Shown here piece after piece: positions 1-64,000 of a stretch of 64,000 nt of DNA (the stretch's first letter is position 1; each line of letters opens with the position of its first letter). Position numbers and translations under genes: made by a program. Under the pieces are notes generated by a model. It ran no database searches. It was not told where the DNA came from and was given only the letters and a program-made list of their open reading frames with translations. Origin of the DNA: Phenylobacterium sp. (GTDB lineage Bacteria; Pseudomonadota; Alphaproteobacteria; Caulobacterales; Caulobacteraceae); the NCBI RefSeq assembly GCF_013911965.1, contig NZ_JACESE010000006.1, forward strand, positions 62,001-126,000, read 5' to 3'.

Positions 1-1533
1 GACGCCCGGGCCCGGATGGAGTCGGCCGACATCCTGCTGGAGACCTTGGCCCCGGGCTCGGTGGGCTTCCAGTGCGCCCAGCGCCTGGCCCAGGTGACCG
101 AGCGCATACCCGGCTATGACAACCTGATCCGGTTCGACCGCTCGGGACGCGTGGCCTGTGCGGCCGGCGACGTGCCGGCCGATCCGGGACGGCGGGAGCG
201 GCCCTGGTTCCAGCAGCTGCGGGCCGGCGAGGACCTCGTCATCACCCGCGATCCCGGCGCCGCCTATTCGGCGGAGCCGGCCCTGATGGCCGTGGTCCGG
301 GCGGAAACCGCCCGCGGCGACTTCGACGGCGCCCTGGCGGCGATCATTCCGCTCTCCAGCCTGCGGCCCGACCGGGCGGTGGCCCTGCCGCGGGGATCGG
401 AGGTGGCCCTGCTCGACGGCGAAGGGCGCTATCTGAGCATGACGAACGCCCAGGCTTTCGCGCCGCCCCCGCGCGACTGGCTGGAGCGGACGCGGGCGCA
501 GGGCTCCTTCGTCTGGTACGCGCGGGCCGGGGGCGAGCGACGGGTGCACATCGCCGCGCCGCTGGTGGGCGAAAGCCTCTTCGTGATGCTGTCGGCGCGC
601 TCTCCCGGCCTGTTCTCCTGGGCGCGGCTCAACCCGCTGACCGCGCTCGTCTTCCCGCTGCTCACCTTCGCCCTGGCCCTGCTCACCGTCTTCGTGGCGG
701 CCGAACGGGTGGTCGTGCGGTGGATCGTCTATCTGCAGCGCATCGCCGCCCTCTACGCCCGCGGCCGGCTCAGCGTCAGGCCGGTGCGCGCCGACGACAT
801 GCCCGCCGAGATCCGCGACCTGGCCGAGACGCTCGAGGACATGGCCGACGCCATCGTCGGCCGCGACGCCTCCCTGCGCGACTCCCTGGCGCAGAAGGAC
901 GGGCTGATGCGCGAGATCCACCACCGGGTGAAGAACAACCTGCAGGTCATCTCCAGCCTGCTGTCGATGCAGCAGCGGGCGCTCACCGACCCCGGCGCCC
1001 GGGCGGCCATGTCCGACACGCGGCAGCGCATCTCCGCCCTCGCCCTGGTCTATCGCGCCCTCTACCAGGGGCCGGACCTGAAACGCGTGGACCTGCGGCC
1101 CTTCCTCGAGGAGCTGACGGCGCAGCTGGTGGCCGGCGACGCGGCGCATGGGCCGGCGGTGCGGACGGAGCTGCACGCCGACGCCCTGGTCATCGATCCG
1201 GATCGCCTCGCGCCGCTCGCCCTCTTCGCCGTCGAGGCGATCACCAACGCCCAGAAGCACGCCTTCGCCGAGCGCGGCGGGCTGCTGAGCGTGAATTTCC
1301 AGGTGCAGGACGGCGAGGGAATCCTGGAGATTTCCGACGACGGTCAGCCCACCGACGAGGCGCTGAACGCCAGCGGGGTCGGCCGCACCCTGATGACGGC
1401 CTTCGCCCGGCAGCTTCGCGGCCGCAACGAGGTCCTCCGCAACGCCTCGGGAGGCATGACCGTGCGCCTCGTCTTCCCCATCCCCGCGTCGGAGCACGCC
1501 GCGCCGCACGCCGGGAACCAGGCCGCAGCCTGA
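1..1533 (+). CDS. phyK: PhyK-type HWE/HisKA_2 sensor histidine kinase (5' end outside window)
   Basis: The frame is open from base 1, so the N-terminus, probably with the first membrane helix, lies upstream. What is visible is an extracytoplasmic sensor region, one membrane helix (about 620-740), a short HAMP-like linker, and a HisKA_2 kinase core with the box EIHHRVKNNLQ. The phospho-accepting His is most likely codon 922-924. An HATPase region follows, with an SDDG motif near 1336. This family phosphorylates the anti-anti-sigma factor PhyR in the alphaproteobacterial general stress response. The identification rests on the domain order and on context: an entericidin with an EcfG promoter directly downstream, and chpT close by, as I recall for Caulobacter. 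A different HWE kinase remains possible. Confidence 0.7.
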   Translation, partial: DARARMESADILLETLAPGSVGFQCAQRLAQVTERIPGYDNLIRFDRSGRVACAAGDVPADPGRRERPWFQQLRAGEDLVITRDPGAAYSAEPALMAVVRAETARGDFDGALAAIIPLSSLRPDRAVALPRGSEVALLDGEGRYLSMTNAQAFAPPPRDWLERTRAQGSFVWYARAGGERRVHIAAPLVGESLFVMLSARSPGLFSWARLNPLTALVFPLLTFALALLTVFVAAERVVVRWIVYLQRIAALYARGRLSVRPVRADDMPAEIRDLAETLEDMADAIVGRDASLRDSLAQKDGLMREIHHRVKNNLQVISSLLSMQQRALTDPGARAAMSDTRQRISALALVYRALYQGPDLKRVDLRPFLEELTAQLVAGDAAHGPAVRTELHADALVIDPDRLAPLALFAVEAITNAQKHAFAERGGLLSVNFQVQDGEGILEISDDGQPTDEALNASGVGRTLMTAFARQLRGRNEVLRNASGGMTVRLVFPIPASEHAAPHAGNQAAA

Positions 1534-1538
1534 CCGTT
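1514..1538 (+). promoter_or_regulatory. EcfG (SigT) general-stress promoter for the entericidin gene
   Basis: GGAAC at 1514-1518 and CGTT at 1535-1538 are separated by exactly 16 bases, a perfect match to the EcfG -35/-10 pattern. It lies across the 3' end of the upstream kinase gene and about 35 bases before the entericidin start, so the lipoprotein can be induced separately under stress. Seen directly; the sigma-factor assignment is from family knowledge. Confidence 0.75.
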
Positions 1539-1572
1539 TGGCTGGCGACACCCCCAAGAGGAGATCAGGTGC

Positions 1573-1710
1573 ATGCGTAAGGTTCTCATCCTGGCGGCCA
1601 TGGCCGCCACCTTCGCCACGGCTGCGTGCAACACGGTCGCGGGCGCGGGCCAAGACGTGGAAGCCGCCGGCGAGGCCGTTCAGGACACCGCCCGCGACGT
1701 CGCCAACTAA
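1573..1710 (+). CDS. Entericidin-family small lipoprotein
   Basis: A 45-residue protein with a basic start (MRK), a short hydrophobic helix and a lipobox ending at Cys19 (ATAAC). The mature part, rich in Gly, Ala, Glu and Asp and ending in QDTARDVAN, is typical of entericidin A/B-like peptides. These are small envelope lipoproteins commonly induced by the general stress response in alphaproteobacteria. The Shine-Dalgarno AGGAG lies 11 bases before the ATG. It is preceded by an EcfG promoter and followed by a strong terminator, so it is a single-gene unit. Confidence 0.88.
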   Translation: MRKVLILAAMAATFATAACNTVAGAGQDVEAAGEAVQDTARDVAN

Positions 1711-1744
1711 GGCGCGCGTTTCGACGAAAACGGTCTCCGTTTCA

Positions 1745-1771
1745 CCCCGCCGGTCCGCCGGCGGGGTTTTT
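1745..1771 (+). terminator. Rho-independent terminator after the entericidin gene
   Basis: A perfect 9-bp stem, CCCCGCCGG (1745-1753) with CCGGCGGGG (1758-1766), has a 4-base loop and is followed by TTTTT. It lies 34 bases beyond the entericidin stop and before the convergent cheR. Confidence 0.9.
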
Positions 1772-1795
1772 CGTCGGCGCGACGCCGGTGAGGAT

Positions 1796-2614
1796 CTAGG
1801 CGGCCGCCCGCCGATGGCCCGTGAAGACGCCCGCGCCGACGCCGGGCTTCAGGGCCTCGGAAAGAAGGGTCGGATCCTCGCCCGCCGCGAACAGAACCGC
1901 GCCGCCGGGATTGAGGGCCGCGGCCAGGTTCTCCGCCACGCGGGCCCGGGCGGGTTCGATCATGCACTCGATGACGTGAGGGCAGAAGATCACGTCGAAG
2001 CCGCGCACCCGCGACAGGTCGCTGACCAGGTTCAGCCGACGCCAGCGGATATCCTGCCGCAGGCGGGGCGACAGCTCCCAGGTTTCCCCGGCCTTCTCGA
2101 AATGGCGGACCAGGCGCCGGATCGGCAGGCCGCGCTGAACCTCGAACTGGGTGTAGAGGCCGCTCTGGGCCTTCTCCAGCGCACGTTCCGACAGGTCCGA
2201 GGCGAAGAGTTCGAAGCGCGCCTCGGGGAAGCGATCGGCCAGTTCGTCCAGGAGCATGGCCAGGGAATAGACCTCCTGTCCCGATCCGCAGGCGGCGCTC
2301 CAGATACGGATGGGCTGGCCGGTCCGGCCCTTCGCCAGGGCCGGCAGGATCTCGTGCTCGAAGCGGTCGAAGAGCTCGCGGTCGCGGAAGAAGGCCGTCT
2401 CGTTCGGGGCCATGGCCTCGACCACCGCCCAGATCAGCCGGTCTTCCCGGCGGGTCCGCAGGGCGGCAACCAGATCCCCGATGTTGTCGAACCCCTCGCG
2501 CCGGGCCACCGGAGACAGCCTCGTCTCCAGCACATAGTCCTTCGCCGGATCGACGCGCTGGCCCGAGCGGGCGGCGCACAGTTGGGCGATCAGTTCGCGG
2601 TCCTCGGGCTTCAT
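1796..2614 (-). CDS. cheR: CheR-type protein methyltransferase
   Basis: A 272-residue protein with an N-terminal CheR helical domain (about 1-75, including MAPNETAFFRD) and a SAM-binding Rossmann domain with the glycine motif WSAACGSGQEVYSLAM. CheR methylates glutamates on chemoreceptors. One oddity: the usual FCRNVLIYF segment reads FCPHVIECM, so catalytic competence is uncertain. Its ATG overlaps the stop of the upstream response-regulator gene by 4 bases, so the two are translationally coupled. No receptor gene is nearby, so the target may lie elsewhere. Confidence 0.85.
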   Translation of the reverse strand: MKPEDRELIAQLCAARSGQRVDPAKDYVLETRLSPVARREGFDNIGDLVAALRTRREDRLIWAVVEAMAPNETAFFRDRELFDRFEHEILPALAKGRTGQPIRIWSAACGSGQEVYSLAMLLDELADRFPEARFELFASDLSERALEKAQSGLYTQFEVQRGLPIRRLVRHFEKAGETWELSPRLRQDIRWRRLNLVSDLSRVRGFDVIFCPHVIECMIEPARARVAENLAAALNPGGAVLFAAGEDPTLLSEALKPGVGAGVFTGHRRAAA

Positions 2615-2976
2615 GCCAGGCCCGCCTCGGCGAACTTCGAGGCGACGATCTCGCTGTCGAAAGGCTTCATGATGTACTCGTCGGCGCCGCTCTCCAGCGC
2701 CTCACGGATGGCCGGAATCTCGTTCTCCACGGTGCAGAAGACCACCTTGGGCGCCTCGCCCCCCGGTTCCTTGCGCAGGCGGCGCAGGAATTCGAGGCCG
2801 TTCATCACCGGCATGTTCCAGTCGAGCAGGACGACGTCGGGCATGCAGGTGCGGCACCAGGCGAGCGCCTCAGCGCCGTCGGCGGCCTCGGCCACGTCGA
2901 AGCCGAGATCTTCCAGGATGCGTCGCGCGACCTTGCGGATCACCCGGCTGTCGTCGACGACGAGGCACGTCCTCAC
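2611..2976 (-). CDS. CheY-like single-domain response regulator
   Basis: 121 residues forming one receiver domain. Acidic residues D8 and D9, phospho-acceptor D52 (LLDWNMPVMNG), T82 and K104 (MKPF) are all present, so it should be phosphorylated. There is no output domain. The start is GTG at 2976 with GGAG 7 bases upstream. It lies between chpT and cheR on the same strand. It could signal to the flagellar motor or to another partner; the sequence does not decide. Confidence 0.88.
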   Translation of the reverse strand: MRTCLVVDDSRVIRKVARRILEDLGFDVAEAADGAEALAWCRTCMPDVVLLDWNMPVMNGLEFLRRLRKEPGGEAPKVVFCTVENEIPAIREALESGADEYIMKPFDSEIVASKFAEAGLA

Positions 2977-3078
2977 AGGAACACTCCCAACCAGATCCCA
3001 GCCGTTTTCGCGTCTGGTTGGTTAAGGAGGGGTGCAGCTTCGCCCTTAATCGCCTCTTCGTGACCCCAGGTTGGGCGG

Positions 3079-3762
3079 TCAGGCCGGCAGGGTCGCGGCG
3101 AAGGTGACCTTCCCCTCCGCGCTCTCCACCAGGACCCGGCCGCCGGCCTCGGTGACGAACAGATGGACGTAGTAGGCCTGCACCCAGTGGCCATGCAGCA
3201 TGCCGTCGGGCAGAGGGCGGCCCAGAAGGCCGGCCTCCACCTCGGGCCGCAGGCGCGCCTTGGCCCCGACGGCCTCGGCGGCGATCACCGTGGCTGCGCC
3301 GTCGCTCACCGCCCGCACCTGCGCCTCCCCGCCCATGGGCAGGGCCGCGCCGGCCATCTGGGCGAGGTTGAGGATCGTGCGCGCCGACGGCTTGTCCAGG
3401 CTGGCCGGCTCCACCGTCCAGACCAGGTTGGCCCGCTGGTGGGCGAAGACGGCCTGGCTGAGCGTCTCGAGTTCGCGCGGGTCGAAGGTGTCGGCCGACG
3501 CCGAGGCTCCGAACGCCACCCGCGTGAAGGCGAGCAGGTCGGCGAGCTTCCGCCCGGAGGCCGCGATCAGGCCGATGGCGTCCTCGCGCATGTCCTGCGC
3601 GCCCTCGTCCTCCAGCAGGTCGAGGCCGGAGACGATGGCGCTGACCGGACTGATGAAGTCATGGCACATGCGCGCGGCCAGGAAGGCGGCGATCTGGGCC
3701 GTGCTGGTGAGGCTCTCTCCGGCCGGGGCCTCGGAAACGGGGGACGGTGCGGCGTCGCTCAT
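3079..3762 (-). CDS. chpT: Histidine phosphotransferase ChpT
   Basis: 227 residues. The dimerisation helix carries the phospho-His at H34 in ARMCHDFISPVSAIVSGLDL, a ChpT hallmark, and is followed by a degenerate HATPase-like domain without a usable ATP lid. ChpT passes phosphate from the hybrid kinase CckA to CtrA and CpdR, controlling the Caulobacter cell cycle. The upstream control protein DivL is encoded about 34 kb away in this window. The residues before the helix are low-complexity and vary in the family. Confidence 0.92.
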   Translation of the reverse strand: MSDAAPSPVSEAPAGESLTSTAQIAAFLAARMCHDFISPVSAIVSGLDLLEDEGAQDMREDAIGLIAASGRKLADLLAFTRVAFGASASADTFDPRELETLSQAVFAHQRANLVWTVEPASLDKPSARTILNLAQMAGAALPMGGEAQVRAVSDGAATVIAAEAVGAKARLRPEVEAGLLGRPLPDGMLHGHWVQAYYVHLFVTEAGGRVLVESAEGKVTFAATLPA

Positions 3763-3837
3763 GGCGCGCGAGAGTGGCGTGATTTGGCGCCGAGGTGAAC
3801 TGCCGAGCCCGGCGGGCTCATGCGGCGAGCGCGAACG

Positions 3838-4053
3838 CTAGACGTGCTTCTCGAAGGTCCAGGGCTCGTCCGGCGCCGGCACGGCGGGCGAACGCTCCGC
3901 GGCGGGCGCGTAGATCCCCTGGGCGTCGGCGGAGGCGGCGACCGAACGGCCGCCCAGTCCGACCATGAGATAGGTCGAAAACCCCGCGAAGAAGGCGAAG
4001 ACGGCCAACCACAGGAAGGGGCGGTAGAGGTCGCTAAGGCGTTCGGGCGTCAT
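3838..4053 (-). CDS. Small single-pass membrane protein, unknown function
   Basis: 71 residues with one clear transmembrane helix (about 13-34, FLWLAVFAFFAGFSTYLMVGL) and a short Pro/Ala-rich tail. GAGGAG precedes the ATG at a proper distance. I do not recognise the family. It sits just upstream of chpT on the same strand and faces the Fur-like operator region at 4128-4189, which may control it. Confidence 0.65.
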   Translation of the reverse strand: MTPERLSDLYRPFLWLAVFAFFAGFSTYLMVGLGGRSVAASADAQGIYAPAAERSPAVPAPDEPWTFEKHV

Positions 4054-4127
4054 GGCTTTCGGCTCCTCGTCGTGACAACCCCGGAGCGCTCGATTGGTTG
4101 CGGGCCCCCGACCGCCCGCCCGCTTTG

Positions 4128-4189
4128 TTGCGAGCCATTCTCATTCTCCGTTGCGCCGGGACCCGTGGGGTTATAAGAATGCCTCGCAA
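4128..4189. promoter_or_regulatory. Paired Fur-like operator (inverted 16-mers)
   Basis: TTGCGAGCCATTCTCA (4128-4143) is repeated in inverted orientation at 4174-4189, where the reverse complement reads TTGCGAGGCATTCTTA; 14 of 16 positions are identical. Each resembles a Fur 7-1-7 box (TGATAAT-N-ATTATCA). The second copy overlaps a TATAAG -10 element, which suits repression. The lead could serve either the minus-strand membrane protein or a plus-strand transcript. The repeat is seen directly; Fur binding is inferred. Confidence 0.5.
4151..4177 (+). promoter_or_regulatory. Candidate promoter within the Fur-like region
   Basis: TTGCGC (4151-4156) and TATAAG (4172-4177) are spaced 15 bases apart, slightly short, giving a predicted start near 4184. 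TTATAA is itself palindromic, so a minus-strand promoter is also possible. Confidence 0.4.
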
Positions 4190-4354
4190 TCTCGATTGCT
4201 CCCCCGCGGCGTCTCCCCAGCCGTCGCACGTCGTCCGGAGCGCCGTCCCTGTCCGCCCTCGGCCTGCGGCGGCGTCTCCGGACGTTTTCCCTTTGGCGTT
4301 CCTCCCCGCCAGGCCTCGCCCCGCTCCGGCCCCCGCCGGGCGGGGCGCTTTCTT
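4184..4354 (+). ncRNA. Candidate small RNA in a 380-base gap
   Basis: The gap 4054-4433 holds no convincing reading frame. Starting from the promoter above, the transcript would be about 170 bases. It would contain C-rich stretches (CTCCCCCGCGG, TCTCCCCAG, CCTCCCC) that could pair with Shine-Dalgarno sequences. It would also contain a long hairpin (CGTCCGGAG 4232-4240 with CTCCGGACG 4276-4284, then TTTT) and a second terminator hairpin at 4317-4354. It could instead be the leader of the downstream acyl-CoA dehydrogenase gene with an early terminator. I recognise no known RNA family. Confidence 0.3.
4317..4354 (+). terminator. Terminator-like hairpin before the acyl-CoA dehydrogenase
   Basis: CGCCCCGC (4317-4324) pairs with GCGGGGCG (4340-4347), with a nested GGC/GCC-rich loop, followed by CTTTCTT. 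It would end any plus-strand transcript started near 4184. Confidence 0.5.
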
Positions 4355-4433
4355 GTGCAGGGCGCCTGTAATCGCCCACGTTTTCGGTCCATAAGCGCGC
4401 GAACAAGAACGTCCGCCAAACAGGAGGCGCGCC

Positions 4434-5624
4434 ATGGCTCTCGACACCGGAGCGACCCAGAAGACCTTTCGCTGGGATGACCCCCTCGACCTCACCTCCC
4501 GCCTGTCCGAGGACGAGCGGATGGTCTGGGAATCGGCCAGGTCCTATGCGCGTGAAAAACTCCTGCCGCGCGTGGTCTCGGCCTTCGCCGAGGAGCGGTT
4601 CGACCGCGAGATCATGACGGAGATGGGCGCCCTGGGCTTCCTGGGGCCGACGGTCTCGGAGCAGTACGGCGGCGCCGGCGTGGGCCACGTGGCCTACGGC
4701 CTCATCGCCCGCGAGGTCGAGGCGATCGATTCCGGCTACCGCTCGGCGATGAGCGTGCAGTCCTCTCTGGTGATGTATCCGATCGAGGCCTTCGGCTCCG
4801 AGGAGCAGAAGCAGAAGTACCTGCCGGGCATGGCCCGCGGCGAGATCATCGGCTGCTTCGGCCTGACCGAGGCCGACGGCGGCTCCGATCCGGCCTCCAT
4901 GCGCACGAACGCCAAGAAGGTCGATGGCGGCTATGTGCTGAACGGCGCCAAGATGTGGATCACCAACAGCCCCATCTGCGACGTGGCGCTGGTCTGGGCC
5001 AAGCTGGACGGGGTGATCCGCGGCTTCCTGGTGGACCGCGGCTCCGAGGGCTTCGAGACGCCGAAGATCCAGAACAAGCTGTCGCTGCGCGCCTCGGTGA
5101 CCGGCGAGATCGCGCTCGCCGACGTGTTCGTGCCCGAAGACCAGATGCTGCCTGGCGTCACCGGCCTGCGGGGCCCCTTCTCATGCCTGAACAAGGCCCG
5201 CTACGGGATCGCCTGGGGCGCCATGGGCGCGGCCGAGTTCTGCCTGCACGCCAGCCGCGACTACGTCTCCAGCCGCACGGTGTTCGGCAAGCCGCTGGCC
5301 GCCCGCCAGCTGGTGCAGAAGAAGCTGGCCGACATGCAGACCGAGATCGCGCTGGGCTTCGAAGGCGCGCTCGCCCTCGGCCGGCTGATCGACCAGGGGG
5401 CGTGGGTCCCTGAAGCCATCAGCCTGATGAAGCGCAACAACTGCGGCAAGGCGCTGGCCATCGCCCGGGAGGCCCGCGACATCCACGGCGGCAACGGCAT
5501 CAGCGGCGAGTACCACGTCATGCGCCACGCCGCGAACCTGGAGACGGTCAACACCTACGAAGGCGCCCACGACGTCCACGCCCTCATCCTGGGCCGCGCC
5601 ATCACCGGCGAGAACGCCTTCTAG
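4434..5624 (+). CDS. gcdH: Glutaryl-CoA dehydrogenase
   Basis: 396 residues, full-length acyl-CoA dehydrogenase fold with N-terminal helical, middle beta and C-terminal helical domains. Features typical of the glutaryl-CoA branch are [28 protein letters not shown] and [20 protein letters not shown]. The catalytic base is probably E376 in TYEGAHD. It oxidises and decarboxylates glutaryl-CoA to crotonyl-CoA in lysine and tryptophan breakdown, passing electrons to ETF. CAGGAGG lies just before the ATG. Confidence 0.92.
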
Positions 5625-5634
5625 TGGAGCGGGC

Positions 5635-5653
5635 CGGCGGCCTCGCGCCGCCG
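5635..5653 (+). terminator. GC-rich hairpin after gcdH
   Basis: CGGCGGC (5635-5641) and GCCGCCG (5647-5653) form a perfect 7-bp stem right after the gcdH stop. No T-run follows, so termination is uncertain. Confidence 0.35.
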
Positions 5654-5731
5654 AACCTTGCGTTTACGCTTGTCTGATACCCCCGTTCGGAAAGACGCGG
5701 CGATGAACCGCGTCGATCCGGGGGAATCTGA

Positions 5732-8419
5732 ATGGCGGATTCGGGCGGGCTCTCGGGCCAGCTGTCCATAGACTGGATGTTCCGGCAGAGCTGCGAGCTG
5801 ATGCTGGCGGCGGATCCGGCGGGCCGGTTCGCCCTGCTCAACCCCGCCTGGGAAGCCGCCACGGGATGGGCCGTCGCCGAGCTGATCGGCCGCCCCGTCG
5901 CCGAGCTCATCCACCCGGACGACATGGACGACTTCGGCGCCCATGTGGAGCGCCTGCTCACCCGACAGATCAGCGAGAACCTCTGCCGCGTCCTCATGAA
6001 GGACGGATCCTGGCGCTGGTTCTCCGGCCGCGCGCAGCTGACCGACGACGGCCACATCATCGGCGTGCTGCGCGACGCCACCGACGACCACGCCCGTCAG
6101 ATCGAGCTGCAGGAGGCGCGCCGGACGCGCCTGCTCCTGTCCGAAGCCGCCGGCATCGGCGCCTGGAGCTACGAACCCCACGAGCGGGCCGTGGTCTGGT
6201 CGGAGGAGATCCTGGCCATCACCGGCTACGCCCCGAGGGAGATCAGCCGGCCGGAGGACTTCTTCGCCGTCCTGCATCCCGACGAACGCGGGCTGGTGGA
6301 GACGGCCTTCGCCCGCGGCGTCGAGGAAGGGCTCGCCCAGAGCCTGGAACACCGGATGCGGACCCGCGACGGCCGCTGGGCGACCTGGCGCGCCACCTTC
6401 CATTGCGAGCCGCGGCCCGGGGGCCGCTTCGCGCTCAAGGGCATTTCCCAGGACGTGACGGAACTGGTCGCGGCGCGCGACATGGCCCGCGCCAGCGAGC
6501 GGCAGATGGCGCTGCTGGTGGAGAACGCCCCGTTTGCGGTGGCCATGTTCGACCGCGAGATGCGCTACCTGGTGGTGAGCCCGCGCTGGCGGGAGATCTT
6601 CAAGCTGGGCGGGCGCGAACACATCGGTCTGCCGCTTCGCCAGGTCTTCCCCGGCATGCCGCGACGCTTCCGCGAGGCCGAGCACCGCGTCCTGCAGGGC
6701 GAGGTGGTCAGCCGGTCCGAAGACCGCTTCACCGACAGCCAGGGCCAGGACCACTGGGTGCGCTGGGAAGCGCGCCCCTGGCACGACGGCGACGGCCGGG
6801 TCGCCGGCATGGTGGCCTATCTGGACGACATTTCTAGCCTGACGCGGGCGCGGGAGGCGGCGCGGGCCAACGCCCGGCGGCTGAAGGTGTCGCTGGCCGC
6901 CGCCGACGCCGGCGTCTACGAGATCGACCACGTCGCCAAGACCTTCTGGGCCTCGCCGGAGTTCAAGAAGCTCTTCGGGGCCAACCGGGCCAGCTACGAC
7001 GACGCCCTCCATCTGGCCTTTCCGCGCTTCCATCCGGACGATCTGCCGACCGTCCGCCAGGCCTTCCGCGACATCCAGACCGGGGCGCGCACCTCCGGCG
7101 AGGCCTTCGAGGCCCGCGTGCTGCGCCCGGACGGCCAGGCCCGCTGGGTGCGGGTGTTCCACCACCTGCAGAAGGACCCGCAAGGCCGCTGGCTGAAAGG
7201 CGTCGGGCTCGTCCACGACTTCGACGAACGCAAGCGACAGGAGCTCGCCCTCATCGAGGCCGAACGCGCCGCCCAGGCGGCCGCCGAGGCCAAGGCCCAG
7301 TTCCTGGCCAATATGAGCCATGAGATCCGCACGCCGATGAACGGCGTGCTGGGCGTGCTGCACCTGCTGAAGTCCGAAACCCTGTCGGACGACGGACGGC
7401 GGCTGCTGGACGAGGCGCTCTCCTGCGGCCACATGCTGGCCGAGCTGCTCAACGACGTGATCGACTTCTCCAAGATCGAGGCCGGGCGTCTGGAGCTCGC
7501 CTACGAACCCCTCGAACCCCGCGCGCTGGTGGAGAGCGTGATCAGCCTGCTGGCGCCGCAGGCGGCCGAACGGGGCCTGCAGCTGCGCGCCGAGCTTCCC
7601 GCCGATCTCGGCTGGATCCGCGGCGAGCCCACCCGGTTGCGCCAGGCCTTGTTCAACCTGGTCGGCAACGCCGTGAAGTTCACCCTGCAGGGCCACGTCG
7701 TGGTGCGGGTCCGCAGCGTCGACGGACCCGCGGGGCCGCGCCTGCGGTTCGAGGTGGAGGACACCGGAGTGGGCATCCCCGCCGAGGTGCAGCCGCGCAT
7801 CTTCCAGCGGTTCGATCAGGGCGACGCCTCGACCACCCGCCGCTTCGGGGGATCGGGTCTTGGCCTGGCCATCACCGAGCGGCTGGCGCAGATGATGGGC
7901 GGCGCGGTCGGCTTCACCTCCCTCCAGGGGAAGGGCTCGACCTTCTGGCTGGAAGTGGCCGCCGAGCCGGCTCAGGCGCCGGAACGCGCAGCCGACGTCC
8001 TGCCCGACCTTCTCTCGGGGGTGCGGGTCCTGGTGGTGGAGGACAACCCGACCAATCGGCTGATCGCCACCAAGCTGCTCGAGAAGCTGGGCGCCAGCGT
8101 GGAGACCGCCAGCGACGGCTATCTGGGCGTCGAGGCCGCCGCGCGACAGGCCTTCGACCTCATCCTGATGGACGTGCAGATGCCGGGCATCGACGGCCTG
8201 GAGGCCGCACGGCGCATCCGCGCCCTGCCCGCGCCGGCGTCGGCCACCCCGATCGTGGCCCTGACCGCCAATGTCATGGCCCATCAACGCCGCGCCTATC
8301 TCGAGGCCGGCATGGACGGGGTGGTCGGAAAGCCGATATCGCCCGCCGCCCTGCTGGCCGAGATCGCCCGGTTGGGAGACCCCGCGGCCGCCGCCTCGGA
8401 CGGCGTCGCCGCCGCCTGA
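5732..8419 (+). CDS. Hybrid sensor histidine kinase with four PAS domains
   Basis: 895 residues without obvious membrane helices, so probably cytoplasmic. It has four PAS-like units (about 10-120, 135-245, 258-375 and 385-505), a HisKA domain with H530 in FLANMSHEIRTPMNGVLG, an HATPase domain with DTGVGIP and GGSGLGLAI motifs, and a C-terminal receiver with phospho-acceptor D814 (LILMDVQMPGIDG). All key phosphorelay residues are present. The input signal cannot be read from the sequence. No cognate phosphotransferase or regulator is adjacent; ChpT-like or other HPt partners are possible. Confidence 0.9.
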   Translation: MADSGGLSGQLSIDWMFRQSCELMLAADPAGRFALLNPAWEAATGWAVAELIGRPVAELIHPDDMDDFGAHVERLLTRQISENLCRVLMKDGSWRWFSGRAQLTDDGHIIGVLRDATDDHARQIELQEARRTRLLLSEAAGIGAWSYEPHERAVVWSEEILAITGYAPREISRPEDFFAVLHPDERGLVETAFARGVEEGLAQSLEHRMRTRDGRWATWRATFHCEPRPGGRFALKGISQDVTELVAARDMARASERQMALLVENAPFAVAMFDREMRYLVVSPRWREIFKLGGREHIGLPLRQVFPGMPRRFREAEHRVLQGEVVSRSEDRFTDSQGQDHWVRWEARPWHDGDGRVAGMVAYLDDISSLTRAREAARANARRLKVSLAAADAGVYEIDHVAKTFWASPEFKKLFGANRASYDDALHLAFPRFHPDDLPTVRQAFRDIQTGARTSGEAFEARVLRPDGQARWVRVFHHLQKDPQGRWLKGVGLVHDFDERKRQELALIEAERAAQAAAEAKAQFLANMSHEIRTPMNGVLGVLHLLKSETLSDDGRRLLDEALSCGHMLAELLNDVIDFSKIEAGRLELAYEPLEPRALVESVISLLAPQAAERGLQLRAELPADLGWIRGEPTRLRQALFNLVGNAVKFTLQGHVVVRVRSVDGPAGPRLRFEVEDTGVGIPAEVQPRIFQRFDQGDASTTRRFGGSGLGLAITERLAQMMGGAVGFTSLQGKGSTFWLEVAAEPAQAPERAADVLPDLLSGVRVLVVEDNPTNRLIATKLLEKLGASVETASDGYLGVEAAARQAFDLILMDVQMPGIDGLEAARRIRALPAPASATPIVALTANVMAHQRRAYLEAGMDGVVGKPISPAALLAEIARLGDPAAAASDGVAAA

Positions 8420-8494
8420 GATCGGGCCTTCTTCCGCCGCCTCGCCGACCGGTGTTACAGCTTGCCCCAACGAACAAGGGGGAGGGGCGAATCG

Positions 8495-10147
8495 ATGAGC
8501 GCCGCATCGCAGGCTGGCGAGTCCGGATCCGGGCCGTCCATGCGCACCGTCGTCGTAGCCTCGTCGGCGGGCACCGCCTTCGAGTGGTACGACTTCTTCA
8601 TCTTCGGCACGCTGGCGGCGATCATCTCGCGCAACTTCTTCGCCGGCCTGACCGAGACCGCGGGCCTGGTCGCCGCGCTCGCCCTCTTCGGCGCGGGCTT
8701 CGCCTTCCGGCCCCTGGGCGCGCTGATCTTCGGCCGCATGGGCGACCGGATCGGGCGCAAGGCCGCCTTCCTGATCACCGTCACCCTGATGGGCGGGGCC
8801 ACCTTCGCCATCGGCCTCCTGCCGACCTATGAGCAGGCGGGGCTGATCGGTCCGGCCCTGCTGGTCTTCCTCCGCATCCTCCAGGGCCTGGCGCTGGGCG
8901 GCGAGTACGGCGGCGCGGCCATCTACGTGGCCGAGCACGCGCCCGACCACCGGCGCGGCGAGTACACCGGCTGGATCCAGACCTCGGCCGCCTTCGGCCT
9001 GATCGGCGCCCTGGTGGTGATCCTGGTGACGCGCCGCCTGCTCGGCGAGGAGGCCTTCTCCGCCTGGGGCTGGCGGATCCCCTTCCTGGTGTCGGCGGGC
9101 CTTCTGGCCATTTCGGTCTTCATGCGGCTGAAGCTGGCCGAGAGCCCGAGCTTCCAGCGTCTGAAGGACAGCGGCGAGGCGACCAAGGCGCCCTTCGCCG
9201 AATCCTTCGGCCAGTGGAAGAACCTGAAGATCGTCCTGCTGGTCCTCTTCGCCTTCATGAGCGCCCAGGGCGCGGTCTGGTACACCGCCTTCTTCTACGT
9301 CCAGGTCTTCCTGGAGCGGTTCCTGAAGGTGGAGCCGGCGACGGTGAACACGCTGATGATCTGCGCCACGATCGCCAGCGCTCCGCTCTACGTCTTCTTC
9401 GCCTGGGCCTCGGACCGGGTCGGCCGAAAGTGGGTCATGTGGTTCGGCATGACCCTGGCGCTCGTCGCCTTCTTCCCGGGCTTCAAGGCTCTGACCATGG
9501 CGGCCAATCCCGCCCTCGCCGAAGCCCAGGCGCGCACGCCGGTGGTCGTCGCGGCCGATCCCGCCGACTGCTCCCTGCAGTTCGACCCGGTGGGCAAGGC
9601 CGCCTTCGTCTCCTCCTGCGACATCGCCAAGACGGTGCTGGCCAACGCCGGCGTCTCCTACGCCAACGCCGCCGCGCCGGCGGGAACGCCGGCCCAGGTG
9701 CGGGTGGGCGAGCGGACGGTCGTCTCGATCGACGGCCGCGGCCTGCCGCCCGAGGCGCTCGCCGCCGCCAAGTCGGAGGTGGAGACCCAGATCCGCGCAG
9801 CGCTCGCCGCCGAGGGCTACCCCTCCTCCGCCGATCCGGGGCGCATGAACCTGCCGGCGGTCTTCGGCATCCTGATGATCTTCGTGGTCGGCGCGACGGC
9901 GCTCTACGGCCCGATGGCGGCGGCGCTGGTGGAGCTCTTCCCCACCCGCATCCGCTACACGGCCATGTCTCTGCCCTACCACATCGGCACGGGCTGGGTC
10001 GGCGGCTTCGTCCCCTTCAGCGCCTTCGCCATCGTGACGGCCACCGGGAACATCTATTCCGGCCTCTGGTACCCGGTGATCTTCACCGGCGTCAGCGTGA
10101 TCGTCTGCCTCTTCCTGCCCGAGACCAAGGGCAGACCGCTGGACTGA
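8495..10147 (+). CDS. MFS transporter, metabolite:H+ symporter type, with periplasmic-size insert
   Basis: 550 residues. The start at 8495 is chosen because GGGGGAGGGG precedes it; an upstream in-frame ATG at 8462 lacks one. FEWYDFFIFGTLA, GRMGDRIGRK, RILQGLALGGEYGGA and LFPTRIRYTAMS are signatures of the MHS/ProP-ShiA branch of sugar-porter-like MFS carriers. Between the helices of the second half, about residues 335-451 form an extra hydrophilic segment with two Cys-containing motifs (DCSLQFDP and SSCDIAK). The substrate is unknown. Confidence 0.88.
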   Translation: MSAASQAGESGSGPSMRTVVVASSAGTAFEWYDFFIFGTLAAIISRNFFAGLTETAGLVAALALFGAGFAFRPLGALIFGRMGDRIGRKAAFLITVTLMGGATFAIGLLPTYEQAGLIGPALLVFLRILQGLALGGEYGGAAIYVAEHAPDHRRGEYTGWIQTSAAFGLIGALVVILVTRRLLGEEAFSAWGWRIPFLVSAGLLAISVFMRLKLAESPSFQRLKDSGEATKAPFAESFGQWKNLKIVLLVLFAFMSAQGAVWYTAFFYVQVFLERFLKVEPATVNTLMICATIASAPLYVFFAWASDRVGRKWVMWFGMTLALVAFFPGFKALTMAANPALAEAQARTPVVVAADPADCSLQFDPVGKAAFVSSCDIAKTVLANAGVSYANAAAPAGTPAQVRVGERTVVSIDGRGLPPEALAAAKSEVETQIRAALAAEGYPSSADPGRMNLPAVFGILMIFVVGATALYGPMAAALVELFPTRIRYTAMSLPYHIGTGWVGGFVPFSAFAIVTATGNIYSGLWYPVIFTGVSVIVCLFLPETKGRPLD

Positions 10148-10160
10148 GCGTGACGGCCGC

Positions 10161-11057
10161 TCACATTTCCGGAGCGGCCAGCATCACCTCGACCTTCACG
10201 CCGGAGCGGGCGAACGCCTGGATGTCCTCCGCGGCCGGCGGCCCGGTGATCACGACGACGACGCGCAGCCCCTCGCGCGCCAGGTCGATGAGGCGTCCGG
10301 GCGTGGCCTCGGCGGCGGGCAGCCGCTCGGCGTCGCGGCGGGCCATGCCCAGGATCTCGGCGTCGGCGTCCTCGGGCGTGACGAGCACGTCGGCGGCGGC
10401 CAGCGCGCGCGAGGCGCGCAGGGTGAGCAGATCGGCCGGTCCGCGGCCGGCGACGAACTGCAGCAGCCCCTCCTGCGGTTTGTCCTCGGCCAAGGCCTGG
10501 CGCAGCAGGGCTTCGGCCGCCTCCATGTTCCCCGCCATGGCTGCATCGGCGGCTGGCCCGTCGAGGGCCTTGCGCAGGAAGGCGCGGCGGCGCGGCAGGT
10601 CCGGCAGGGCCTCGCGCACCTCGTCCTGCATGCGGCGGAAGAGGGCCGCCACCCGGCCCGTACCTTCGGGGATGCGCGCCTCGATGGTGTTGCGCAGCAG
10701 GGTGGCCAGCATGGGCGAGGCCCCGCCGGTGCCGACCGCGGCCACCACCTCGCCCCGGTCGATGACCGCCGGGGTGGTGAAGTCGCACATCTGGGGCCGG
10801 TCGACCACGTTCACCGGCACACGGGCGGCGCGCGCGGCCGTGACCGCGGCCTGGACGAAGAGCGCGTCGTCGCTGGCCACGAAGGCGAGGGTCGCGCCGG
10901 CATAGGTGCCCGGCAGGAAGGCGAGCGGCCCCTCGACCTGAACGAGCTTGGCCGGCGCGCCGTCGAACAGGCGCGCCTTGGCCTGCGCCGGCTCGCCCGA
11001 TCCGGCGATCACGATCTTCGCGCCCTTCAGCGGGAAATAGGCGGGAAAGGCGTCCAA
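10161..11057 (-). CDS. cysG: Siroheme synthase N-terminal enzyme (precorrin-2 dehydrogenase/ferrochelatase) with shortened methyltransferase tail
   Basis: 298 residues from a TTG start at 11057, chosen because AAGGAG lies 6 bases upstream. The NAD-binding half (VIAGSGEPAQAKARLF) and VVDRPQMCDFTTPAVIDRG match the CysG dehydrogenase/ferrochelatase, followed by the sirohaem-synthase dimerisation helices. The C-terminal 100 residues begin like a SUMT methyltransferase (GRGPADLLTLRASRALAAAD) but end after VVVVITGPP, far short of the usual 240 or so residues, so methylation of uroporphyrinogen must come from another enzyme. It lies downstream of cytochrome c and MliC genes on the same strand. Confidence 0.82.
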   Translation of the reverse strand: MDAFPAYFPLKGAKIVIAGSGEPAQAKARLFDGAPAKLVQVEGPLAFLPGTYAGATLAFVASDDALFVQAAVTAARAARVPVNVVDRPQMCDFTTPAVIDRGEVVAAVGTGGASPMLATLLRNTIEARIPEGTGRVAALFRRMQDEVREALPDLPRRRAFLRKALDGPAADAAMAGNMEAAEALLRQALAEDKPQEGLLQFVAGRGPADLLTLRASRALAAADVLVTPEDADAEILGMARRDAERLPAAEATPGRLIDLAREGLRVVVVITGPPAAEDIQAFARSGVKVEVMLAAPEM

Positions 11058-11068
11058 GCTCTGCTCCT

Positions 11069-11437
11069 TCAACCGGTCCGGCACGCCCGGTAGGGCGCCC
11101 CGGCGGCGCCGTCCAGCGTCGCCTCGACCCCTTTGGTGAACAGATCCACGCCGCCGCCGGCGAAGCGCGCCCCCGAGGCCGAGGGCACGTGGGGAAGGCG
11201 ATAGGACCGCCCGCCCGCGGAGACCACCGCATGCTCGCCCGACAGGGCGTAGGCGGCCACGAACCGCTTCCCGTCGCGGCAGGCATAGGTCATCGGCGCG
11301 TCGGTGGCGTCCTCGGGCGCGAGGCTCGTCCCGCCGCCGAAGCTGGCCGGCGGGAGCCCCGGACCGACGGTGGAGCATCCGGCGAGGCCTGCGCCCAGAA
11401 GGACGACAGCGCCTGCGGCCCTGGCGAAGGTCTTCAT
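11069..11437 (-). CDS. MliC-family lysozyme-inhibitor lipoprotein
   Basis: 122 residues with a lipoprotein signal peptide (lipobox LAGC, Cys21). A C-terminal MliC/PliC-like domain contains MTYACRDGKRFVAAY, LPHVPSASGARFAGGGVDLFTKG and a closing Cys that could pair with the first. The family blocks C-type lysozyme at the outer membrane. Its ATG overlaps the stop of the upstream cytochrome gene (ATGA), so it is coupled to it. Confidence 0.82.
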   Translation of the reverse strand: MKTFARAAGAVVLLGAGLAGCSTVGPGLPPASFGGGTSLAPEDATDAPMTYACRDGKRFVAAYALSGEHAVVSAGGRSYRLPHVPSASGARFAGGGVDLFTKGVEATLDGAAGAPYRACRTG

Positions 11438-11790
11438 TTTAGCGTCTTCAGATAGTCGATGATCTCAGCGCGCGACGTGGCGGCGGGCACGGCGACCATC
11501 ATGCGCGTGCCGGGGGCGAAGGCCATCGGCTTCGCCAGATAGGAGTCCAGGGCCTGGGCGGTCCAGGTTCCGTCCTTGGCCTTCAGGCCGGCGGAATAGT
11601 TGAAGTCGGTCCGGCCGGCGATGTCGGCGCCGAAGACGCCGCCGAGCGCCGGGCCCATGGGCGTGCTCTTGGCGCCGTGACAGGACTTGCACTGCAGGTT
11701 GAAAAGCCGCTCGCCCTCGGCCGCGGCGGCCGGCGAGGACAGCGCCAGCATGGCGGGCAGGGCGAGGACGGCGGCGAGGACGGTCTTCAT
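11434..11790 (-). CDS. Class I cytochrome c, periplasmic
   Basis: 118 residues starting at 11790 with AGGAG upstream; a longer frame from 11856 lacks a signal peptide. A Sec signal (MKTVLAAVLALPAMLALSSPAAAA) is followed by one haem site, CKSCH, then GPALGGVFG and a probable axial Met in GTRMMVAVP. This fits cytochrome c552/c550-like electron carriers. It is divergent from the molybdenum hydroxylase iorAB, and in related aldehyde and isoquinoline oxidoreductases a cytochrome c accepts the electrons, so a partnership is plausible. Confidence 0.88.
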   Translation of the reverse strand: MKTVLAAVLALPAMLALSSPAAAAEGERLFNLQCKSCHGAKSTPMGPALGGVFGADIAGRTDFNYSAGLKAKDGTWTAQALDSYLAKPMAFAPGTRMMVAVPAATSRAEIIDYLKTLK

Positions 11791-11926
11791 GCGGCGGTCT
11801 CCTATCGGGGCGCGAGCACCATAGCTGGGAATGGGGCGCCTTCGACACCATGTCACGGGCCACGCTTACGCTGTCGCTTGAACAGCGTTAAGTTGGATCC
11901 CACGGTTATCTGAGCAAGGGACGCCC

Positions 11927-12400
11927 ATGGCCGCCACCCTCGACATCAACGGCAAGTCGCAGACGGTCCAGGCGGCCGGCGACACGCCTCTTCTCTGGGT
12001 CCTGCGGGACGAGCTGGGCCTCACCGGCACGAAGTACGGCTGCGGGATCGCCCAGTGCGGCGCCTGCACCGTCCTGGCCGACGGAGCGCCGATCCGCGCC
12101 TGCGTCACGCCCCTGGAGGCGGTCGCCGGGGCCAAGATCACCACCATTGAAGGTCTGGGCGGGACCCACCCGCTGCAGGAGGCCTGGGTGAAGCTGGACG
12201 TGCCGCAGTGCGGCTACTGCCAGTCCGGCCAGATCATGTCGGCGGCCGCCCTGCTGGCGGCCTCGCCGAACCCCACCGACGAGGAGATCGACGGCGCCAT
12301 GGCGGGCAACATCTGCCGCTGCGGCGCCTATCAGCGCATCCACGCCGCCATCAAGGACGCCGCGGCCCAGCCGGCCGCCGCGGCCGCCGACGAAGCCTGA
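11927..12400 (+). CDS. iorA: Molybdenum hydroxylase small subunit, [2Fe-2S] protein (IorA-like)
   Basis: 157 residues. The N-terminal plant-type [2Fe-2S] site is [11 protein letters not shown] plus a later Cys (RACVTPL). The C-terminal helical [2Fe-2S] site is CGYCQSGQI with [11 protein letters not shown]. This is the iron-sulfur subunit of two-subunit molybdenum hydroxylases such as isoquinoline 1-oxidoreductase. It has no signal peptide, so it must be exported folded together with the large subunit. The large-subunit gene begins 17 bases after its stop. Confidence 0.9.
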
Positions 12401-12417
12401 AAGCCGGGAACGATCCG

Positions 12418-14607
12418 ATGAACGCGCCCTTCAAACGCACCGCCGCCGGCCTTTCGCGGCGGGAAGTCATCGTCACCGCCACCGCCGCCGGCGGCGCCCT
12501 CCTGGTGGGTTGCTCGCCCACCGACCTGGTCTCGGCCGGCTCGAAGGTGGAGGTCGGCGCCTTCGGCCCCTTCGTGAAGGTGGCCCCGGACGGGGTGGTC
12601 ACCATCGTCTCCAAGCACATCGAGTTCGGCCAGGGGAACCATGCGGGCCTGGCCGCCATCGTCGCCGAGGAGATGGACGCCGACTGGAGCAAGGTGGGCT
12701 GGGAGCACGCCCCGGCCAACGCCAAGCTCTACGCCAACGGCGCCCTGGGGGCCCAGCTCACCGGCGGGTCGAGCGCGATCAACAACAGCTGGGACCAGCT
12801 GCGCAAGGCCGGCGCCGCGGCCCGGGCCATGTTCGTCCAGGCGGCCGCCAATCGCTGGAACGTGGGGGTCGGCGAGCTCGCCGTGAAGGACGGCGTGGTC
12901 AGCCACGCCGCCTCGGGCCGCACGGCGGACTTCCGCGAGCTGCTGCCCGACGCCGCCCGCGTCACGCCGCCCGAGGAGCCGACCCTGAAGGATCCGGCGC
13001 AGTTCACGCTGATCGGGACCGACCGGGTCCGGCGCAAGGACAGCCGCGCCAAGAGCACCGGCGAGCAGGTCTTCACCCAGGATGTCCGCCTGCCCGACAT
13101 GCTGGTCGCCATGGTCGCCCATCCGCCCCGGTTCGGGGCCAAGGTCGCCAGCTTCGACGCGACGGCGGCGAAGAAGGTGGCCGGCGTCGTCGAGGTCTAT
13201 GAGATCCCCTCCGGCGTCGCCGTGGTGGCGGAGAACACCTGGGCCGCCCGCCAGGGGCGCGAGGCGCTCACCGTCGAGTGGGACGAGGCCAAGGCCGAGA
13301 CCCGGGGCTCGGCCGAGATTCTCGACCGGTTCCGGAAGGTCGCCGCCGGCCAGGCGGACCTGGCCGAGGGCGAGGAATGGCAGGCCTTCGAATCCAAGGG
13401 CGACGCCGCGGCGCAGTCCGGCGGCGAGGCGCTGGAGGTCGGCTACGACTTCCCCTACCTGGCCCACGCCACCATGGAGCCGATGAACTGCGTGGCCCAG
13501 GTGGACGGCAACAAGGTCAAGCTGACCTTCGCCTCGCAGGGGCCGACGCTCGACCAGCTGAACGTCGCCAAGATCGTCGCCAACCTGCCCGGCGCGGTGG
13601 AGATCGAGACCCTGCCCGCGGGCGGGTCGTTCGGGCGTCGCGCCAACTTCCAGTCCGACTACGTGGTCGAATGCGTCCACATCGCCAAGAAGGTCGGCGG
13701 GAACCGGCCGGTGAAGCTGGTCTGGACGCGCGAGGACGACATGGCCGCCGGCTACTTCCGGCCCCTGGTCCATCACCGGGTGAAGGTGCTGACCGACGCC
13801 GAGGGCTATCCCAGGGCCTGGACGCATCGCATCGTCACCCAGTCGATCATGAAGGGCGCGCCCTTCGGCGGCGGCGGCGTGGACGAGACGGCGGTGGAGG
13901 GCGCCAAGGGCTCGCCCTATCTGGCCGCCACGGCCCATGTGGACGCCCAGCTTCTGACGCCCGACATCGGCGTGCCGGTGCTGTGGTGGCGTTCGGTGGG
14001 CGCGACCCACACGGCCTTCGTGATGGAGCACACCATCGACCAGCTGGCCCGCAAGGCCGGCAAGGATCCGGTCGAATACCGCCGGGCCCTCTATCGGAAG
14101 GCCGGCGCCGAGCGGCATCTGGCCGTCCTCGACCTCGCCGCCGAGAAAGCCGGGTGGACGACGCCTGCGCCCGCCGGCTGGACGCGCGGCGTGGCGGTGC
14201 ATGAGAGCTTCGGCTCCGTGGTCGCCCAGGTGGCCGAGGTCCAGGTGGAGAACGGCGAGCCCAGGGTCGGCCGGGTGGTCACGGCCATCGACTGCGGCAC
14301 GGCCATCGCGCCCGACCAGATCGCCGCTCAGATGGAAGGCGGGACCTGTTATGGCCTTTCGGCCGCCCTCTATGGCGAGGTCACCCTGACGGAGGGCCGG
14401 GTCGACCAGCTGAACTTCGACACCTATCGCGTGCTGCGCCACAACGAGGCGCCGAAGGTCGAGACCTATATCGTGCCGAAACCCGCGGGCGCCCATCCGA
14501 CCGGGGTGGGCGAGCCGGGCACGCCGGTGATCGGACCTGCGGTGGCCAACGCCCTGCTGGTCATCAACAGCGCGCCGGTGACCGCCCAGCCCTTCGTGAA
14601 GGTCTAG
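12418..14607 (+). CDS. iorB: Molybdenum hydroxylase large subunit (IorB/aldehyde oxidoreductase type)
   Basis: 729 residues. A twin-arginine signal ([14 protein letters not shown]) runs into a lipobox-like LLVGC, suggesting export by Tat and possibly membrane anchoring. The two xanthine-dehydrogenase-family molybdopterin domains follow, with [36 protein letters not shown] and the catalytic Glu region [18 protein letters not shown]. There is no FAD subunit, so electrons probably leave through the small subunit to a cytochrome c. Substrate is unknown; aldehydes or N-heterocycles are typical. Its stop overlaps the convergent mocA stop in one CTAG. Confidence 0.88.
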
Positions 14608-15218
14608 GGCGGCGTCAGGTCTTCGGGCCGGTCGACATCGAAGCAGACGCCGGGATCGTCGGTGTCCACAAAGGCCATGCGCCCGCCCAGCTCGGCGAGA
14701 ACCGCGCGCGCGCCCTCGTCGCCGGAAAGCCGGGCCAGCGCCGGCAGGAGATCGCGGCCGATCAGCACCGGATGGCCACGGCGGCCGCCGTACATGGGCG
14801 CGGCGGCCGCCGCGCCCTGCCGAACGGCCTGGGCCAGGCGCGGCAGGATGGCCGGCGGGACCTTGGGCATGTCCCCCAGGAAGACGAAGACGCCCGCGGC
14901 GTCCGGCGGGAGGGCGCGGGCGCCGGCGCGCAGGGAGGCGCCCATGCCTTCGGCGTGGTCGGCGGCATGGACGATGCGCAGGCGCGCAGCCTCGCCCCGC
15001 GCCTCGGCGACGGACCGAGCGGCGGCGCCCACCGCCTCGGCCTGGGCGCCGGTCACCAGAACGATGTCGAGGGCCGGGCTCGCCAGGGCCGCCTCCAGCG
15101 CGCCGGCCAGCAGCGGGCGCCCCTGGAAGTCCGCCAGCAGCTTGCCGCCGCCGAACCGGCGCCCCGAACCCGCCGCCAGCAGGATGGCCGCCCAACGCCC
15201 CTCGCCCCCTGTCGCCAC
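14604..15218 (-). CDS. mocA: Molybdenum cofactor cytidylyltransferase MocA
   Basis: 204 residues from a GTG at 15218, chosen because the longer ATG start at 15272 would run into moaA. The nucleotidyltransferase signature [16 protein letters not shown] and [11 protein letters not shown] are clear, as is [12 protein letters not shown]. MocA adds CMP to molybdopterin to make the cytosine dinucleotide cofactor used by xanthine-dehydrogenase-family enzymes, so its place beside iorAB fits. MobA-type guanylyl transfer is less likely in this setting. Confidence 0.85.
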
Positions 15219-15250
15219 GCCCTCGCCTCGCCTATGTTCCCAAGGACGCC

Positions 15251-16282
15251 ATGACGCCCTACGACGCCCCATCGCCGCAAGTGCGGACCGAGCCGCTGAT
15301 CGACGGCTTCGGCCGGGCCGTGACCTATCTGCGGGTCTCGGTGACCGACCGCTGCGACCTGCGCTGCGTCTACTGCATGGCCGAGCACATGACCTTCCTG
15401 CCCAAGAAGGACCTGCTCAGCCTTGAGGAGCTGGACCGCGTCGGCTCGGCCTTCGTCGAGCTGGGCGTGCGCAAGCTGCGGATCACCGGCGGCGAGCCCC
15501 TGGTGCGAAAGGGGGTCATGGGCCTGATCGCGCGCCTCGGCCGGCATCTGCGCGCCGGCGCGCTGGAGGAGCTGACGCTGACCACCAACGGCACGCAGCT
15601 CGAGGCCTTCGCCGGCCAGCTGGCCGATGCGGGCGTGCGGCGGGTCAACGTCTCCATGGATACGCGCAAGCCGGACCTCTTCCGCCGCCTGACGCGGGGC
15701 GGCGACGTCGCCAAGGTGATGAGGGGCCTCCAGGCCGCGCGGGAGGCGGGCCTGCAGGTGAAGATCAACGCCGTCGCCCTGGCGCAGGACAACGCCGCGG
15801 AGATTCCGGACCTGATCGCCTGGGCCCATGGCGAGGGCATGGACATCACCCTGATCGAGACCATGCCGCTCGGCGAGGTGGAGGCCGACCGCACCGAGCA
15901 GTTCCTGTCGCTCAAGGAGGTGCGCCGGGAGCTGGAGAGCTTCTGGACGCTTCAGGACATCCCCCTCTCCACCGGCGGGCCGGCGCGCTATGTCCGGGTG
16001 GCCGAGACGGGCGGGCGGCTCGGCTTCATCACCCCGCTCAGCCACAATTTCTGCGAGGCGTGCAATCGGGTCCGCCTGACCTGCACCGGCACGCTGCACA
16101 CCTGCCTCGGCCGGGAGGACGCCAGCGATCTGCGGGCGGTGCTGCGCGCGGGCGCCGACGACGCGGCCCTGAAGGACGCGATCCGGCTGGCCGTGGACGC
16201 CAAGCCCAAGGGGCACGACTTCCGCATCGAACGCGCCGCCGCCCCGGCGCTCGCCCGCCACATGTCGACGACGGGAGGCTGA
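15251..16282 (+). CDS. moaA: GTP 3',8-cyclase MoaA
   Basis: 343 residues, full length. The N-terminal radical-SAM cluster motif CDLRCVYC and [11 protein letters not shown] are present, as is the C-terminal second [4Fe-4S] site, [11 protein letters not shown] with a later Cys in LHTCLG. It starts molybdopterin biosynthesis from GTP together with MoaC, which is not in this window. The last residues end in GG, as the family requires. It is divergent from mocA by 32 bases and followed closely by moaD. Confidence 0.95.
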
Positions 16283-16287
16283 GGAGA

Positions 16288-16533
16288 ATGGCGCGCGTGC
16301 TTCTCTTCGGGCCCCTGCGCGATCTGGCCGGCTGGCGCGAGCGGACCTATGAGCCCTCGCCCGCCAGCCTGTCGGACCTGCGGCGGCGGCTGGCGGCCGA
16401 GGATGCGGCGCTCGGCGAGGCGATCGCCGCGCCAGGCGTCCAGGTGGCGCTCGATCAGGCCATCGTGCGCGGCGAGGCGGCGCTGACGCCCGCCTCCGAG
16501 GTCGCCTTCCTCCCGCCGATGAGCGGCGGATGA
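16288..16533 (+). CDS. moaD: Molybdopterin synthase sulfur carrier subunit MoaD
   Basis: 81 residues, ubiquitin-like fold (RVLLFGPLRDLAGWRER at the start) ending in the essential Gly-Gly (PPMSGG) that is thiocarboxylated. GAGGAGA lies before the ATG at 16288, just beyond the moaA stop. The stop overlaps the moaE start by 4 bases. Confidence 0.92.
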   Translation: MARVLLFGPLRDLAGWRERTYEPSPASLSDLRRRLAAEDAALGEAIAAPGVQVALDQAIVRGEAALTPASEVAFLPPMSGG

Positions 16534-16991
16534 TCCGGCTGACCGACAGCCCCTTCGAGCCGGGCGGTCTCCTGTCGGGCTTCTGCCGCGATCGGACCGA
16601 GACCGGCGCCGTCGCGACCTTCACGGGCCTGGCGCGGGCCGAGGCCGGCTCGACCGCCATCCTGGAGCTTGAGGCCTATCCCGGCTTCACCGAGACCGAG
16701 ATCGGCAGGATCGCCGACGAGGCGCGGGCCCGGTTTTCCCTGCAGGACCTTCTGATCGTCCACAGGGTGGGGAAGATCGCGCCGGGCGAGGCCATCGTCT
16801 TCGTCGCTACGGCCGCCCCCCATCGCCGGGCCGCCTTTGAGGCCTGCGACTACCTGATGGACTATCTGAAGAGCCGCGCCCCCTTCTGGAAGAAGGAGCA
16901 TGGCCCCGGCGGCGCCCGCTGGATCGAACCGCGCGATCAGGACCACGCCGACATCGCACGTTGGGAGGCGAGCGGCCCCGCCATCGACTAG
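16530..16991 (+). CDS. moaE: Molybdopterin synthase catalytic subunit MoaE
   Basis: 153 residues with family motifs GAVATFTGLARAE, LELEAYPGFTE, HRVGKIAPGEAIVFVA, HRRAAFEACDYLMDYLKSRAPFWKKE. It joins with MoaD to insert the dithiolene sulfurs into precursor Z. Translation is probably coupled to moaD through ATGA. Its stop shares a CTAG with the convergent TPR gene stop. Confidence 0.95.
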   Translation: MIRLTDSPFEPGGLLSGFCRDRTETGAVATFTGLARAEAGSTAILELEAYPGFTETEIGRIADEARARFSLQDLLIVHRVGKIAPGEAIVFVATAAPHRRAAFEACDYLMDYLKSRAPFWKKEHGPGGARWIEPRDQDHADIARWEASGPAID

Positions 16992-18709
16992 TTCAGGTCG
17001 GCGACGCTAGGATCGAGGCGCACCGCCGCCTCCATGTCAGCCGCCGCACCGGCCGCATCGCCGAGTTGGGACTTCGCCTGACTGCGCGCCCACAGGGCAT
17101 AGACGTCTTCTGGATTTGCGGCGAGCGCCTTGTCCAGCCACTCCACCGCCGAGAGCGGATCCTCCATGACGAAATAGACGATGCCCTTCTGGGCGATCAG
17201 CGCCTGGTCGTCGGGGTGGGCCGCCAGACCGGCGTTGAGGTCCCGCAGGGCCGCGTCGAACTGGCCCGTCGCCCGGAAGAGGGCCGCGCGCGAAAGCCGG
17301 AGGTCGGCGTGATCGGGCGCCAGGGCGAGGCCGGCGTCGTACTCCGCTCGCGCCGCGTCGAAGTTCTCCACATAGACGTGCAGGTCGCCCCGGGAGACGC
17401 GGACGTCCGGATTGTCCGGCCCGAGGGCCAGCGCCGCGTCGAGATCCTTCCAGGCGCCGTTCAGATCGTCCAGGTAGGAACGGGCGGCCGCCCGGCTCAG
17501 ATAGGTGGTCACGGTCGGCTCGAGCGCGAGCAGCGCAGTGTAGCTCTTTTCGGCCTGGGCGTAGTCGCCCGTGGAGAAGGCCGCCTCCGCCAGCCCCGAG
17601 TTGCCGAGGTAGCTCTCAGGCTCGATCTCCACGGCGTGTCTGTAGAAATTCATCGCCGCGCCGGCGTCGCCCTCGTCGTCGGCTATCGCGCCGAGCGTCA
17701 GCCAGGCCGTGTCGGTCTTGGGATCGGCGGCGATCGCTTCGACCGCCTCGGTCCGGGCCTCGTCGGCGCGGCCGAGGATGCGGAGCCCGTTGGCGTAGAT
17801 TCCCTGCACCCAGGGCTCCATCGCGCCGGCCGCCTTCAGGTGTTGGAAGGCCTCCACCGCCTGTTCGGCCTCGTCGACCAGGACCGCGGCGAGGGCGTAG
17901 TAGAGAAGGCTGTCCGCATCCAACCCGTCGAGGTTGGAGGCGACGGCAAGGTCGGCCTTGGCGCCCCCGACATCTCCCTGGTCGGCCCTCAGCCAGGCGC
18001 GGCGAACGGCGGCGGCGGGGGTCGGCCGGGCGGCGAGGGCGCGGTCGAGATCGGACCTTGCGGCGTCCGTCTCGCCCTCGTCCATCAGCACCTTGGCCCG
18101 CATCAGAAGCATCTCCGGCTCCCCGGGGGTGCGTCGAAGCCCCTCGTCGAGGACACGCCGGGCGCGGGCGTTCTGGTCAAGATCGTAGTAGGCGCGGCCC
18201 AGCAGAGCCGTGACGAAGGAATCGTCGGGACGGGACCGGTTCAGTCGCGTGAGAAGCGGCAAGGCCTCCTGCGCCCGCCCCAGCTCCACCAGGCTCTCGG
18301 CGCGTGCGGCTTGCGCCCACGGATCCTGGGCGTCGAGCTCCAAGGCACGGTCGGCATAAGCCAAGCCGCGCTGCGGGTCACCGGATATCAGGTTCAGCCG
18401 CGAAGCCAGCCCAAGGGTGTCCGGCGTCGGAACGAGGCCGGCCGCCGCCTCCGCGTCCCTGAGCGCGCCGTCGAAATCGCCCGCGTCAAGCCGCAGCGTC
18501 ACGCGCGCCATATGAGCGCCCGCCTTCACGACGGGCGGGTGTTCGCCGGCCAGCAAGGCGTCGCAGGCTTCCGCAGCCCCCGGGGCGGGCTCGCCGCTGT
18601 CTTCGATGCGGCAGGCGCCGAAGGCGTCGGGCTCCTCCTGCGCCTGGACCAGGGCGGGGGACAGGAGCGCCGCCGCGGCGACGGCGGCGGCGAGCGAACG
18701 GATGATCAT
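16988..18709 (-). CDS. Exported TPR-repeat protein
   Basis: 573 residues. A Sec signal peptide (MIIRSLAAAVAAAALLSPALVQAQ) is followed by about 14 degenerate tetratricopeptide repeats covering nearly the whole chain (recurring A..LG..A..A/DL..AL patterns). Periplasmic scaffolding or protein-protein binding is likely. It overlaps the upstream M16 protease gene by 4 bases, so the two are made together and may act in one envelope complex. The exact role is unknown. Confidence 0.85.
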   Translation of the reverse strand: MIIRSLAAAVAAAALLSPALVQAQEEPDAFGACRIEDSGEPAPGAAEACDALLAGEHPPVVKAGAHMARVTLRLDAGDFDGALRDAEAAAGLVPTPDTLGLASRLNLISGDPQRGLAYADRALELDAQDPWAQAARAESLVELGRAQEALPLLTRLNRSRPDDSFVTALLGRAYYDLDQNARARRVLDEGLRRTPGEPEMLLMRAKVLMDEGETDAARSDLDRALAARPTPAAAVRRAWLRADQGDVGGAKADLAVASNLDGLDADSLLYYALAAVLVDEAEQAVEAFQHLKAAGAMEPWVQGIYANGLRILGRADEARTEAVEAIAADPKTDTAWLTLGAIADDEGDAGAAMNFYRHAVEIEPESYLGNSGLAEAAFSTGDYAQAEKSYTALLALEPTVTTYLSRAAARSYLDDLNGAWKDLDAALALGPDNPDVRVSRGDLHVYVENFDAARAEYDAGLALAPDHADLRLSRAALFRATGQFDAALRDLNAGLAAHPDDQALIAQKGIVYFVMEDPLSAVEWLDKALAANPEDVYALWARSQAKSQLGDAAGAAADMEAAVRLDPSVADLN

Positions 18710-21501
18710 GGTGCTTCTCCAGCTTCCTTCAGACCGGCGGCGGGGCGGGCCAAGGCGACGATGGGCTCCGGGGTGAGCCAGCGGACGGCGGCGGCCTGAA
18801 CCTGGGCCACGGTCAGGGCGTCGAGCGTCGCCCCGATGGCGAGCGAATCGGAAAGGGCTGTCGGCTCCCGGGACGACTGAGACAGGGTGAGCGCCCAGGA
18901 GCCGTTGTCGGACAGACGGACTTCGCGATCGGCCTGGATGGGCCGGCGGGCGGCCTCGAACATCTGTGGCGTGATCTCCTCGGCCGCCAGCCGGCGCGCC
19001 GCGTCTCGCACCGCCGCGACCACCGCATCCAGATCGGCCGCAGCGCTCTCCACCACCACGAGCAGCACGCCCTGGTCGGAGCGCGGGCGCATCTCCACCC
19101 CCACGAGCGGCGCATAGGTCATGCCGCGACGCTGCCGCGTCTCCTCCATCACCGCCATTTCAAGGATTCGCGACACGACGGCGAGGGTCGCCAGCGTCTC
19201 CAGATCATCGCCGTCGGCCCCGTAGAGCGGCCAGCGGATCTGGGCCGCCGCCCGGCTCGTCGGGCCCTCATGGACGACCTCGATCGGAGCCTTGGGGCGG
19301 GCCTCGGGCGCGACGAGGTGCTGGGCCCGGGTCGGCGGCGGCGGCCGCCGCCGCGGGGGCAGGGCGCCGAAGGTCGCCGCGACCGCCTCTCGGACAGCCT
19401 CTTCGGACGCATCCCCCACGACGGCGACATCGATCCGGCCCAGCGCGAGGTCGGCGGAGAGCGCCCGCCGCAGATCGGCCACGGAGAGGGCGGCGGCCGC
19501 CTCCGGCGCCAGCGTCACGGCGAAGTAGTCGGGCCACAGGGCCTTCATCAAGGCGTTGCGCGCGACGTAGGACGGGTCGGTCGCCCCCAGTTGCGCCTCC
19601 CGGTCGGCATAGCCCGCCAGGGGCGCGGCGAGGCTCGGGTCGAAGGCCGGCGCCTTCACATAGGCGGCCATCATGGCGAGGCCGAACTTGAGGTTGCCCG
19701 CCAGCATTTCGGACGAGAAGACCAGGGCCTCGTCTTCCAGTTCCGCGGCGAACCGCCAATCGCGGGTGGCGTAGCTGCGCGCGAGTTCGGCCGCCGGGTG
19801 GCCTTCCAGCCCACCGTCCACGAGCAGGGCGGCGCCCAGGGTGGCGGGCAAGAACTGGTCCGGCGGAAGACCACGACGCCCATCCCCGATCCGCACGACC
19901 ACCGTCACCTCGCCGGGCGCGAAGCTGGTGCGCATGTGGTTGACGACGACGCCGTTGCCGAACCGCAGGCGCAGGACGCCATGCCCCAGAACCTCGCGGC
20001 CCACCACCTGGCCAGGCGCGCCCAGAGCCACAGGGGAGGCGTCGCCGAAGGCGATGACGGGCGCCTGGGGCGCAGGGGGCAGTTCCGATGCGCCCGCGGC
20101 GGTCCAGGCCGCCAGGATCTCCGACGCCTTGGGCGCCTTGGCGTCCTCAACCGAGATCCGGGGCGGCGCGTCAGGCGGCCAGGCCTGGAGGAACGCCGCC
20201 CGCACCGCTTCGGGGCTCAAGGTCTCGGCGAACCGGTTGAGCCGCCGCATGTCTTCGTTGGCCGTCCGGTAAGGGCGCTCCAGCGACGCCAGACGGAGCA
20301 GTTCGTCGGCCCAAGCGAAGCTTGAGCGCGCCGCCTCCGTGTCCTGCAGGCCGCGCAGGGCTGCGCGCTCCACCGCCAGGACATGATCGATCTCACCCTG
20401 GCTCGGGCCCTGCTCGGACAAGGCCCGCATCGCGGTGCGGATCAGGGCGACAGCGCGACCGGCCGCCCCGTCCGCATGTGCGGCGCTGACGCAAAGGCTG
20501 GCCGCGCGGTCGAACCGGAGCGGACCGATGACGTCGAGGCTGTGGACATCGGCGTCGCGGGCCGCCGCCGACGTCAGCCGGGCCGCAAGGATTTCGGCCC
20601 AGACGAACTCCGCAAGATCGGCGGTCTCCGGCGCTTCGGGCAGGGCTGCGCTGCTCTTGCACACGAGGCTGCGGCGGGGCACGCGCGTCGCCGGCAGCAG
20701 CCGCACCTCGGGCGCGGACAGGCGGGCGAGGTCGCGCCGCGGCGCCCGCTGGGCCGCATCGCCCGCCGGACGCCAGCCGGAGAAACGCTCGCGGATCAGC
20801 GGTGCGACAGCGGCGGCCTCCACCGGCCCGGTCACGATCAGCAGAGACCGGTCGGGCCGGTACGCCCGGCGATGGAAGGCCGCCAGCTTGGAGGCGTCGA
20901 GGCTGCGCAGCGACTCCTCGGTCCCGGCGGGGCTGCGGTCGCGGTCGCCCTCGCCGACGAACTGGAACGCCCACTCGGCCTCGATGGTGGGCGTTTCGGG
21001 AATCTGCATGCCGCGCCGCTCGGCCTGGACGACGCCCCGCTCGATGTCCACCTCCTCCGGGCGGAACAGCAGGCCGTCACCCACATCACGAAGCCAGACG
21101 AGCGCCAGATCGAGATCGGCCCCGTCCGCTCCGGGCAGGTCGAGGTGATAGGTTGTCTCACGTTCGCTGGTGAAGGCGTTGTGGTCGCGGCCGCTGGTCA
21201 GGCCGCGCTGCGCCATCACCGCGTCGATGTCGCCCTGGGGTCGGCTGCGCGTGGCGCGAAAGGCCATGTGCTCGACGAAGTGGGCGGCGCCGTGCTCGTC
21301 TTCCGCCTCGTCCTGACTGCCGGCTTCGATCCGCAGGCGCAGGGAGATTCCGGTCGCCTGCGGCGCCTCCAGGATCTGGTAGCGCAGGCCGTTCTCGAGC
21401 GCGCCCTCGACCAGACGCGGCTCGGCCTGGGCCGCCGCCGGCGCAAAGAAGACCACCCAAGCGCCCAGCAAGGCGCCGCACGCTCCCCAGGCCCGAGACA
21501 A
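18706..21501 (-). CDS. M16 (pitrilysin-family) zinc metalloprotease, exported
   Basis: 931 residues with a signal peptide (through AAAQA, about residue 26). The inverted zinc motif HFVEH is at 74-78, and the third ligand is probably E154 in DIERGVV, 76 residues on, as in pitrilysins. Two M16 halves follow, the second without the motif, which is normal for the family. It probably degrades peptides in the periplasm. It forms a two-gene unit with the TPR protein downstream. Confidence 0.9.
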   Translation of the reverse strand: MSRAWGACGALLGAWVVFFAPAAAQAEPRLVEGALENGLRYQILEAPQATGISLRLRIEAGSQDEAEDEHGAAHFVEHMAFRATRSRPQGDIDAVMAQRGLTSGRDHNAFTSERETTYHLDLPGADGADLDLALVWLRDVGDGLLFRPEEVDIERGVVQAERRGMQIPETPTIEAEWAFQFVGEGDRDRSPAGTEESLRSLDASKLAAFHRRAYRPDRSLLIVTGPVEAAAVAPLIRERFSGWRPAGDAAQRAPRRDLARLSAPEVRLLPATRVPRRSLVCKSSAALPEAPETADLAEFVWAEILAARLTSAAARDADVHSLDVIGPLRFDRAASLCVSAAHADGAAGRAVALIRTAMRALSEQGPSQGEIDHVLAVERAALRGLQDTEAARSSFAWADELLRLASLERPYRTANEDMRRLNRFAETLSPEAVRAAFLQAWPPDAPPRISVEDAKAPKASEILAAWTAAGASELPPAPQAPVIAFGDASPVALGAPGQVVGREVLGHGVLRLRFGNGVVVNHMRTSFAPGEVTVVVRIGDGRRGLPPDQFLPATLGAALLVDGGLEGHPAAELARSYATRDWRFAAELEDEALVFSSEMLAGNLKFGLAMMAAYVKAPAFDPSLAAPLAGYADREAQLGATDPSYVARNALMKALWPDYFAVTLAPEAAAALSVADLRRALSADLALGRIDVAVVGDASEEAVREAVAATFGALPPRRRPPPPTRAQHLVAPEARPKAPIEVVHEGPTSRAAAQIRWPLYGADGDDLETLATLAVVSRILEMAVMEETRQRRGMTYAPLVGVEMRPRSDQGVLLVVVESAAADLDAVVAAVRDAARRLAAEEITPQMFEAARRPIQADREVRLSDNGSWALTLSQSSREPTALSDSLAIGATLDALTVAQVQAAAVRWLTPEPIVALARPAAGLKEAGEAP

Positions 21502-21600
21502 TCCCCACCCCCGAACAAAACGGAAACAGCCCGAGCCATTGCTACATTGGGTTGTCCCGCCGCGCTACCCCCTATCGCCCGTCAGGCGAACGGCGTGCGC

Positions 21601-21918
21601 TCAGTCGAGGCCGAGGCTCTTGCGGTAATCGGGGTGGACGAGGTCGTGGTATTCCTCGTGGCGCCGGATGTAGCTGGCGAAGAAGGGGCAGACCGGCATC
21701 ACCACCTGGCCATGCTCGCGGGCGTAGTCCAGCGCCGTGCGGACGAGCTTCGACCCCACGCCCTTGCCCTCGAACGCCGGCGGCACCTCCGTGTGGGGGA
21801 AGAGGATGCCGGTTTTGAGCAGCCGGTATTCGGCGAAGGCGACGTCGCCGCCCAGCCGGACTTCGAAGCGTCCCGCTTCGCTGTTGTTGATGACTTCGAG
21901 ATCGTCCGCGCCGGCCAT
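21601..21918 (-). CDS. Small GNAT-family N-acetyltransferase (COG2388/YjdJ-like)
   Basis: 105 residues. The start at 21918 has GGAGGA upstream; a longer frame from 21963 does not. The acetyl-CoA loop PPAFEGKGVGSKLVRTALDYAR and VMPVCPFFASYIRRHEEYHDLV match the short single-domain GNAT group. The acceptor is unknown. Confidence 0.85.
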   Translation of the reverse strand: MAGADDLEVINNSEAGRFEVRLGGDVAFAEYRLLKTGILFPHTEVPPAFEGKGVGSKLVRTALDYAREHGQVVMPVCPFFASYIRRHEEYHDLVHPDYRKSLGLD

Positions 21919-21968
21919 GGCGTCCTCCGCTTGCCAGCGCCAAGGGAAGCACGGCCTCCGCACAAGCG

Positions 21969-21994
21969 AAAGGCCGGCGTCGCCGCCGGCCTTT
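21969..21994 (-). terminator. Terminator after the UrcA gene
   Basis: A perfect 10-bp stem, AAAGGCCGGC (21969-21978) with GCCGGCCTTT (21985-21994), lies 39 bases beyond the urcA stop on the minus strand. It ends in a short T-run and could also work in the other direction. Confidence 0.65.
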
Positions 21995-22032
21995 GCCGAA
22001 GTCCTCTGCGGCCCGATCGGGCCGCGGGCGCC

Positions 22033-22320
22033 TTAGCGCTGGGCCAGTTCGATGCCGGCCACGGCGGCGAGTTCGGAGTCGCCGACCTTCTGGAGGGTGG
22101 CCTCCACGGTCGACTTCACGCAGCGCGCCTGGGCGGACTGGCGGAAGGTTTCGTGGGTGGTCTCGCGCAGGCAGACCGTGCGGGCGGCGCCGACGATCTC
22201 GGCATGGACCTGCTCGGCGGACTTGCCGGAGAGGGAGACCTTCACGCCTTCGGCGGCGAAGGCCGGAGCGGAGACGGACGCGGCGGCCACGAGGGCCAGG
22301 GCGGCGATACGAGCGATCAT
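22033..22320 (-). CDS. UrcA-family exported protein
   Basis: 95 residues: a signal peptide cut after AFAAE, then a mature domain with two cysteines (RTVCLRE and ARCVKS) and V.V..LS.KSAEQVHAEI, the pattern of the UrcA family common in Caulobacterales and sphingomonads. The function of the family is unknown. The Shine-Dalgarno sequence is weak. It has its own promoter and terminator. Confidence 0.82.
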   Translation of the reverse strand: MIARIAALALVAAASVSAPAFAAEGVKVSLSGKSAEQVHAEIVGAARTVCLRETTHETFRQSAQARCVKSTVEATLQKVGDSELAAVAGIELAQR

Positions 22321-22423
22321 TTTTTCAGTTCCCGGAAAGGGGGTTGATGACAAACCACTTTTCGGGGCGTTCCTCTGGCGGCCTTCGTCGTCGATACGCG
22401 CCGTTGTCGGCCGCCTTGACCGT

Positions 22424-22453
22424 GTGATAGCGCGACCTTCCCCTAGGTCACAA
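22424..22453 (-). promoter_or_regulatory. Housekeeping-type promoter for the UrcA gene
   Basis: On the minus strand TTGTGA (22453-22448) and GCTATCAC (22431-22424) lie 16 bases apart. The second is a 7 of 8 match to the Caulobacter sigma-73 -10 element GCTANAWC. The leader would be about 95 bases. The remaining gap up to 22618 shows nothing else I can support. Confidence 0.5.
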
Positions 22454-22618
22454 GCGACTTTTTTGCGACGCAACATCCCCCTGCTGCGCTGCGGGATGAA
22501 CAGGCGCCGCTGGTCATGGCGTAGGCGCCGGGGCTTGATAGCCAAGCGGCTCGCCGAGGAGCCGGAAGGTCGTGCGGTCCAGTCGAACGGATCCAGGCAG
22601 CGCAGCGTCCGAGCGAGC

Positions 22619-23014
22619 CTATGCCTCCACCGTCATCTGGGTCTGGGTGACCAGGGCCAGAAGCTTGCCCTCGGCGCTGGTGATGCGGGTCTGCCAGACG
22701 CTGGAGCGGCGGCCGATGTGCAGGGGCGCAGCCTCGCCGGTCACCGTCGTGCCGACCTTGGCCGAGCCCAGGAAGTTGGTCTTGCTCTCCAGCGTCGTCG
22801 TCCGCGCGCCGGCGGGAAGGTTGAGGAAGCCGCCGATGGCGCCGAGCGCGTCGGCGAAGGCCATGAAGGCGCCGCCGTGCAGGATGCCGCCGGCGGTGCA
22901 CAGGTCCTCGCGCACGGTCAGGCGGCCGACGACGCGGTCCTTGCCGCGCTCTGTGATCTCCACGCCCATGAGGTCGGCGAAGGGCATGCCCGTAGGGGCG
23001 GCGGGCGCGGTCAT
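22619..23014 (-). CDS. PaaI-family hotdog thioesterase
   Basis: 131 residues from the ATG at 23014, which has GGAG 9 bases upstream; an ATG at 23032 would add 6 residues. The hotdog domain contains LCTAGGILHGGAFMAFADALGAIGG and TNFLGSAKVGTTVTGEA, typical of acyl-CoA thioesterases of the PaaI/YbgC-like group. The substrate is unknown. It is divergent from asd. Confidence 0.85.
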   Translation of the reverse strand: MTAPAAPTGMPFADLMGVEITERGKDRVVGRLTVREDLCTAGGILHGGAFMAFADALGAIGGFLNLPAGARTTTLESKTNFLGSAKVGTTVTGEAAPLHIGRRSSVWQTRITSAEGKLLALVTQTQMTVEA

Positions 23015-23090
23015 CGGCGTCGTCTCCAACATTTCGTCCGGGTCTTTTTCTCGGCGCCCGGGTTGCGCCGCGACAGCCTAGCCCCTAGGT

Positions 23091-23115
23091 GGAACGAGAC
23101 GAAGCCGCCACCGTT
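23091..23115 (+). promoter_or_regulatory. EcfG (SigT)-type promoter upstream of asd
   Basis: GGAAC (23091-23095), exactly 16 bases, then CGTT (23112-23115): a perfect match to the general-stress promoter pattern, 84 bases before the asd start. No other plus-strand gene lies between. A housekeeping promoter would also be expected for an essential gene. Confidence 0.55.
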
Positions 23116-23198
23116 CGGGTCTGGCGGCGGCGCGCTTGCGCGTGTGGGAGCGGCGGCGTATCGACGCCTGCCGCAGGAGAAAATCAGGAGAGAGTTCG

Positions 23199-24230
23199 AT
23201 GGGTTACCGGGTGGCCGTGGTCGGCGCCACGGGCAATGTGGGCCGTGAGATGCTGAACATCCTCGAGGAACTGGAATTCCCCGTGGACAAGATTCATGCG
23301 CTGGCTTCGCGCAAATCCATCGGAGTCGAGGTCTCGTTCGGCGACGAGCGGATCAAGTGCGAGGACATCGAGCAGTTCGATTTCTCCACGGTCGACATCG
23401 TGCTGATGAGCGTCTCGGGCGCCTTTTCCAAGGAATGGTCGCCGAAGATCGGCGCGGCCGGCCCCATCGTGATCGACAATTCCTCCGCCTTCCGCATGGA
23501 TCCGGACGTGCCGCTGATCGTGCCGGAAGTGAATCCGGACGACGTGTCCTACGCCGGCAAGAAGAACATCATCGCCAATCCGAACTGCTCCACCGCCCAG
23601 CTGGTGGTGGCGCTGAAGCCCCTGCACGACCGGGCCAAGATCAAGCGCGTGGTCGTCTCGACCTATCAGTCGGTCTCCGGCGCGGGCAAGGAAGGCATGG
23701 ACGAGCTGTGGGACCAGACCAAGGGCGTCTTCGTCCTCGGCCCGGGCGAGCCCAAGAAGTTCCCCAAGCAGATCGCCTTCAACGTCATCCCCTTCATCGG
23801 GTCGTTCAACGACGACGGCTACACCGATGAGGAGGCCAAGATGTGGAACGAGACGCACAAGATGATCGACCCTGAGATCAAGCTCACGGTCACCTGCGTG
23901 CGCGTGCCGGTCATGGTCGGCCACTCCGAAGCCGTGAACATCGAGTTCCACGAGCCCCTGGACGAGGATGAGGCCCGCGAGATCCTGCGCGAGGCGCCGG
24001 GCCTGATCGTCGTCGATAAGCGCGACGAGAAGGGCTATGTCACGCCGAAGGAAGTCCAGGGCGAGTTCCCGGTCTTCGTCAGCCGCATCCGCAACGACCC
24101 GACCATCGAGAACGGTCTGAATCTGTGGGTCGTGGCCGACAACCTGCGCAAGGGCGCGGCGCTGAACGCGGTGCAGATCGCTCAGCTCCTGCACGAGCGC
24201 GGCCTGATCAAGTCCAAGGCCATCGCCTGA
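23199..24230 (+). CDS. asd: Aspartate-semialdehyde dehydrogenase
   Basis: 343 residues from ATG 23199 with CAGGAGAG upstream. NADP-binding VVGATGNVGREML and the catalytic Cys130 in NPNCSTAQ are present, as is the basic HSEAVNIEF region. It reduces aspartyl phosphate to the semialdehyde for lysine, diaminopimelate, threonine and methionine synthesis, so it is essential for cell-wall precursor supply. Confidence 0.96.
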   Translation: MGYRVAVVGATGNVGREMLNILEELEFPVDKIHALASRKSIGVEVSFGDERIKCEDIEQFDFSTVDIVLMSVSGAFSKEWSPKIGAAGPIVIDNSSAFRMDPDVPLIVPEVNPDDVSYAGKKNIIANPNCSTAQLVVALKPLHDRAKIKRVVVSTYQSVSGAGKEGMDELWDQTKGVFVLGPGEPKKFPKQIAFNVIPFIGSFNDDGYTDEEAKMWNETHKMIDPEIKLTVTCVRVPVMVGHSEAVNIEFHEPLDEDEAREILREAPGLIVVDKRDEKGYVTPKEVQGEFPVFVSRIRNDPTIENGLNLWVVADNLRKGAALNAVQIAQLLHERGLIKSKAIA

Positions 24231-24387
24231 GGCGGCGGGCGGCGGGCGCGTCAGCCCGCCTGCCCCGGACTTCAGAATTCCTGTTCCGGAAGGCGCGAAC
24301 CGCGCGGCGATACAACCTTGCCCGTCGCACGCGAGGGCATAGGTAAGGGGCCTTCTGGTCCCGATTCCCTCCCCGAAAGCCGCCGCC

Positions 24388-25320
24388 GTGGTTGAAGCCC
24401 CCGAGTCCCCGCCGCCCGCAGCCCTCGCCGCGGGCCTTTCGGCCTATCTGATCTGGGGCTTCATCCCCCTCGTCTTTCAGCTCCTCGGCGGGCTTGGCAT
24501 GGGGCCCTGGGAGATCCTCGCCCACCGCACCTTCTGGGCCATCCCCTTCGCCGGCCTCTTCGTCTGGATGGCCGGTCAGCAGGCCCAGGCTCTGGCCGTG
24601 TTCCGCAAGCCGGGCGTGCTCGCCCTGCTCGCCCTGTCCTCCCTGCTGATCGCCGCCAACTGGGTGGTCTTCATCTGGGCGGTGAACAACGGCCGGGTGC
24701 TGCAGACCAGCCTGGGCTACTTCATCAATCCCCTGCTCAGCATGGCCGCCGGCGCGCTCCTGTTCCGCGAGCGGCTGGACCGCGTGGCCCAGGCGGCCAT
24801 CGGCTTCGCCATCGTCGGCGTGCTGCTGCAGACCCTGGCGCTGGGACGCCTGCCGTGGGTTTCGCTGACCCTGGCGGCCAGCTTCTGCGGCTATGGCATC
24901 GTGCGCAAGCGGGTCGCCGCCGACGCCCAGACGGGCCTCTTCATCGAATGCCTGATCCTGGGCCTGCCCGGCGCGGTCTTCGCCGTCTGGCTGGCCGGCG
25001 CCGGCGCCGACCACTTCACGAAGGGCGTCACCCCGGCCGCCTGGCTGATCTTCTCCGGCGCGGCGACGGCCGTCCCCCTCGTCCTCTTCGCCTGGGCCGC
25101 GCGGCGCCTGCCGCTCTCGGCCATGGGCTTCATGCAGTTCCTGGCGCCGTCCATGACCTTCGTCCTGGGGGTCCTGCAGGGCGAGCCGCTGACCGCCCTC
25201 AAGCTCGCCTCCTTCGCCTTTATCTGGGCCGGCGCCGGGGTCTTCGCCTACGGGCTCTGGCGCGCCGGCCGCCGGTTGGCGCGGGCGCCGGCCGCCGTCA
25301 TTCCGGATCCGGGTACATGA
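24388..25320 (+). CDS. rarD: RarD/EamA-family transporter
   Basis: 310 residues from a GTG start, with ten predicted membrane helices in two EamA-like halves. YLIWGFIPLVFQLL, ILAHRTFWAIPF, AANWVVFIWAVNNGRVLQTSLGYFINPL and PLSAMGFMQFLAPSMTF are strong RarD signatures. RarD is named for chloramphenicol sensitivity; its true substrate is not settled. The 157-base gap before it holds a GC hairpin (24241-24260) without a T-run. Its last 23 bases overlap the convergent P-loop gene. Confidence 0.9.
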   Translation: MVEAPESPPPAALAAGLSAYLIWGFIPLVFQLLGGLGMGPWEILAHRTFWAIPFAGLFVWMAGQQAQALAVFRKPGVLALLALSSLLIAANWVVFIWAVNNGRVLQTSLGYFINPLLSMAAGALLFRERLDRVAQAAIGFAIVGVLLQTLALGRLPWVSLTLAASFCGYGIVRKRVAADAQTGLFIECLILGLPGAVFAVWLAGAGADHFTKGVTPAAWLIFSGAATAVPLVLFAWAARRLPLSAMGFMQFLAPSMTFVLGVLQGEPLTALKLASFAFIWAGAGVFAYGLWRAGRRLARAPAAVIPDPGT

Positions 25321-25864
25321 CGTGCGGCGAGGCGAGCGGCGCAAGCCCGAACGCCTCGATGATCCGCTCGGCCGCCGCGTCCGGCGGCGTGGCCTCGGTG
25401 TCGATGACCAGATCGGCCGGAATCGGGCGATAGGCGGGCCCACCGGCGGCGCGGAACTTCCGCAGCACCTCGACGGAGTGCAGCTTGTTCGAGGCCTTGC
25501 GGTCGGGGTTCTCCACCCGCCGGTCCTGCTCCTCGGGCGAGACCGTCAGCTCCACGAAACAGACCTCGCCGCCGTGGCGCTCGACCACGGCCCTGGTCTC
25601 CTCGATGAAGCCGGACGGGACGGTGTTCTCCGGGGCGAAGGTGAAGATCAGCGGCCGGTCCTCGCGCGCCGCCTCTTCGAACATGGCCAGCCAGTAGAGG
25701 CGCCGCAGCCGGACGAAAGGCGCGCTGCCGAAGGGAAAGACCGCCGCGACGGCGTCCAGGGCCAGGTGGTTGTGGAAGAGCGGATAGTTGGTCCGGGCCG
25801 CCAAGGCCTTCGCCACCGTCAGCTTTCCGCAGGCCGCCGGACCGAAGATGAAGACCAGCCGCAT
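25298..25864 (-). CDS. P-loop kinase-like protein
   Basis: 188 residues. Walker A is GPAACGKLTVA, followed by FHNHLALDAVAAVF and a C-terminal VIDTEATPPDAAAERII, like small shikimate/gluconate-kinase-fold nucleoside or metabolite kinases. The substrate cannot be told. It is followed by a YgjP-like gene on the same strand further left only in the sense of neighbourhood; the two are separated by 20 bases with that gene upstream. Confidence 0.75.
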   Translation of the reverse strand: MRLVFIFGPAACGKLTVAKALAARTNYPLFHNHLALDAVAAVFPFGSAPFVRLRRLYWLAMFEEAAREDRPLIFTFAPENTVPSGFIEETRAVVERHGGEVCFVELTVSPEEQDRRVENPDRKASNKLHSVEVLRKFRAAGGPAYRPIPADLVIDTEATPPDAAAERIIEAFGLAPLASPHVMYPDPE

Positions 25865-25884
25865 CGCCCCTCTCCCGATGGCCC

Positions 25885-26625
25885 TCAGCCGGCGCCGACG
25901 GCGTGGAGCCTCGCCCCATGCTCGCGCAGCCAGGCCCGCTGCGGCGCCGGATCGCCGACCAGATCATGCACCAGAGCCCAGAAGCGCGGGCCGTGGTTCA
26001 GCTCGCGCAGGTGGGCGCATTCATGGGCCGCCACATAGTCGGCCACCGAAAGCGGCGCCAGCGCAAGGCGCCAGGAATAGCGGATCACGCTCGGAGTCCG
26101 CCCGGCGCCCGGCTTGCAGGAGCCCCAGCGGGACCGGGCGTCCATCACGCGGATCTCCGGGGTCGGCTCGCCCAGGGACCCGGCATGGCGCTCGGTCAGC
26201 CGCGTGAGGCCGGCCAGGGCCTCGCGCTTGATCAGGCGCAGCGCCCCCCTGGCGAAGACCTCGCCCTCGCCGGGCGCCAGCAGGCGGCCCGGCTCGCCGC
26301 CGTCCGGAACGAGGCGCCTGGCCCGCCCCTCGCTGCGGGCGAGAACATAGGCCTCGCCGAACAGGCGCAGCTGACGGCCGGGCGCCAGGGGCCGCGGGGC
26401 CGGAAGCTCGGCCAGCCGCGCGCAGATCCAGTCGATCCGCTCGCGTGCGAAGTTCGCCGCTTCGGAAAGGCGGCGGGCGGAGGGGGCGGTGGCCACGACC
26501 TCGCGCTGCGTCCGGTCGAGACGCAGCGAGATGCGGCGGGCGCGCGGGTGGACTTTCAGGCGGACGACGGCGCCGGCGATCTCCAGCCGGTCGCCGTCGG
26601 CGAAGGGACGGCCGAAGGGACTCAT
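25885..26625 (-). CDS. YgjP-like (M48/DUF45) zinc metallopeptidase
   Basis: 246 residues. The C-terminal zinc site HECAHLRELNHGPRFW supplies two His, Glu and a third His, preceded by SRWGSCKPG and VADYVAAHE, all typical of the YgjP/SprT-like group. The N-terminal half is the usual beta-rich domain (RRISLRLDRTQREVVATAP). The in vivo substrate is unknown. It starts 12 bases after the phaZ stop, so it is probably in the same transcript. Confidence 0.87.
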   Translation of the reverse strand: MSPFGRPFADGDRLEIAGAVVRLKVHPRARRISLRLDRTQREVVATAPSARRLSEAANFARERIDWICARLAELPAPRPLAPGRQLRLFGEAYVLARSEGRARRLVPDGGEPGRLLAPGEGEVFARGALRLIKREALAGLTRLTERHAGSLGEPTPEIRVMDARSRWGSCKPGAGRTPSVIRYSWRLALAPLSVADYVAAHECAHLRELNHGPRFWALVHDLVGDPAPQRAWLREHGARLHAVGAG

Positions 26626-26637
26626 GTCCGGCCGAAT

Positions 26638-27909
26638 CTAGGCGGCGGCGCGCGACTTGTCGAAGCGGCTTTCGTGCTCGGCGATGAAGGCCCGCACCCG
26701 CGGATAGATCTCCTCGCGGAAGCGGCGGCCGTTGAAGACCCCGTAGTGGCCCACATGGGGCTGCACGTAGTCGGCCTTGAGGGCGTCCGGCAGGCCGGCG
26801 CAGAGCGCATGGGCGGCCTGGGTCTGGCCGATGCCGGAGATGTCGTCCTTCTCGCCCTCCACCGTCAGCAGGGCCACGTCGGTGATCTTGCCCGGATCGA
26901 CCAGCCGCCCGCGATGGACGAGTTCGCCCTTGGGCAGCAGGTAGCGCTGGAAGACGTAGTCGACGGTCTGGAGATAGAACTCTTCCGTCAGGTCGAGGAC
27001 CGAGAGGTACTCGTCATAGAATTCCAGGTGCTTCTCGGCGGAATCCCCGTCGTCCTCCATGAGGTGCTGCAGGTAGCGCAGATGCGCCTCCTGGTGCCGC
27101 TCGATGTTCATCGACATGAAGGCGTAGAGCTGGACGAAGCCCGGATAGACGCGCCGGCCCATGCCCGGATAGGGCGGCGGCACGGTGTAGATCATGTTCG
27201 AGGCGAACCAGGCGAAGGGCCGCTCCTCGGCGAGCCTGTTGGTCACCGTCGGCGAGAAGCGCGCATCGATGGGCGAGCCCATGAAGGTCATGGAGGCCGG
27301 GCGGCTCTCCTCCTCGTCCTCGGCCATCAGGGCGGCCGCGGCCAGCACGGGCGGCCCCGGCTGGCAGACGGCCACGACGTGCGGCCGCGGGCCCAGGAAG
27401 CGCAGCATCTCGCGCACGTGGTCGAGATAGTCGTGGAAGTCGAAGCGGCCCTCCATCACCGGCACGGAACGGGCGTTCTGCCACTCGGTGATGTAGACCT
27501 CGTGGTCCTGGAGGAAGGCCTGAACCGTGCCGCGGAGCAGCGTGGCGTAGTGGCCTGACAGGGGGGCGACGATCAGCACGGCCGGCTCCAGCCGGTTGCG
27601 GCCGGCCTTGCGCATGTCGGCCATGTCGCGGGCGAAGTGGGTGAGCTTCACCCAGGGCGAGCTCCACACCGTGTGCGGACGCACCTTCACCGCCTCGCCG
27701 TCGATCGTGACGGAGTCGATCCCCCAGTCCGGCTGCCGGTAGCGGCGGGTGAGGTTCGACACGAGGTCTGCGGTGGCGAAGACGCGACGGCCGAAATCGG
27801 TGTCACGCGCCGGGTTGAGGGGGCTTGACCAGAAGTTCCGGGTCGCCAGCGCGGCCAGGCGCAGCGGCGTGGCGCCGTAATAACCGGTCTCGTGCAGGGT
27901 GTAGAGCAT
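26638..27909 (-). CDS. phaZ: Intracellular poly(3-hydroxybutyrate) depolymerase
   Basis: 423 residues, the usual length of the PhaZa1 type. The nucleophile is Cys182 in VAVCQPGPPVLAA, in place of the Ser of most alpha/beta hydrolases; the acid is probably in DLTEEFYL or GEKDDISG, and the His in QPHVGHYGVFNG. It mobilises stored PHB granules. GGA-rich sequence precedes the ATG and an inverted TGC/GCA element lies just upstream (27923-27937). Confidence 0.93.
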   Translation of the reverse strand: MLYTLHETGYYGATPLRLAALATRNFWSSPLNPARDTDFGRRVFATADLVSNLTRRYRQPDWGIDSVTIDGEAVKVRPHTVWSSPWVKLTHFARDMADMRKAGRNRLEPAVLIVAPLSGHYATLLRGTVQAFLQDHEVYITEWQNARSVPVMEGRFDFHDYLDHVREMLRFLGPRPHVVAVCQPGPPVLAAAALMAEDEEESRPASMTFMGSPIDARFSPTVTNRLAEERPFAWFASNMIYTVPPPYPGMGRRVYPGFVQLYAFMSMNIERHQEAHLRYLQHLMEDDGDSAEKHLEFYDEYLSVLDLTEEFYLQTVDYVFQRYLLPKGELVHRGRLVDPGKITDVALLTVEGEKDDISGIGQTQAAHALCAGLPDALKADYVQPHVGHYGVFNGRRFREEIYPRVRAFIAEHESRFDKSRAAA

Positions 27910-27922
27910 CTGCGAAACGTCC

Positions 27923-27937
27923 TTGTGCGCCGCAACA
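27923..27937. promoter_or_regulatory. Possible PhaR operator upstream of phaZ
   Basis: TTGTGCGCCGCAACA is an imperfect palindrome with a TGC/GCA core, 14 bases before the phaZ start, resembling the TGC-N3-GCA type sites bound by the PHB-sensing repressor PhaR. It would overlap the ribosome-binding region. Assignment is inferred from motif and gene function only. Confidence 0.35.
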
Positions 27938-27990
27938 TATCATGTGGCGGCTTAACGGAGTCCACCCCGTCAAGGATGCATGGTCGCGCG

Positions 27991-28599
27991 TCAGCCCTGC
28001 TGCATGGCCTCGCGGATCAGGCGCGCCATCTCCTCGGGCGGCAGGCCATAGGCCAGGACCCGGTTGAACCGCCCCTGCGGATCCATCAGGTAGGCCGCCG
28101 TGGAATGGTCGACCGAATAGTCCGGCCCCTCGCCGTTCTTCCGGTAATAGGCGTGATAGGCCTTGGCGGCCTGGGCCACCTGTTCGGGCGTGCCCGTCAG
28201 GCCCATGACGTCGTCGGGGAAGGCGTCGAGCGACAGATAGGTCTTGAGCTGCTCGGGCGTGTCGCGCTCCGGATCGACGGAGATGAACACGGTCTGCAGC
28301 TCGTCGGCCCGCGGGCCGAGCTGCTCCTCGGCCACGGCCACCGCCTGCAGGGTGGAGGGGCAGATGTCCGGGCAGTAGGTGAAGCCGAAGAAGACGACGC
28401 TCCACTTGCCCTTGAGCACCGATTCGTCGACCGGCTGGCCGTCCTGGTTCACCAGCTCGAACGGACCGCCGACGTCGGCTTGTCCCGAGGAGGCGACCAC
28501 GCCGCTCGCCGGTCCGCCGGCCCGCCAGAAAAGGGCGGCGCCCACGGCCAGGCCGAGGATGGCCACCAGGGCGACGATGATCCAGGAACGTTTCGACAT
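27991..28599 (-). CDS. senC: SCO1/SenC copper chaperone
   Basis: 202 residues. An N-terminal membrane anchor (about 5-26) precedes a thioredoxin-like domain with the copper-binding TYCPDICPS and a later His in VDHSTAAYLMD. SCO proteins deliver copper to the CuA site of cytochrome c oxidase and may sense redox state. It is divergent from regB, the arrangement known from Rhodobacter. The start at 28599 is chosen because the membrane anchor follows directly. Confidence 0.93.
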   Translation of the reverse strand: MSKRSWIIVALVAILGLAVGAALFWRAGGPASGVVASSGQADVGGPFELVNQDGQPVDESVLKGKWSVVFFGFTYCPDICPSTLQAVAVAEEQLGPRADELQTVFISVDPERDTPEQLKTYLSLDAFPDDVMGLTGTPEQVAQAAKAYHAYYRKNGEGPDYSVDHSTAAYLMDPQGRFNRVLAYGLPPEEMARLIREAMQQG

Positions 28600-28675
28600 G
28601 GGCCTTGTCCGGGAAATTGAAAAATGCGGTCCGGGGGCTCGCCTTGGCCGCCGATCTCGGTGATCCTCGCAGCGT

Positions 28676-30058
28676 ATGGCCTTGAAGAACGACGGATCGG
28701 CGGGTCTGAAGGACCCCTTGGGTCTCGATAGGCAAAGCACCGCCCTGCTGCAAGGTGAGCTCGCCTGGGACGAGGCCGTCCTGAAGCAGGGCCGCCTGCG
28801 GGTCCGCACGGTGGTGACCCTCCGGTGGGTGCTGGTGGCCGGCGAGGCCGCCCTGCTGACGCTCGCGGCCACGACCCTGGACTTCGCCGCGCCCTACGCG
28901 CTCTGCTTCGCCCTCGTGGGACTGGCCGCCTGGGCCAATCTGCTGGTGGGGATCGCGACCCCGGGCCAGCGTCTGCTGAGCCCCACCGAGGCCGCCGTCC
29001 AGCTCGGCTTCGACGTCGTCCAGGTCTCGGCCCTGGTCTTCCTGACCGGCGGCATCGTCAATCCGTTCGTCATCATGATGGTGGCCCCGGTGGCCCTGGC
29101 GGCCGCCACCCAGCCCCTCAGCGCAATCCTGGCCCTCACGGGCGGCGCGGCGGCCTGCGCCCTGGCGCTCACCTTCGCCTCCCTTCCCCTGCCCGGTCCG
29201 GACGGCGCGGCGCTGCACCTGCCCTTCAGCTACCGGCTCGGCGCCCTGGGCGCGCTGCTGGGCGGACTGGGCGTGACGGCCAGCTATGTGCGCGAAGCCG
29301 CCCAGGAGACCGCCCGCCGGGCCCTGGCGCTGGACGTGACGCAGGCGGTGCTGGCGCGCGAACGCCGTCTCTCGGCCCTCGGCGCCCTGGCCGCGGCGGC
29401 CGCGCACGAACTGGGCACGCCGCTCGCCACCATCGCCATCGTGGCCAAGGAGATGGCCCGCGAAGCGACCGACGGGCAGGTCAAGGAGGACGCCGAGCTG
29501 CTCATGGCCCAGGCCCAGCGCTGCCGGGAGATTCTCACCCGGCTGACCCAGACGCCCGACGCCTCCGACGAGGTCCATGAGCGGATGAGCCTTCTGCAGC
29601 TGCTGCAGGAAGTCATCGAGCCCCACCGCGAGGTCAAGGGCGTGCGCCTGGAAGCCATCGTCACCGGCGCGCCGGGCGTGAAGAAGCCGGCCCTCATCCG
29701 AATGCCGGAGGTGACCCACGCCGTCTCCTCCTTCGTCGAGAACGCCGTCGACTTCGCGGCCTCCGAGGTGCTGGTCACGGCGCGCTTCGACGCCGAAACG
29801 ATCACCGTCGAGGTGCGCGACGACGGGCCCGGCTTCGCGCCGGAGATCCTGGCGCGTCTCGGCGAGCCCTATGTCACCAGCCGGCCGGGCGCCGAAGGAT
29901 CGCGGACGGGCCACATCGGGATGGGGCTGGGCTTCTTCATTTCGAAGACCCTCCTGGAACGGACAGGCGCCACCGTGACTTTCCAGAACGGGCGTCCCCG
30001 CGGAGCCGTCGTCTCGGTCCGCTGGCCTCGCGAGAAGGTGGAGGCGATCCATGGCTGA
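28676..30058 (+). CDS. regB: Redox-sensing histidine kinase RegB/PrrB/ActS
   Basis: 460 residues with about six membrane helices in the first 205. Family hallmarks are the quinone-binding loop GGIVNPF (125-131), the H-box AAAAAHELGTPLATIAI with phospho-His H244, and the redox-active Cys283 in QRCREILTRL. The ATPase domain has DDGPGF and GMGLGFFISK. It senses respiratory redox state through quinones and the Cys and phosphorylates RegA, whose gene follows. Confidence 0.95.
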   Translation: MALKNDGSAGLKDPLGLDRQSTALLQGELAWDEAVLKQGRLRVRTVVTLRWVLVAGEAALLTLAATTLDFAAPYALCFALVGLAAWANLLVGIATPGQRLLSPTEAAVQLGFDVVQVSALVFLTGGIVNPFVIMMVAPVALAAATQPLSAILALTGGAAACALALTFASLPLPGPDGAALHLPFSYRLGALGALLGGLGVTASYVREAAQETARRALALDVTQAVLARERRLSALGALAAAAAHELGTPLATIAIVAKEMAREATDGQVKEDAELLMAQAQRCREILTRLTQTPDASDEVHERMSLLQLLQEVIEPHREVKGVRLEAIVTGAPGVKKPALIRMPEVTHAVSSFVENAVDFAASEVLVTARFDAETITVEVRDDGPGFAPEILARLGEPYVTSRPGAEGSRTGHIGMGLGFFISKTLLERTGATVTFQNGRPRGAVVSVRWPREKVEAIHG

Positions 30059-30144
30059 CACGGCGGGGGACTTGCCGAACTATGTCAGCGCACGACAGTA
30101 TCAGCACACGCTGTGAGGGAGGCCCGCACGCGCGGGTGGCAGGA

Positions 30145-30702
30145 ATGACCGATTTGAGCGCCCAGATCGACGCGTTGCCGGACAAGAGCCTGTTGCTCAT
30201 GGACGACGACAGCGCCTTGCGCACGCGTCTGGGCCGCGCCCTGGAAGGTCGGGGCTTCGAACCCGTCCTGGTGGGCAGCGTCACCGAGGCGCTGGCGGCG
30301 GTGAAGGTCTTTCCGCCCGCCTTCGCCGTCCTCGACATGCGCCTGGAGGACGGAACCGGCCTGCAGGTGGTGGAGGCCATGCGCGAAGCCCGGCCCGATT
30401 CCAAGGTCATCATGCTGACCGGCTACGGCAACATCGCCACCGCCGTGGCCGCGGTGAAGGCCGGGGCGGTGGACTACCTCTCCAAACCCGCCGACGCCGA
30501 CGATGTCGCCCGCGCCCTGCTCGCCCTGCCCGGCGATGCGCCGGCCCCGCCGGAGAACCCGATGAGCGCCGACCGCGTGCGCTGGGAGCACATCCAGCGG
30601 GTCTACGAGCTCTGCGGCCACAATGTCTCCGAGACCGCGCGCCGGCTGAACATGCATCGCCGGACCCTGCAGCGGATCCTGGCCAAGCGGGCGCCGCGCT
30701 AG
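30145..30702 (+). CDS. regA: Response regulator RegA/PrrA/ActR
   Basis: 185 residues from ATG 30145 with AGGA upstream; an earlier in-frame start at 30082 adds an unrelated tail. The receiver has D20-D22 and phospho-acceptor D64 (AVLDMRLEDGTGL). The C-terminal Fis-type helix-turn-helix (ETARRLNMHRRTLQRILAKRAPR region) is nearly invariant in the family. It controls respiration, and often carbon and nitrogen fixation genes, according to redox state. Its stop overlaps the mmcB stop in a CTAG. Confidence 0.95.
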   Translation: MTDLSAQIDALPDKSLLLMDDDSALRTRLGRALEGRGFEPVLVGSVTEALAAVKVFPPAFAVLDMRLEDGTGLQVVEAMREARPDSKVIMLTGYGNIATAVAAVKAGAVDYLSKPADADDVARALLALPGDAPAPPENPMSADRVRWEHIQRVYELCGHNVSETARRLNMHRRTLQRILAKRAPR

Positions 30703-31163
30703 GGCGTCAGGAGTTCGCTGCCGCCGCCCACGGCGCGCAGGGCGGCCAGGCGGCCGAAGGCGACGGTCAGCGCCTTTCGCCGGGCGCCGGCCAGGCTCGC
30801 CACCGCAGGTTCGCGCAGGACCTCGCCGCCGAAGGCGTCGGCCACGATCAGGCCGGGATCGGGCGGCAGCACCTCGCGCGGGAACTCCGGCGCCACGGCG
30901 AAGGCGAAGGCGTCGCAATAGGGCGCGTACTCATGCCACTTTCCGTCGGTGCGGAAGTCCTCGAGGCTGGACTTCACCTCGACGATGTAGAGATCGCCTC
31001 GGCGACCGAGCGCCATCAGGTCGGCGCGGCGGCCGTTGGGCAGGCAGACCTCGGTGAGCGGCGCATAGCCCAGAGCCGCCAGCAGACGCGCCGCGCCGCG
31101 GGTGACGGCCTGGGTGATCTCCGGCCGCGAAGCCGGCGCGCAGGTGGTCAGGACGAGGTCCAT
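30699..31163 (-). CDS. mmcB: MmcB-family DNA repair protein
   Basis: 154 residues. NGRRADLMALGRRGDLYIVEVKSS is a PD-(D/E)XK-type nuclease core (RADLM plus EVK), and KWHEYAPYCDAFAFAV is typical of the MmcB family, which Caulobacter uses against mitomycin C damage under SOS control. A perfect LexA box lies 11 bases upstream of the ATG, supporting the name. Confidence 0.9.
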   Translation of the reverse strand: MDLVLTTCAPASRPEITQAVTRGAARLLAALGYAPLTEVCLPNGRRADLMALGRRGDLYIVEVKSSLEDFRTDGKWHEYAPYCDAFAFAVAPEFPREVLPPDPGLIVADAFGGEVLREPAVASLAGARRKALTVAFGRLAALRAVGGGSELLTP

Positions 31164-31174
31164 GCCGCCACCAT

Positions 31175-31189
31175 GTTCCGCATGTGTTC
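31175..31189. promoter_or_regulatory. LexA (SOS) box for mmcB
   Basis: GTTC (31175-31178), seven bases, GTTC (31186-31189): a perfect alphaproteobacterial LexA direct repeat, immediately upstream of the mmcB start. It reads GAAC-N7-GAAC on the gene's strand. Confidence 0.85.
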
Positions 31190-31225
31190 CGAAATCAAGG
31201 GCCGCCGGCGCGGCTCAAGGCCGCT

Positions 31226-31780
31226 TCACTTGCCCGGCTGTTCCGGGAACTCGAGTTTGCTGACGTCGTAGCCGAGCTGCCTGATGCGGGCGAGGGCCTG
31301 GCTGCGGGCGCTGGCGGCCAGTTGCGGCGCCTTGGACATCAGCCAGACATAGTTGCCGCCCGGCGTGCCCATGATCAGCCAGCCCTGGTCGGTGCGGTGG
31401 TCGAGGATCCAGTACTCCTGGTTCACCACCCCGCCGAAGAAGCTGAGCTTGAACTTCGCCTTCTTGACCGGGTCGGTGATGGCGGCGCTGGCCTTCCATT
31501 CCTTCTTCGGTCCGTCGGGCGAGCCGCGGCGACAGGTCTGGACGACGTCATAACCCTTGCCGTCGAGCGCCCAGTCGGAGGTGGCGGCCTCGCAGTCCTT
31601 CTGCATGGCGTTGGGCGTGCGGGCCACCTCGTACCAGCGGCCGGTCATCTTGGTGAGCTCCACCTCGCGGACGGGCTCGGGCGCCTGGGCGGCCTGGGCC
31701 GGAAGGGCGAGCAGGAGGAGGGCGGCGGCCGGCGCGGCGAGCGCCCGCCGGGGCGGACGAAGCGGGTTCGGGTTCGACAT
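31226..31780 (-). CDS. Lipocalin-family protein (Blc-like)
   Basis: 184 residues with a Sec-type signal segment (ALAAPAAALLLLALPAQAAQA) but no lipobox. The lipocalin GxW motif is TGRWYEVARTPN, followed by CRRG, LSFFGGVVNQEYWILDHR and WLMSKAPQLAA, as in bacterial outer-membrane lipocalins. These bind lipids or hydrophobic ligands. No lipid gene is directly adjacent. Confidence 0.87.
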   Translation of the reverse strand: MSNPNPLRPPRRALAAPAAALLLLALPAQAAQAPEPVREVELTKMTGRWYEVARTPNAMQKDCEAATSDWALDGKGYDVVQTCRRGSPDGPKKEWKASAAITDPVKKAKFKLSFFGGVVNQEYWILDHRTDQGWLIMGTPGGNYVWLMSKAPQLAASARSQALARIRQLGYDVSKLEFPEQPGK

Positions 31781-31813
31781 GCGCGAATGCCTTACGGGAT
31801 GCGGGCGACGAAA

Positions 31814-31847
31814 TGAAGGCGCCCGCGAGCCTAACTCACGGGCGCCT
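31814..31847 (-). terminator. Terminator after diiron copy A
   Basis: AGGCGCCCG (31817-31825) pairs with CGGGCGCCT (31839-31847); on the minus strand it is followed by TCATTT. It lies 41 bases beyond the stop of copy A. Confidence 0.7.
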
Positions 31848-31887
31848 GGAAGGTTGAGCGGAAAGGCGCGGCCTCTCCGAAATTTGG

Positions 31888-33018
31888 CTATTCCGCCGCG
31901 ATGGTCACCGGCGCGGCGGCGCGGTCCTTGAAGTTGATCGCCTGCAGGTAGCGGATGCCGTCCTCGGCGATGTCGTCGCCCACCATCCGCTCGCCCTCGC
32001 CGGCCAGTTCGTCCATGTCGACATACATGGCGTAGAAGCCGCGGGTGCGGTCGGTGATCAGGCCGGCGTTCAGCAGGGTCTTCACCAGCACGCGGAAGAT
32101 GTTGGTCTCGCCCGTGAACTTGCGGTTGGCATCGCGCTCCTTGCGGCGCTGGACGATATCGGCGACCACCCGCTCAGGATCGAGGCCGAACTGGCCGTAG
32201 ATCTCGGCCTGCTGGCGGGGATCGCCGCGGTCGAACAGGAGCTTCTGGGCGCAGTGGGCGGTCCAGTCCTCCATGATGTTGCGCTCGGCTTCGGAGAGGT
32301 GCGGCACCGTCCGGTCGGCCCAGATCTTCCCGAACTTGTGGTGGAAGGCCTCGTCGGTCATCACCAGCTGGAAAAGCTTCCTGGCCAGGGGGTCGCGGTT
32401 GTTCTTGTAGCCGTTGGCGAAGGCCCCCATGGCCAGGCCCTCGACCAGCATCTGCATGCCGACGACCTTCTTATAGACCTCCGGCGCTTCGATGATCTCG
32501 ATCAGCAGGGACTTCAGCGCCGCGCCGCATTCGGTGGGCCGGCCCCAGCGGGCCTTGATGTACCTGGCGAAGGCGGTGACGTGGCGGGCTTCCTCGCGCG
32601 TCTGGTTGGCCGCGTACTCCTGGGCGCCCTGATCCTTCAGCACGTGGCAGAGGCTGGCCGACAGGTTCAGCGCCCCCTGCTCCCCATGCAGGATGGAGGA
32701 GAAGTTGCGCAGCTGCATGTAGTTGATGAAGCGGACCTTCTCCTTCGGGTCCTTCAGCGTCTCGGCGATATAGGGCAGCCGCAGCAGGGGCTGCTGGGCC
32801 TCGTCGATCATGGGCTCGTTTTCCATGTCGAAGGGCTCGTCGAAGTCGATGTACTTCGGATCCAGCGGGTCCCAGAAGTGGTCGTGCGTGGCCGAGATGA
32901 TCTTGTCGAAGGCGGTGGAGCGGGCGTTGTAGCGGTCCAGCTCCAGCATGGACTCGAAGTCGTCGGGGGCCACGGCCCCGTACATGACGTCCTTGGTGAT
33001 GTTGCCGTCGGCGGCCAT
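31888..33018 (-). CDS. Ferritin-like diiron protein, copy A
   Basis: 376 residues from the ATG with GGGAGG upstream. It has the ligand set of a four-helix diiron site: E113 (LHGEQGAL), E143 and H146 (REEARH), E193 (MLVEGLA), E223 and H226 (DEAFHH). Such E, ExxH, E, ExxH sites occur in ferritin-like oxygenases, R2-type reductase subunits and acyl-modifying diiron enzymes. I do not recognise a named family. It is one of three tandem paralogues of equal length and is the most divergent, notably at residues 68-103. It has its own terminator. The reaction is unknown. Confidence 0.82.
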   Translation of the reverse strand: MAADGNITKDVMYGAVAPDDFESMLELDRYNARSTAFDKIISATHDHFWDPLDPKYIDFDEPFDMENEPMIDEAQQPLLRLPYIAETLKDPKEKVRFINYMQLRNFSSILHGEQGALNLSASLCHVLKDQGAQEYAANQTREEARHVTAFARYIKARWGRPTECGAALKSLLIEIIEAPEVYKKVVGMQMLVEGLAMGAFANGYKNNRDPLARKLFQLVMTDEAFHHKFGKIWADRTVPHLSEAERNIMEDWTAHCAQKLLFDRGDPRQQAEIYGQFGLDPERVVADIVQRRKERDANRKFTGETNIFRVLVKTLLNAGLITDRTRGFYAMYVDMDELAGEGERMVGDDIAEDGIRYLQAINFKDRAAAPVTIAAE

Positions 33019-33043
33019 GGATATCCTCCCTGCGGCGCCCGTC

Positions 33044-33057
33044 TGACGCGGGCGCTC
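33044..33057. promoter_or_regulatory. Decayed copy of the shared palindrome upstream of copy A
   Basis: TGACGCGGGCGCTC matches 11 of 14 positions of TGACGC-N2-GCGTCA; only the left half is intact. It lies 26 bases upstream of the copy A start. Confidence 0.3.
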
Positions 33058-33079
33058 GTCGACCACACGCTCACGGGGT

Positions 33080-33095
33080 GAACGCTGTTCGTCAA
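33080..33095 (-). promoter_or_regulatory. Conserved element upstream of copy A (GAAC-N3-GTTC with TTGAC)
   Basis: On the plus strand GAACGCTGTTC (33080-33090) runs into GTCAA; on the gene's strand this reads TTGAC-GAACAGCGTTC. The same arrangement stands before copies B and C. TTGAC could be the -35 element and the palindrome an operator; no convincing -10 was found. Confidence 0.45.
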
Positions 33096-33128
33096 AGGGT
33101 TTCGGGCGATGGCGCCTGTGAACAACCC

Positions 33129-33803
33129 TCAACGACTGTCTGGCGCTGCGCTCCGCCCTACGCTGGGTTCAGTTCCCGCAAGAAGACGGCGGATGTTGGC
33201 GTCGTGGCGGACGATCACGAAGAGGCCGCCTGCGATGACAAAGAGGCGGTAGGGAAGCGGATGCTCCAGTGCGCAGACCAGGACGATCGCTGTAACTGCT
33301 GCAGCCATCGAGCCGAGAGACATGATCCGAAAGAGGGCCAGCGTGAGCCCGAACACCGCCAAGCCCCCCAGACCGACCGGCCATGACATCGCCAGCAGCA
33401 CACCAAGTCCCGCTGCGACGGACTTGCCGCCGTTGAACCTCAGCCAGACCGGACGGGCGTGCCCCACAAGCGCAGCAAGACCCGCAAGACAGATGGTCCA
33501 AGACGTGAGCGTGCCGAGGTCCGCCACCGACGGCGGCGTAATGCTCTGGCGGGCATAGGTCCAGGCAACGACCTCGCGGACGAGGATGACCGACATGGCC
33601 CCCTTCAAGACATCCAAGGAGAGGACCACCGCAAACGGCCATGAACCCAGGGTTCGCAGGACGTTTGTCGCGCCAGTGGACTTGGAGCCGTACTCCCGGA
33701 TGTCGATGCCTTTGAGCAGTCGCCCGGCCAGATACCCCGTCGGGACGGAGCCGAGGAGATAGGCCGCCGCCAATCCAACGGCGATGAGTGTCCAGAAGGC
33801 CAT
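33129..33803 (-). CDS. plsY: Glycerol-3-phosphate acyltransferase PlsY, resembling the cyanobacterial branch
   Basis: 224 residues, multi-pass membrane protein. The signatures are GSKSTGATNVLRTLG (usual GSGNIGATN), GHARPVWLRFNGGKSVA and WPVGLGGLAVFGLTLALFRIMSLGS. The Ser-Thr in the first motif, NGGKSVA instead of KGGKGVA, and the LLAMSWPVGL segment recall cyanobacterial PlsY. It transfers acyl from acyl-phosphate to glycerol 3-phosphate. It sits between two diiron paralogues, with lower GC than its neighbours by eye. Transfer from elsewhere is possible. Confidence 0.85.
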   Translation of the reverse strand: MAFWTLIAVGLAAAYLLGSVPTGYLAGRLLKGIDIREYGSKSTGATNVLRTLGSWPFAVVLSLDVLKGAMSVILVREVVAWTYARQSITPPSVADLGTLTSWTICLAGLAALVGHARPVWLRFNGGKSVAAGLGVLLAMSWPVGLGGLAVFGLTLALFRIMSLGSMAAAVTAIVLVCALEHPLPYRLFVIAGGLFVIVRHDANIRRLLAGTEPSVGRSAAPDSR

Positions 33804-33827
33804 GGGGTTCCTGGGGTCGGCAGCTAG

Positions 33828-33855
33828 AAAAAGGGCGGGCCCAAAGACCCGCCCC
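33828..33855 (-). terminator. Terminator after diiron copy B
   Basis: GGGCGGG (33833-33839) pairs with CCCGCCC (33848-33854); on the minus strand TTTTT follows. It lies 26 bases beyond the copy B stop and just before plsY. Confidence 0.85.
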
Positions 33856-33880
33856 TCTTCATTCGATCGACGTTCGCGAC

Positions 33881-35011
33881 CTACTCCGCCGCGATGGTCA
33901 CGGGCTTGAGCGCCCGGTCCTTGAAGTTGATGGCCTGGAGATAGACGATCCCCTCCTCGGCGATGTCGTCGCCGACCATGCGGTCGCCCTCGGACTTCAG
34001 CTCGTCCATGTCGACATACATGCCGTAGAAGGCCTTGGTGCGGTCGGTGATGATGCCGGCGTTCAGCAGGGTCTTGATCAACACCCGGAAGATGTTGGTC
34101 GATTCCTTCATGTCCTCGCGGCGGGCCTCGTCGGTGGCCAGCTTCTGGATCTCTTCCAGCACCTTGTCGGGATCGAGGCCGAACTCCTCATAGAGGTCGC
34201 GCTGCTCGCTGGGCGAGACGAGGTTGAAGAGCAGGACCTGGAAGCAGTGGGCCGCCCAATCCTCGATGATCTCGTGTTCCTGCTGGGTCAGCTTCGGAAT
34301 GGTCCGGTCGGCCCAGATCTTCCCGAACTTGTGGTGGAAGGCCTCGTCGGTCATGACGAGCTGCATCAGCTTGCGGCCCAGCGGGTCGTTGAGCTTCTGG
34401 TAGAAGGTGGCGAAGGCGCCCATGGCCAGGCCCTCGACCAGCATCTGCATGCCGATGATCTTCTTGTAGACCTCAGGGCTGCCGATGATGTCGACCAGCA
34501 GGTCCTGAAGGACCTTGGAGCATTCCACCGGCCGGCCCCAGCGGGCCTTGATGTACTTGGCGAAGGCCGTGACGTGGCGGGCTTCTTCGCGGGTCTGGTT
34601 GGCGGCGTACTCCTGCGCGCCCTGGTCCAGCAGCACGTGGCACAGGCTGGCCGACAGGTTCAGCGCGCCCTGCTCGCCGTGCAGGATCGAGGAGAAGGAC
34701 CGCAGCAGCGACTTGTTGATGAACTGGGCCCGCAGGCTCGGATCGCTGAGGTGGTTGCGGACATAGTCGGTCTGCAGGGCGACGTTCAGCTCCTCGGGCA
34801 CCAGGGGCTCGTTGTCCATGTCCCAGGGCTCGTCGAAGTCGATGTACTTCTTGTCGAGCGGATCCCAGAAGTGGTCGTGGGTCGCCGAGATGATCTTGTC
34901 GAAGGCCGTGGAGCGCGAATTGTAGCGGTCCAGGTCGAGCATGGACTCGAAGTCGTCGGGCGCGACGGCTTCGTAGATGAGGTCCTTGGTGATGTTGCCG
35001 TCGGCGGCCAT
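33881..35011 (-). CDS. Ferritin-like diiron protein, copy B
   Basis: 376 residues, collinear with copies A and C without gaps by eye. The diiron ligands E113, E143, H146, E193, E223 and H226 are all kept. It is closer to copy C than to A. Start at MAADGNITKD, shared by all three; the ORF extends upstream in frame but without support. GGAGG lies before the ATG. It has its own upstream elements and terminator, so it is a separate transcription unit. Function unknown; diiron oxygenase or oxidase chemistry is inferred. Confidence 0.82.
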   Translation of the reverse strand: MAADGNITKDLIYEAVAPDDFESMLDLDRYNSRSTAFDKIISATHDHFWDPLDKKYIDFDEPWDMDNEPLVPEELNVALQTDYVRNHLSDPSLRAQFINKSLLRSFSSILHGEQGALNLSASLCHVLLDQGAQEYAANQTREEARHVTAFAKYIKARWGRPVECSKVLQDLLVDIIGSPEVYKKIIGMQMLVEGLAMGAFATFYQKLNDPLGRKLMQLVMTDEAFHHKFGKIWADRTIPKLTQQEHEIIEDWAAHCFQVLLFNLVSPSEQRDLYEEFGLDPDKVLEEIQKLATDEARREDMKESTNIFRVLIKTLLNAGIITDRTKAFYGMYVDMDELKSEGDRMVGDDIAEEGIVYLQAINFKDRALKPVTIAAE

Positions 35012-35125
35012 GCGTTCCTCCAGGAATGATGTGGGCTTGCCGGCGCCCTTGATCCGCATTTCGGGACCAGGTCCCGCTGTCGCGACGGATGGGCGGCTCT
35101 GTGCTTGGGCCCAAGCCTGACTCGT

Positions 35126-35142
35126 TGACCGGCGTTCGTCAA
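35126..35142 (-). promoter_or_regulatory. Conserved element upstream of copy B
   Basis: GACCGGCGTTC (35127-35137) followed by GTCAAAG; one mismatch to the palindrome GAAC-N3-GTTC, with TTGAC in the same place as before copies A and C. Confidence 0.4.
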
Positions 35143-35151
35143 AGGAAACCG

Positions 35152-35165
35152 TGACGCCCGCGTCA
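35152..35165. promoter_or_regulatory. Shared palindrome upstream of copy B
   Basis: TGACGCCCGCGTCA is a perfect 14-base palindrome (TGACGC-N2-GCGTCA), 141 bases upstream of the copy B start. An equal-quality palindrome stands before the ferredoxin reductase gene (41758-41771). With its flank it reads as TGAC-N6-GTCAA, similar in layout to Crp/Fnr-family sites. Confidence 0.55.
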
Positions 35166-35191
35166 ATTTTCGGAGAGGACGCCCCGCCGCC

Positions 35192-35226
35192 GAAAGAAAA
35201 CGCCCGCCGGACGGGTCCGGCGGGCG
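35192..35226 (-). terminator. Terminator after diiron copy C
   Basis: An 11-bp perfect stem, CGCCCGCCGGA (35201-35211) with TCCGGCGGGCG (35216-35226), followed on the minus strand by TTTTCTTTC. It lies 31 bases beyond the copy C stop. Confidence 0.92.
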
Positions 35227-35256
35227 AAGGTCGATGAGATGGAAAGGGCGGCGGCC

Positions 35257-36387
35257 CTATTCGGCCGCGATGGTCACCGGGGCGGCCATGCGGTCCTTGA
35301 AGTTGATCTCCTGGAGGTACTTGATGCCCTCCTCGGCGATGTCGTCGCCGACCATCCGGTCGCCTTCGGCCTTCAGCTCGTCCATGTCCACATAGGTGGC
35401 GTAGAAGGCCCGCGTGCGGTCGGTGATGATGCCCGCGTTGAGCAGGGTCTTCACCAGCACGCGGAAGATGTTGGTCTGCTCCTTCATGTTCTCCCGGCGG
35501 GTCTCGTCGGTGACCATCTCGGCCATCTCGGCGATCACCTTGTCCGGATCCAGGCCGAACTCCTCATAGAGGTCGCGCTGCTGGCTGGGGGAGACCAGGT
35601 TGAAGAGCAGGGTCTGGAAGCAGTGGGCCGCCCAGTCCTCGATGATGGCGTGCTCTTCGGCGTTCAGGTGCGGGATGGTCCGGTCGGCCCAGATCTTCCC
35701 GAACTTGTGGTGGAAGGCTTCATCCGTCATGACCAGCTGAAGGAGCTTCTTGCCGGTCGGATCGTTGATGTTGTTGAAGAAGGTGGCGAAAGCGCCCATG
35801 GCCAGGCCTTCCACCAGCATCTGCATGCCGATGATCTTCTTGTAGACCTCCGGGCTGCCGATGATCTCCACCAGCAGGGTCTTCAGCGTCGGGCCGCATT
35901 CCACCGGACGGCCCCAGCGGGCCTTGATGTACTTGGCGAAGGCCGTGACGTGGCGGGCTTCTTCACGGGTCTGGTTGGCGGCGTATTCCTGCGCGCCCTG
36001 GTCCTTCAGCACGTGGCACAGGCTGGCCGACAGGTTCAGCGCCCCCTGCTCGCCGTGCAGGATGGAGGAGAAGGAGCGCAGGGCCGACTGGTTCACGAAG
36101 CGGACGCGGGTCTTCCAGTCCGACAGGTGGTTGGAGACGTAGTCCGTGGACATGGAGATGATCATGTCCTCGGGCAGGATCATCTCGTTTTCCATGTCGA
36201 AGGGCTCGGAGAAGTCGATGTACTTCTTGTCGAGCGGATCCCAGAAATGGTCGTGGGTGGCCGAGATGATCTTGTCGAAGGCCGTGGAGCGCGCGTTGTA
36301 GCGGTCCAGCTCCAGCATCGACTCGAAGTCGTCGGGGGCGACGGCGTCGTAGATGATGTCCTTGGTGATGTTGCCGTCGGCGGCCAT
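35257..36387 (-). CDS. Ferritin-like diiron protein, copy C
   Basis: 376 residues with the same ligand set as copies A and B (E113, E143, H146, E193, E223, H226). The core around the diiron site is almost identical among copies, while residues 68-103 and parts after about 260 vary, suggesting different partners or substrates. The conserved tail ends in PVTIAAE in all three. It stands first in the minus-strand series, with its own promoter region and terminator. No known family name is offered. Confidence 0.82.
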   Translation of the reverse strand: MAADGNITKDIIYDAVAPDDFESMLELDRYNARSTAFDKIISATHDHFWDPLDKKYIDFSEPFDMENEMILPEDMIISMSTDYVSNHLSDWKTRVRFVNQSALRSFSSILHGEQGALNLSASLCHVLKDQGAQEYAANQTREEARHVTAFAKYIKARWGRPVECGPTLKTLLVEIIGSPEVYKKIIGMQMLVEGLAMGAFATFFNNINDPTGKKLLQLVMTDEAFHHKFGKIWADRTIPHLNAEEHAIIEDWAAHCFQTLLFNLVSPSQQRDLYEEFGLDPDKVIAEMAEMVTDETRRENMKEQTNIFRVLVKTLLNAGIITDRTRAFYATYVDMDELKAEGDRMVGDDIAEEGIKYLQEINFKDRMAAPVTIAAE

Positions 36388-36476
36388 GGCTTCGTCCTCC
36401 TGAAGATCGATCGGGCTCTGGTTGCCGGCCCGCGCCGGTGCGGGCTGGCCCTTTGATCTCCGGGAAGGATCGCAGA

Positions 36477-36495
36477 TGAACGGCGTTCAGTCAAC
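36477..36495 (-). promoter_or_regulatory. Conserved element upstream of copy C
   Basis: TGAACGGCGTTCA (36477-36489) is a perfect palindrome, followed by GTCAAC; on the gene's strand TTGACTGAACGCCGTTCA. It is the best of the three copies of this element. Confidence 0.5.
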
Positions 36496-36500
36496 GAAGA

Positions 36501-36514
36501 TGACGGGGGCGTCA
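36501..36514. promoter_or_regulatory. Shared palindrome upstream of copy C
   Basis: TGACGGGGGCGTCA matches TGACGC-N2-GCGTCA with one mismatch, 114 bases upstream of the copy C start and 11 bases beyond the GAAC-N3-GTTC element. Confidence 0.5.
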
Positions 36515-36571
36515 CCTTTCGTAACCGGTTGTTCATCCTGACGTAACGGCGCCGCGCCGGCCGCGGGAGGT

Positions 36572-36964
36572 TCAGTCGGCGGCGGCCTCGATCGCCTCGA
36601 TCTGCTCGTCGGACAGGCCGAAGTGATGACCGATCTCGTGGACGAGAACGTGGGAGACGAGGTCCTCCAGGCTGACGTCCCCGCGCGCCGCCCACTCGTC
36701 CAGGATCGGCCGCCGGTAGAGGAAGACCATCGACGGCTGGGTCGCCGGATCCAGCACCGAACGGCGCGCCAGATCGACCCCGTGATAGAGGCCCGTCAGC
36801 TCGAAGGGATCCTCGATCCCGAGCTCGTTCAGCACCTCCTCGTCGGGGAAGTCGTCGACCCGGAAGATGACGTGGCCCGTCATCCGCCGGAATTCCTCGG
36901 GCAGGCGGGCGAAGGCGGCTTCGGCCAGGGCGGCGAAGTCGTCGAGGCTGGGCGCGCGGCTCAT
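36572..36964 (-). CDS. Small zincin metallopeptidase-family protein
   Basis: 130 residues. The zinc site HEIGHHFGLSDEQ (HExxHxxxxxD) is at the C-terminus, and MTGHVIFRVDDFPDEEVLNELG and YRRPILDEWA are typical of the DUF1025-like single-domain zincins. The substrate is unknown. It overlaps the upstream hypothetical gene by 4 bases. Confidence 0.85.
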   Translation of the reverse strand: MSRAPSLDDFAALAEAAFARLPEEFRRMTGHVIFRVDDFPDEEVLNELGIEDPFELTGLYHGVDLARRSVLDPATQPSMVFLYRRPILDEWAARGDVSLEDLVSHVLVHEIGHHFGLSDEQIEAIEAAAD

Positions 36965-37545
36965 TCGTCAGGCATCACCGAATGGGGCGCTTCGGGCCGG
37001 CGGACCTCGAAGAGGCCGATGTCGAGGGGCTGCTGCGGGCGCACGGCGCGCAGCGGCTGGCGCGTGAGGGCCTTCAGGGTGTCGCGGTCGGCCTCGCCGG
37101 CCTTGCGCTGCTGCCGGGCCTGGGGCGCATCGGAGAGGTCGGGCCCGTCTCCGACCCGCCAGTAGGAGACCTGAAGACGCCAGACCGTCGCCACGGGCGC
37201 CGCCGGCGCCTCGGGCCAGCGCCGGCCGTCCTGGAAGCTGGGCGCCAGCGGCGCGGGCAGGCGCCGGCGACCGCGCACGGGCGCCGCCAGCTCCACCAGC
37301 CGGCAGAAGCGGTCCTCCGGCGGCAGGGTCAGGGTCCGGCCCGGCCGGTCGTCCTCCACCCGGCCGGCATGGGCGTCCAGCGCAGCCTCACGGGCGGCGT
37401 ATTCGGGCCCGACCCCCTGGGTGACGAAGCTCACGCGTTCGCCGCCGGCCAGGCGGCTGGCCTCGCGCTCGCGCGCCGCGCGGCCCAGCGGTCCGCCCAG
37501 GGCCGCCGCAGCGTCGGGCGCGACGGGATAGAGGATGGCGGTCAT
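36961..37545 (-). CDS. Conserved hypothetical protein, Arg/Pro-rich
   Basis: 194 residues from the ATG at 37545, starting MTAILYPVAPDAAAALG. The middle has TLTLPPEDRFCRLVEL and ATVWRLQVSYWRVGD; no membrane helix or known motif is seen. It is probably real because it is translationally coupled to the zincin gene (4-base overlap) and because the frame begins neatly between two genes. I do not recognise it. Confidence 0.65.
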   Translation of the reverse strand: MTAILYPVAPDAAAALGGPLGRAAREREASRLAGGERVSFVTQGVGPEYAAREAALDAHAGRVEDDRPGRTLTLPPEDRFCRLVELAAPVRGRRRLPAPLAPSFQDGRRWPEAPAAPVATVWRLQVSYWRVGDGPDLSDAPQARQQRKAGEADRDTLKALTRQPLRAVRPQQPLDIGLFEVRRPEAPHSVMPDE

Positions 37546-37668
37546 GGCGCCATTCTCGCGCAATCTCGGAGCTCTGTGAACGGAGCGCGCGTGCGGCGTA
37601 CGAATTTGGGTCTTATGGTTGATCCTGGGTGATTCGCATCGGCGTGGACGGACGCCGATGGAGTGGTG

Positions 37669-39990
37669 ATGAACGCGCACGAACTGATCCTGGCTGCGGC
37701 CGCCGGCGCGGTCTGTCTGGCCATCTGCGCAACCCTGTGGGCCCTGGCCCAGCAGCGGCAGGGTCGGATGCGGCTGTCGGCCCTGCAGGCCCGGGTCGCG
37801 GCGCTGGAGACCCAGGCCGAGGTGGCCCAGTCCTCCGTGGAGGCCTTCGACTCCGCCCTGCTGGCGGTGGAGGACGGCCGCGCCATCCTGGCCTCGGGCG
37901 AGGAGAGCCTGGCCGTCTGCGCTGCGGCGCTCGGCCTGGAGACGGCCGACGCCCAGGGCCTGGTCAACGCCCTGATGCGGGCCGATCCCGACCATGCGCG
38001 GCGTCTGCGCGCCCTGTTCGAACGCGGCGAGGCCTGCGCCTTCGAGGCCCGCGGGCCGGAAGGCGTCGTCGCCGTCGAAGGCCGGGCCGCCGGTGCGATC
38101 GCCTGGCTGCGTCTGTCGGCGGTGATCGGCGACGACGCCGGCCTGCCCACCGCCCCGCGTTTCGCCGCCTTCCTCGACGCCCGCACCGGCCCGGCCTGGA
38201 TCGCCTCGGCCGATGGTTCGCCGGTCTGGGTGAACGCCGCCTGGCTCGCCGCGGTGGACGCCGTCAGCCTTGACGACGCCGCCAGCCGCGACCTCACCTT
38301 CGACAAGGCGGCCGACGAACTGGCGAGCGAAGCGGCCAATCTCGCCCAGGTGCGGGAGACCACCCGCTGGCTGACGGTCGGCGGACGTCGCCGGGCCTTC
38401 CACATCACCGCCCGCCCGCTGGAGGGCGGCGGCGTCGGGGTCTGGGCCGAGGACGTCACCGAGACCGAGGAGATGCGCGAGGCGCTGAAGCGCCACGTGG
38501 CCGCCCACGACGAGACGCTCAACCACATCGCCGACGCCGTCGCCATCTTCGGCCCCAGCAAGAAGATGATCTTCCACAACACGGCCTTCGCCGAGCTGTG
38601 GGGCCTGGAGCCGGCCTGGCTGGCCGAGCAGCCCTCGCATGGCGAACTGCTGGACCGCCTGCGGCAGCGCCGCCGCCTGCCCGAGACCGCCGACTACGGG
38701 CGCTGGAAGGCCGCCGAGCTGGGCCGCTACGAGGCGCTGGACGCCAGCCCCGACGACCTGTGGAGCCTGCCCGACGGCCGCACCCTGCGCGTGGTGCGCC
38801 AGCCCCACCCGATGGGCGGGGTCCTGCTGCTCTTCTCCGACATCACCGACGAGCTGAAGCTCAAGGCGCAGTACAACGCCCTGATCCAGGTGCAGCAGGC
38901 CACGCTCGACAAGCTGAACGACGCCGTCGCCGTGTTCGGCTCCGACGGGCGCCTGCGCCTGCACAACGAGGCCTTCGAGCGGTTCTGGAACGTCACCCCC
39001 ACCCAGCTCGACCTGGCCGGCGACTTCGAGGGTGTGGTCGAGCTCTGCGTGCCGCGCCTGCACGATCTCGGCTTCTGGCGCGAGTTGAAGGGCCGGGTGG
39101 CCGATCCCGATCCGAGCGCACGGGCCCCCATGTCCGGCGAGGTGAAGACGTCCGACTCCCGCATCGTGAACTATCAGTCGCGGCCGCTGCCGGACGGGGC
39201 CACCCTGATCGCCTTCACCGACGTCACCGACGCGCGCAAGCTGGAGAGCGCGCTCGCCGACCGCTCGGCCGCGCTGGCCGACGCCGAGCGGCTGAAGCGC
39301 GATTTCGTCGGCAACGTCTCCTACGAACTGCGCACGCCGCTGACGACGATCATCGGCTATTCCGAGCTGCTGGAACGCTCGGGCGAGAACCTGTCGGAGC
39401 GCGGCCGCAGCCACGCGGCGGCCGTGCGCCTGGCCGCCACCCAGCTGGCGCGCTCGATCGACGACGTGCTCGACATGGCCCAGATCGACGCCGACGAGAT
39501 GGCGCTGGACCTTGAGGATGTCCGCGTCGCCGATCTGCTCGCCCAGTCCGCCGCGCGCTGGGCGCGGGAAGCCGAGGCCGGGCGGGTCGCGCTGGCGGTG
39601 GAGCATGCCGACGACATCGGCGTCATCCGCGCCGACGCCCACCGCCTGGGCCAGATCATGGATCACCTGATCGAGAACGCCATCCGCCAGACCCCGCCCG
39701 AGGGCAAGGTGACGGTCTCGGCCCGGCGCGCCCTGGGCGAGGTCAAGCTGCAGGTCAGCGACACGGGCCGGGGCATCCCCTTCCACGTCCAGGCCCACAT
39801 CTTCGACCGCTTCGTCGGCCGCGAACGGGGCGGGCCGGGCCTCGGCCTGGCCCTGGTCAAGGCGCTGACCGAGCTGCACGGCGGCTGGGTGGCCCTGGAG
39901 AGCGAGCCGGGCAACGGCGCCACCTTCACCTGCCACCTGCCCGAACTGGCCCAGGCCGAGGCCGGCAGCCACCGCGAACTGGAGTTCTAG
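37669..39990 (+). CDS. divL: Cell-cycle pseudokinase DivL
   Basis: 773 residues from ATG 37669 with GGAG 5 bases upstream; two in-frame GTGs precede it. A membrane helix (about 6-25) is followed by a coiled coil, at least three PAS-like regions, a HisKA-like helix and an HATPase domain with DTGRGIP and GPGLGLALVK. The H-box reads NVSYELRTPLTTIIGYSE, with Tyr552 in place of His: the DivL hallmark. DivL tunes the CckA-ChpT-CtrA relay with DivK. A GATTC (CcrM-type GANTC) lies at 37631, near the start. Confidence 0.95.
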   Translation: MNAHELILAAAAGAVCLAICATLWALAQQRQGRMRLSALQARVAALETQAEVAQSSVEAFDSALLAVEDGRAILASGEESLAVCAAALGLETADAQGLVNALMRADPDHARRLRALFERGEACAFEARGPEGVVAVEGRAAGAIAWLRLSAVIGDDAGLPTAPRFAAFLDARTGPAWIASADGSPVWVNAAWLAAVDAVSLDDAASRDLTFDKAADELASEAANLAQVRETTRWLTVGGRRRAFHITARPLEGGGVGVWAEDVTETEEMREALKRHVAAHDETLNHIADAVAIFGPSKKMIFHNTAFAELWGLEPAWLAEQPSHGELLDRLRQRRRLPETADYGRWKAAELGRYEALDASPDDLWSLPDGRTLRVVRQPHPMGGVLLLFSDITDELKLKAQYNALIQVQQATLDKLNDAVAVFGSDGRLRLHNEAFERFWNVTPTQLDLAGDFEGVVELCVPRLHDLGFWRELKGRVADPDPSARAPMSGEVKTSDSRIVNYQSRPLPDGATLIAFTDVTDARKLESALADRSAALADAERLKRDFVGNVSYELRTPLTTIIGYSELLERSGENLSERGRSHAAAVRLAATQLARSIDDVLDMAQIDADEMALDLEDVRVADLLAQSAARWAREAEAGRVALAVEHADDIGVIRADAHRLGQIMDHLIENAIRQTPPEGKVTVSARRALGEVKLQVSDTGRGIPFHVQAHIFDRFVGRERGGPGLGLALVKALTELHGGWVALESEPGNGATFTCHLPELAQAEAGSHRELEF

Positions 39991-40030
39991 GTCCAGGCGC
40001 CTTCAGCGCCGTCGCGCGGGCTCCGGCTCT

Positions 40031-40050
40031 CCTTCGTCCCCTCGTGGTCG
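40031..40050 (-). repeat. Degenerate copy of the ACCACGAAG-type repeat
   Basis: On the minus strand CGACCACGAGGGGACGAAGG resembles the 9-base units of the repeat at 46367-46440. It lies in the 174-base gap after divL. Weak match. Confidence 0.3.
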
Positions 40051-40090
40051 CGCGGAGACGCGTAAGGCCCGCGCAGGCCGCGCACGCAGA

Positions 40091-40157
40091 AACGCCGGGC
40101 GCAGAGTCCCGGCGTTCGCGATCTCAGTCGGCGGCGGCTGCGGCCCCGGCCGCAGCC
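40091..40157 (-). terminator. Two hairpins after the ferredoxin gene
   Basis: AACGCCGGG (40091-40099) pairs with CCCGGCGTT (40108-40116), and GGCTGCGGCC (40136-40145) with GGCCGCAGCC (40148-40157). Both stems are perfect. Neither has a long T-run on the minus strand; together they probably end the reductase-ferredoxin transcript. Confidence 0.5.
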
Positions 40158-40164
40158 CGCCCGA

Positions 40165-41734
<1,570 letters not shown>

Positions 41735-41757
41735 GCTCCTCCCCCGATGCAGAAAAA

Positions 41758-41771
41758 TGACGCCTGCGTCA
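41758..41771. promoter_or_regulatory. Shared palindrome upstream of ferredoxin reductase
   Basis: TGACGCCTGCGTCA, a perfect TGACGC-N2-GCGTCA palindrome 24 bases before the reductase start. On the gene's strand it begins TTGACGC, so it may cover a -35 element. Confidence 0.55.
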
Positions 41772-41797
41772 ACTTGGGAAAAGCAGGGCGCCCGTCT

Positions 41798-42580
41798 TTA
41801 GACCACGCGGTCGGCCAGCATCTTCTTGACCTCGGCGATCGCCTTGGCCGGGTTCAGGCCCTTCGGGCAGACCTGCGCGCAGTTCATGATCGTGTGGCAG
41901 CGATAGAGCTTGAACGGGTCTTCGAGCGCGTCAAGCCGCTCGCCCGTCGCCTCGTCGCGGCTGTCGATGATCCAGCGGTAGGCGTGGAGCAGGGTGGCCG
42001 GACCGAGGTACTTCTCCCCGTTCCACCAGTAGCTGGGGCAGGAGGTGGTGCAGCAGGCGCACAGGATGCACTCGTAGAGGCCGTCCAGCTTCTCGCGGTC
42101 CTCGGGCGTCTGGCGCCACTCGGTCTGCGGTTCGGGCGTGGTGGTGTGCAGCCACGGCTCGATGGAGGCGTACTGGGCGTAGAACATGGTCAGGTCGGGA
42201 ACCAGGTCCTTGACCACCGGCATCTGCGGCAGGGGGCTGATCTGGCACTCCTTGCCCGGGACCTCGTCCCAGCCGTGCGTGCAGGCCAGCGTGTTGCGGC
42301 CGCCGATGTTCATGGCGCAGGAGCCGCAGACCCCTTCCCGGCACGAGCGCCGGAAGGCGAGCGTCGGATCCATGGTGTTCTTGATGTGGATCAGCACGTC
42401 CAGGACCATGGGGCCGCAGGCGTCGACATCCACGTCGTAGGTGTCCCAGCGGGGGTTCTCGGTCCCCTCGGGATCGTAGCGGTAGACCTTGAAGGTCTTG
42501 ACCGTCTTGGCGCCGGCCGGGGCCGGGAAGTGCCGGCCCTTCTGGACCTGGGAGTTCTTCGGCAGGGAGAGTTGGACCAT
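41798..42580 (-). CDS. sdhB: Succinate dehydrogenase iron-sulfur subunit
   Basis: 260 residues with all three cluster motifs: [15 protein letters not shown] with NTLAC for [2Fe-2S], [11 protein letters not shown] for [4Fe-4S], and [15 protein letters not shown] for [3Fe-4S]. It links flavin to quinone in complex II. It is last of four sdh genes; 95 bases separate it from sdhA with nothing recognisable between. Confidence 0.97.
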
Positions 42581-42675
42581 CGGAGGCTATCCCTAGGCGA
42601 TGGCGGACGGCGCGCGCGCGGCGGCGCCGGTCCGGGACGAGGAGGAAAGGACGGAGGCGGCCACCGGCGCGGGCA

Positions 42676-44463
42676 TCAGTACACCCGCGCCTTGGGCGGG
42701 ATGTAGGCGATGTCGTTGGTCATGGTGAAGCTGTGCACCGGACGGTCGTCGAGGCGCACCTTGCCGGTGGCGTCGTCGAACCAGGCGAGCGTGTGCTTCA
42801 TCCAGTTGTCGTCGTCGCGGTCCGGATAGTCCTCGCGGGCGTGGGCGCCGCGGCTCTCGGTGCGGTTCAGGGCGCCGTTCACCGTCACGGCGGCCTGGCC
42901 GATCAGGTTGTCGAACTCGAGCGTCTCGACGAGGTCGGTGTTCCAGATCATGCCCCGATCGGTGACCTGGATGTCGCCGCGCTGGTCCTGGATCTTCTGC
43001 AGGCGCGCGACGCCCGAGGCCAGGCTCTCGCCCGTGCGGAACACCGCGGCGTCCTCCTGCATGGCCCGCTGCATGTCGAGGCGCAGTTGCGCCGTCGGCG
43101 TGCCGCCCTTGGCGTTGCGCAGGCGGTCGAGCCGTTCCAGGTGCGCCTCGGTGTGCGCCGGCTTGAGCTCCGGCTGCTTGGCGCCGGGGGTGAGGATGTC
43201 GGCGGCGCGCAGGGCGGCCGAGCGGCCGAACACCACCAGGTCGATCAGCGAGTTGGAGCCCAGGCGGTTGGCGCCGTGCACCGACACGCAGGCCGCCTCG
43301 CCCACGGCCATCAGGCCGGGGATCACCTTGTCCGGATCGTCGCCGTCGCGGGTGACCACCTCGGAATAGAAGTTCGTCGGGATGCCGCCCATGTTGTAGT
43401 GCACGGTCGGCAGCACCGGGATCGGGGCCTTGGTCACGTCCACGCCCGAGAAGATGCGGGCGCTTTCGGAGATGCCCGGCAGGCGCTGGTGCAGCACCTT
43501 GGGGTCCAGGTGGTCCAGGTGCAGGAAGATGTGGTCCTTGTTCGGACCCACGCCGCGGCCTTCGCGGATCTCGATGGTCATGGCCCGGCTGACCATGTCC
43601 CGCGGCGCGAGGTCCTTCACCGACGGCGCATAGCGCTCCATGAAGCGCTCGCCCTCGGAATTGGTCAGATAGCCGCCTTCGCCCCGGGCGCCCTCGGTGA
43701 TCAGGCAGCCGGCGCCGTAGATGCCGGTGGGGTGGAACTGCACGAACTCCATGTCCTGCAGGGGGAGGCCGGCGCGCAGCACCATGGCGTTGCCGTCGCC
43801 GGTGCAGGTGTGGGCGCTGGTGCAGGAGAAATAGGCCCGGCCGTAGCCGCCGGTGGCCAGGATGACGAGCTGGGCCTGGAAGCGGTGCAGGGTGCCGTCG
43901 TCCAGCTTCCAGGCGGTGACGCCCCGGCAGACGCCGTCGTCCATGATCAGGTCGAGGGCGAAGTACTCGATGAAGAACTCGGTGTCGTTGGCCAGCGACT
44001 GGCCATACATGGTGTGCAGCATGGCGTGACCGGTGCGGTCGGCCGCCGCGCAGGTGCGCTGGATCGGGGCCTCGCCGTAGTTCTTGGTCATGCCGCCGAA
44101 GGCGCGCTGGTAGATCTTGCCGTCCTCGGTGCGCGAGAAGGGCACGCCCCAGTGCTCGAGTTCATAGACGGCGGCCGGCGCGTTGCGGCACAGGTATTCG
44201 ATGGCGTCCTGATCGCCCAGCCAGTCCGACCCCTTGACGGTGTCGTACATGTGCCAGCGCCAGTCGTCCTCGCCCATGTTGCCGAGGCTGGCGGAGATGC
44301 CGCCCTGGGCGGCGACGGTGTGCGAGCGCGTCGGGAAGACCTTGGTCACGCAGGCGGTCTTCAGCCCGGCCTGGGCGCAGCCCAGCGCCGCGCGCAGGCC
44401 CGACCCGCCGGCGCCCACGACGACGACGTCGAACTTGTGGTCGATGAATTCGTAAGCGGCCAT
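42676..44463 (-). CDS. sdhA: Succinate dehydrogenase flavoprotein subunit
   Basis: 595 residues from the ATG at 44463 ([28 protein letters not shown]). FAD is covalently bound at the His in [11 protein letters not shown]; catalytic segments [11 protein letters not shown] and [10 protein letters not shown] are present. It oxidises succinate in the TCA cycle. It lies 2 bases after the sdhD stop. Confidence 0.97.
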
Positions 44464-44465
44464 GC

Positions 44466-44858
44466 TCAGTAAGCTCCGCCCGTGAGGGCGACCTTCAGGA
44501 TGGAGAAGAGGGCGAGCGCGCCGAACAGCGCGCAGACGAAGAGGTTGAGCAGCAGCAGGCCCGCCTTGGAGATGCGCTTGTGGATGTAGTCCTCGACCAC
44601 GACCCGCATGCCCGCATGCATGTGGTGGAAGCTGATCACCGTCAGCAAGGCGAGCAGCACGGCGTTCAGCGGCGAGGACAGCCACGCCACGGCCATCTCG
44701 TAATCGCTGCGCGCCAGTCGCAGGACGGCGAAGACGCCCCAGAGGACGAGCGGCACGAGCGCGACCGAGGTCACGCGCTCGGCGATCCAGTGGCTGACGC
44801 CGTGGTGCGAGGCGCCCAGGCCCCGGGCGCGCGACAGCGGAGTGCGGAAATCGGCCAT
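44466..44858 (-). CDS. sdhD: Succinate dehydrogenase membrane anchor subunit
   Basis: 130 residues with three membrane helices; [17 protein letters not shown] contains the haem-b ligand His and the quinone-site Asp-Tyr. The N-terminal part ([22 protein letters not shown]) is typical of alphaproteobacterial SdhD. It overlaps the sdhC stop by one base. Confidence 0.93.
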
Positions 44859-45265
44859 CAGAGCGCTCCCGTCATGGCGGCGATGATCCAGACCACGGCC
44901 GTGGCGACGACGGCGAAGGCGATGGTGGCCACCGCGCCGGCGTTCGCCGCCGGGACCCGCAGGGCCACGCCCATGTCCCAGACCAGGTGCTGGACGCCCT
45001 TGGCCAGATGGAAGAAGACCGAGAAGGACAGGCCGAAGAGGACGAGCTTGCCGAGCGGCGAGCCCATCAGGTCCATGAAGGTCCCATAGGCCTCAGGGCC
45101 GGCCGCCAGGCACATGGCCCAGCCCGCCAGGATCAGCGCGCCCACATAGAGCGCCACGCCCGTCATCCGGTGCAGGATGGAGGTCGCCATGGTGATGTGC
45201 CAGCGCCAGACCTGAAGGTGCGGCGCGGTAGGTCGTTCTCGAATGGTCCGCGTGGCGTCCGACAT
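44858..45265 (-). CDS. sdhC: Succinate dehydrogenase cytochrome b556 subunit
   Basis: 135 residues from ATG 45265. [29 protein letters not shown] holds the quinone-site Ser and Arg and the SdhC signature; [12 protein letters not shown] supplies the haem His. Three membrane helices. It is the first gene of sdhCDAB. The Shine-Dalgarno sequence is weak. Confidence 0.93.
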
Positions 45266-45309
45266 GGATTCGCAGCCGCTCCCTCTTGCCCTGCATGCGT
45301 GTGCGGCCG

Positions 45310-45337
45310 CTTTTACGCCGCCGACCCCGGGTGTCAA
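45310..45337 (-). promoter_or_regulatory. Promoter of the sdhCDAB operon
   Basis: On the minus strand a perfect TTGACA (45337-45332) and TAAAAG (45315-45310) are 16 bases apart, 45 bases upstream of sdhC. Confidence 0.6.
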
Positions 45338-45456
45338 ACGAAGGCGCCGCCCAATGCCCTCACGGCGCACGGACCTTCGCAAAGGCGGAAGTTCGGCCGA
45401 AACCACCTCCCTGACAATCCGTCTTTCCTGTAGCCTTCCTTCGCGGGAGACGAAGG

Positions 45457-46341
45457 ATGCGGTTCGACCTTACGGATTTGAGGCTCTTCTGCGACGTGGT
45501 GGAGGCGGGCTCGATCACCCGCGGCGCCGAGCGCAGCGCGCTCGCGCTCGCCGCCGCCTCCACGCGCATCCGCGCGATGGAGCAGTCGCTGGGGGCCGCC
45601 CTGCTGACGCGTTCGCGCCAGGGCGTCTCGCCCACGCCGGCGGGCCAGCTGCTCCTCAAGCATGCGCGAAGCCTGCTGGAGCAGAGCGCGCGCATGCAGG
45701 ACGAGCTGTCGGCCATCGCCGAGAGCGGCGCCGGCGAGGTCCGCGTCCTGGCCAACACCAACGCCCTGACCGAGTTCCTGCCGGAGGCGCTGTCCTCCTT
45801 CCTGGCCGATCACCCGCAGGTGAGCGTCGACCTGGAGGAGCGGCTGTCCGACGAGATCGTGGGCCTGGTGGCCGAGGGCGCGGCCGACCTCGGCATCGTC
45901 GCCGGCACCGTGGATGTGGGGGCGCTGGAGACCTATCCGTTCCGCACCGACCGCTTCGTGGTCGTGACCGCGCCCGACCATCCGCTGGCCCAGAACCTGC
46001 GCGCAAGCTTCGGCGAGGTCCTCGACTACGACCTGGTGGGCCTCGACCGCGCCAGCTCCCTGCAGCGCTTCCTGGCCGCGCGGGCGGCGCGCGAGGGCAA
46101 GCGCCTGCGGCTTCGCGTCCAGCTGCGCAGTTTCGACGCGGTCTGCCGGCTGGTGGAATGCGGCGTCGGCGTGGGCGTCGTGCCGGAAACCACGGCGGCC
46201 CGTGCGGTCTGCACCATGAAGCTCGCCATCGTCGCGCTCACCGACGACTGGGCGGTGCGCGAACTGAAGATCTGCGCCCGCAGCCTGGACGACCTGCGCC
46301 CCGTGGCCCGCCAGCTGGTGGACAGCCTGCGGACTGCGTGA
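45457..46341 (+). CDS. LysR-family transcriptional regulator
   Basis: 294 residues. The N-terminal winged helix (LTDLRLFCDVVEAGSITRGAERSALALAAASTRIRAME) and the PBP-like effector domain (VRVLANTNALTEFLPEALSSFLADHP) are clear. It faces away from sdhC across a 190-base gap, so sdh may be a target, but LysR partners in Caulobacterales vary. GGGAGACGAAGG precedes the ATG. Confidence 0.9.
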   Translation: MRFDLTDLRLFCDVVEAGSITRGAERSALALAAASTRIRAMEQSLGAALLTRSRQGVSPTPAGQLLLKHARSLLEQSARMQDELSAIAESGAGEVRVLANTNALTEFLPEALSSFLADHPQVSVDLEERLSDEIVGLVAEGAADLGIVAGTVDVGALETYPFRTDRFVVVTAPDHPLAQNLRASFGEVLDYDLVGLDRASSLQRFLAARAAREGKRLRLRVQLRSFDAVCRLVECGVGVGVVPETTAARAVCTMKLAIVALTDDWAVRELKICARSLDDLRPVARQLVDSLRTA

Positions 46342-46366
46342 CCCCGCGCAGGGGGAGTTAGGATTC

Positions 46367-46446
46367 AACCACGAAGATCACAAAGGACACAAAGCGGCCC
46401 TGCGCACGGCGCCTTCGTGCTCTTCGTGTCCTTCGTGGTTCAAAAA
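46367..46446. repeat. Inverted pair of 9-base-unit repeats (NNCACRAAG x3)
   Basis: The left arm on the plus strand reads ACCACGAAG, ATCACAAAG, GACACAAAG; the right arm on the minus strand reads ACCACGAAG, GACACGAAG, AGCACGAAG. So each arm is three 9-base units, arranged head to head over about 75 bases, followed by AAAAAA. It could also fold as a terminator between lysR and zapE, which are convergent. Confidence 0.7.
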
Positions 46447-46468
46447 ATCGCGCCTTCGGCGCCGCGCG

Positions 46469-47584
46469 CTATCCCCGGTCCGCGAGCCAGTCGGCGGAGC
46501 GCATCTCCTGCAGGCGGGAGGCGGTGCGCTCGAACTCGAAGGCGCCGTCTCCCGACGGATAGAGCTCCGTCGGCTCGGCCTCGGCCAGCACGATCAGCTT
46601 GGCCCGGGCCTCGTAGAGGGCGTCGATCAGGGTGACGAAGCGGCGCGCCTCCTCCCGCCGGGCCGGCGAAAGCCTCGGGACCCGCTCGAGGAAGACGGTG
46701 TGGAAGCGCTCGGCCAGGGCCAGATAGTCGTTGGGACCGAGCGCCACGCCGCAGAGGCTGGCGAAGGTGGCGCGCAGGAGGCCGCCCGTGGCGTGCGGCA
46801 GGTGGATCTTGCGGCCCAGCACCTCCAGCGTCTCGCCCAGCTCCTCGTCGCCGTCCAGCATGTCGGCCCACAGGGCGTCGAAGACCCGCTCGTGGTCCTT
46901 GTCGACCGGCGAGAACCAGACGCCGGCGGCGCGCAGGCGGTCCAGGCGGTAGTCGTGGGCCCCGGCCACGGCCACCACCTCGGTCTTGGCCTTCAGGAGA
47001 TCGATGAAGGGCAGGAAGAGCTGGCGGTTGATGCCGTCCTTGTAGAGCGCCTCGGGTACGCGGTTGGAGGTGGCCACCAGCGTCACGCCCCGCTCGAACA
47101 GCGCCTCGAACAGCCGTCCCAGAATCATGGCGTCGGCGATGTCGGTGACCTGGAACTCGTCGAAGCAGAGCAGGCGCGCCTCGCCGGCCACCACGTCGGC
47201 CACCGGCGGGATGGGGTCGTCCCCGCGGTGCTGGCCGAAGCGGGCCTTGCGGGCCGCGGCGTCGCCCTTCCGCCAGGCGTCGATCAGGCGGTGAACCTCG
47301 CCCATGAAGACGTGGAAGTGGGTGCGCCGCTTCTTGGCCGCCGGCGCGGTCTCGAAGAAGAGGTCCATCAGCATGGACTTCCCCCGTCCCACCGGGCCCC
47401 AGAGGTAGACGCCGGTCTGGCTTTCCGGCCTGCGGAAGCGGGCCAGCAGGCCCGAGGGCTCGGAGGCCGCGAGGTCGGCCTCGAGGCGCGCGAGCACCGG
47501 AAGGGCGGCGGCCTGGGCCGGGTCGGGGCGGATCTCGCCGCGCTCCAGGCGGGCGCGATAGGCGGCTTCGAGCGCGGACGTCAT
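46469..47584 (-). CDS. zapE: ZapE/AFG1-family ATPase
   Basis: 371 residues. Walker A GPVGRGKSMLMDLFFE, Walker B LLCFDEFQVTDIADAMIL, sensor VATSNRVPEALYKDGINRQ and the HFHVFMGEVH segment match the AFG1-like family, called ZapE where it affects the division ring. Often encoded near TCA-cycle genes in alphaproteobacteria, as here near sdh. Confidence 0.93.
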   Translation of the reverse strand: MTSALEAAYRARLERGEIRPDPAQAAALPVLARLEADLAASEPSGLLARFRRPESQTGVYLWGPVGRGKSMLMDLFFETAPAAKKRRTHFHVFMGEVHRLIDAWRKGDAAARKARFGQHRGDDPIPPVADVVAGEARLLCFDEFQVTDIADAMILGRLFEALFERGVTLVATSNRVPEALYKDGINRQLFLPFIDLLKAKTEVVAVAGAHDYRLDRLRAAGVWFSPVDKDHERVFDALWADMLDGDEELGETLEVLGRKIHLPHATGGLLRATFASLCGVALGPNDYLALAERFHTVFLERVPRLSPARREEARRFVTLIDALYEARAKLIVLAEAEPTELYPSGDGAFEFERTASRLQEMRSADWLADRG

Positions 47585-47644
47585 GGCGCTCGCCCTAGCC
47601 TGACGAAGCGGCGATCACAATCACCCAGCTCAGGCGGGGCCTTA

Positions 47645-47669
47645 GGAACGGCCAGGCTGCCCCTGGGTT
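47645..47669 (+). promoter_or_regulatory. EcfG-type promoter for the hydrophilic stress gene
   Basis: GGAAC (47645-47649), 16 bases, GGTT (47666-47669): fits the GGAAC-N16-(C/G)GTT pattern, 40 bases before the ATG at 47709. Confidence 0.6.
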
Positions 47670-47708
47670 GTCCTTGCAACACTCCAATGCAGGACAAGGA
47701 GAACGGAC

Positions 47709-48149
47709 ATGGCCGACGAGCCCCGCAATTTCGATCCCGACACGACCGACGCCAACCGCACCCGCCAGCAGGGCGGCGGCGTGGGCCAGCGTGAGCTCTC
47801 CGGGCAGCACGACCCCGACCGCAATGCGGACGTGACGGCGCCCAAGCCGCCGGCCCCGGCCGGCGACCGCGACGACGGCACGGCCGGGCGCGACCGCGGC
47901 CGCTATCCGGAGCGCAACGCCGCCGACCGGCACGACGCACGCGGCGCGCTCGGCGCCGGCACCCCGGCCAATGTGGACATCCACGACACGGGCGAGGACG
48001 ACAACCCGCAGGCCGACTGGGGCGAGGCGCGGGAGGGCGCGGTCCATTCGTCCAACCACACCAAGTGGGGCGAGAAGACCGAGGCCGAGCGCGGCCAGGG
48101 CGCCAAGACCCGGGCGCGGAACAAGGAGATCAATTCCGGCGGGCTCTAA
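47709..48149 (+). CDS. Small hydrophilic, disordered protein (likely general-stress gene)
   Basis: 146 residues with no hydrophobic stretch and very rich in Asp, Gly, Arg, Asn and Ala (for example DRDDGTAGRDRGRYPERNAADRHD). The C-terminus has HSSNHTKWGEKTEAERGQGAKTRARNKEINSGG. The make-up resembles desiccation- or stress-linked hydrophilins; I do not recognise a named family. AAGGAG precedes the ATG, and an EcfG promoter supports stress control. Confidence 0.75.
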   Translation: MADEPRNFDPDTTDANRTRQQGGGVGQRELSGQHDPDRNADVTAPKPPAPAGDRDDGTAGRDRGRYPERNAADRHDARGALGAGTPANVDIHDTGEDDNPQADWGEAREGAVHSSNHTKWGEKTEAERGQGAKTRARNKEINSGGL

Positions 48150-48162
48150 GGCGCGCGCGGAG

Positions 48163-48888
48163 CTAGATGGCGGCCTCGGAAGCCTCTTCCGGGGCCGTCA
48201 TGCGTCCGGCGTCCTCCTCGCCATCGGGCACGAGGGGCGTGTCGCTCTCGGCGGGCAGGCCGAAGTCCTGACGCAGGTCGGCGTAGCTCTCGCGGCGCTG
48301 GCAGACGCAGGCCGTCATCTGATCGGCCTCGTCCCACCAGACGAGCAGGGGGTAGCCGAGGTCCACGCCGTTGCCGGCCATCAGCGGCTCGAGCTCGGCG
48401 AGGAACCGGCGGCTCGCCTCGACCACGGCGCTGCGGGCCGGATCCCCGTCGGCGGGACGGATGCCCGGCGCGTCCCACTGGGCGGCGGGAACCGCGCGCC
48501 AGCGCTGCAGCAGGTCCCAGTCGCGGCTCAGCCAGAGTTCGGCCACGGTCGATCGCTCCATGGGCGTGGACTGGGACAGGGCGTTCACGTCGGGGCGCGC
48601 GACCATGATGACGCGGGTGTCGACGCCGGCCGCCTGCAGGTCCGGGAACTGCTCGGCCATGAAGCGCAGGCAGTCGGCGCAATCGCGATGGGCGACCATG
48701 TAGAGCGGCCGCCCCTCGCCCCCCGGCGAGACCCAGCCGGCGCTCTCGAGCAGGGCCGCGATCTCCTCCTGGTTCTTCTCCACCGTGGTCGGCCGCCAGC
48801 GCAACTCGAAGTTCCAGTAGGCGAAGAGGCCGCCGCCGACGACGAGCACCACGAGGGCGAGGGCCGCCCAAAGCTTGAAGTTCTTCAT
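48163..48888 (-). CDS. Membrane-anchored thioredoxin-fold protein
   Basis: 241 residues. One N-terminal membrane helix (about 6-26), then a periplasmic domain with MVAHRDCADCLRFMAEQFP, a CxxC site like DsbG/DsbC-type thioredoxin folds, and VIMVARPDVNALSQST. A second pair, CVCQRR, follows near residue 195. Thiol redox activity is plausible; no partner is adjacent. The GAACCGC hairpin upstream is probably the end of mmsA. Confidence 0.7.
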   Translation of the reverse strand: MKNFKLWAALALVVLVVGGGLFAYWNFELRWRPTTVEKNQEEIAALLESAGWVSPGGEGRPLYMVAHRDCADCLRFMAEQFPDLQAAGVDTRVIMVARPDVNALSQSTPMERSTVAELWLSRDWDLLQRWRAVPAAQWDAPGIRPADGDPARSAVVEASRRFLAELEPLMAGNGVDLGYPLLVWWDEADQMTACVCQRRESYADLRQDFGLPAESDTPLVPDGEEDAGRMTAPEEASEAAI

Positions 48889-48956
48889 GTCGCTGTCCTG
48901 CTCCTCGCCGTTTCGTCGAAAGCTTAACCGCCGGCGGGCCGAGCGGTTCAGCCGGA

Positions 48957-50468
48957 CTATCGCATGGTCGGGATGACGAAGGCTTGGTCCTCCGAAGCGC
49001 CCTCCGGCCAGCGCGCCGTCACCGTCTTGACCTTGGTGTAGAAGCGGACGCCCTCCATGCCGTGCTGGTTGGCGTCGCCGAAGGCGCTGCGTTTCCAGCC
49101 GCCGAAGCTGTGATAGGCCACCGGCACCGGGATCGGCACGTTGATCCCGACCATGCCGACGTTCACGCGGGATGCGAATTCCCGTGCCGCGCGGCCGTTG
49201 CGGGTGAAGATGGCCACCCCGTTGCCGTAGGCGTGCTGCGAGGGCAGGGCCAGCGCCTCCTCGAAGGTCTCCGCCCGCACGATCTGCAGGACGGGACCGA
49301 AGATCTCCTCCTGATAGGACCGCATCTGCGGCGTCACCCGGTCGAACAGGGACGGCCCGATGAAGAAGCCCGTCTCATGGCCCTGCAGGCGGAAGTCACG
49401 GCCGTCGACCACCAGTTCGGCGCCTTCGTCGACGCCCATCCGGATGTAGTCCGTCACCCGCTGCCGATGGGCCGCGCTGACGACCGGCCCGTACTGCGCC
49501 TCCGCGTCGCTGGAGACCCCGACCTTCAGCGTCTCGATCTTGGCCGTCATGAGTTCGCGGAAGGCCTCGGCGGTCTTGGCCCCGACCGGCACGGCCACCG
49601 GCAGGGCCATGCAGCGTTCGCCGGCCGAGCCGTAGGCCGCGCCCAGGATGTCGTTGGCGGCCGCCTCCAGATCGGCGTCGGGGAGGAGGATGCCGTGGTT
49701 CTTGGCCCCGCCCATGGCCTGGACGCGCTTTCCGTGCGCCGCGGCCGTGGAATAGACGTAATGGGCGATGTCGGAAGAGCCGACGAAGCTGACCGCGGCG
49801 ATGTCCGGATGGGTCAGGATGGCGTCCACCGCCGCCTTGTCCCCGTGGACGACGTTCAGCACGCCGGCCACGTCGATCCCGGCTTCCGCGCCGGCCTCCA
49901 TGAAGAGTTCGGCCAGCCGCACCGGCACGCTGGGGTCCTTCTCCGAGGGCTTGAGGATGAAGGCGTTGCCGACGGCGACCGCCACGCCGAACATCCACAT
50001 CGGGATCATGGCCGGGAAGTTGAACGGCGTGATTCCCGCCGCCACGCCCAGAGGCTGGCGCATGGAATAGACGTCGATGCCGGGGCCCGCGCCCTCGGTG
50101 TATTCGCCCTTGAGCGCGTGCGGGATGCCGCAGGCGAACTCGATCACCTCCAGGCCGCGCTGCACGTCGCCCTTGGAATCGGCGATGACCTTGCCGTGTT
50201 CGGAGGAGAGCAGGGCGGCCAGTTCGTCCATGCGCGCCTCGACGAGCCGCTTGAAGGCGAACATGACGCGGGCGCGGCGTTGCGGATTGACCGCGGCCCA
50301 GGCCGGCTGGGCGGCCAGCGCGGCCTGGACGGCGGCGTCCAGCTCCTGCGGCGAAGCGAGCGCCACGCGCGCCTGGACCTCGCCGAGGTTGGGATCGAAG
50401 ACGTCGCCGAAGCGGCCCGAGGTTCCGGCCTGGCTCCTGCCGGCGATGAAGTGATGGATCTCACGCAT
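48957..50468 (-). CDS. mmsA: Methylmalonate-semialdehyde dehydrogenase (CoA-acylating)
   Basis: 503 residues of the ALDH fold. GITPFNFPAMIPMWMFGVAVAVGNAFILKPSEKDP and the catalytic Cys in GSAGERCMALPVA are MmsA features, as is NVPIPVPVAYHSFGGWKRSAFGD near the end. It makes propionyl- or acetyl-CoA from methylmalonate or malonate semialdehyde in valine and inositol breakdown. It is monocistronic here. A hairpin with stem AACCGC/GCGGTT at 48926-48948 may end it. Confidence 0.94.
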   Translation of the reverse strand: MREIHHFIAGRSQAGTSGRFGDVFDPNLGEVQARVALASPQELDAAVQAALAAQPAWAAVNPQRRARVMFAFKRLVEARMDELAALLSSEHGKVIADSKGDVQRGLEVIEFACGIPHALKGEYTEGAGPGIDVYSMRQPLGVAAGITPFNFPAMIPMWMFGVAVAVGNAFILKPSEKDPSVPVRLAELFMEAGAEAGIDVAGVLNVVHGDKAAVDAILTHPDIAAVSFVGSSDIAHYVYSTAAAHGKRVQAMGGAKNHGILLPDADLEAAANDILGAAYGSAGERCMALPVAVPVGAKTAEAFRELMTAKIETLKVGVSSDAEAQYGPVVSAAHRQRVTDYIRMGVDEGAELVVDGRDFRLQGHETGFFIGPSLFDRVTPQMRSYQEEIFGPVLQIVRAETFEEALALPSQHAYGNGVAIFTRNGRAAREFASRVNVGMVGINVPIPVPVAYHSFGGWKRSAFGDANQHGMEGVRFYTKVKTVTARWPEGASEDQAFVIPTMR

Positions 50469-50547
50469 GGGAGAAGTTGTAGGCGCACGCGACGACCGCG
50501 CCTAGCGCTTGCCCAGGATATGGGCGCGGGCGCATTCTGGCGTGGCA

Positions 50548-51423
50548 ATGACGATCGCTTCGTCCACGGACATCCTCAGCGCCGCCCGCAGCCGCCACGA
50601 CCACGTGGTGGACGTGCTGATCGCCGAGCGCGCGCCGAACCTGACCGGCCACCCGGCCTGGCCCCTGCTGCGCCCGGCCCTCTACGGTCTGCTGGACTAC
50701 GGCAAGGCGCGCCGGATGGCCGACGCCATCGCCCCCCTGCCCGGCGCCGACGCGCTGGAGACGGTCTCGCGCCTGCTGGACGTGAAGCTGCACGTGCAGA
50801 ACCTGGACCGCCTGCCGCGGACGGGGCGCTGCGTCGTGATCGCCAACCATCCCACCGGCATCGCCGACGGGGTCGCGGTCTATGATGCTTTCAAGCACCT
50901 GCGGCCCGACCTCTGCTTCTACGCCAATTCCGACGCCCACCGCGTCTCGCCGGGATTCCAGGACGTGCTGATCCCGGTCGAATGGGTCGAGGAGAAGCGC
51001 ACCCGCGAGCGCACGCGGCTGACGCTCCAGCTGACCCGCGAGGCCATGGAGGCCGAGCGCGCCCTGGTGATCTTCCCGGCCGGCCGCCTGGCCCGCCGCG
51101 GGCCGGACGGAACCCTGGCCGATCCGGCCTGGATGCCCAGCGCCGTCTCCATCGCCCGCAAGTTCGACGCGCCGGTGGCGCCGCTGCACATGGCCGGGCC
51201 CTGGTCGACCCTCTTCCACTTCTTCAACCGCTTCTCGGCCGAACTGCGCGACATCACCCTTTTCCACGAGCTGCTGAACAAGCGCGGGCGGCGGTTCTCG
51301 CTGACGCTGGGGCCCCTCATCCCGCCCGAGGCCCTGGCGGGGGAGGCCCAGGCCGCCACCGAGGCGCTGAAGGCCTATGTGGAACGCGCCCTGCCCGCCG
51401 ATCCGGACCGGCCCTTCGCATGA
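50548..51423 (+). CDS. PlsC-like 1-acyl-glycerophosphate/lipid acyltransferase
   Basis: 291 residues from ATG 50548. The acyltransferase motif NHPTGIADG and the later IFPAGRLARRG (motif III) are present, with AVSIARKFDAPVAPLHMAGP. The layout resembles the OlsA/hemolysin-type acyltransferases. The substrate is not certain. Its stop overlaps tsaE by 4 bases, so it opens a long overlapping operon. Confidence 0.82.
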   Translation: MTIASSTDILSAARSRHDHVVDVLIAERAPNLTGHPAWPLLRPALYGLLDYGKARRMADAIAPLPGADALETVSRLLDVKLHVQNLDRLPRTGRCVVIANHPTGIADGVAVYDAFKHLRPDLCFYANSDAHRVSPGFQDVLIPVEWVEEKRTRERTRLTLQLTREAMEAERALVIFPAGRLARRGPDGTLADPAWMPSAVSIARKFDAPVAPLHMAGPWSTLFHFFNRFSAELRDITLFHELLNKRGRRFSLTLGPLIPPEALAGEAQAATEALKAYVERALPADPDRPFA

Positions 51424-51887
51424 TCGTGGCCGCCGAGGGCGACTTCCGCCTGGACGACGAGGCCGCCACCCAGCGCCTGGGCGCGGCCCTGGCCAAGGCC
51501 CTGCAGCCGGGGGAGGCCATCTGCCTGACCGGGCCTCTGGGGGCCGGCAAGTCGACGCTCGCCCGCGCGCTGATCCGCGCCCGGACCACGCCCGACGAGG
51601 ACGTGCCGAGCCCGACCTTCACCCTCGTCCAGTTCTATGAAGGCGAGGGGCTGCCCATCGCCCACTTCGACCTGTACCGGCTCTCCGACCCCGACGAGGC
51701 CTATGAGATCGGCCTGGACGAGGCGCTGGACGAGGGCGCGGCCATAGTCGAATGGCCGCAGCGCCTGGAGGGTCGCCTTCCCCCCCACCGCTTGGATATA
51801 GAGATCGCTCTGGACGGGGAGGCGCGCCGCGTTCGGCTGATCCCCCACGGCGCCTGGGAAGGACGTGCGATTGAGTTCGGATCGTGA
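51420..51887 (+). CDS. tsaE: tRNA threonylcarbamoyladenosine biosynthesis ATPase TsaE
   Basis: 155 residues. Walker A GPLGAGKSTLARALIR, SPTFTLVQFYEGEGLPIAHFDLYRL and EWPQRLEGRLP are classic TsaE. It works with TsaB and TsaD to make t6A37 in ANN-decoding tRNAs. It overlaps both neighbours. Confidence 0.95.
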   Translation: MIVAAEGDFRLDDEAATQRLGAALAKALQPGEAICLTGPLGAGKSTLARALIRARTTPDEDVPSPTFTLVQFYEGEGLPIAHFDLYRLSDPDEAYEIGLDEALDEGAAIVEWPQRLEGRLPPHRLDIEIALDGEARRVRLIPHGAWEGRAIEFGS

Positions 51888-52959
51888 AGGCCAGAAGGCC
51901 GAGTTTCTGGCCCGGCACGGCCTGGCGGACGCCGAGCGCGTGCCGCTGGCCGGCGACGCCTCCACCCGTCGGTACGAGCGCCTGAAGCGCCCGGGGAAGG
52001 CCAGCCTGATCTTCATGGATCAGCCGCCGGTCGAAAGCGCGCCCTGCCCGCCCGAAGCCACCCCCGACCAGCGGCGTCTGGCCGGCTACAATGCGATGGC
52101 CAGGCTCGCCGCCGGCCGCGTAGACGCCTTCGTGGCCACGGCCGAATGGCTGCGCGGCCAGGGCTTCTCCGCGCCCGAGATCGTCGCCCACGAGGCGGGC
52201 GAGGGCCTGGCCGTGCTCGAGGACCTGGGGGACGACCTCTATGCGCGCCTGATCGAGGGCGGCACGGACGAGGCGCCGCTCTACGAGGCCGCCGTCGATG
52301 TCCTGGCGCAGCTGCATCGGGCGAGCCCGCCGCCGGTCCTGGTGGCGCAGGGCGCCTCCTGGCCGCTGCTGACCTATGACGACCTGGCCCTGCGCACCGG
52401 CGGGGAGATGTTCCTCGAATGGTGGCCGAAGTACGCCGGCCTGCCGCCCTTCTCCGAAGACGCCGTCGCCGAGTGGGAGGACCTGTGGGCGCCCATCCGC
52501 GCCCGCGGCGAGGCCGAGGCCCGCGTCTTCTGCCACCGCGACTACCACGCCGAGAACCTGCTGTGGCTGCCCCTGCGCAAGGATGTGGCGCGCGTCGGCC
52601 TGCTGGACTTCCAGGACGCCGTCCGCGCCCATCCGGCCTGGGACTTCTCCATGCTGCTGCACGACGCCCGCCGCGACGTCTCGGCCGAGCGGGAGACCGC
52701 GGCCCTGGAGCGCTACCTCGCCCAGCGCGACGACCTGGACCGGGAGACCTTCCTGGCCGACTACCGGGCGCTCGGCGCGCTCAACTCCGCCCGCATCCTC
52801 TTCATCTTCGCCCGCCAGGTGGCCGGATACGGCCGTCCGCGCTACGAGGCCTTCATGCCCAGGACCTGGCGCTATCTGAACCGCTGCCTGCAGGCGCCGG
52901 AGCTTAAGCCCATCAAGGCCTGGTTCGACCGTCACGTGCCGGCCGAGGCGCGGCGGTGA
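51871..52959 (+). CDS. amgK: N-acetylmuramate/N-acetylglucosamine kinase AmgK
   Basis: 362 residues from TTG 51871, chosen because AAGGA lies 7 bases upstream; a GTG at 51865 is too close to it. Kinase core of the aminoglycoside-phosphotransferase fold: VFCHRDYHAENLLW (catalytic loop) and LLDFQDAVRAHPAWDFSMLLHD (metal site). AmgK phosphorylates cell-wall sugars at C1 for recycling; MurU follows, as expected. Overlaps tsaE and murU. Confidence 0.9.
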   Translation: MSSDREGQKAEFLARHGLADAERVPLAGDASTRRYERLKRPGKASLIFMDQPPVESAPCPPEATPDQRRLAGYNAMARLAAGRVDAFVATAEWLRGQGFSAPEIVAHEAGEGLAVLEDLGDDLYARLIEGGTDEAPLYEAAVDVLAQLHRASPPPVLVAQGASWPLLTYDDLALRTGGEMFLEWWPKYAGLPPFSEDAVAEWEDLWAPIRARGEAEARVFCHRDYHAENLLWLPLRKDVARVGLLDFQDAVRAHPAWDFSMLLHDARRDVSAERETAALERYLAQRDDLDRETFLADYRALGALNSARILFIFARQVAGYGRPRYEAFMPRTWRYLNRCLQAPELKPIKAWFDRHVPAEARR

Positions 52960-53672
52960 GCGACGCCCCCAAGACCGCCATGGTCATGGCCGCGGGGCTC
53001 GGCACCCGCATGCGGCCGCTGACCGACCACAGGCCCAAGCCGCTGGTCGAGGTGGGCGGCAAGGCGCTCATCGACCATGTGCTGGACCGGCTGGTGGAGG
53101 CGGGCGTCGAAACCGCCGTGGTCAACATCCACCACTTCGCCGACCAGATGGTGGCCCACCTGGCGCGCCGCGACGACATCCGCATCAGGATCAGCGACGA
53201 GCGGGCCGCCCTCTTGGATTCCGGCGGCGGCATCGCCAAGGCGCGCGCCCTGCTGGGCGAGGACCCCATCCTGGTGGCCAATATCGACTCCCTGTGGACC
53301 GGCGGCGCGACCCCGCCGCTGGAGACGCTGAAGGCCGCCTGGGACCCGGAACGGATGGACGTCCTGCTGCTGCTCGTCCCGCGCGGCCACGGGCTGGGCT
53401 TCGAAGGGCCGCAGGGCTTCTTCCGCGACGACGAAGGGCGGCTGACCCACTCGGCCGCGCCCGAGCCGCCGACGCCCTACGCCAATGTCGGCTTCCAGAT
53501 CCTCAAGCCCCAGATCCTGGACGACGTGCGTGAGGAGGCCTTCTCCATCGTGCCGATCTGGAAGGCGCTGGCCGAAAAGGGCCGCCTGCACGGGGCGGTG
53601 ATGGACGCCTTCTGGATGCATGTCGGCGACCCGGCCGCCCGGGAGGCGGCCGAGGCGAAGCTGGCCCCGTGA
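52956..53672 (+). CDS. murU: MurNAc-1-phosphate uridylyltransferase MurU
   Basis: 238 residues from a GTG overlapping the amgK stop (GTGA). Signature AMVMAAGLGTRMRPLTDHRPKPLVEV and later ANVGFQILKPQIL fit sugar-phosphate nucleotidyltransferases of the MurU group. With AmgK it makes UDP-MurNAc from recycled MurNAc, bypassing MurA. Confidence 0.9.
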   Translation: MSDAPKTAMVMAAGLGTRMRPLTDHRPKPLVEVGGKALIDHVLDRLVEAGVETAVVNIHHFADQMVAHLARRDDIRIRISDERAALLDSGGGIAKARALLGEDPILVANIDSLWTGGATPPLETLKAAWDPERMDVLLLLVPRGHGLGFEGPQGFFRDDEGRLTHSAAPEPPTPYANVGFQILKPQILDDVREEAFSIVPIWKALAEKGRLHGAVMDAFWMHVGDPAAREAAEAKLAP

Positions 53673-56600
53673 CCGGGGCCGACCTCTTCGCCGGTCCCGC
53701 CCCGCGCTGGTTCAACATCCCGGCGCACCGTCCCTTCGTGCGCGACCTGGCGCAGGGCCTTTTCGACGCCTTGGCCGACGGCGGGCCGGAGGCGCTGTCC
53801 CAGGCCGTCGTCCTGACGCCCACCCGCCGCGGCGCGCGGGCCCTGGCCGACGCCTTCCTCGCCGCCGCCGGGGGGCGCGCCGTCCTGCCGCCGCAGATCC
53901 GGCCGCTGGGCGACCTGGACGCCGGCGAGTCGCCCTTCGAGCCCGGCGAGCTGGCCGCCCGCCTGCCCGCCGCCATCGAGCCCCTGCGCCGCCGGCTGGA
54001 GCTGACCCGGCTGGTCAAGACGCACGAGGGCCTGCTGCGCCGCGAGCTGGACGCCTCCGCGGCCCTGGAGCTCGCCGACGCGCTCGGCGGCTTCCTCGAC
54101 AGCCTGCAGATCGAGGAGGTCGACGCCACGGCCGCCCTGACCGACCTGGTGGAGGCGGAGCTGGCCGAGCACTGGCAGGTCAGCCGCGACTTCCTGGAGA
54201 CGGCCCTGGCCGCCTGGCCCGAGCGGCTGAGGACCCTGGGCGTGGTCGACATCAGCGCGCGCCGCGTGCGCCTGCTGCGCGCCCTGGCCGACCAGTGGAG
54301 CGCCCGGCCGCCGCAGGGCGTGCTGGTGGCGGCGGGCTCGACGGGCACGGCGCCGGCCACCGCCGACCTCCTGCGCGTCATCGCCGAGGCGCCGCAGGGC
54401 TGCGTCGTCCTGCCCGGCCTCGACGAGAGCCTGGCGGGCGAGGCCTGGTCCAATGTGGACGAGCAGCATCCGCAGGGCGCCATGCGCCGCCTGCTGCTGC
54501 GGGCCCGCATCACCCGCGAGGACGTGGAGACCTGGCCGGCCTCGCGCCCCTTCCAGTCCCAGGGCCGCTGGCGGCGGCGCATCGTCAACGAGGCCCTGCG
54601 CCCGGCCGAGGACACGGCCGACTGGCTGAACGTCATCCACGCCCTGCGCGCCGAAGGCGCCGAGGAAGGGGTCGACCCCATCGCCGAGGGGCTGAAGGGC
54701 CTGTCGGTGGTCACGGCGCGCAGCGAGGAGGAGGCCGCGACCGCCGCGGCCCTGCTGCTGCGCGAAACCCTGGAGACGCCGGGCGCCACCGGCGCCCTCG
54801 TGACGCCCGACCAGAACCTCGCCCGCCGGGTCTCGCTGAAGCTCGCGCGCTGGGGCGTCGTCCCCGATTCCTCGGTCGGCGCGCCGCTCTCGGCCTGTCC
54901 CGTCGGCGTGCTGGCCGGCGAGATCGCCAAGCTCGCCGCCGAGCCCCTGAACCCGGTGATGATGCTGGGCGTGCTCAAGCATCCCCTGGTGCGCCTGGGC
55001 GAGAGCCGCGAGGCCCTGGAGGGGCGGCTGGCCGACCTGGAGCGCCACGGCCTGCGGGGGCCCAGGCCCGCCGACTGGGCGGCGCTGACGCGCCGGCTGG
55101 CCGAGAAGATCGAGGACGAAGGCCGCCGGTCCGGGGCGGCGGGGCTCGTCCTGGCCCTGCGCACGGCGCTCCTGCCGCTGACCGACATGAGCGAGCCGGC
55201 GCCGGCGGCCCTGCGCGCCGAGGCGCTGGCCCAGGCGATGGAGGCGCTCGCCGCCGACGGCGCGGGAAGCCCCGGGCGGCTGTGGGGCGGCCAGGGCGGC
55301 GAGGCCATGTCCCAGCTCCTGTCGGGGCTGATCGCCGAGGCCGGGGCTCTGCCGCCGGTGACGCCGCGCGGCTTTTCCGACCTGCTGGTCCGCCTGATGG
55401 GCGAGGAGACGGTGCGCGCCGGCGGGGCGACCCACCCGCGGCTGCGCATCCTGGGCGCCATCGAGGCCCGCCTGGTCCGCGCCGACCGGCTGGTGGTGGC
55501 GGGCCTGGAAGAAGGCGTCTGGCCCCAGGGCGCGCCGCTCGATCCCTTCCTGTCGCGGCCCATGCGCGAGCGGCTCGGCCTGCCGCCGCCCGAGCGCCGG
55601 GTCGGCCTGGCCGCCCACGACTTCGCCCAGGCCGCCTGCGCGCCCGACGTCGTCCTGCTGCATTCGGAGCGGCGCGAGGGCCAGCCGGCGGTGAAGTCGC
55701 GCTGGCTGTGGCGGCTGGAGACCCTGGCGCGCGGCGCCGACCTCGACCCCCTGCCCGGCCGGCCCGAGCTGCTGGACTGGGCCCGGCGGCTGGATGCGGC
55801 GGAGACCTACGCCCCCATCGCCCGGCCCGCGCCGGTCCCGCCCGTGGCCGACCGGCCCACGAAGCTGGCGGTGACGCGGATCGAGGCCCTGACGCGCGAT
55901 CCCTACGCCGTCTGGGCCCGCGACATCCTCAAGCTCTATGCGCTCGACCGGCCCGACGAGCCGGTGGAGGCGCGCGCCCGCGGCACGGCCATCCACGCCG
56001 CCTTCGAGCGGTTCGCCACCGACTGGCCCAAGGCCCTGCCGCCGGACGCGCCGCGCGAATTCGCCCGCCTCTATCTGGAGGCCCTCGTGGAGGCCGGCGC
56101 CCCGCCGGAATCCCTGGCGCGCGAGGCGGCGCTCGCCCGCGAGGCCGCCGAATGGGTGGTGGCGCTGGAGGCCGAGCGCCGCGCCGACGGGCGCGACATC
56201 CATGTGGAGCAGGGCGGCCAGATCGTGGTCCGCGCCGGCGGGCGCGACTTCACCCTCACCGCCAAGGCCGACCGCATCGAGACGGGTCCGGACGGCTTCG
56301 CCCACATCCTCGACTACAAGACCGGCCAGGCCCCGTCGAAGAAGATGGTGGAGACCGGCTTCTCGCCCCAGCTGACGCTCACCGCCGCCATCGTCGCCCG
56401 CGGCGGCTTCGCCGGCATCCCGGCGAGGCCGCCGGGCGATCTCCTCTACCTGCAGGTCACCGGGCGGCGGCCGGCCGGCCGGGTGGAGACGCGGGGTAAC
56501 GCCGGCGCGGACTCCCTCGACGCCGCCGAGCGGGCCCTGGCCGGCGCCGTCCGCCTGCTGGAGCAGTACGAAGACCCCGAGCGCCCCTACCTGTCGCGCA

Positions 56601-56695
56601 CGGCGCCGCAGTTCGTGCACGACCATGCCGGCGACTACGGCCACCTGGCCCGGGTCTTCGAATGGTCGACCAGCGGCGAGGAGGGCGAGGAATGA
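53669..56695 (+). CDS. addB: AddB, double-strand break repair nuclease/helicase subunit
   Basis: 1008 residues from a GTG that overlaps the murU stop. Opening PRWFNIPAHRPFVRDLAQGLFD, VVLTPTRRGARALADAFL, and the C-terminal PD-(D/E)XK nuclease core ILDYKTGQAPSKK are typical of the alphaproteobacterial AddB, which lacks the Fe-S Cys set of Bacillus AddB. It acts with AddA to resect DNA ends and load RecA. The stop overlaps addA by 4 bases. Confidence 0.95.
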   Translation: MTGADLFAGPAPRWFNIPAHRPFVRDLAQGLFDALADGGPEALSQAVVLTPTRRGARALADAFLAAAGGRAVLPPQIRPLGDLDAGESPFEPGELAARLPAAIEPLRRRLELTRLVKTHEGLLRRELDASAALELADALGGFLDSLQIEEVDATAALTDLVEAELAEHWQVSRDFLETALAAWPERLRTLGVVDISARRVRLLRALADQWSARPPQGVLVAAGSTGTAPATADLLRVIAEAPQGCVVLPGLDESLAGEAWSNVDEQHPQGAMRRLLLRARITREDVETWPASRPFQSQGRWRRRIVNEALRPAEDTADWLNVIHALRAEGAEEGVDPIAEGLKGLSVVTARSEEEAATAAALLLRETLETPGATGALVTPDQNLARRVSLKLARWGVVPDSSVGAPLSACPVGVLAGEIAKLAAEPLNPVMMLGVLKHPLVRLGESREALEGRLADLERHGLRGPRPADWAALTRRLAEKIEDEGRRSGAAGLVLALRTALLPLTDMSEPAPAALRAEALAQAMEALAADGAGSPGRLWGGQGGEAMSQLLSGLIAEAGALPPVTPRGFSDLLVRLMGEETVRAGGATHPRLRILGAIEARLVRADRLVVAGLEEGVWPQGAPLDPFLSRPMRERLGLPPPERRVGLAAHDFAQAACAPDVVLLHSERREGQPAVKSRWLWRLETLARGADLDPLPGRPELLDWARRLDAAETYAPIARPAPVPPVADRPTKLAVTRIEALTRDPYAVWARDILKLYALDRPDEPVEARARGTAIHAAFERFATDWPKALPPDAPREFARLYLEALVEAGAPPESLAREAALAREAAEWVVALEAERRADGRDIHVEQGGQIVVRAGGRDFTLTAKADRIETGPDGFAHILDYKTGQAPSKKMVETGFSPQLTLTAAIVARGGFAGIPARPPGDLLYLQVTGRRPAGRVETRGNAGADSLDAAERALAGAVRLLEQYEDPERPYLSRTAPQFVHDHAGDYGHLARVFEWSTSGEEGEE

Positions 56696-59600
56696 GCGTG
56701 ATCGCCTTTCCCGGCGGCGCCGATCCGCAGCGCACCGCCGCCGACCCCAAGCTCTCGGCCTTCGTCACCGCCAACGCCGGTTCGGGCAAGACCAAGACCC
56801 TGATCGACCGGGTGGCGCGCCTGCTGCTGTCGGGGGCCGCGCCGGCCGCCATCCTCTGCGTCACCTACACCAAGGCCGCCGCGGCCGAGATGCAGCGGCG
56901 GCTCTTCGACCTGCTGGGCGGCTGGTCGGTGTGCGACGACGCCGCCTTGCGCGCCGCGCTCGCCAAGCTGGAGGGACGACCGGCCGAGTCCTACGACCGC
57001 GCCGAGCTGTCGGCCGCGCGCGCCCTCTTCGCCCGCGCCCTGGAGACGCCGGGCGGCCTGAAGATCCAGACCATCCACGCCTTCTGCGAGAAGCTGCTGC
57101 GGCGCTTTCCGCTGGAGGCCGGCGTCTCGCCCGCCTTCCGGGTGATGGACGACGCCGACGCGGCGCTGATCGCCGACGCCGCCCGCCGCGGGGTGGCGCG
57201 CCATGCCCTGACCGGCGAAGGCGCGGTCGCCCAGGCCTATGCGCGGCTCTCCACCAGCCTCGACTTCCGCTCGTTCCAGCAGATGTTCGCCACCTTCGAG
57301 GCCCGGCGCGGGGCGATCGCGGCCTTCCTGGCGCGCGAGGGCGGGCTCAACGGGGCCCTGGGGTGGATCTGGGACAGGTGCGGCTTCAAGGGCGAGACCG
57401 ATCCGGACACGGTGGCGCGACAGGCCATGGCGGCGCTGGACCGCGGCCTCTGGCGCGGCGCCGCCGAGGCGCTCGCTCTGGGGGGTAAGAAGGATCAGGA
57501 GTGCGCGGCGAGCCTCGCCGCCGTGGCCGCCGATCCGGACGCCGCCCTGGAGACTGCGCTTTCCGCCCTCTTCACCCAGGGCGGCCAGGGGACGCCGGCG
57601 ACCTGGGTCGCCAAGACGAGCGCCTTCAAGGCCGCCGAGGCCCTGCGCGAGGCCCTGCTGGCCGAGCAGGAGCGGCTGGCCGCCGCGCGCGAGGCGGTTC
57701 GCGCCGCGACCGTCGCCTGGGAGAGCGCCTTCGCCCTGGTTCTGGCGGAGGCCTACCTCACCGCCTTCGAGCAGGAGAAGGCCGCCGCCGGCGCGCTCGA
57801 CTTCTCCGACCTGATCGAGAAGACCCGCGCGCTGGTCGCCGAGCGGCCCATGGCCGCCTGGGTGCTCTACAAGCTCGACGGCGGCATCGACCACATCCTG
57901 GTGGACGAGGCGCAGGACACCGCGCCGGAACAGTGGGCCATCCTCTCGGCGCTCACCGCCGAATTCTTCTCAGGCGAAGGCCGCGAGCGCGAGCAGCTCC
58001 GCAGCCTCTTCGTGGTCGGCGACGAGAAGCAGTCCATCTATTCCTTCCAGGGTGCCGCGCCCGAACGCCTGCGCCTGGAGACGGAAGGCTATCTCGAACG
58101 CATCGCAGCCTCCGGGGCGGTCGCGCGCTCGGTGCCGCTGGCCGCCTCCTGGCGCTCGACGGTCGAGGTGCTGCGTTTCGTCGATGCGGTCTTCGCCGCG
58201 CCGGAGACCCGGGCCGGCGTGCCGCCCGCCCGCGGCGAGGAGGCCGTGCGCCACATCCCCATGCGCCGCGACCACCGCGGCTGCGTCGACCTCTGGCCCC
58301 TCTTCCGCGAGCCGGAGGGCGAGGTGCGCGAGGCCTGGGACGCGCCGCTGGACGTCGAGGGCGAGGGCAGCGCCAACCGCCGCCTGGCCGAGGCCATCGC
58401 CTGCGAGATCGAGGCCCTGGTCGCCCGGGGCGATGCGGTGTTCGACAAGGACCTGGACGCACCCGACGGGACCCGCGGCGCCTGGCGGCCGGCCCGGTTC
58501 GGCGACGTGCTGATCCTGGTGCGCCGGCGCAAGGCCCTGTTCGAGGACATCCTGCGGGCGCTGAAACGGCGCGGGGTTCCGGTGGCCGGCGCCGACCGGC
58601 TGGCGCTGTCGGAGCATATCGTCTTCGACGACCTCCTGGCGCTCGCCCGCTTCTGCCTCTTCCCCGGCGACGAGCTGACGCTGGCGGCCCTGCTGAAGAG
58701 CCCCTTCTGCGGGCTGTCGGACGAGGACCTCTACGCCATCGCCCGCGACCGCCGGCCCCGCGACCTGTGGGCCGCCCTGCAGGCCGGCGCGGCCGAACAG
58801 CCGGCCTGGGCCGCGGCTCTGTTCTTCCTGACGCGAGCGCGGGAGGCGGCCGGGCGGCTGCGGCCCTTCGAATTCTACGGCCAGCTCCTGGGCTGGCGCG
58901 ACGGCGGGGGCGCCTCCATCCGCCGTCGCATCGTCGAGCGGCTGGGCGGCGAGGCCGAGGACGCGCTGGACGAATTCCTGGCCCAGGTGCAGGCGGCCGA
59001 GCGGCGCGGGGTCTGCGACCTGGAATGCCTGGCCGATGCGCTGGCGGGGCTCTCCATCACCGTCAAGCGCGAGATGGAGGCCGCCCGCGACGAGGTGCGC
59101 GTCATGACCGCCCACGGCGCCAAGGGGCTGGAGGCGCCCATCGTCTTCCTGCCGGAGACGACGCTGTCCAATCTCGGCCGCGGTTCGCCCCTGCTGGAAA
59201 CCGAGGACGGCGGCTTCCTCTGGTGCGGCTCGAAGACGAACGACTGCGAGGCCTCGGGCAAGGCCCGCGCCCTTCGCGAGCAGAAGGCCGAGGAGGAGGC
59301 CTATCGCCTGCTCTATGTGGCGCTCACCCGCGCCCGCGACCGGCTGGTGCTGTGCGGCCGCATCGCCGCCAAGGGCAAGGAAGAGAACCTGAAGGGGTGG
59401 TGGAGCGCCATTCAGGCGGGCTTCGCCCACGCCGACATCGCCCCCCACCTGCGCGAGGCCGCCTGCGGCGATGTCATCGCCACCCGCTATGGGCCCGATC
59501 CGCAGGCCCTGGGCGCCGGCGCAGCCGAGGCGGGCGCGGCGGAAAGCCCCCTGCCGGACTGGACGGCGCACGATGCGGCGACCGACCCCCTGGCCCGCTT

Positions 59601-60195
59601 CGCCTCGCCCTCCGACTTGGGCGAAGCCGAGGCGCCGCTGGCGCCCTCGCCGCTCGCCCGCGTGGGCGGGCTGGGGCGCTTCCGCCGGGGGGAGCTGATC
59701 CACCGCCTCCTGCAGATCCTGCCCGACCTCGCCCTCGACGCCCGCGCAAGCGCCGCCGCCGACATCCTGGCCCGCGAGCCGGACGTGAGCGCCGACCAGC
59801 GCGCGGAGATGGCGGCCGCCGCGCTGGGCGTGCTCTCCGACCCGCAGTTTTCCGAGGTCTTCGCCGCCGACGGCCGGGCGGAGGTGGCCATCGCCGGCAC
59901 GGCCGCGGCCCTGCCGGCGGGCCTCTCCATCTCCGGCCGCATCGACCGGCTGGTGGTGCGGCCGGACCGCGTCCTGGTGGCCGACTTCAAGACCAATCGG
60001 CCCTCGCCGGACCGGATCGAAGACGCCGACCCGGCCTATATCCGCCAGATGGCCCTCTACGCCGCCGTGCTGGCCGAGGTCTTCCCCGGGCGCGCCATCG
60101 AGGCGGCCATCGTCTGGACCGACGGGCCGAAGCTGATGGCCGTGCCAGAATTCCTGAGGGCCAAGGCGCTTGCCGAGCTTGGGTCCAAGAGTTGA
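56692..60195 (+). CDS. addA: AddA, double-strand break repair helicase/nuclease
   Basis: 1167 residues from ATG 56692. UvrD/RecB helicase motifs: Walker A TANAGSGKTKTLIDRV, LCVTYTKAAAAEM, IQTIHAFCEKLLRRFPLEA, LVDEAQDTAPEQW, VGDEKQSIYSFQGA, TAHGAKGLEAPIVFLPE and LLYVALTRARDRL. The C-terminal nuclease has LVADFKTNRPSP. It is the motor and second nuclease of AddAB. Confidence 0.97.
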   Translation: MSVIAFPGGADPQRTAADPKLSAFVTANAGSGKTKTLIDRVARLLLSGAAPAAILCVTYTKAAAAEMQRRLFDLLGGWSVCDDAALRAALAKLEGRPAESYDRAELSAARALFARALETPGGLKIQTIHAFCEKLLRRFPLEAGVSPAFRVMDDADAALIADAARRGVARHALTGEGAVAQAYARLSTSLDFRSFQQMFATFEARRGAIAAFLAREGGLNGALGWIWDRCGFKGETDPDTVARQAMAALDRGLWRGAAEALALGGKKDQECAASLAAVAADPDAALETALSALFTQGGQGTPATWVAKTSAFKAAEALREALLAEQERLAAAREAVRAATVAWESAFALVLAEAYLTAFEQEKAAAGALDFSDLIEKTRALVAERPMAAWVLYKLDGGIDHILVDEAQDTAPEQWAILSALTAEFFSGEGREREQLRSLFVVGDEKQSIYSFQGAAPERLRLETEGYLERIAASGAVARSVPLAASWRSTVEVLRFVDAVFAAPETRAGVPPARGEEAVRHIPMRRDHRGCVDLWPLFREPEGEVREAWDAPLDVEGEGSANRRLAEAIACEIEALVARGDAVFDKDLDAPDGTRGAWRPARFGDVLILVRRRKALFEDILRALKRRGVPVAGADRLALSEHIVFDDLLALARFCLFPGDELTLAALLKSPFCGLSDEDLYAIARDRRPRDLWAALQAGAAEQPAWAAALFFLTRAREAAGRLRPFEFYGQLLGWRDGGGASIRRRIVERLGGEAEDALDEFLAQVQAAERRGVCDLECLADALAGLSITVKREMEAARDEVRVMTAHGAKGLEAPIVFLPETTLSNLGRGSPLLETEDGGFLWCGSKTNDCEASGKARALREQKAEEEAYRLLYVALTRARDRLVLCGRIAAKGKEENLKGWWSAIQAGFAHADIAPHLREAACGDVIATRYGPDPQALGAGAAEAGAAESPLPDWTAHDAATDPLARFASPSDLGEAEAPLAPSPLARVGGLGRFRRGELIHRLLQILPDLALDARASAAADILAREPDVSADQRAEMAAAALGVLSDPQFSEVFAADGRAEVAIAGTAAALPAGLSISGRIDRLVVRPDRVLVADFKTNRPSPDRIEDADPAYIRQMALYAAVLAEVFPGRAIEAAIVWTDGPKLMAVPEFLRAKALAELGSKS

Positions 60196-60276
60196 TACAG
60201 GGACGTCCCGCCCCTAAATCGGCGGATCGAGAAGCGGCGGGCCGCGTTCCTGGCCGGCACGCATAGGGAGCTTTCC

Positions 60277-60612
60277 ATGAGCACCGTCACCGTCACCGAC
60301 GATTCCTTCGAGGCCGATGTCCTGCAGGCCCAGCGCCCCGTCCTTGTGGACTTCTGGGCCGAATGGTGCGGCCCCTGCAAGCAGATCGCCCCGGCGCTGG
60401 AGCAGATCGCCGCCGAGCTGGCGGGCCAGGTGACCATCGCCAAGCTGAACATCGAAGACAGCCCGACCACCCCCTCGCGCTACGGCGTGCGCGGCATCCC
60501 GACCATGATGCTTTTCAAGGACGGCCAGATGTCCTCGATGAAGGTCGGCGCCATGCCCAAGCAGAAGATCCTCGAATGGCTCTCCGAAGCTGGCGTTCAG
60601 CCGGCGGCGTGA
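60277..60612 (+). CDS. trxA: Thioredoxin 1
   Basis: 111 residues, full-length thioredoxin with the active site WAEWCGPCK and the cis-Pro loop GIPTMMLFKDGQ. Main cytosolic dithiol reductant. Placed after addA, as in many alphaproteobacteria, with its own terminator. Confidence 0.97.
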   Translation: MSTVTVTDDSFEADVLQAQRPVLVDFWAEWCGPCKQIAPALEQIAAELAGQVTIAKLNIEDSPTTPSRYGVRGIPTMMLFKDGQMSSMKVGAMPKQKILEWLSEAGVQPAA

Positions 60613-60642
60613 GGCTGAGGGGCTGAGGCCTGAGAGATTGCG

Positions 60643-60670
60643 AAAGGGTCGGCGGAAGCCGGCCCTTTTT
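60643..60670 (+). terminator. Terminator after trxA
   Basis: GGGTCGGC (60646-60653) pairs with GCCGGCCC (60658-60665) with one wobble pair and a GGAA loop, followed by TTTTT. Confidence 0.9.
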
Positions 60671-60809
60671 CGTTGGTGTGAGCGTCCGCGGCGTTGACTG
60701 GCCTTGGCTGCTCGCCCGGGACGCAACCGGCTCGCCCCGACCTCGGCTGCGCCCTCATCCTCCTCCCCCGAACGCGACTTGGCGGCGGCGTTTTGCTGAG
60801 GGGGCGCTG

Positions 60810-60837
60810 TTCGAGGTTTCTGCGTCTGTGCTATAGG
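60810..60837 (+). promoter_or_regulatory. Promoter of the metal-efflux locus
   Basis: TTCGAG (60810-60815) and TATAGG (60832-60837; in the context GCTATAGG) are 16 bases apart. The predicted start is at about 60844, at the GTG itself, so the message may be leaderless. The rest of the gap 60671-60809 shows nothing else. Confidence 0.5.
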
Positions 60838-60844
60838 CGCAATC

Positions 60845-61201
60845 GTGCCGCGCCCCTTTCAGAGTTCGCACGTCCTCGCCGCGCTCATCCTCATGATGGC
60901 CGCGCTCTTCGCCTTTTCACCGGTGGCGGAGGCGGTCGCCTGTGCGCCCGAGGCGCTGGGGCCGGCCGCTTTGGCAGAGACGGGGGTCACCGCCCACGTC
61001 CATTCGACGGGTGAAGAGAGCGGTCGCCCTGCCGCGGCGCATGGCTGTGCGCATGGCCATTGCCACTCGCCCGCGACGCCGCCGCAAGCGAGCTCTGAGC
61101 AGACATCCATGGCCAGAGCTTCGGCGCGGCTCAGCCCGCCGCCGGCGGCCTGCCTCCGCTCGACTCCGCCCGAGAGCCTGACCCGACCTCCCAGAGCCTG
61201 A
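60845..61201 (+). CDS. Small exported His/Cys-rich protein at a metal-efflux locus
   Basis: 118 residues from GTG 60845. A signal segment (ALILMMAALFAFSPVAEAVA) precedes a region with HVHS, then HGCAHGHCHS, a likely metal-binding cluster, and a variable Ser/Pro-rich end. Similar small proteins stand before czc-type operons. No Shine-Dalgarno is seen, in line with leaderless translation. Possible metal binder or sensor in the periplasm. Confidence 0.65.
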   Translation: MPRPFQSSHVLAALILMMAALFAFSPVAEAVACAPEALGPAALAETGVTAHVHSTGEESGRPAAAHGCAHGHCHSPATPPQASSEQTSMARASARLSPPPAACLRSTPPESLTRPPRA

Positions 61202-61256
61202 CGAACCGCGCATTGCGCGCGGCCCCCGTCATTGAAAACTCTCTGGGACCTTTCCG

Positions 61257-62453
61257 ATGTTCTCATCTCATCGCCGGCCCGATGCGGCCGGCCCTGCGCC
61301 CTTCGACCGGCGCCGTCTGCTGGGCGGCGCCGCCGCCCTCCTGCTCGCCGCCGCCGGCGGCTTTGGCCTGGCGCGATGGACCCTGCCCGCCGCCGGGGCG
61401 CCCCCCGCCGAGTCCGAGGCGCCCGCCGACCCTCATGCGGACGAGGGCGAGGCCCTCCATGTGCCGCTCTCGGCGGAAGAGGCGGAGCGACTGGGCATCG
61501 TCATCGACTCGCCCACGCGCGCCGCAGGGGACCTGGCGACCCTGCCGGGACGGGTGGTCCTGTCTCCGGGCGCCGAGGCCGCTGTCGATGCGCCTGTGGC
61601 CGGGGTGGTGGTCGCCGTCCGGGTCGGGCCCGGCGACCGGGTCGCCAAGGGCGCGGCGCTCGCCACGATCCGCAGCGCAGAAGGGGCGGCGTCTCGCTCG
61701 GAGGTCGACGCCGCCGAAGCCGGGGCGATCGCCGCCCGGGCCGCCGAGCGGCGCGACCGCGCTCTCTTCGCCGACGGCTGGATTGCGGCCTCCCGGCTCG
61801 AGGTGACGGTGGCCGAGGCCCGCCGGGCCGAAGCCGAACTGCGTGCGGCGCGGGCGCGGGCGCAGACCTATGGCGCCCCCGATTCCGACGGGCTCCTGCA
61901 GATCCGCACCCCGATCGCCGGCGTGGTGACGGCGGTCAGCGTCGCGCCGGGCCAGGTGCTGCACGAGGAGGCGCTTCAGGTGGCCTCGGTGTCCGACGCG
62001 CGGCAGGTGGAGCTCGCCTTCCAGGCGCCGCCGCAATACGCCCACCGCATCGGCGTCGGCGATCGCCTTTCGGCCACGGCCCCCGGCGGCCGGACGCTTT
62101 CCGCGGTCGTGACCGCCGTCGCCCCGGCGGACACCGCGGGCGTCGCCCTGATCCGCGCCCGGAGCGAAGAGGGGCTTCCCCCGGTCGGCGCCGTCATGTC
62201 CGCCCGGCTGACCTCGGGGACCGGCGGCGTCCTCTCCGTCCCGCAGGACGCGCTCCAGACCCTGGACGGCGCGCCTTCGGTGTTCGTCTTCGACGGCGAC
62301 GGGTTCAGCGCCAGACCCGTGACGCCGGGCGCGAGCTCCGGCGGGCGCGTGGAGATCGTGTCCGGCCTCCGGGGCGACGAGCGGATCGCCGCCCGCAACG
62401 CCTTCCTGCTCAAGGCCGAGCTCGGCCGGGGCGATGTGGAGCACGCGCACTGA
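61257..62453 (+). CDS. czcB: CzcB/CusB-type periplasmic adaptor of RND efflux
   Basis: 398 residues. An N-terminal membrane anchor (about 22-40) is followed by a His/Asp/Glu-rich stretch (DPHADEGEALHV), lipoyl-like halves (VDAPVAGVVVAVRVGPGDRVAKG and IRTPIAGVVTAVSVAPGQV) around a helical hairpin, and a beta-barrel domain. It joins the inner-membrane pump to an outer-membrane channel. Two bases separate it from czcA. No czcC-type channel gene is seen upstream. Confidence 0.9.
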   Translation: MFSSHRRPDAAGPAPFDRRRLLGGAAALLLAAAGGFGLARWTLPAAGAPPAESEAPADPHADEGEALHVPLSAEEAERLGIVIDSPTRAAGDLATLPGRVVLSPGAEAAVDAPVAGVVVAVRVGPGDRVAKGAALATIRSAEGAASRSEVDAAEAGAIAARAAERRDRALFADGWIAASRLEVTVAEARRAEAELRAARARAQTYGAPDSDGLLQIRTPIAGVVTAVSVAPGQVLHEEALQVASVSDARQVELAFQAPPQYAHRIGVGDRLSATAPGGRTLSAVVTAVAPADTAGVALIRARSEEGLPPVGAVMSARLTSGTGGVLSVPQDALQTLDGAPSVFVFDGDGFSARPVTPGASSGGRVEIVSGLRGDERIAARNAFLLKAELGRGDVEHAH

Positions 62454-62455
62454 TC

Positions 62456-64000
62456 ATGCTGGCTTCCATCATCGACGCCTCTGTGCGCTTCCGCTGGCTG
62501 ATCGTCGTCCTGGCGATCGCCTTCGCGGCCTTCGGCCTTCGCGAACTTCTGCGTCTGCCGATCGACGCGGTGCCCGACATCACCAACCGCCAGGTCCAGG
62601 TGACCACCGTCGCCCCGGCGCTGGGTCCGGAGGAGGTCGAGCGGCAGGTCACCTTCCCCCTGGAAACCGCCCTGGCCGGCCTGCCGGGCCTGTCGGAGAC
62701 GCGCTCGCTCTCCCGCCACGGCTTTTCGCAGATCACGGCCGTCTTCAGCGACCGCACCGACATCTATTTCGCCCGCAACCTGGTCAACGAACGCATCCAG
62801 GTGGCGGCGGCGGACCTGCCCGCCGGGTTAGCGCCCTCCATGGGCCCGGTGGTGACCGGCCTCGGCGAGGTCTTCATCTGGACGCTCGAGTTCGAAGGCC
62901 CGGCGGCCCGTTCCGGCGCGGCCTATGTCACCCCGGAAGGCGAGCGGCTGGTGACCGACGCCGAGAAGGCGACCTATCTGCGCACGGTTCAGGACTGGAT
63001 CATCCGGCCCCAGTTGCTGACCGTGCCCGGCGTCGCCGGCGTCGATGTGATCGGCGGCTACGTCAAGGAGTACGCGGTTCATCCCGATCCCGCGCGTCTG
63101 GCCGCCTATGGCGTCGGCCTGGCGCAGCTGGTCGAGGCCCTGGAACATGCCAACCGCATCGCCGGCGCAGGCTATGTCAGTCGGGCCGGCGAAGCCTACA
63201 TCGTGCGCGCCGACGCGCGGATCCGAACCCTGGAGGAACTGGCCACCACGCCCATCCTCAACCGGAGCGGACAGGTCGTCCGGGTGTCCGACGTCGCGAC
63301 GGTCGAGATCGGCCGCGCCCCGCGCCTCGGCTCGGCCAGCGCCGACGGCCGGGAGACGGTGATCGGCACCGCCCTCATGCTGCAGGGGGAAAACTCGCGC
63401 GATGTGGCCCGCCGGACGGGCGAACGGCTGGAGGCTCTGGCCGCGAGCCTGCCGCCTGGCGTGGCCATCCGGCCGGTGCTGGATCGCACCGAACTGGTCG
63501 AAGCGACGATCCGGACGGTCGAGCACAACCTCGCGCTTGGCGCGCTGCTGGTGATCGTCGTGCTGTTCTTCGCGCTCGGAAACGTCCGGGCGGCCCTGAT
63601 CACGGCGCTCGTCATCCCGCTCAGCTTCCTGTTCGCCGCCAGCGCCATGAACCGGTTCGGGATCAGCGCCAACCTGCTCAGCCTGGGCGCCCTGGACTTC
63701 GGGCTGATCGTCGACGGCGCCGTGGTGGTGATCGAGAACACACTGCGTCGGCTGGCGCTTCGTCGCGCCCAGGCCGGGCGCGCCCTGACCCTGGCCGAAC
63801 GGCTGGAGGTCGCGGCGGCCGCCGCACGCGAGATGGCACGCCCCGCCGCCTTCGGTCAGGCCATCATCCTGCTGGTCTACGCCCCGCTGCTGATGTTCGA
63901 GGGCGTCGAAGGCAAGATGTTCGGCCCGATGGCCGGGACGGTGATGTTCGCCCTGCTCGGGGCCTTCGTGCTCAGCTTCACCTTCGTGCCCGCCATGGCG
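62456..64000 (+). CDS. czcA: CzcA-type heavy-metal RND permease (3' end outside window)
   Basis: 515 codons from ATG 62456, open to the window edge; full proteins are about 1040 residues. N-terminal helix (LASIIDASVRFRWLIVVLAIAF), LPIDAVPDITNRQVQVTT and the helix-4 motif DFGLIVDGAVVVIEN, which carries the proton-relay acids and fits the HME1 class (Zn, Co, Ni, Cd). It exports divalent metals using the proton gradient, with CzcB. Confidence 0.93.
   Translation, partial: MLASIIDASVRFRWLIVVLAIAFAAFGLRELLRLPIDAVPDITNRQVQVTTVAPALGPEEVERQVTFPLETALAGLPGLSETRSLSRHGFSQITAVFSDRTDIYFARNLVNERIQVAAADLPAGLAPSMGPVVTGLGEVFIWTLEFEGPAARSGAAYVTPEGERLVTDAEKATYLRTVQDWIIRPQLLTVPGVAGVDVIGGYVKEYAVHPDPARLAAYGVGLAQLVEALEHANRIAGAGYVSRAGEAYIVRADARIRTLEELATTPILNRSGQVVRVSDVATVEIGRAPRLGSASADGRETVIGTALMLQGENSRDVARRTGERLEALAASLPPGVAIRPVLDRTELVEATIRTVEHNLALGALLVIVVLFFALGNVRAALITALVIPLSFLFAASAMNRFGISANLLSLGALDFGLIVDGAVVVIENTLRRLALRRAQAGRALTLAERLEVAAAAAREMARPAAFGQAIILLVYAPLLMFEGVEGKMFGPMAGTVMFALLGAFVLSFTFVPAMA

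Follow-up and report, generated by a model that had tools for sequence, protein, structure and literature searches.

The window, a 64,000-nucleotide stretch of contig NZ_JACESE010000006.1 from Phenylobacterium sp., carries on its minus strand three genes for closely related proteins (A, B and C), together with the features listed below. Genes were called with a simple script and their starts are therefore approximate.

28676..30058, plus strand: RegB/ActS/PrrB redox histidine kinase, a recurrent neighbour
30145..30702, plus strand: RegA/ActR/PrrA redox response regulator, a recurrent neighbour
31888..33018, minus strand: diiron paralogue A, 376 aa
33129..33803, minus strand: second plsY (plsY2), between A and B
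33881..35011, minus strand: diiron paralogue B, 376 aa (MAADGN start)
35138..35165, minus strand: operator of B, TGACG-N4-CGTCA at 35152-35165, then TTGAC
35257..36387, minus strand: diiron paralogue C, 376 aa
36477..36489, no strand: second palindrome, TGAACGCCGTTCA, next to the TTGAC element of C on its downstream side
36490..36514, minus strand: operator of C, TGACG-N4-CGTCA at 36501-36514, then TTGAC
40165..40485, minus strand: [2Fe-2S] ferredoxin (Fdx), putidaredoxin/ferredoxin VI type, downstream of FdR
40505..41734, minus strand: NAD(P)H-dependent ferredoxin reductase (FdR), putidaredoxin-reductase type
41758..41771, no strand: exact copy of the operator palindrome, 24 bp ahead of the FdR start

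The three reading frames lie where the initial annotation had placed them and, as it had noted by eye, their products align without gaps, with pairwise identities of 71-82%; B extends to 392 aa if an upstream ATG is used. All three contain E113, E143, H146, E193, E223 and H226, arranged as E113-X29-E143xxH146 and E193-X29-E223xxH226, that is, E-X29-ExxH twice. These six ligand residues were kept by every one of the 71 aligned family members and were also intact in four of four outgroup relatives, a retention beyond chance. The variability described for residues ~68-103 is real, and another variable segment was found at ~266-304, over which A shares only 27-30% identity with B and C. The tandem array itself was confirmed, but it is neither the whole set in the genome nor uninterrupted, since a fourth full copy (78% identity) is present on contig C11, a relative of 34% identity is encoded on another contig, and plsY2 separates A from B. 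We considered plsY2 as a functional partner and rejected it, as it is absent from 18 loci of other genomes (tblastn; L087-L165 lay outside that screen), has atypical codons and, in L094 and L096, would not fit into the space separating B from A. Paralogue C is the copy sitting at the conserved chromosomal place, and in trees A branches with the second diiron gene of L027, a locus from another order with a CYP153/ferredoxin operon. The earlier argument that retention of the copies reflects selection is borne out by orthologue dN/dS values of 0.15-0.25 (NG86) and by recurrence of the C-B-A order in L094 and L096, and the array is under purifying selection in these two related genomes. Gene conversion among A, B and C was also considered and is suggestive only: over codons 1-38 in this genome, third-position identity was 0.76-0.84 between paralogues versus 0.59-0.71 between orthologues, a rise not clearly seen in L094 or L096.

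The AlphaFold model (pLDDT 86.1, pTM 0.88) has a ferritin-like diiron oxidase fold, with the ligands falling on predicted helices 91-126, 130-157, 181-206 and 210-240. Together with the ligand set, structural matches to diiron oxidases and an alignment of the ligands with those of aldehyde-deformylating oxygenases (ADO), this strengthened the original ferritin-like diiron reading. Membership of the ferritin-like diiron oxidase/oxygenase fold class is thus well supported by alignment and model, and the six residues would form one metal site. HMM and structure searches yielded no characterised close relative, in agreement with the initial annotation, and no Pfam or NCBIfam cut-off was reached. 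PF13668 (Ferritin_2) gave no match genome-wide at E 0.001. Relatives are abundant (5,983 database matches at E 0.001), and the 120 listed are mostly nameless, 'hypothetical' or 'ferritin-like domain-containing'; the ferritin-like protein CC0557 of Caulobacter (PMC3751524) was not matched to the family.

The first Foldseek rank was taken by R2lox (E 2e-3), which shares the diiron-type fold. One such protein, GkR2loxI, has been reported as an alkane monooxygenase and provides a precedent for an alkane-hydroxylating ferritin-like protein (PMC10867098). R2lox differs, however, in its Mn/Fe cofactor, its identity to our proteins is 15-17%, and NF006200 scored 15.4-16.0 bits against a cut-off of 194; ferredoxin operons are not known for R2lox. 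Among the 50 best rows obtained when VIA-align re-aligned the top 1,000 Foldseek chains, AurF, CmlI, R2lox and RNR R2 chains were found and ADO was absent. The proteins could also be envisaged as AurF-type N-oxygenases or CylC-type halogenases, and many relatives bear a precomputed PF11583 (AurF) label, although A, B and C themselves scored 28.6, 23.6 and 19.4 bits, below the 29.6-bit Pfam gathering score. Either activity is extremely unlikely. Identity to AurF (2jcd) is 11%, and its ligand set is 3-His/4-carboxylate, in contrast to 2-His/4-Glu here. The third histidine, which the AurF motif (PMC12101540) has four positions ahead of the second ExxH glutamate, gives way to V219 in A, B and C; among the 71 members this position is V in 54, T in 11, A in 5 and I in 1. 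The CylC motifs QExxH and HxxDExxH are likewise absent, EExxH and (V/T/A/I)xxDExxH being found instead.

Upstream of B, C and the 34% relative lies a palindrome, AANNTGACG-N4-CGTCANNTT, with the core TGACG-N4-CGTCA, and the same palindrome precedes a CYP153-type P450 gene and the FdR-Fdx operon. The core occurs at 12 places in the 3.86 Mb genome (reversed-pattern control, 2) and numbers 134 versus 21 in ten other genomes. Followed by TTGAC it is found at two places in this genome, exactly those of B and C (control, 0); TGAACGCCGTTCA has one further exact copy. Each of the three paralogues had been described as its own unit, which holds for B and C, with an operator and TTGAC element each, but not for A, which has no operator upstream (best match, three mismatches). 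The fourth diiron copy also has none (best match, four mismatches). The CYP153-type gene on C11 has a site and a second CYP153-type gene (contig C1) has one with a single mismatch. Other kinds of gene are preceded by the operator as well (GDPD, ABC-type, Coq4/RHH_4 and MerR). That diiron, CYP153-type and FdR-Fdx genes have the operator in common is well supported, and B, C and the 34% relative are in this sense not orphans. The initial annotation missed this sharing because part of it lies outside the window.

Genes of these same kinds are also preceded by the operator in further families and orders of the Alphaproteobacteria. Loci fetched with the motif are biased, and upstream counts rest on loci fetched without it; genes with less than 150 bp upstream were dropped, as were CYP153, FdR, Fdx and RegA matches below 45% identity, and identical upstream regions were collapsed. 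Several of the loci are duplicate records of a single genome. An exact site lay within 220 bp upstream of 109 of 164 diiron genes, 9 of 16 genes of the 34% type and 21 of 24 FdR genes, and of none of the RegA (0/59), MmcB (0/86) or SdhB (0/19) genes. Among 2,343 other genes, 41 had a site; each of these shares its intergenic region with a diiron, CYP153-type or ferredoxin-system gene that it faces. CYP153-type genes had the exact site in 5 of 17 cases in these motif-independent loci, and in 1 of 11 outside Caulobacteraceae. Sites were inspected in five of the ten genomes: 15 of 16 in G442 (the last being a diiron site), 14 of 16 plus the diiron site in G028, 4 of 12 plus the diiron site in G025, 3 of 6 in G460 (the remaining three being diiron sites) and 5 of 6 in G437. 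CYP153-type genes bearing a site were found in G028, G025 and G442, and the inspected partners include a GMC oxidoreductase and a flavin monooxygenase. Nine of the 16 sites in G442 and all five inspected in G437 lie within coding sequences.

A survey of the neighbourhood, proposed in the initial annotation, revealed RegA, RegB and MmcB as recurrent neighbours, and ferredoxin and, once, CYP153-type genes in operons of the relatives. At 23 of 72 loci RegA is no more than eight genes away. Members at L069 and L072 adjoin cbb3 oxidase genes (by eye), and the C29 relative is near an alternative-oxidase-like gene (by eye). Such surroundings would suit an oxygen or redox adaptation protein that scavenges O2 or deals with iron or peroxide and is controlled by RegBA or by low oxygen. 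We regard this role as very improbable, as the exact operator is missing at RegA and MmcB, a strict FNR-like box was found in just one of 21 upstream regions, and an expanded set of paralogues with variable segments is more in keeping with diverse substrates. RegBA was accordingly rejected as a functional clue and its adjacency treated as conserved position.

The connection to CYP153 extends to gene order and gene content. In L027 two diiron genes are joined in one operon with ferredoxin and CYP153-type genes, and in L167, L168, L170 and L172 a ferredoxin gene immediately precedes that of the 34% relative; in L034 and L005 a P450 gene is nearby but on the opposite strand. In raw counts that ignore kinship and include the present genome, CYP153-type genes were detected in 33 of 48 diiron-positive genomes versus 19 of 337 others, 15 of the 48 giving no CYP153 match at E 1e-100; copy numbers per genome are lower bounds (at most four or five candidates scored in each). 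CYP125, predicted in Phenylobacterium zucineum (PMC8197338), was dismissed as the partner P450, since the match to CYP153A7 (E 1.6e-175) far exceeds those to CYP125 (E 1e-45 to 8e-65, engineered chains included). The truncated P450 of L278 matched no Pfam family at E 1e-10 and was assigned from 57% identity over 341 residues. The diiron genes thus resemble the CYP153 system (CYP153, ferredoxin and ferredoxin reductase) in their operator, common to both in several genomes, in the joint operon of L027 and in electron carriers of the same type; CYP153, in contrast, is a heme enzyme unrelated to the diiron family.

Since B and C share their operator with a CYP153-type P450 and the likely electron-supplier genes, they are likely to represent a second, putative oxygenase of the pathway. 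On balance, we favour A, B and C as ferredoxin-fed, O2-activating diiron oxygenases that stand beside CYP153-type P450s and probably act on aliphatic chains (alkanes or fatty-chain compounds); their regulator, substrate and reaction are putative assignments. Electrons would pass from NAD(P)H through FdR and Fdx to the diiron centre, where a peroxo or high-valent diiron species could insert oxygen into, or desaturate, a long aliphatic substrate. Through segments 68-103 and 266-304, each of the four full copies may be adapted to a different chain length, branching pattern or head group.

A second reading is a ferredoxin-dependent, lipid-modifying desaturase or hydroxylase whose substrates would be endogenous acyl chains (acyl-CoA, acyl-ACP or membrane lipid) and which plentiful fatty chains would induce. 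Several members have genes for acyl-CoA ligase, acyl-CoA dehydrogenase and enoyl-CoA hydratase (by eye) beside them, an acyl-CoA dehydrogenase gene carries the operator in G000 and again in G028 (68% identical), and lipocalin and plsY2 genes are neighbours in the window. We nevertheless think such a role unlikely: plsY2 is not a constant neighbour at the loci that were examined, and with CYP153-type P450, FdR/Fdx, GMC oxidoreductase and flavin monooxygenase genes as operator partners, external or released chains are the better fit.

ADO, for which ferredoxin is a natural electron donor, offers a further comparison. In the family profile search the nearest solved sequences were cyanobacterial ADOs (4rc5/4rc6; E 4e-4), which share the ferritin-like fold and the aligned ligands, and both diiron motifs fit the ADO signature EX28-29EX2H (PMC4286721). 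One listed relative, P0107, carries the source name 'Long-chain fatty aldehyde decarbonylase'. An ADO-like oxygenase clearing CYP153-derived fatty aldehydes as alkane and formate is quite improbable, however, because the matches to Ald_deCOase profiles are weak (PF11266, 19.2-22.5 against a cut-off of 28; TIGR04059, 19.8-23.4 against 222.65) and the matched ADO chains have 212-265 residues versus 376 here. ADO makes alkanes with acyl-ACP reductase, whereas the present regulon is of alkane-hydroxylase type, in which re-making an alkane would be futile.

If the diiron enzymes do oxidise aliphatic chains, Alphaproteobacteria possess a soluble, diiron-based way of attacking hydrocarbons or fatty chains, one that would be missed by gene surveys relying on AlkB, CYP153, LadA and AlmA. 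A wider possibility, which we put forward tentatively, is a further class of hydrocarbon hydroxylases: soluble ferritin-like diiron monooxygenases, using the FdR/Fdx of CYP153, under one class-wide regulator acting through AANNTGACG-N4-CGTCANNTT. On that same tentative reading they would be widespread and multiplied in Alphaproteobacteria and switched on together with CYP153. Our literature search, in which subscription journals were mostly outside the scope, found no paper on the diiron family, the operator or the diiron-CYP153 pairing. Thousands of database proteins gain a testable role, and with the likely electron donors, the partner P450 and the control site named, an assay is possible at once.

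The operator also marks out a class-wide group of genes with a putative common regulator and, judging from the sites, a single regulator would act at all of them. The architecture of the operator may resemble that of CRP/FNR-like sites; FNR control of the diiron genes was rejected, the one strict FNR-like site being that in L113. A LiuR/MerR regulator was also set aside: the sites before MerR genes in L268 and L283 (the latter by eye) have a T-rich centre and may belong to another regulator. The LiuR motif is not printed in the passages of PMC5343134 that were consulted. An exact site between a Coq4-like and an RHH_4 gene in G000 makes RHH_4 a candidate regulator, and the same arrangement was seen by eye in G722.

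We file the diiron proteins as an uncharacterised branch of the ferritin-like diiron oxidases, with an operator that, class-wide, ties them to genes for CYP153-type P450s and ferredoxins. The initial annotation described three full copies side by side; three full copies do lie near each other, but plsY2, a second plsY gene, is interposed between A and B:

31888-33018, minus strand, diiron copy A, ORF of 376 codons
33129-33803, minus strand, plsY2, 43% identical to the plsY of contig C12 over 219 residues
33881-35011, minus strand, diiron copy B, ORF of 376 codons
35257-36387, minus strand, diiron copy C, ORF of 376 codons

The three proteins align without gaps at 71-82% pairwise identity, and E113, E143, H146, E193, E223 and H226 are kept in all of them, in 71/71 aligned family members and in 4/4 outgroup relatives, confirming the annotated gap-free paralogues with a full six-residue diiron set. 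Elsewhere, the 3.86 Mb genome encodes a fourth full-length copy (78%) on contig C11 and a relative (34%) on C29. In profile searches A, B and C attained no Pfam or NCBIfam cut-off and no characterised member was found in the literature searched, in agreement with the annotation, which knew of none. A protein search scored 7,998 candidates and retained 5,983, of which the 120 matches listed were 89-100% identical and mostly without a name or termed 'hypothetical protein' or 'ferritin-like domain-containing protein'; single entries read 'DUF3066' and 'Long-chain fatty aldehyde decarbonylase'. Relatives of the 34% type carried 'ferritin-like' names among the matches listed, with single entries for AurF and ribonucleotide reductase beta chain. 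Of 385 genomes drawn across the class (own included), 57 gave a match, 48 of these with a close-subfamily member (identity ≥51%); the one to five copies found per genome are lower bounds, at most five candidates having been scored in each. In the phylum draw, 10/299 genomes had a match.

Comparison of upstream regions gave a palindrome, TGACG-N4-CGTCA, followed by TTGAC. The composite TGACG-N4-CGTCA-N4-10-TTGAC occurs at two places genome-wide, one in the promoter of B and one in that of C (control, 0), and the palindrome alone at 12, against two for the reversed-pattern control:

upstream of copy B and of copy C (2 of the 12)
41758-41771, 24 bp upstream of FdR, a ferredoxin reductase gene
contig C11, 40 bp upstream of a CYP153-type gene and 36 bp upstream of a divergent gene
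contig C29, 56 bp upstream of the 34% diiron relative
93 bp upstream of an acyl-CoA dehydrogenase gene and 79 bp upstream of a divergent gene
C25:11606-11619 (locus L219), between Coq4-like and RHH_4 (ribbon-helix-helix) genes
one each upstream of a GDPD gene, an ABC-type gene (by eye) and a 97-residue ORF
within two ORFs (2 of the 12)

RHH_4 could be an autoregulated candidate regulator of the operator. Copy A has no operator upstream in this genome (best match, three mismatches). Of A-type genes elsewhere, those of L094, L021 and L161 carry an exact operator and that of L096 one with a single mismatch, and those of L098, L124 and L027 are without it; thus its absence at A here need not stem from plsY2. 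A second palindrome, TGAACGCCGTTCA, lies at 36477-36489, past the TTGAC element and ahead of the copy C start; its one other exact copy genome-wide is about 40 bp upstream of a nitronate monooxygenase gene. By eye, locus L237 likewise has the operator palindrome in its Coq4-like/RHH_4 intergenic region.

In a controlled count, loci were obtained independently of the motif and 220 bp upstream were scanned. An exact operator preceded 109/164 diiron genes (Caulobacteraceae 91/101, elsewhere 18/63; 133/164 with up to one mismatch), 9/16 relatives of the 34% type, 21/24 FdR genes and 5/17 CYP153-type genes (Caulobacteraceae 4/6, elsewhere 1/11; 8/17 with up to one mismatch). The low count for Fdx, the [2Fe-2S] ferredoxin gene (2/32), is expected where Fdx lies downstream of FdR. 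No exact operator was found upstream of RegA (0/59), MmcB (0/86) or SdhB (0/19), and other genes had it in 41/2,343 cases. With duplicates uncollapsed, 42 other genes had a site, and in 42/42 cases the intergenic region is shared with a facing diiron, CYP153-type or ferredoxin-system gene. Spacers of three or five bases instead of four gave three matches altogether. Alignment of 127 exact sites, mostly from Caulobacteraceae, extended the consensus to AANNTGACG-N4-CGTCANNTT. By eye, in L102, L113, L112, L115 and other Caulobacter-type loci, the operator-bearing intergenic region is common to the diiron gene and a divergent sirtuin-like or acetyl-CoA-synthetase-like gene.

The longer operator form was present in 112/199 genomes drawn from the family. 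Twenty such sites were opened, chosen for their distance from diiron places already known. Ten lay upstream of CYP153-type genes, and at nine of the ten there was an FMN oxidoreductase gene nearby; the others comprised one diiron gene, two class II aldolase-like genes, one Coq4/RHH_4 pair and six without clear link. In ten distant genomes the palindrome occurred 134 times versus 21 for the control. Among the sites opened, it lay upstream of CYP153-type, FdR, diiron-relative, flavin monooxygenase, FMN oxidoreductase, class II aldolase-like and acyl-CoA dehydrogenase genes (G028); diiron, CYP153-type, Fdx, GMC oxidoreductase, metallo-beta-lactamase-fold and MerR genes (G442); diiron and CYP153-type genes (G025); and two diiron genes, a MerR-like gene and two others (G460). 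Palindromes within coding sequence (5/5 opened in G437, 9/16 in G442, five or six of those opened in G028) count against the operator reading in distant genomes. Palindromes with T-rich centres upstream of MerR-family genes in L268 and L283 (the latter by eye) may belong to another regulator, one resembling LiuR. No description of an operator linking diiron, CYP153-type and ferredoxin genes was found in the literature searched.

CYP153-type genes (match at E 1e-100 or better) were found in 33/48 diiron-positive genomes versus 19/337 others (Fisher 6e-23, phylogeny ignored); 23 families had a diiron gene, 24 had CYP153-type genes and 17 had both. The L027 operon encodes, on one strand, TetR, a diiron protein, ferredoxin, two CYP153-type proteins, a GDSL hydrolase and a second diiron protein. 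In L034 a CYP153-type gene, on the opposite strand, and a further ORF lie between two diiron genes, and on C11 (L005) 2.1 kb with two genes separate the fourth diiron copy from a CYP153-type gene on the opposite strand. The second L027 P450 and that of L005 matched CYP153A7 (3rwl) at E 1.6e-175 and 2.2e-169.

Neighbourhoods were surveyed at 72 loci under 25 family labels, two of which (f1 and f1b) denote the same family. Within eight genes of the diiron gene, RegA occurred at 23/72 loci, RegB at 21/72 and MmcB at 20/72, each in 10 labels; the C-type copy has its conserved position in these surroundings, and RegB and RegA of the window passed their own NCBIfam cut-offs. Named by eye, other members adjoin acyl-CoA ligase, acyl-CoA dehydrogenase and enoyl-CoA hydratase genes, and proximity to cbb3-type oxidase genes in L069, L072 and L172 suggests a low-oxygen link in some lineages. 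A ferredoxin gene of the type in the L027 operon lies directly 5' of the 34%-type relative in L167, L168, L170 and L172 (three families).

The observed genes, predicted fold, ligands, operator and operons point to probable diiron oxygenases under a putative common regulator. FdR and Fdx are both of putidaredoxin type, and electrons would pass from NAD(P)H through FdR and the [2Fe-2S] ferredoxin to the diiron site, where O2 would be activated for the oxidation of an aliphatic chain, the presumed substrate. GkR2loxI, an R2lox protein, offers a precedent for alkane oxidation by a ferritin-like protein (PMC10867098).

In trees, B and C fall among Caulobacteraceae genes. The other two copies group with the diiron genes of a single genome belonging to a different order (L027, G338), A with one of them and the C11 copy with the other. 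Among 89 loci having a full stop-free member (some being duplicate records, e.g. L021 and L161), the order C-B-A occurs in three (window, L094, L096); eight show C-B and four C-A. plsY2 has atypical codons (GC3 0.76) and did not turn up in a screen of 18 loci from other genomes; L094 and L096 have <200 bp at the matching place. Over codons 1-38, third-position identity in this genome is higher among paralogues than among orthologues, a hint of possible gene conversion among A, B and C; the rise is not clear in L094 and L096. NG86 dN/dS was 0.15-0.25 for orthologues and 0.40-0.59 among the paralogues A, B and C.
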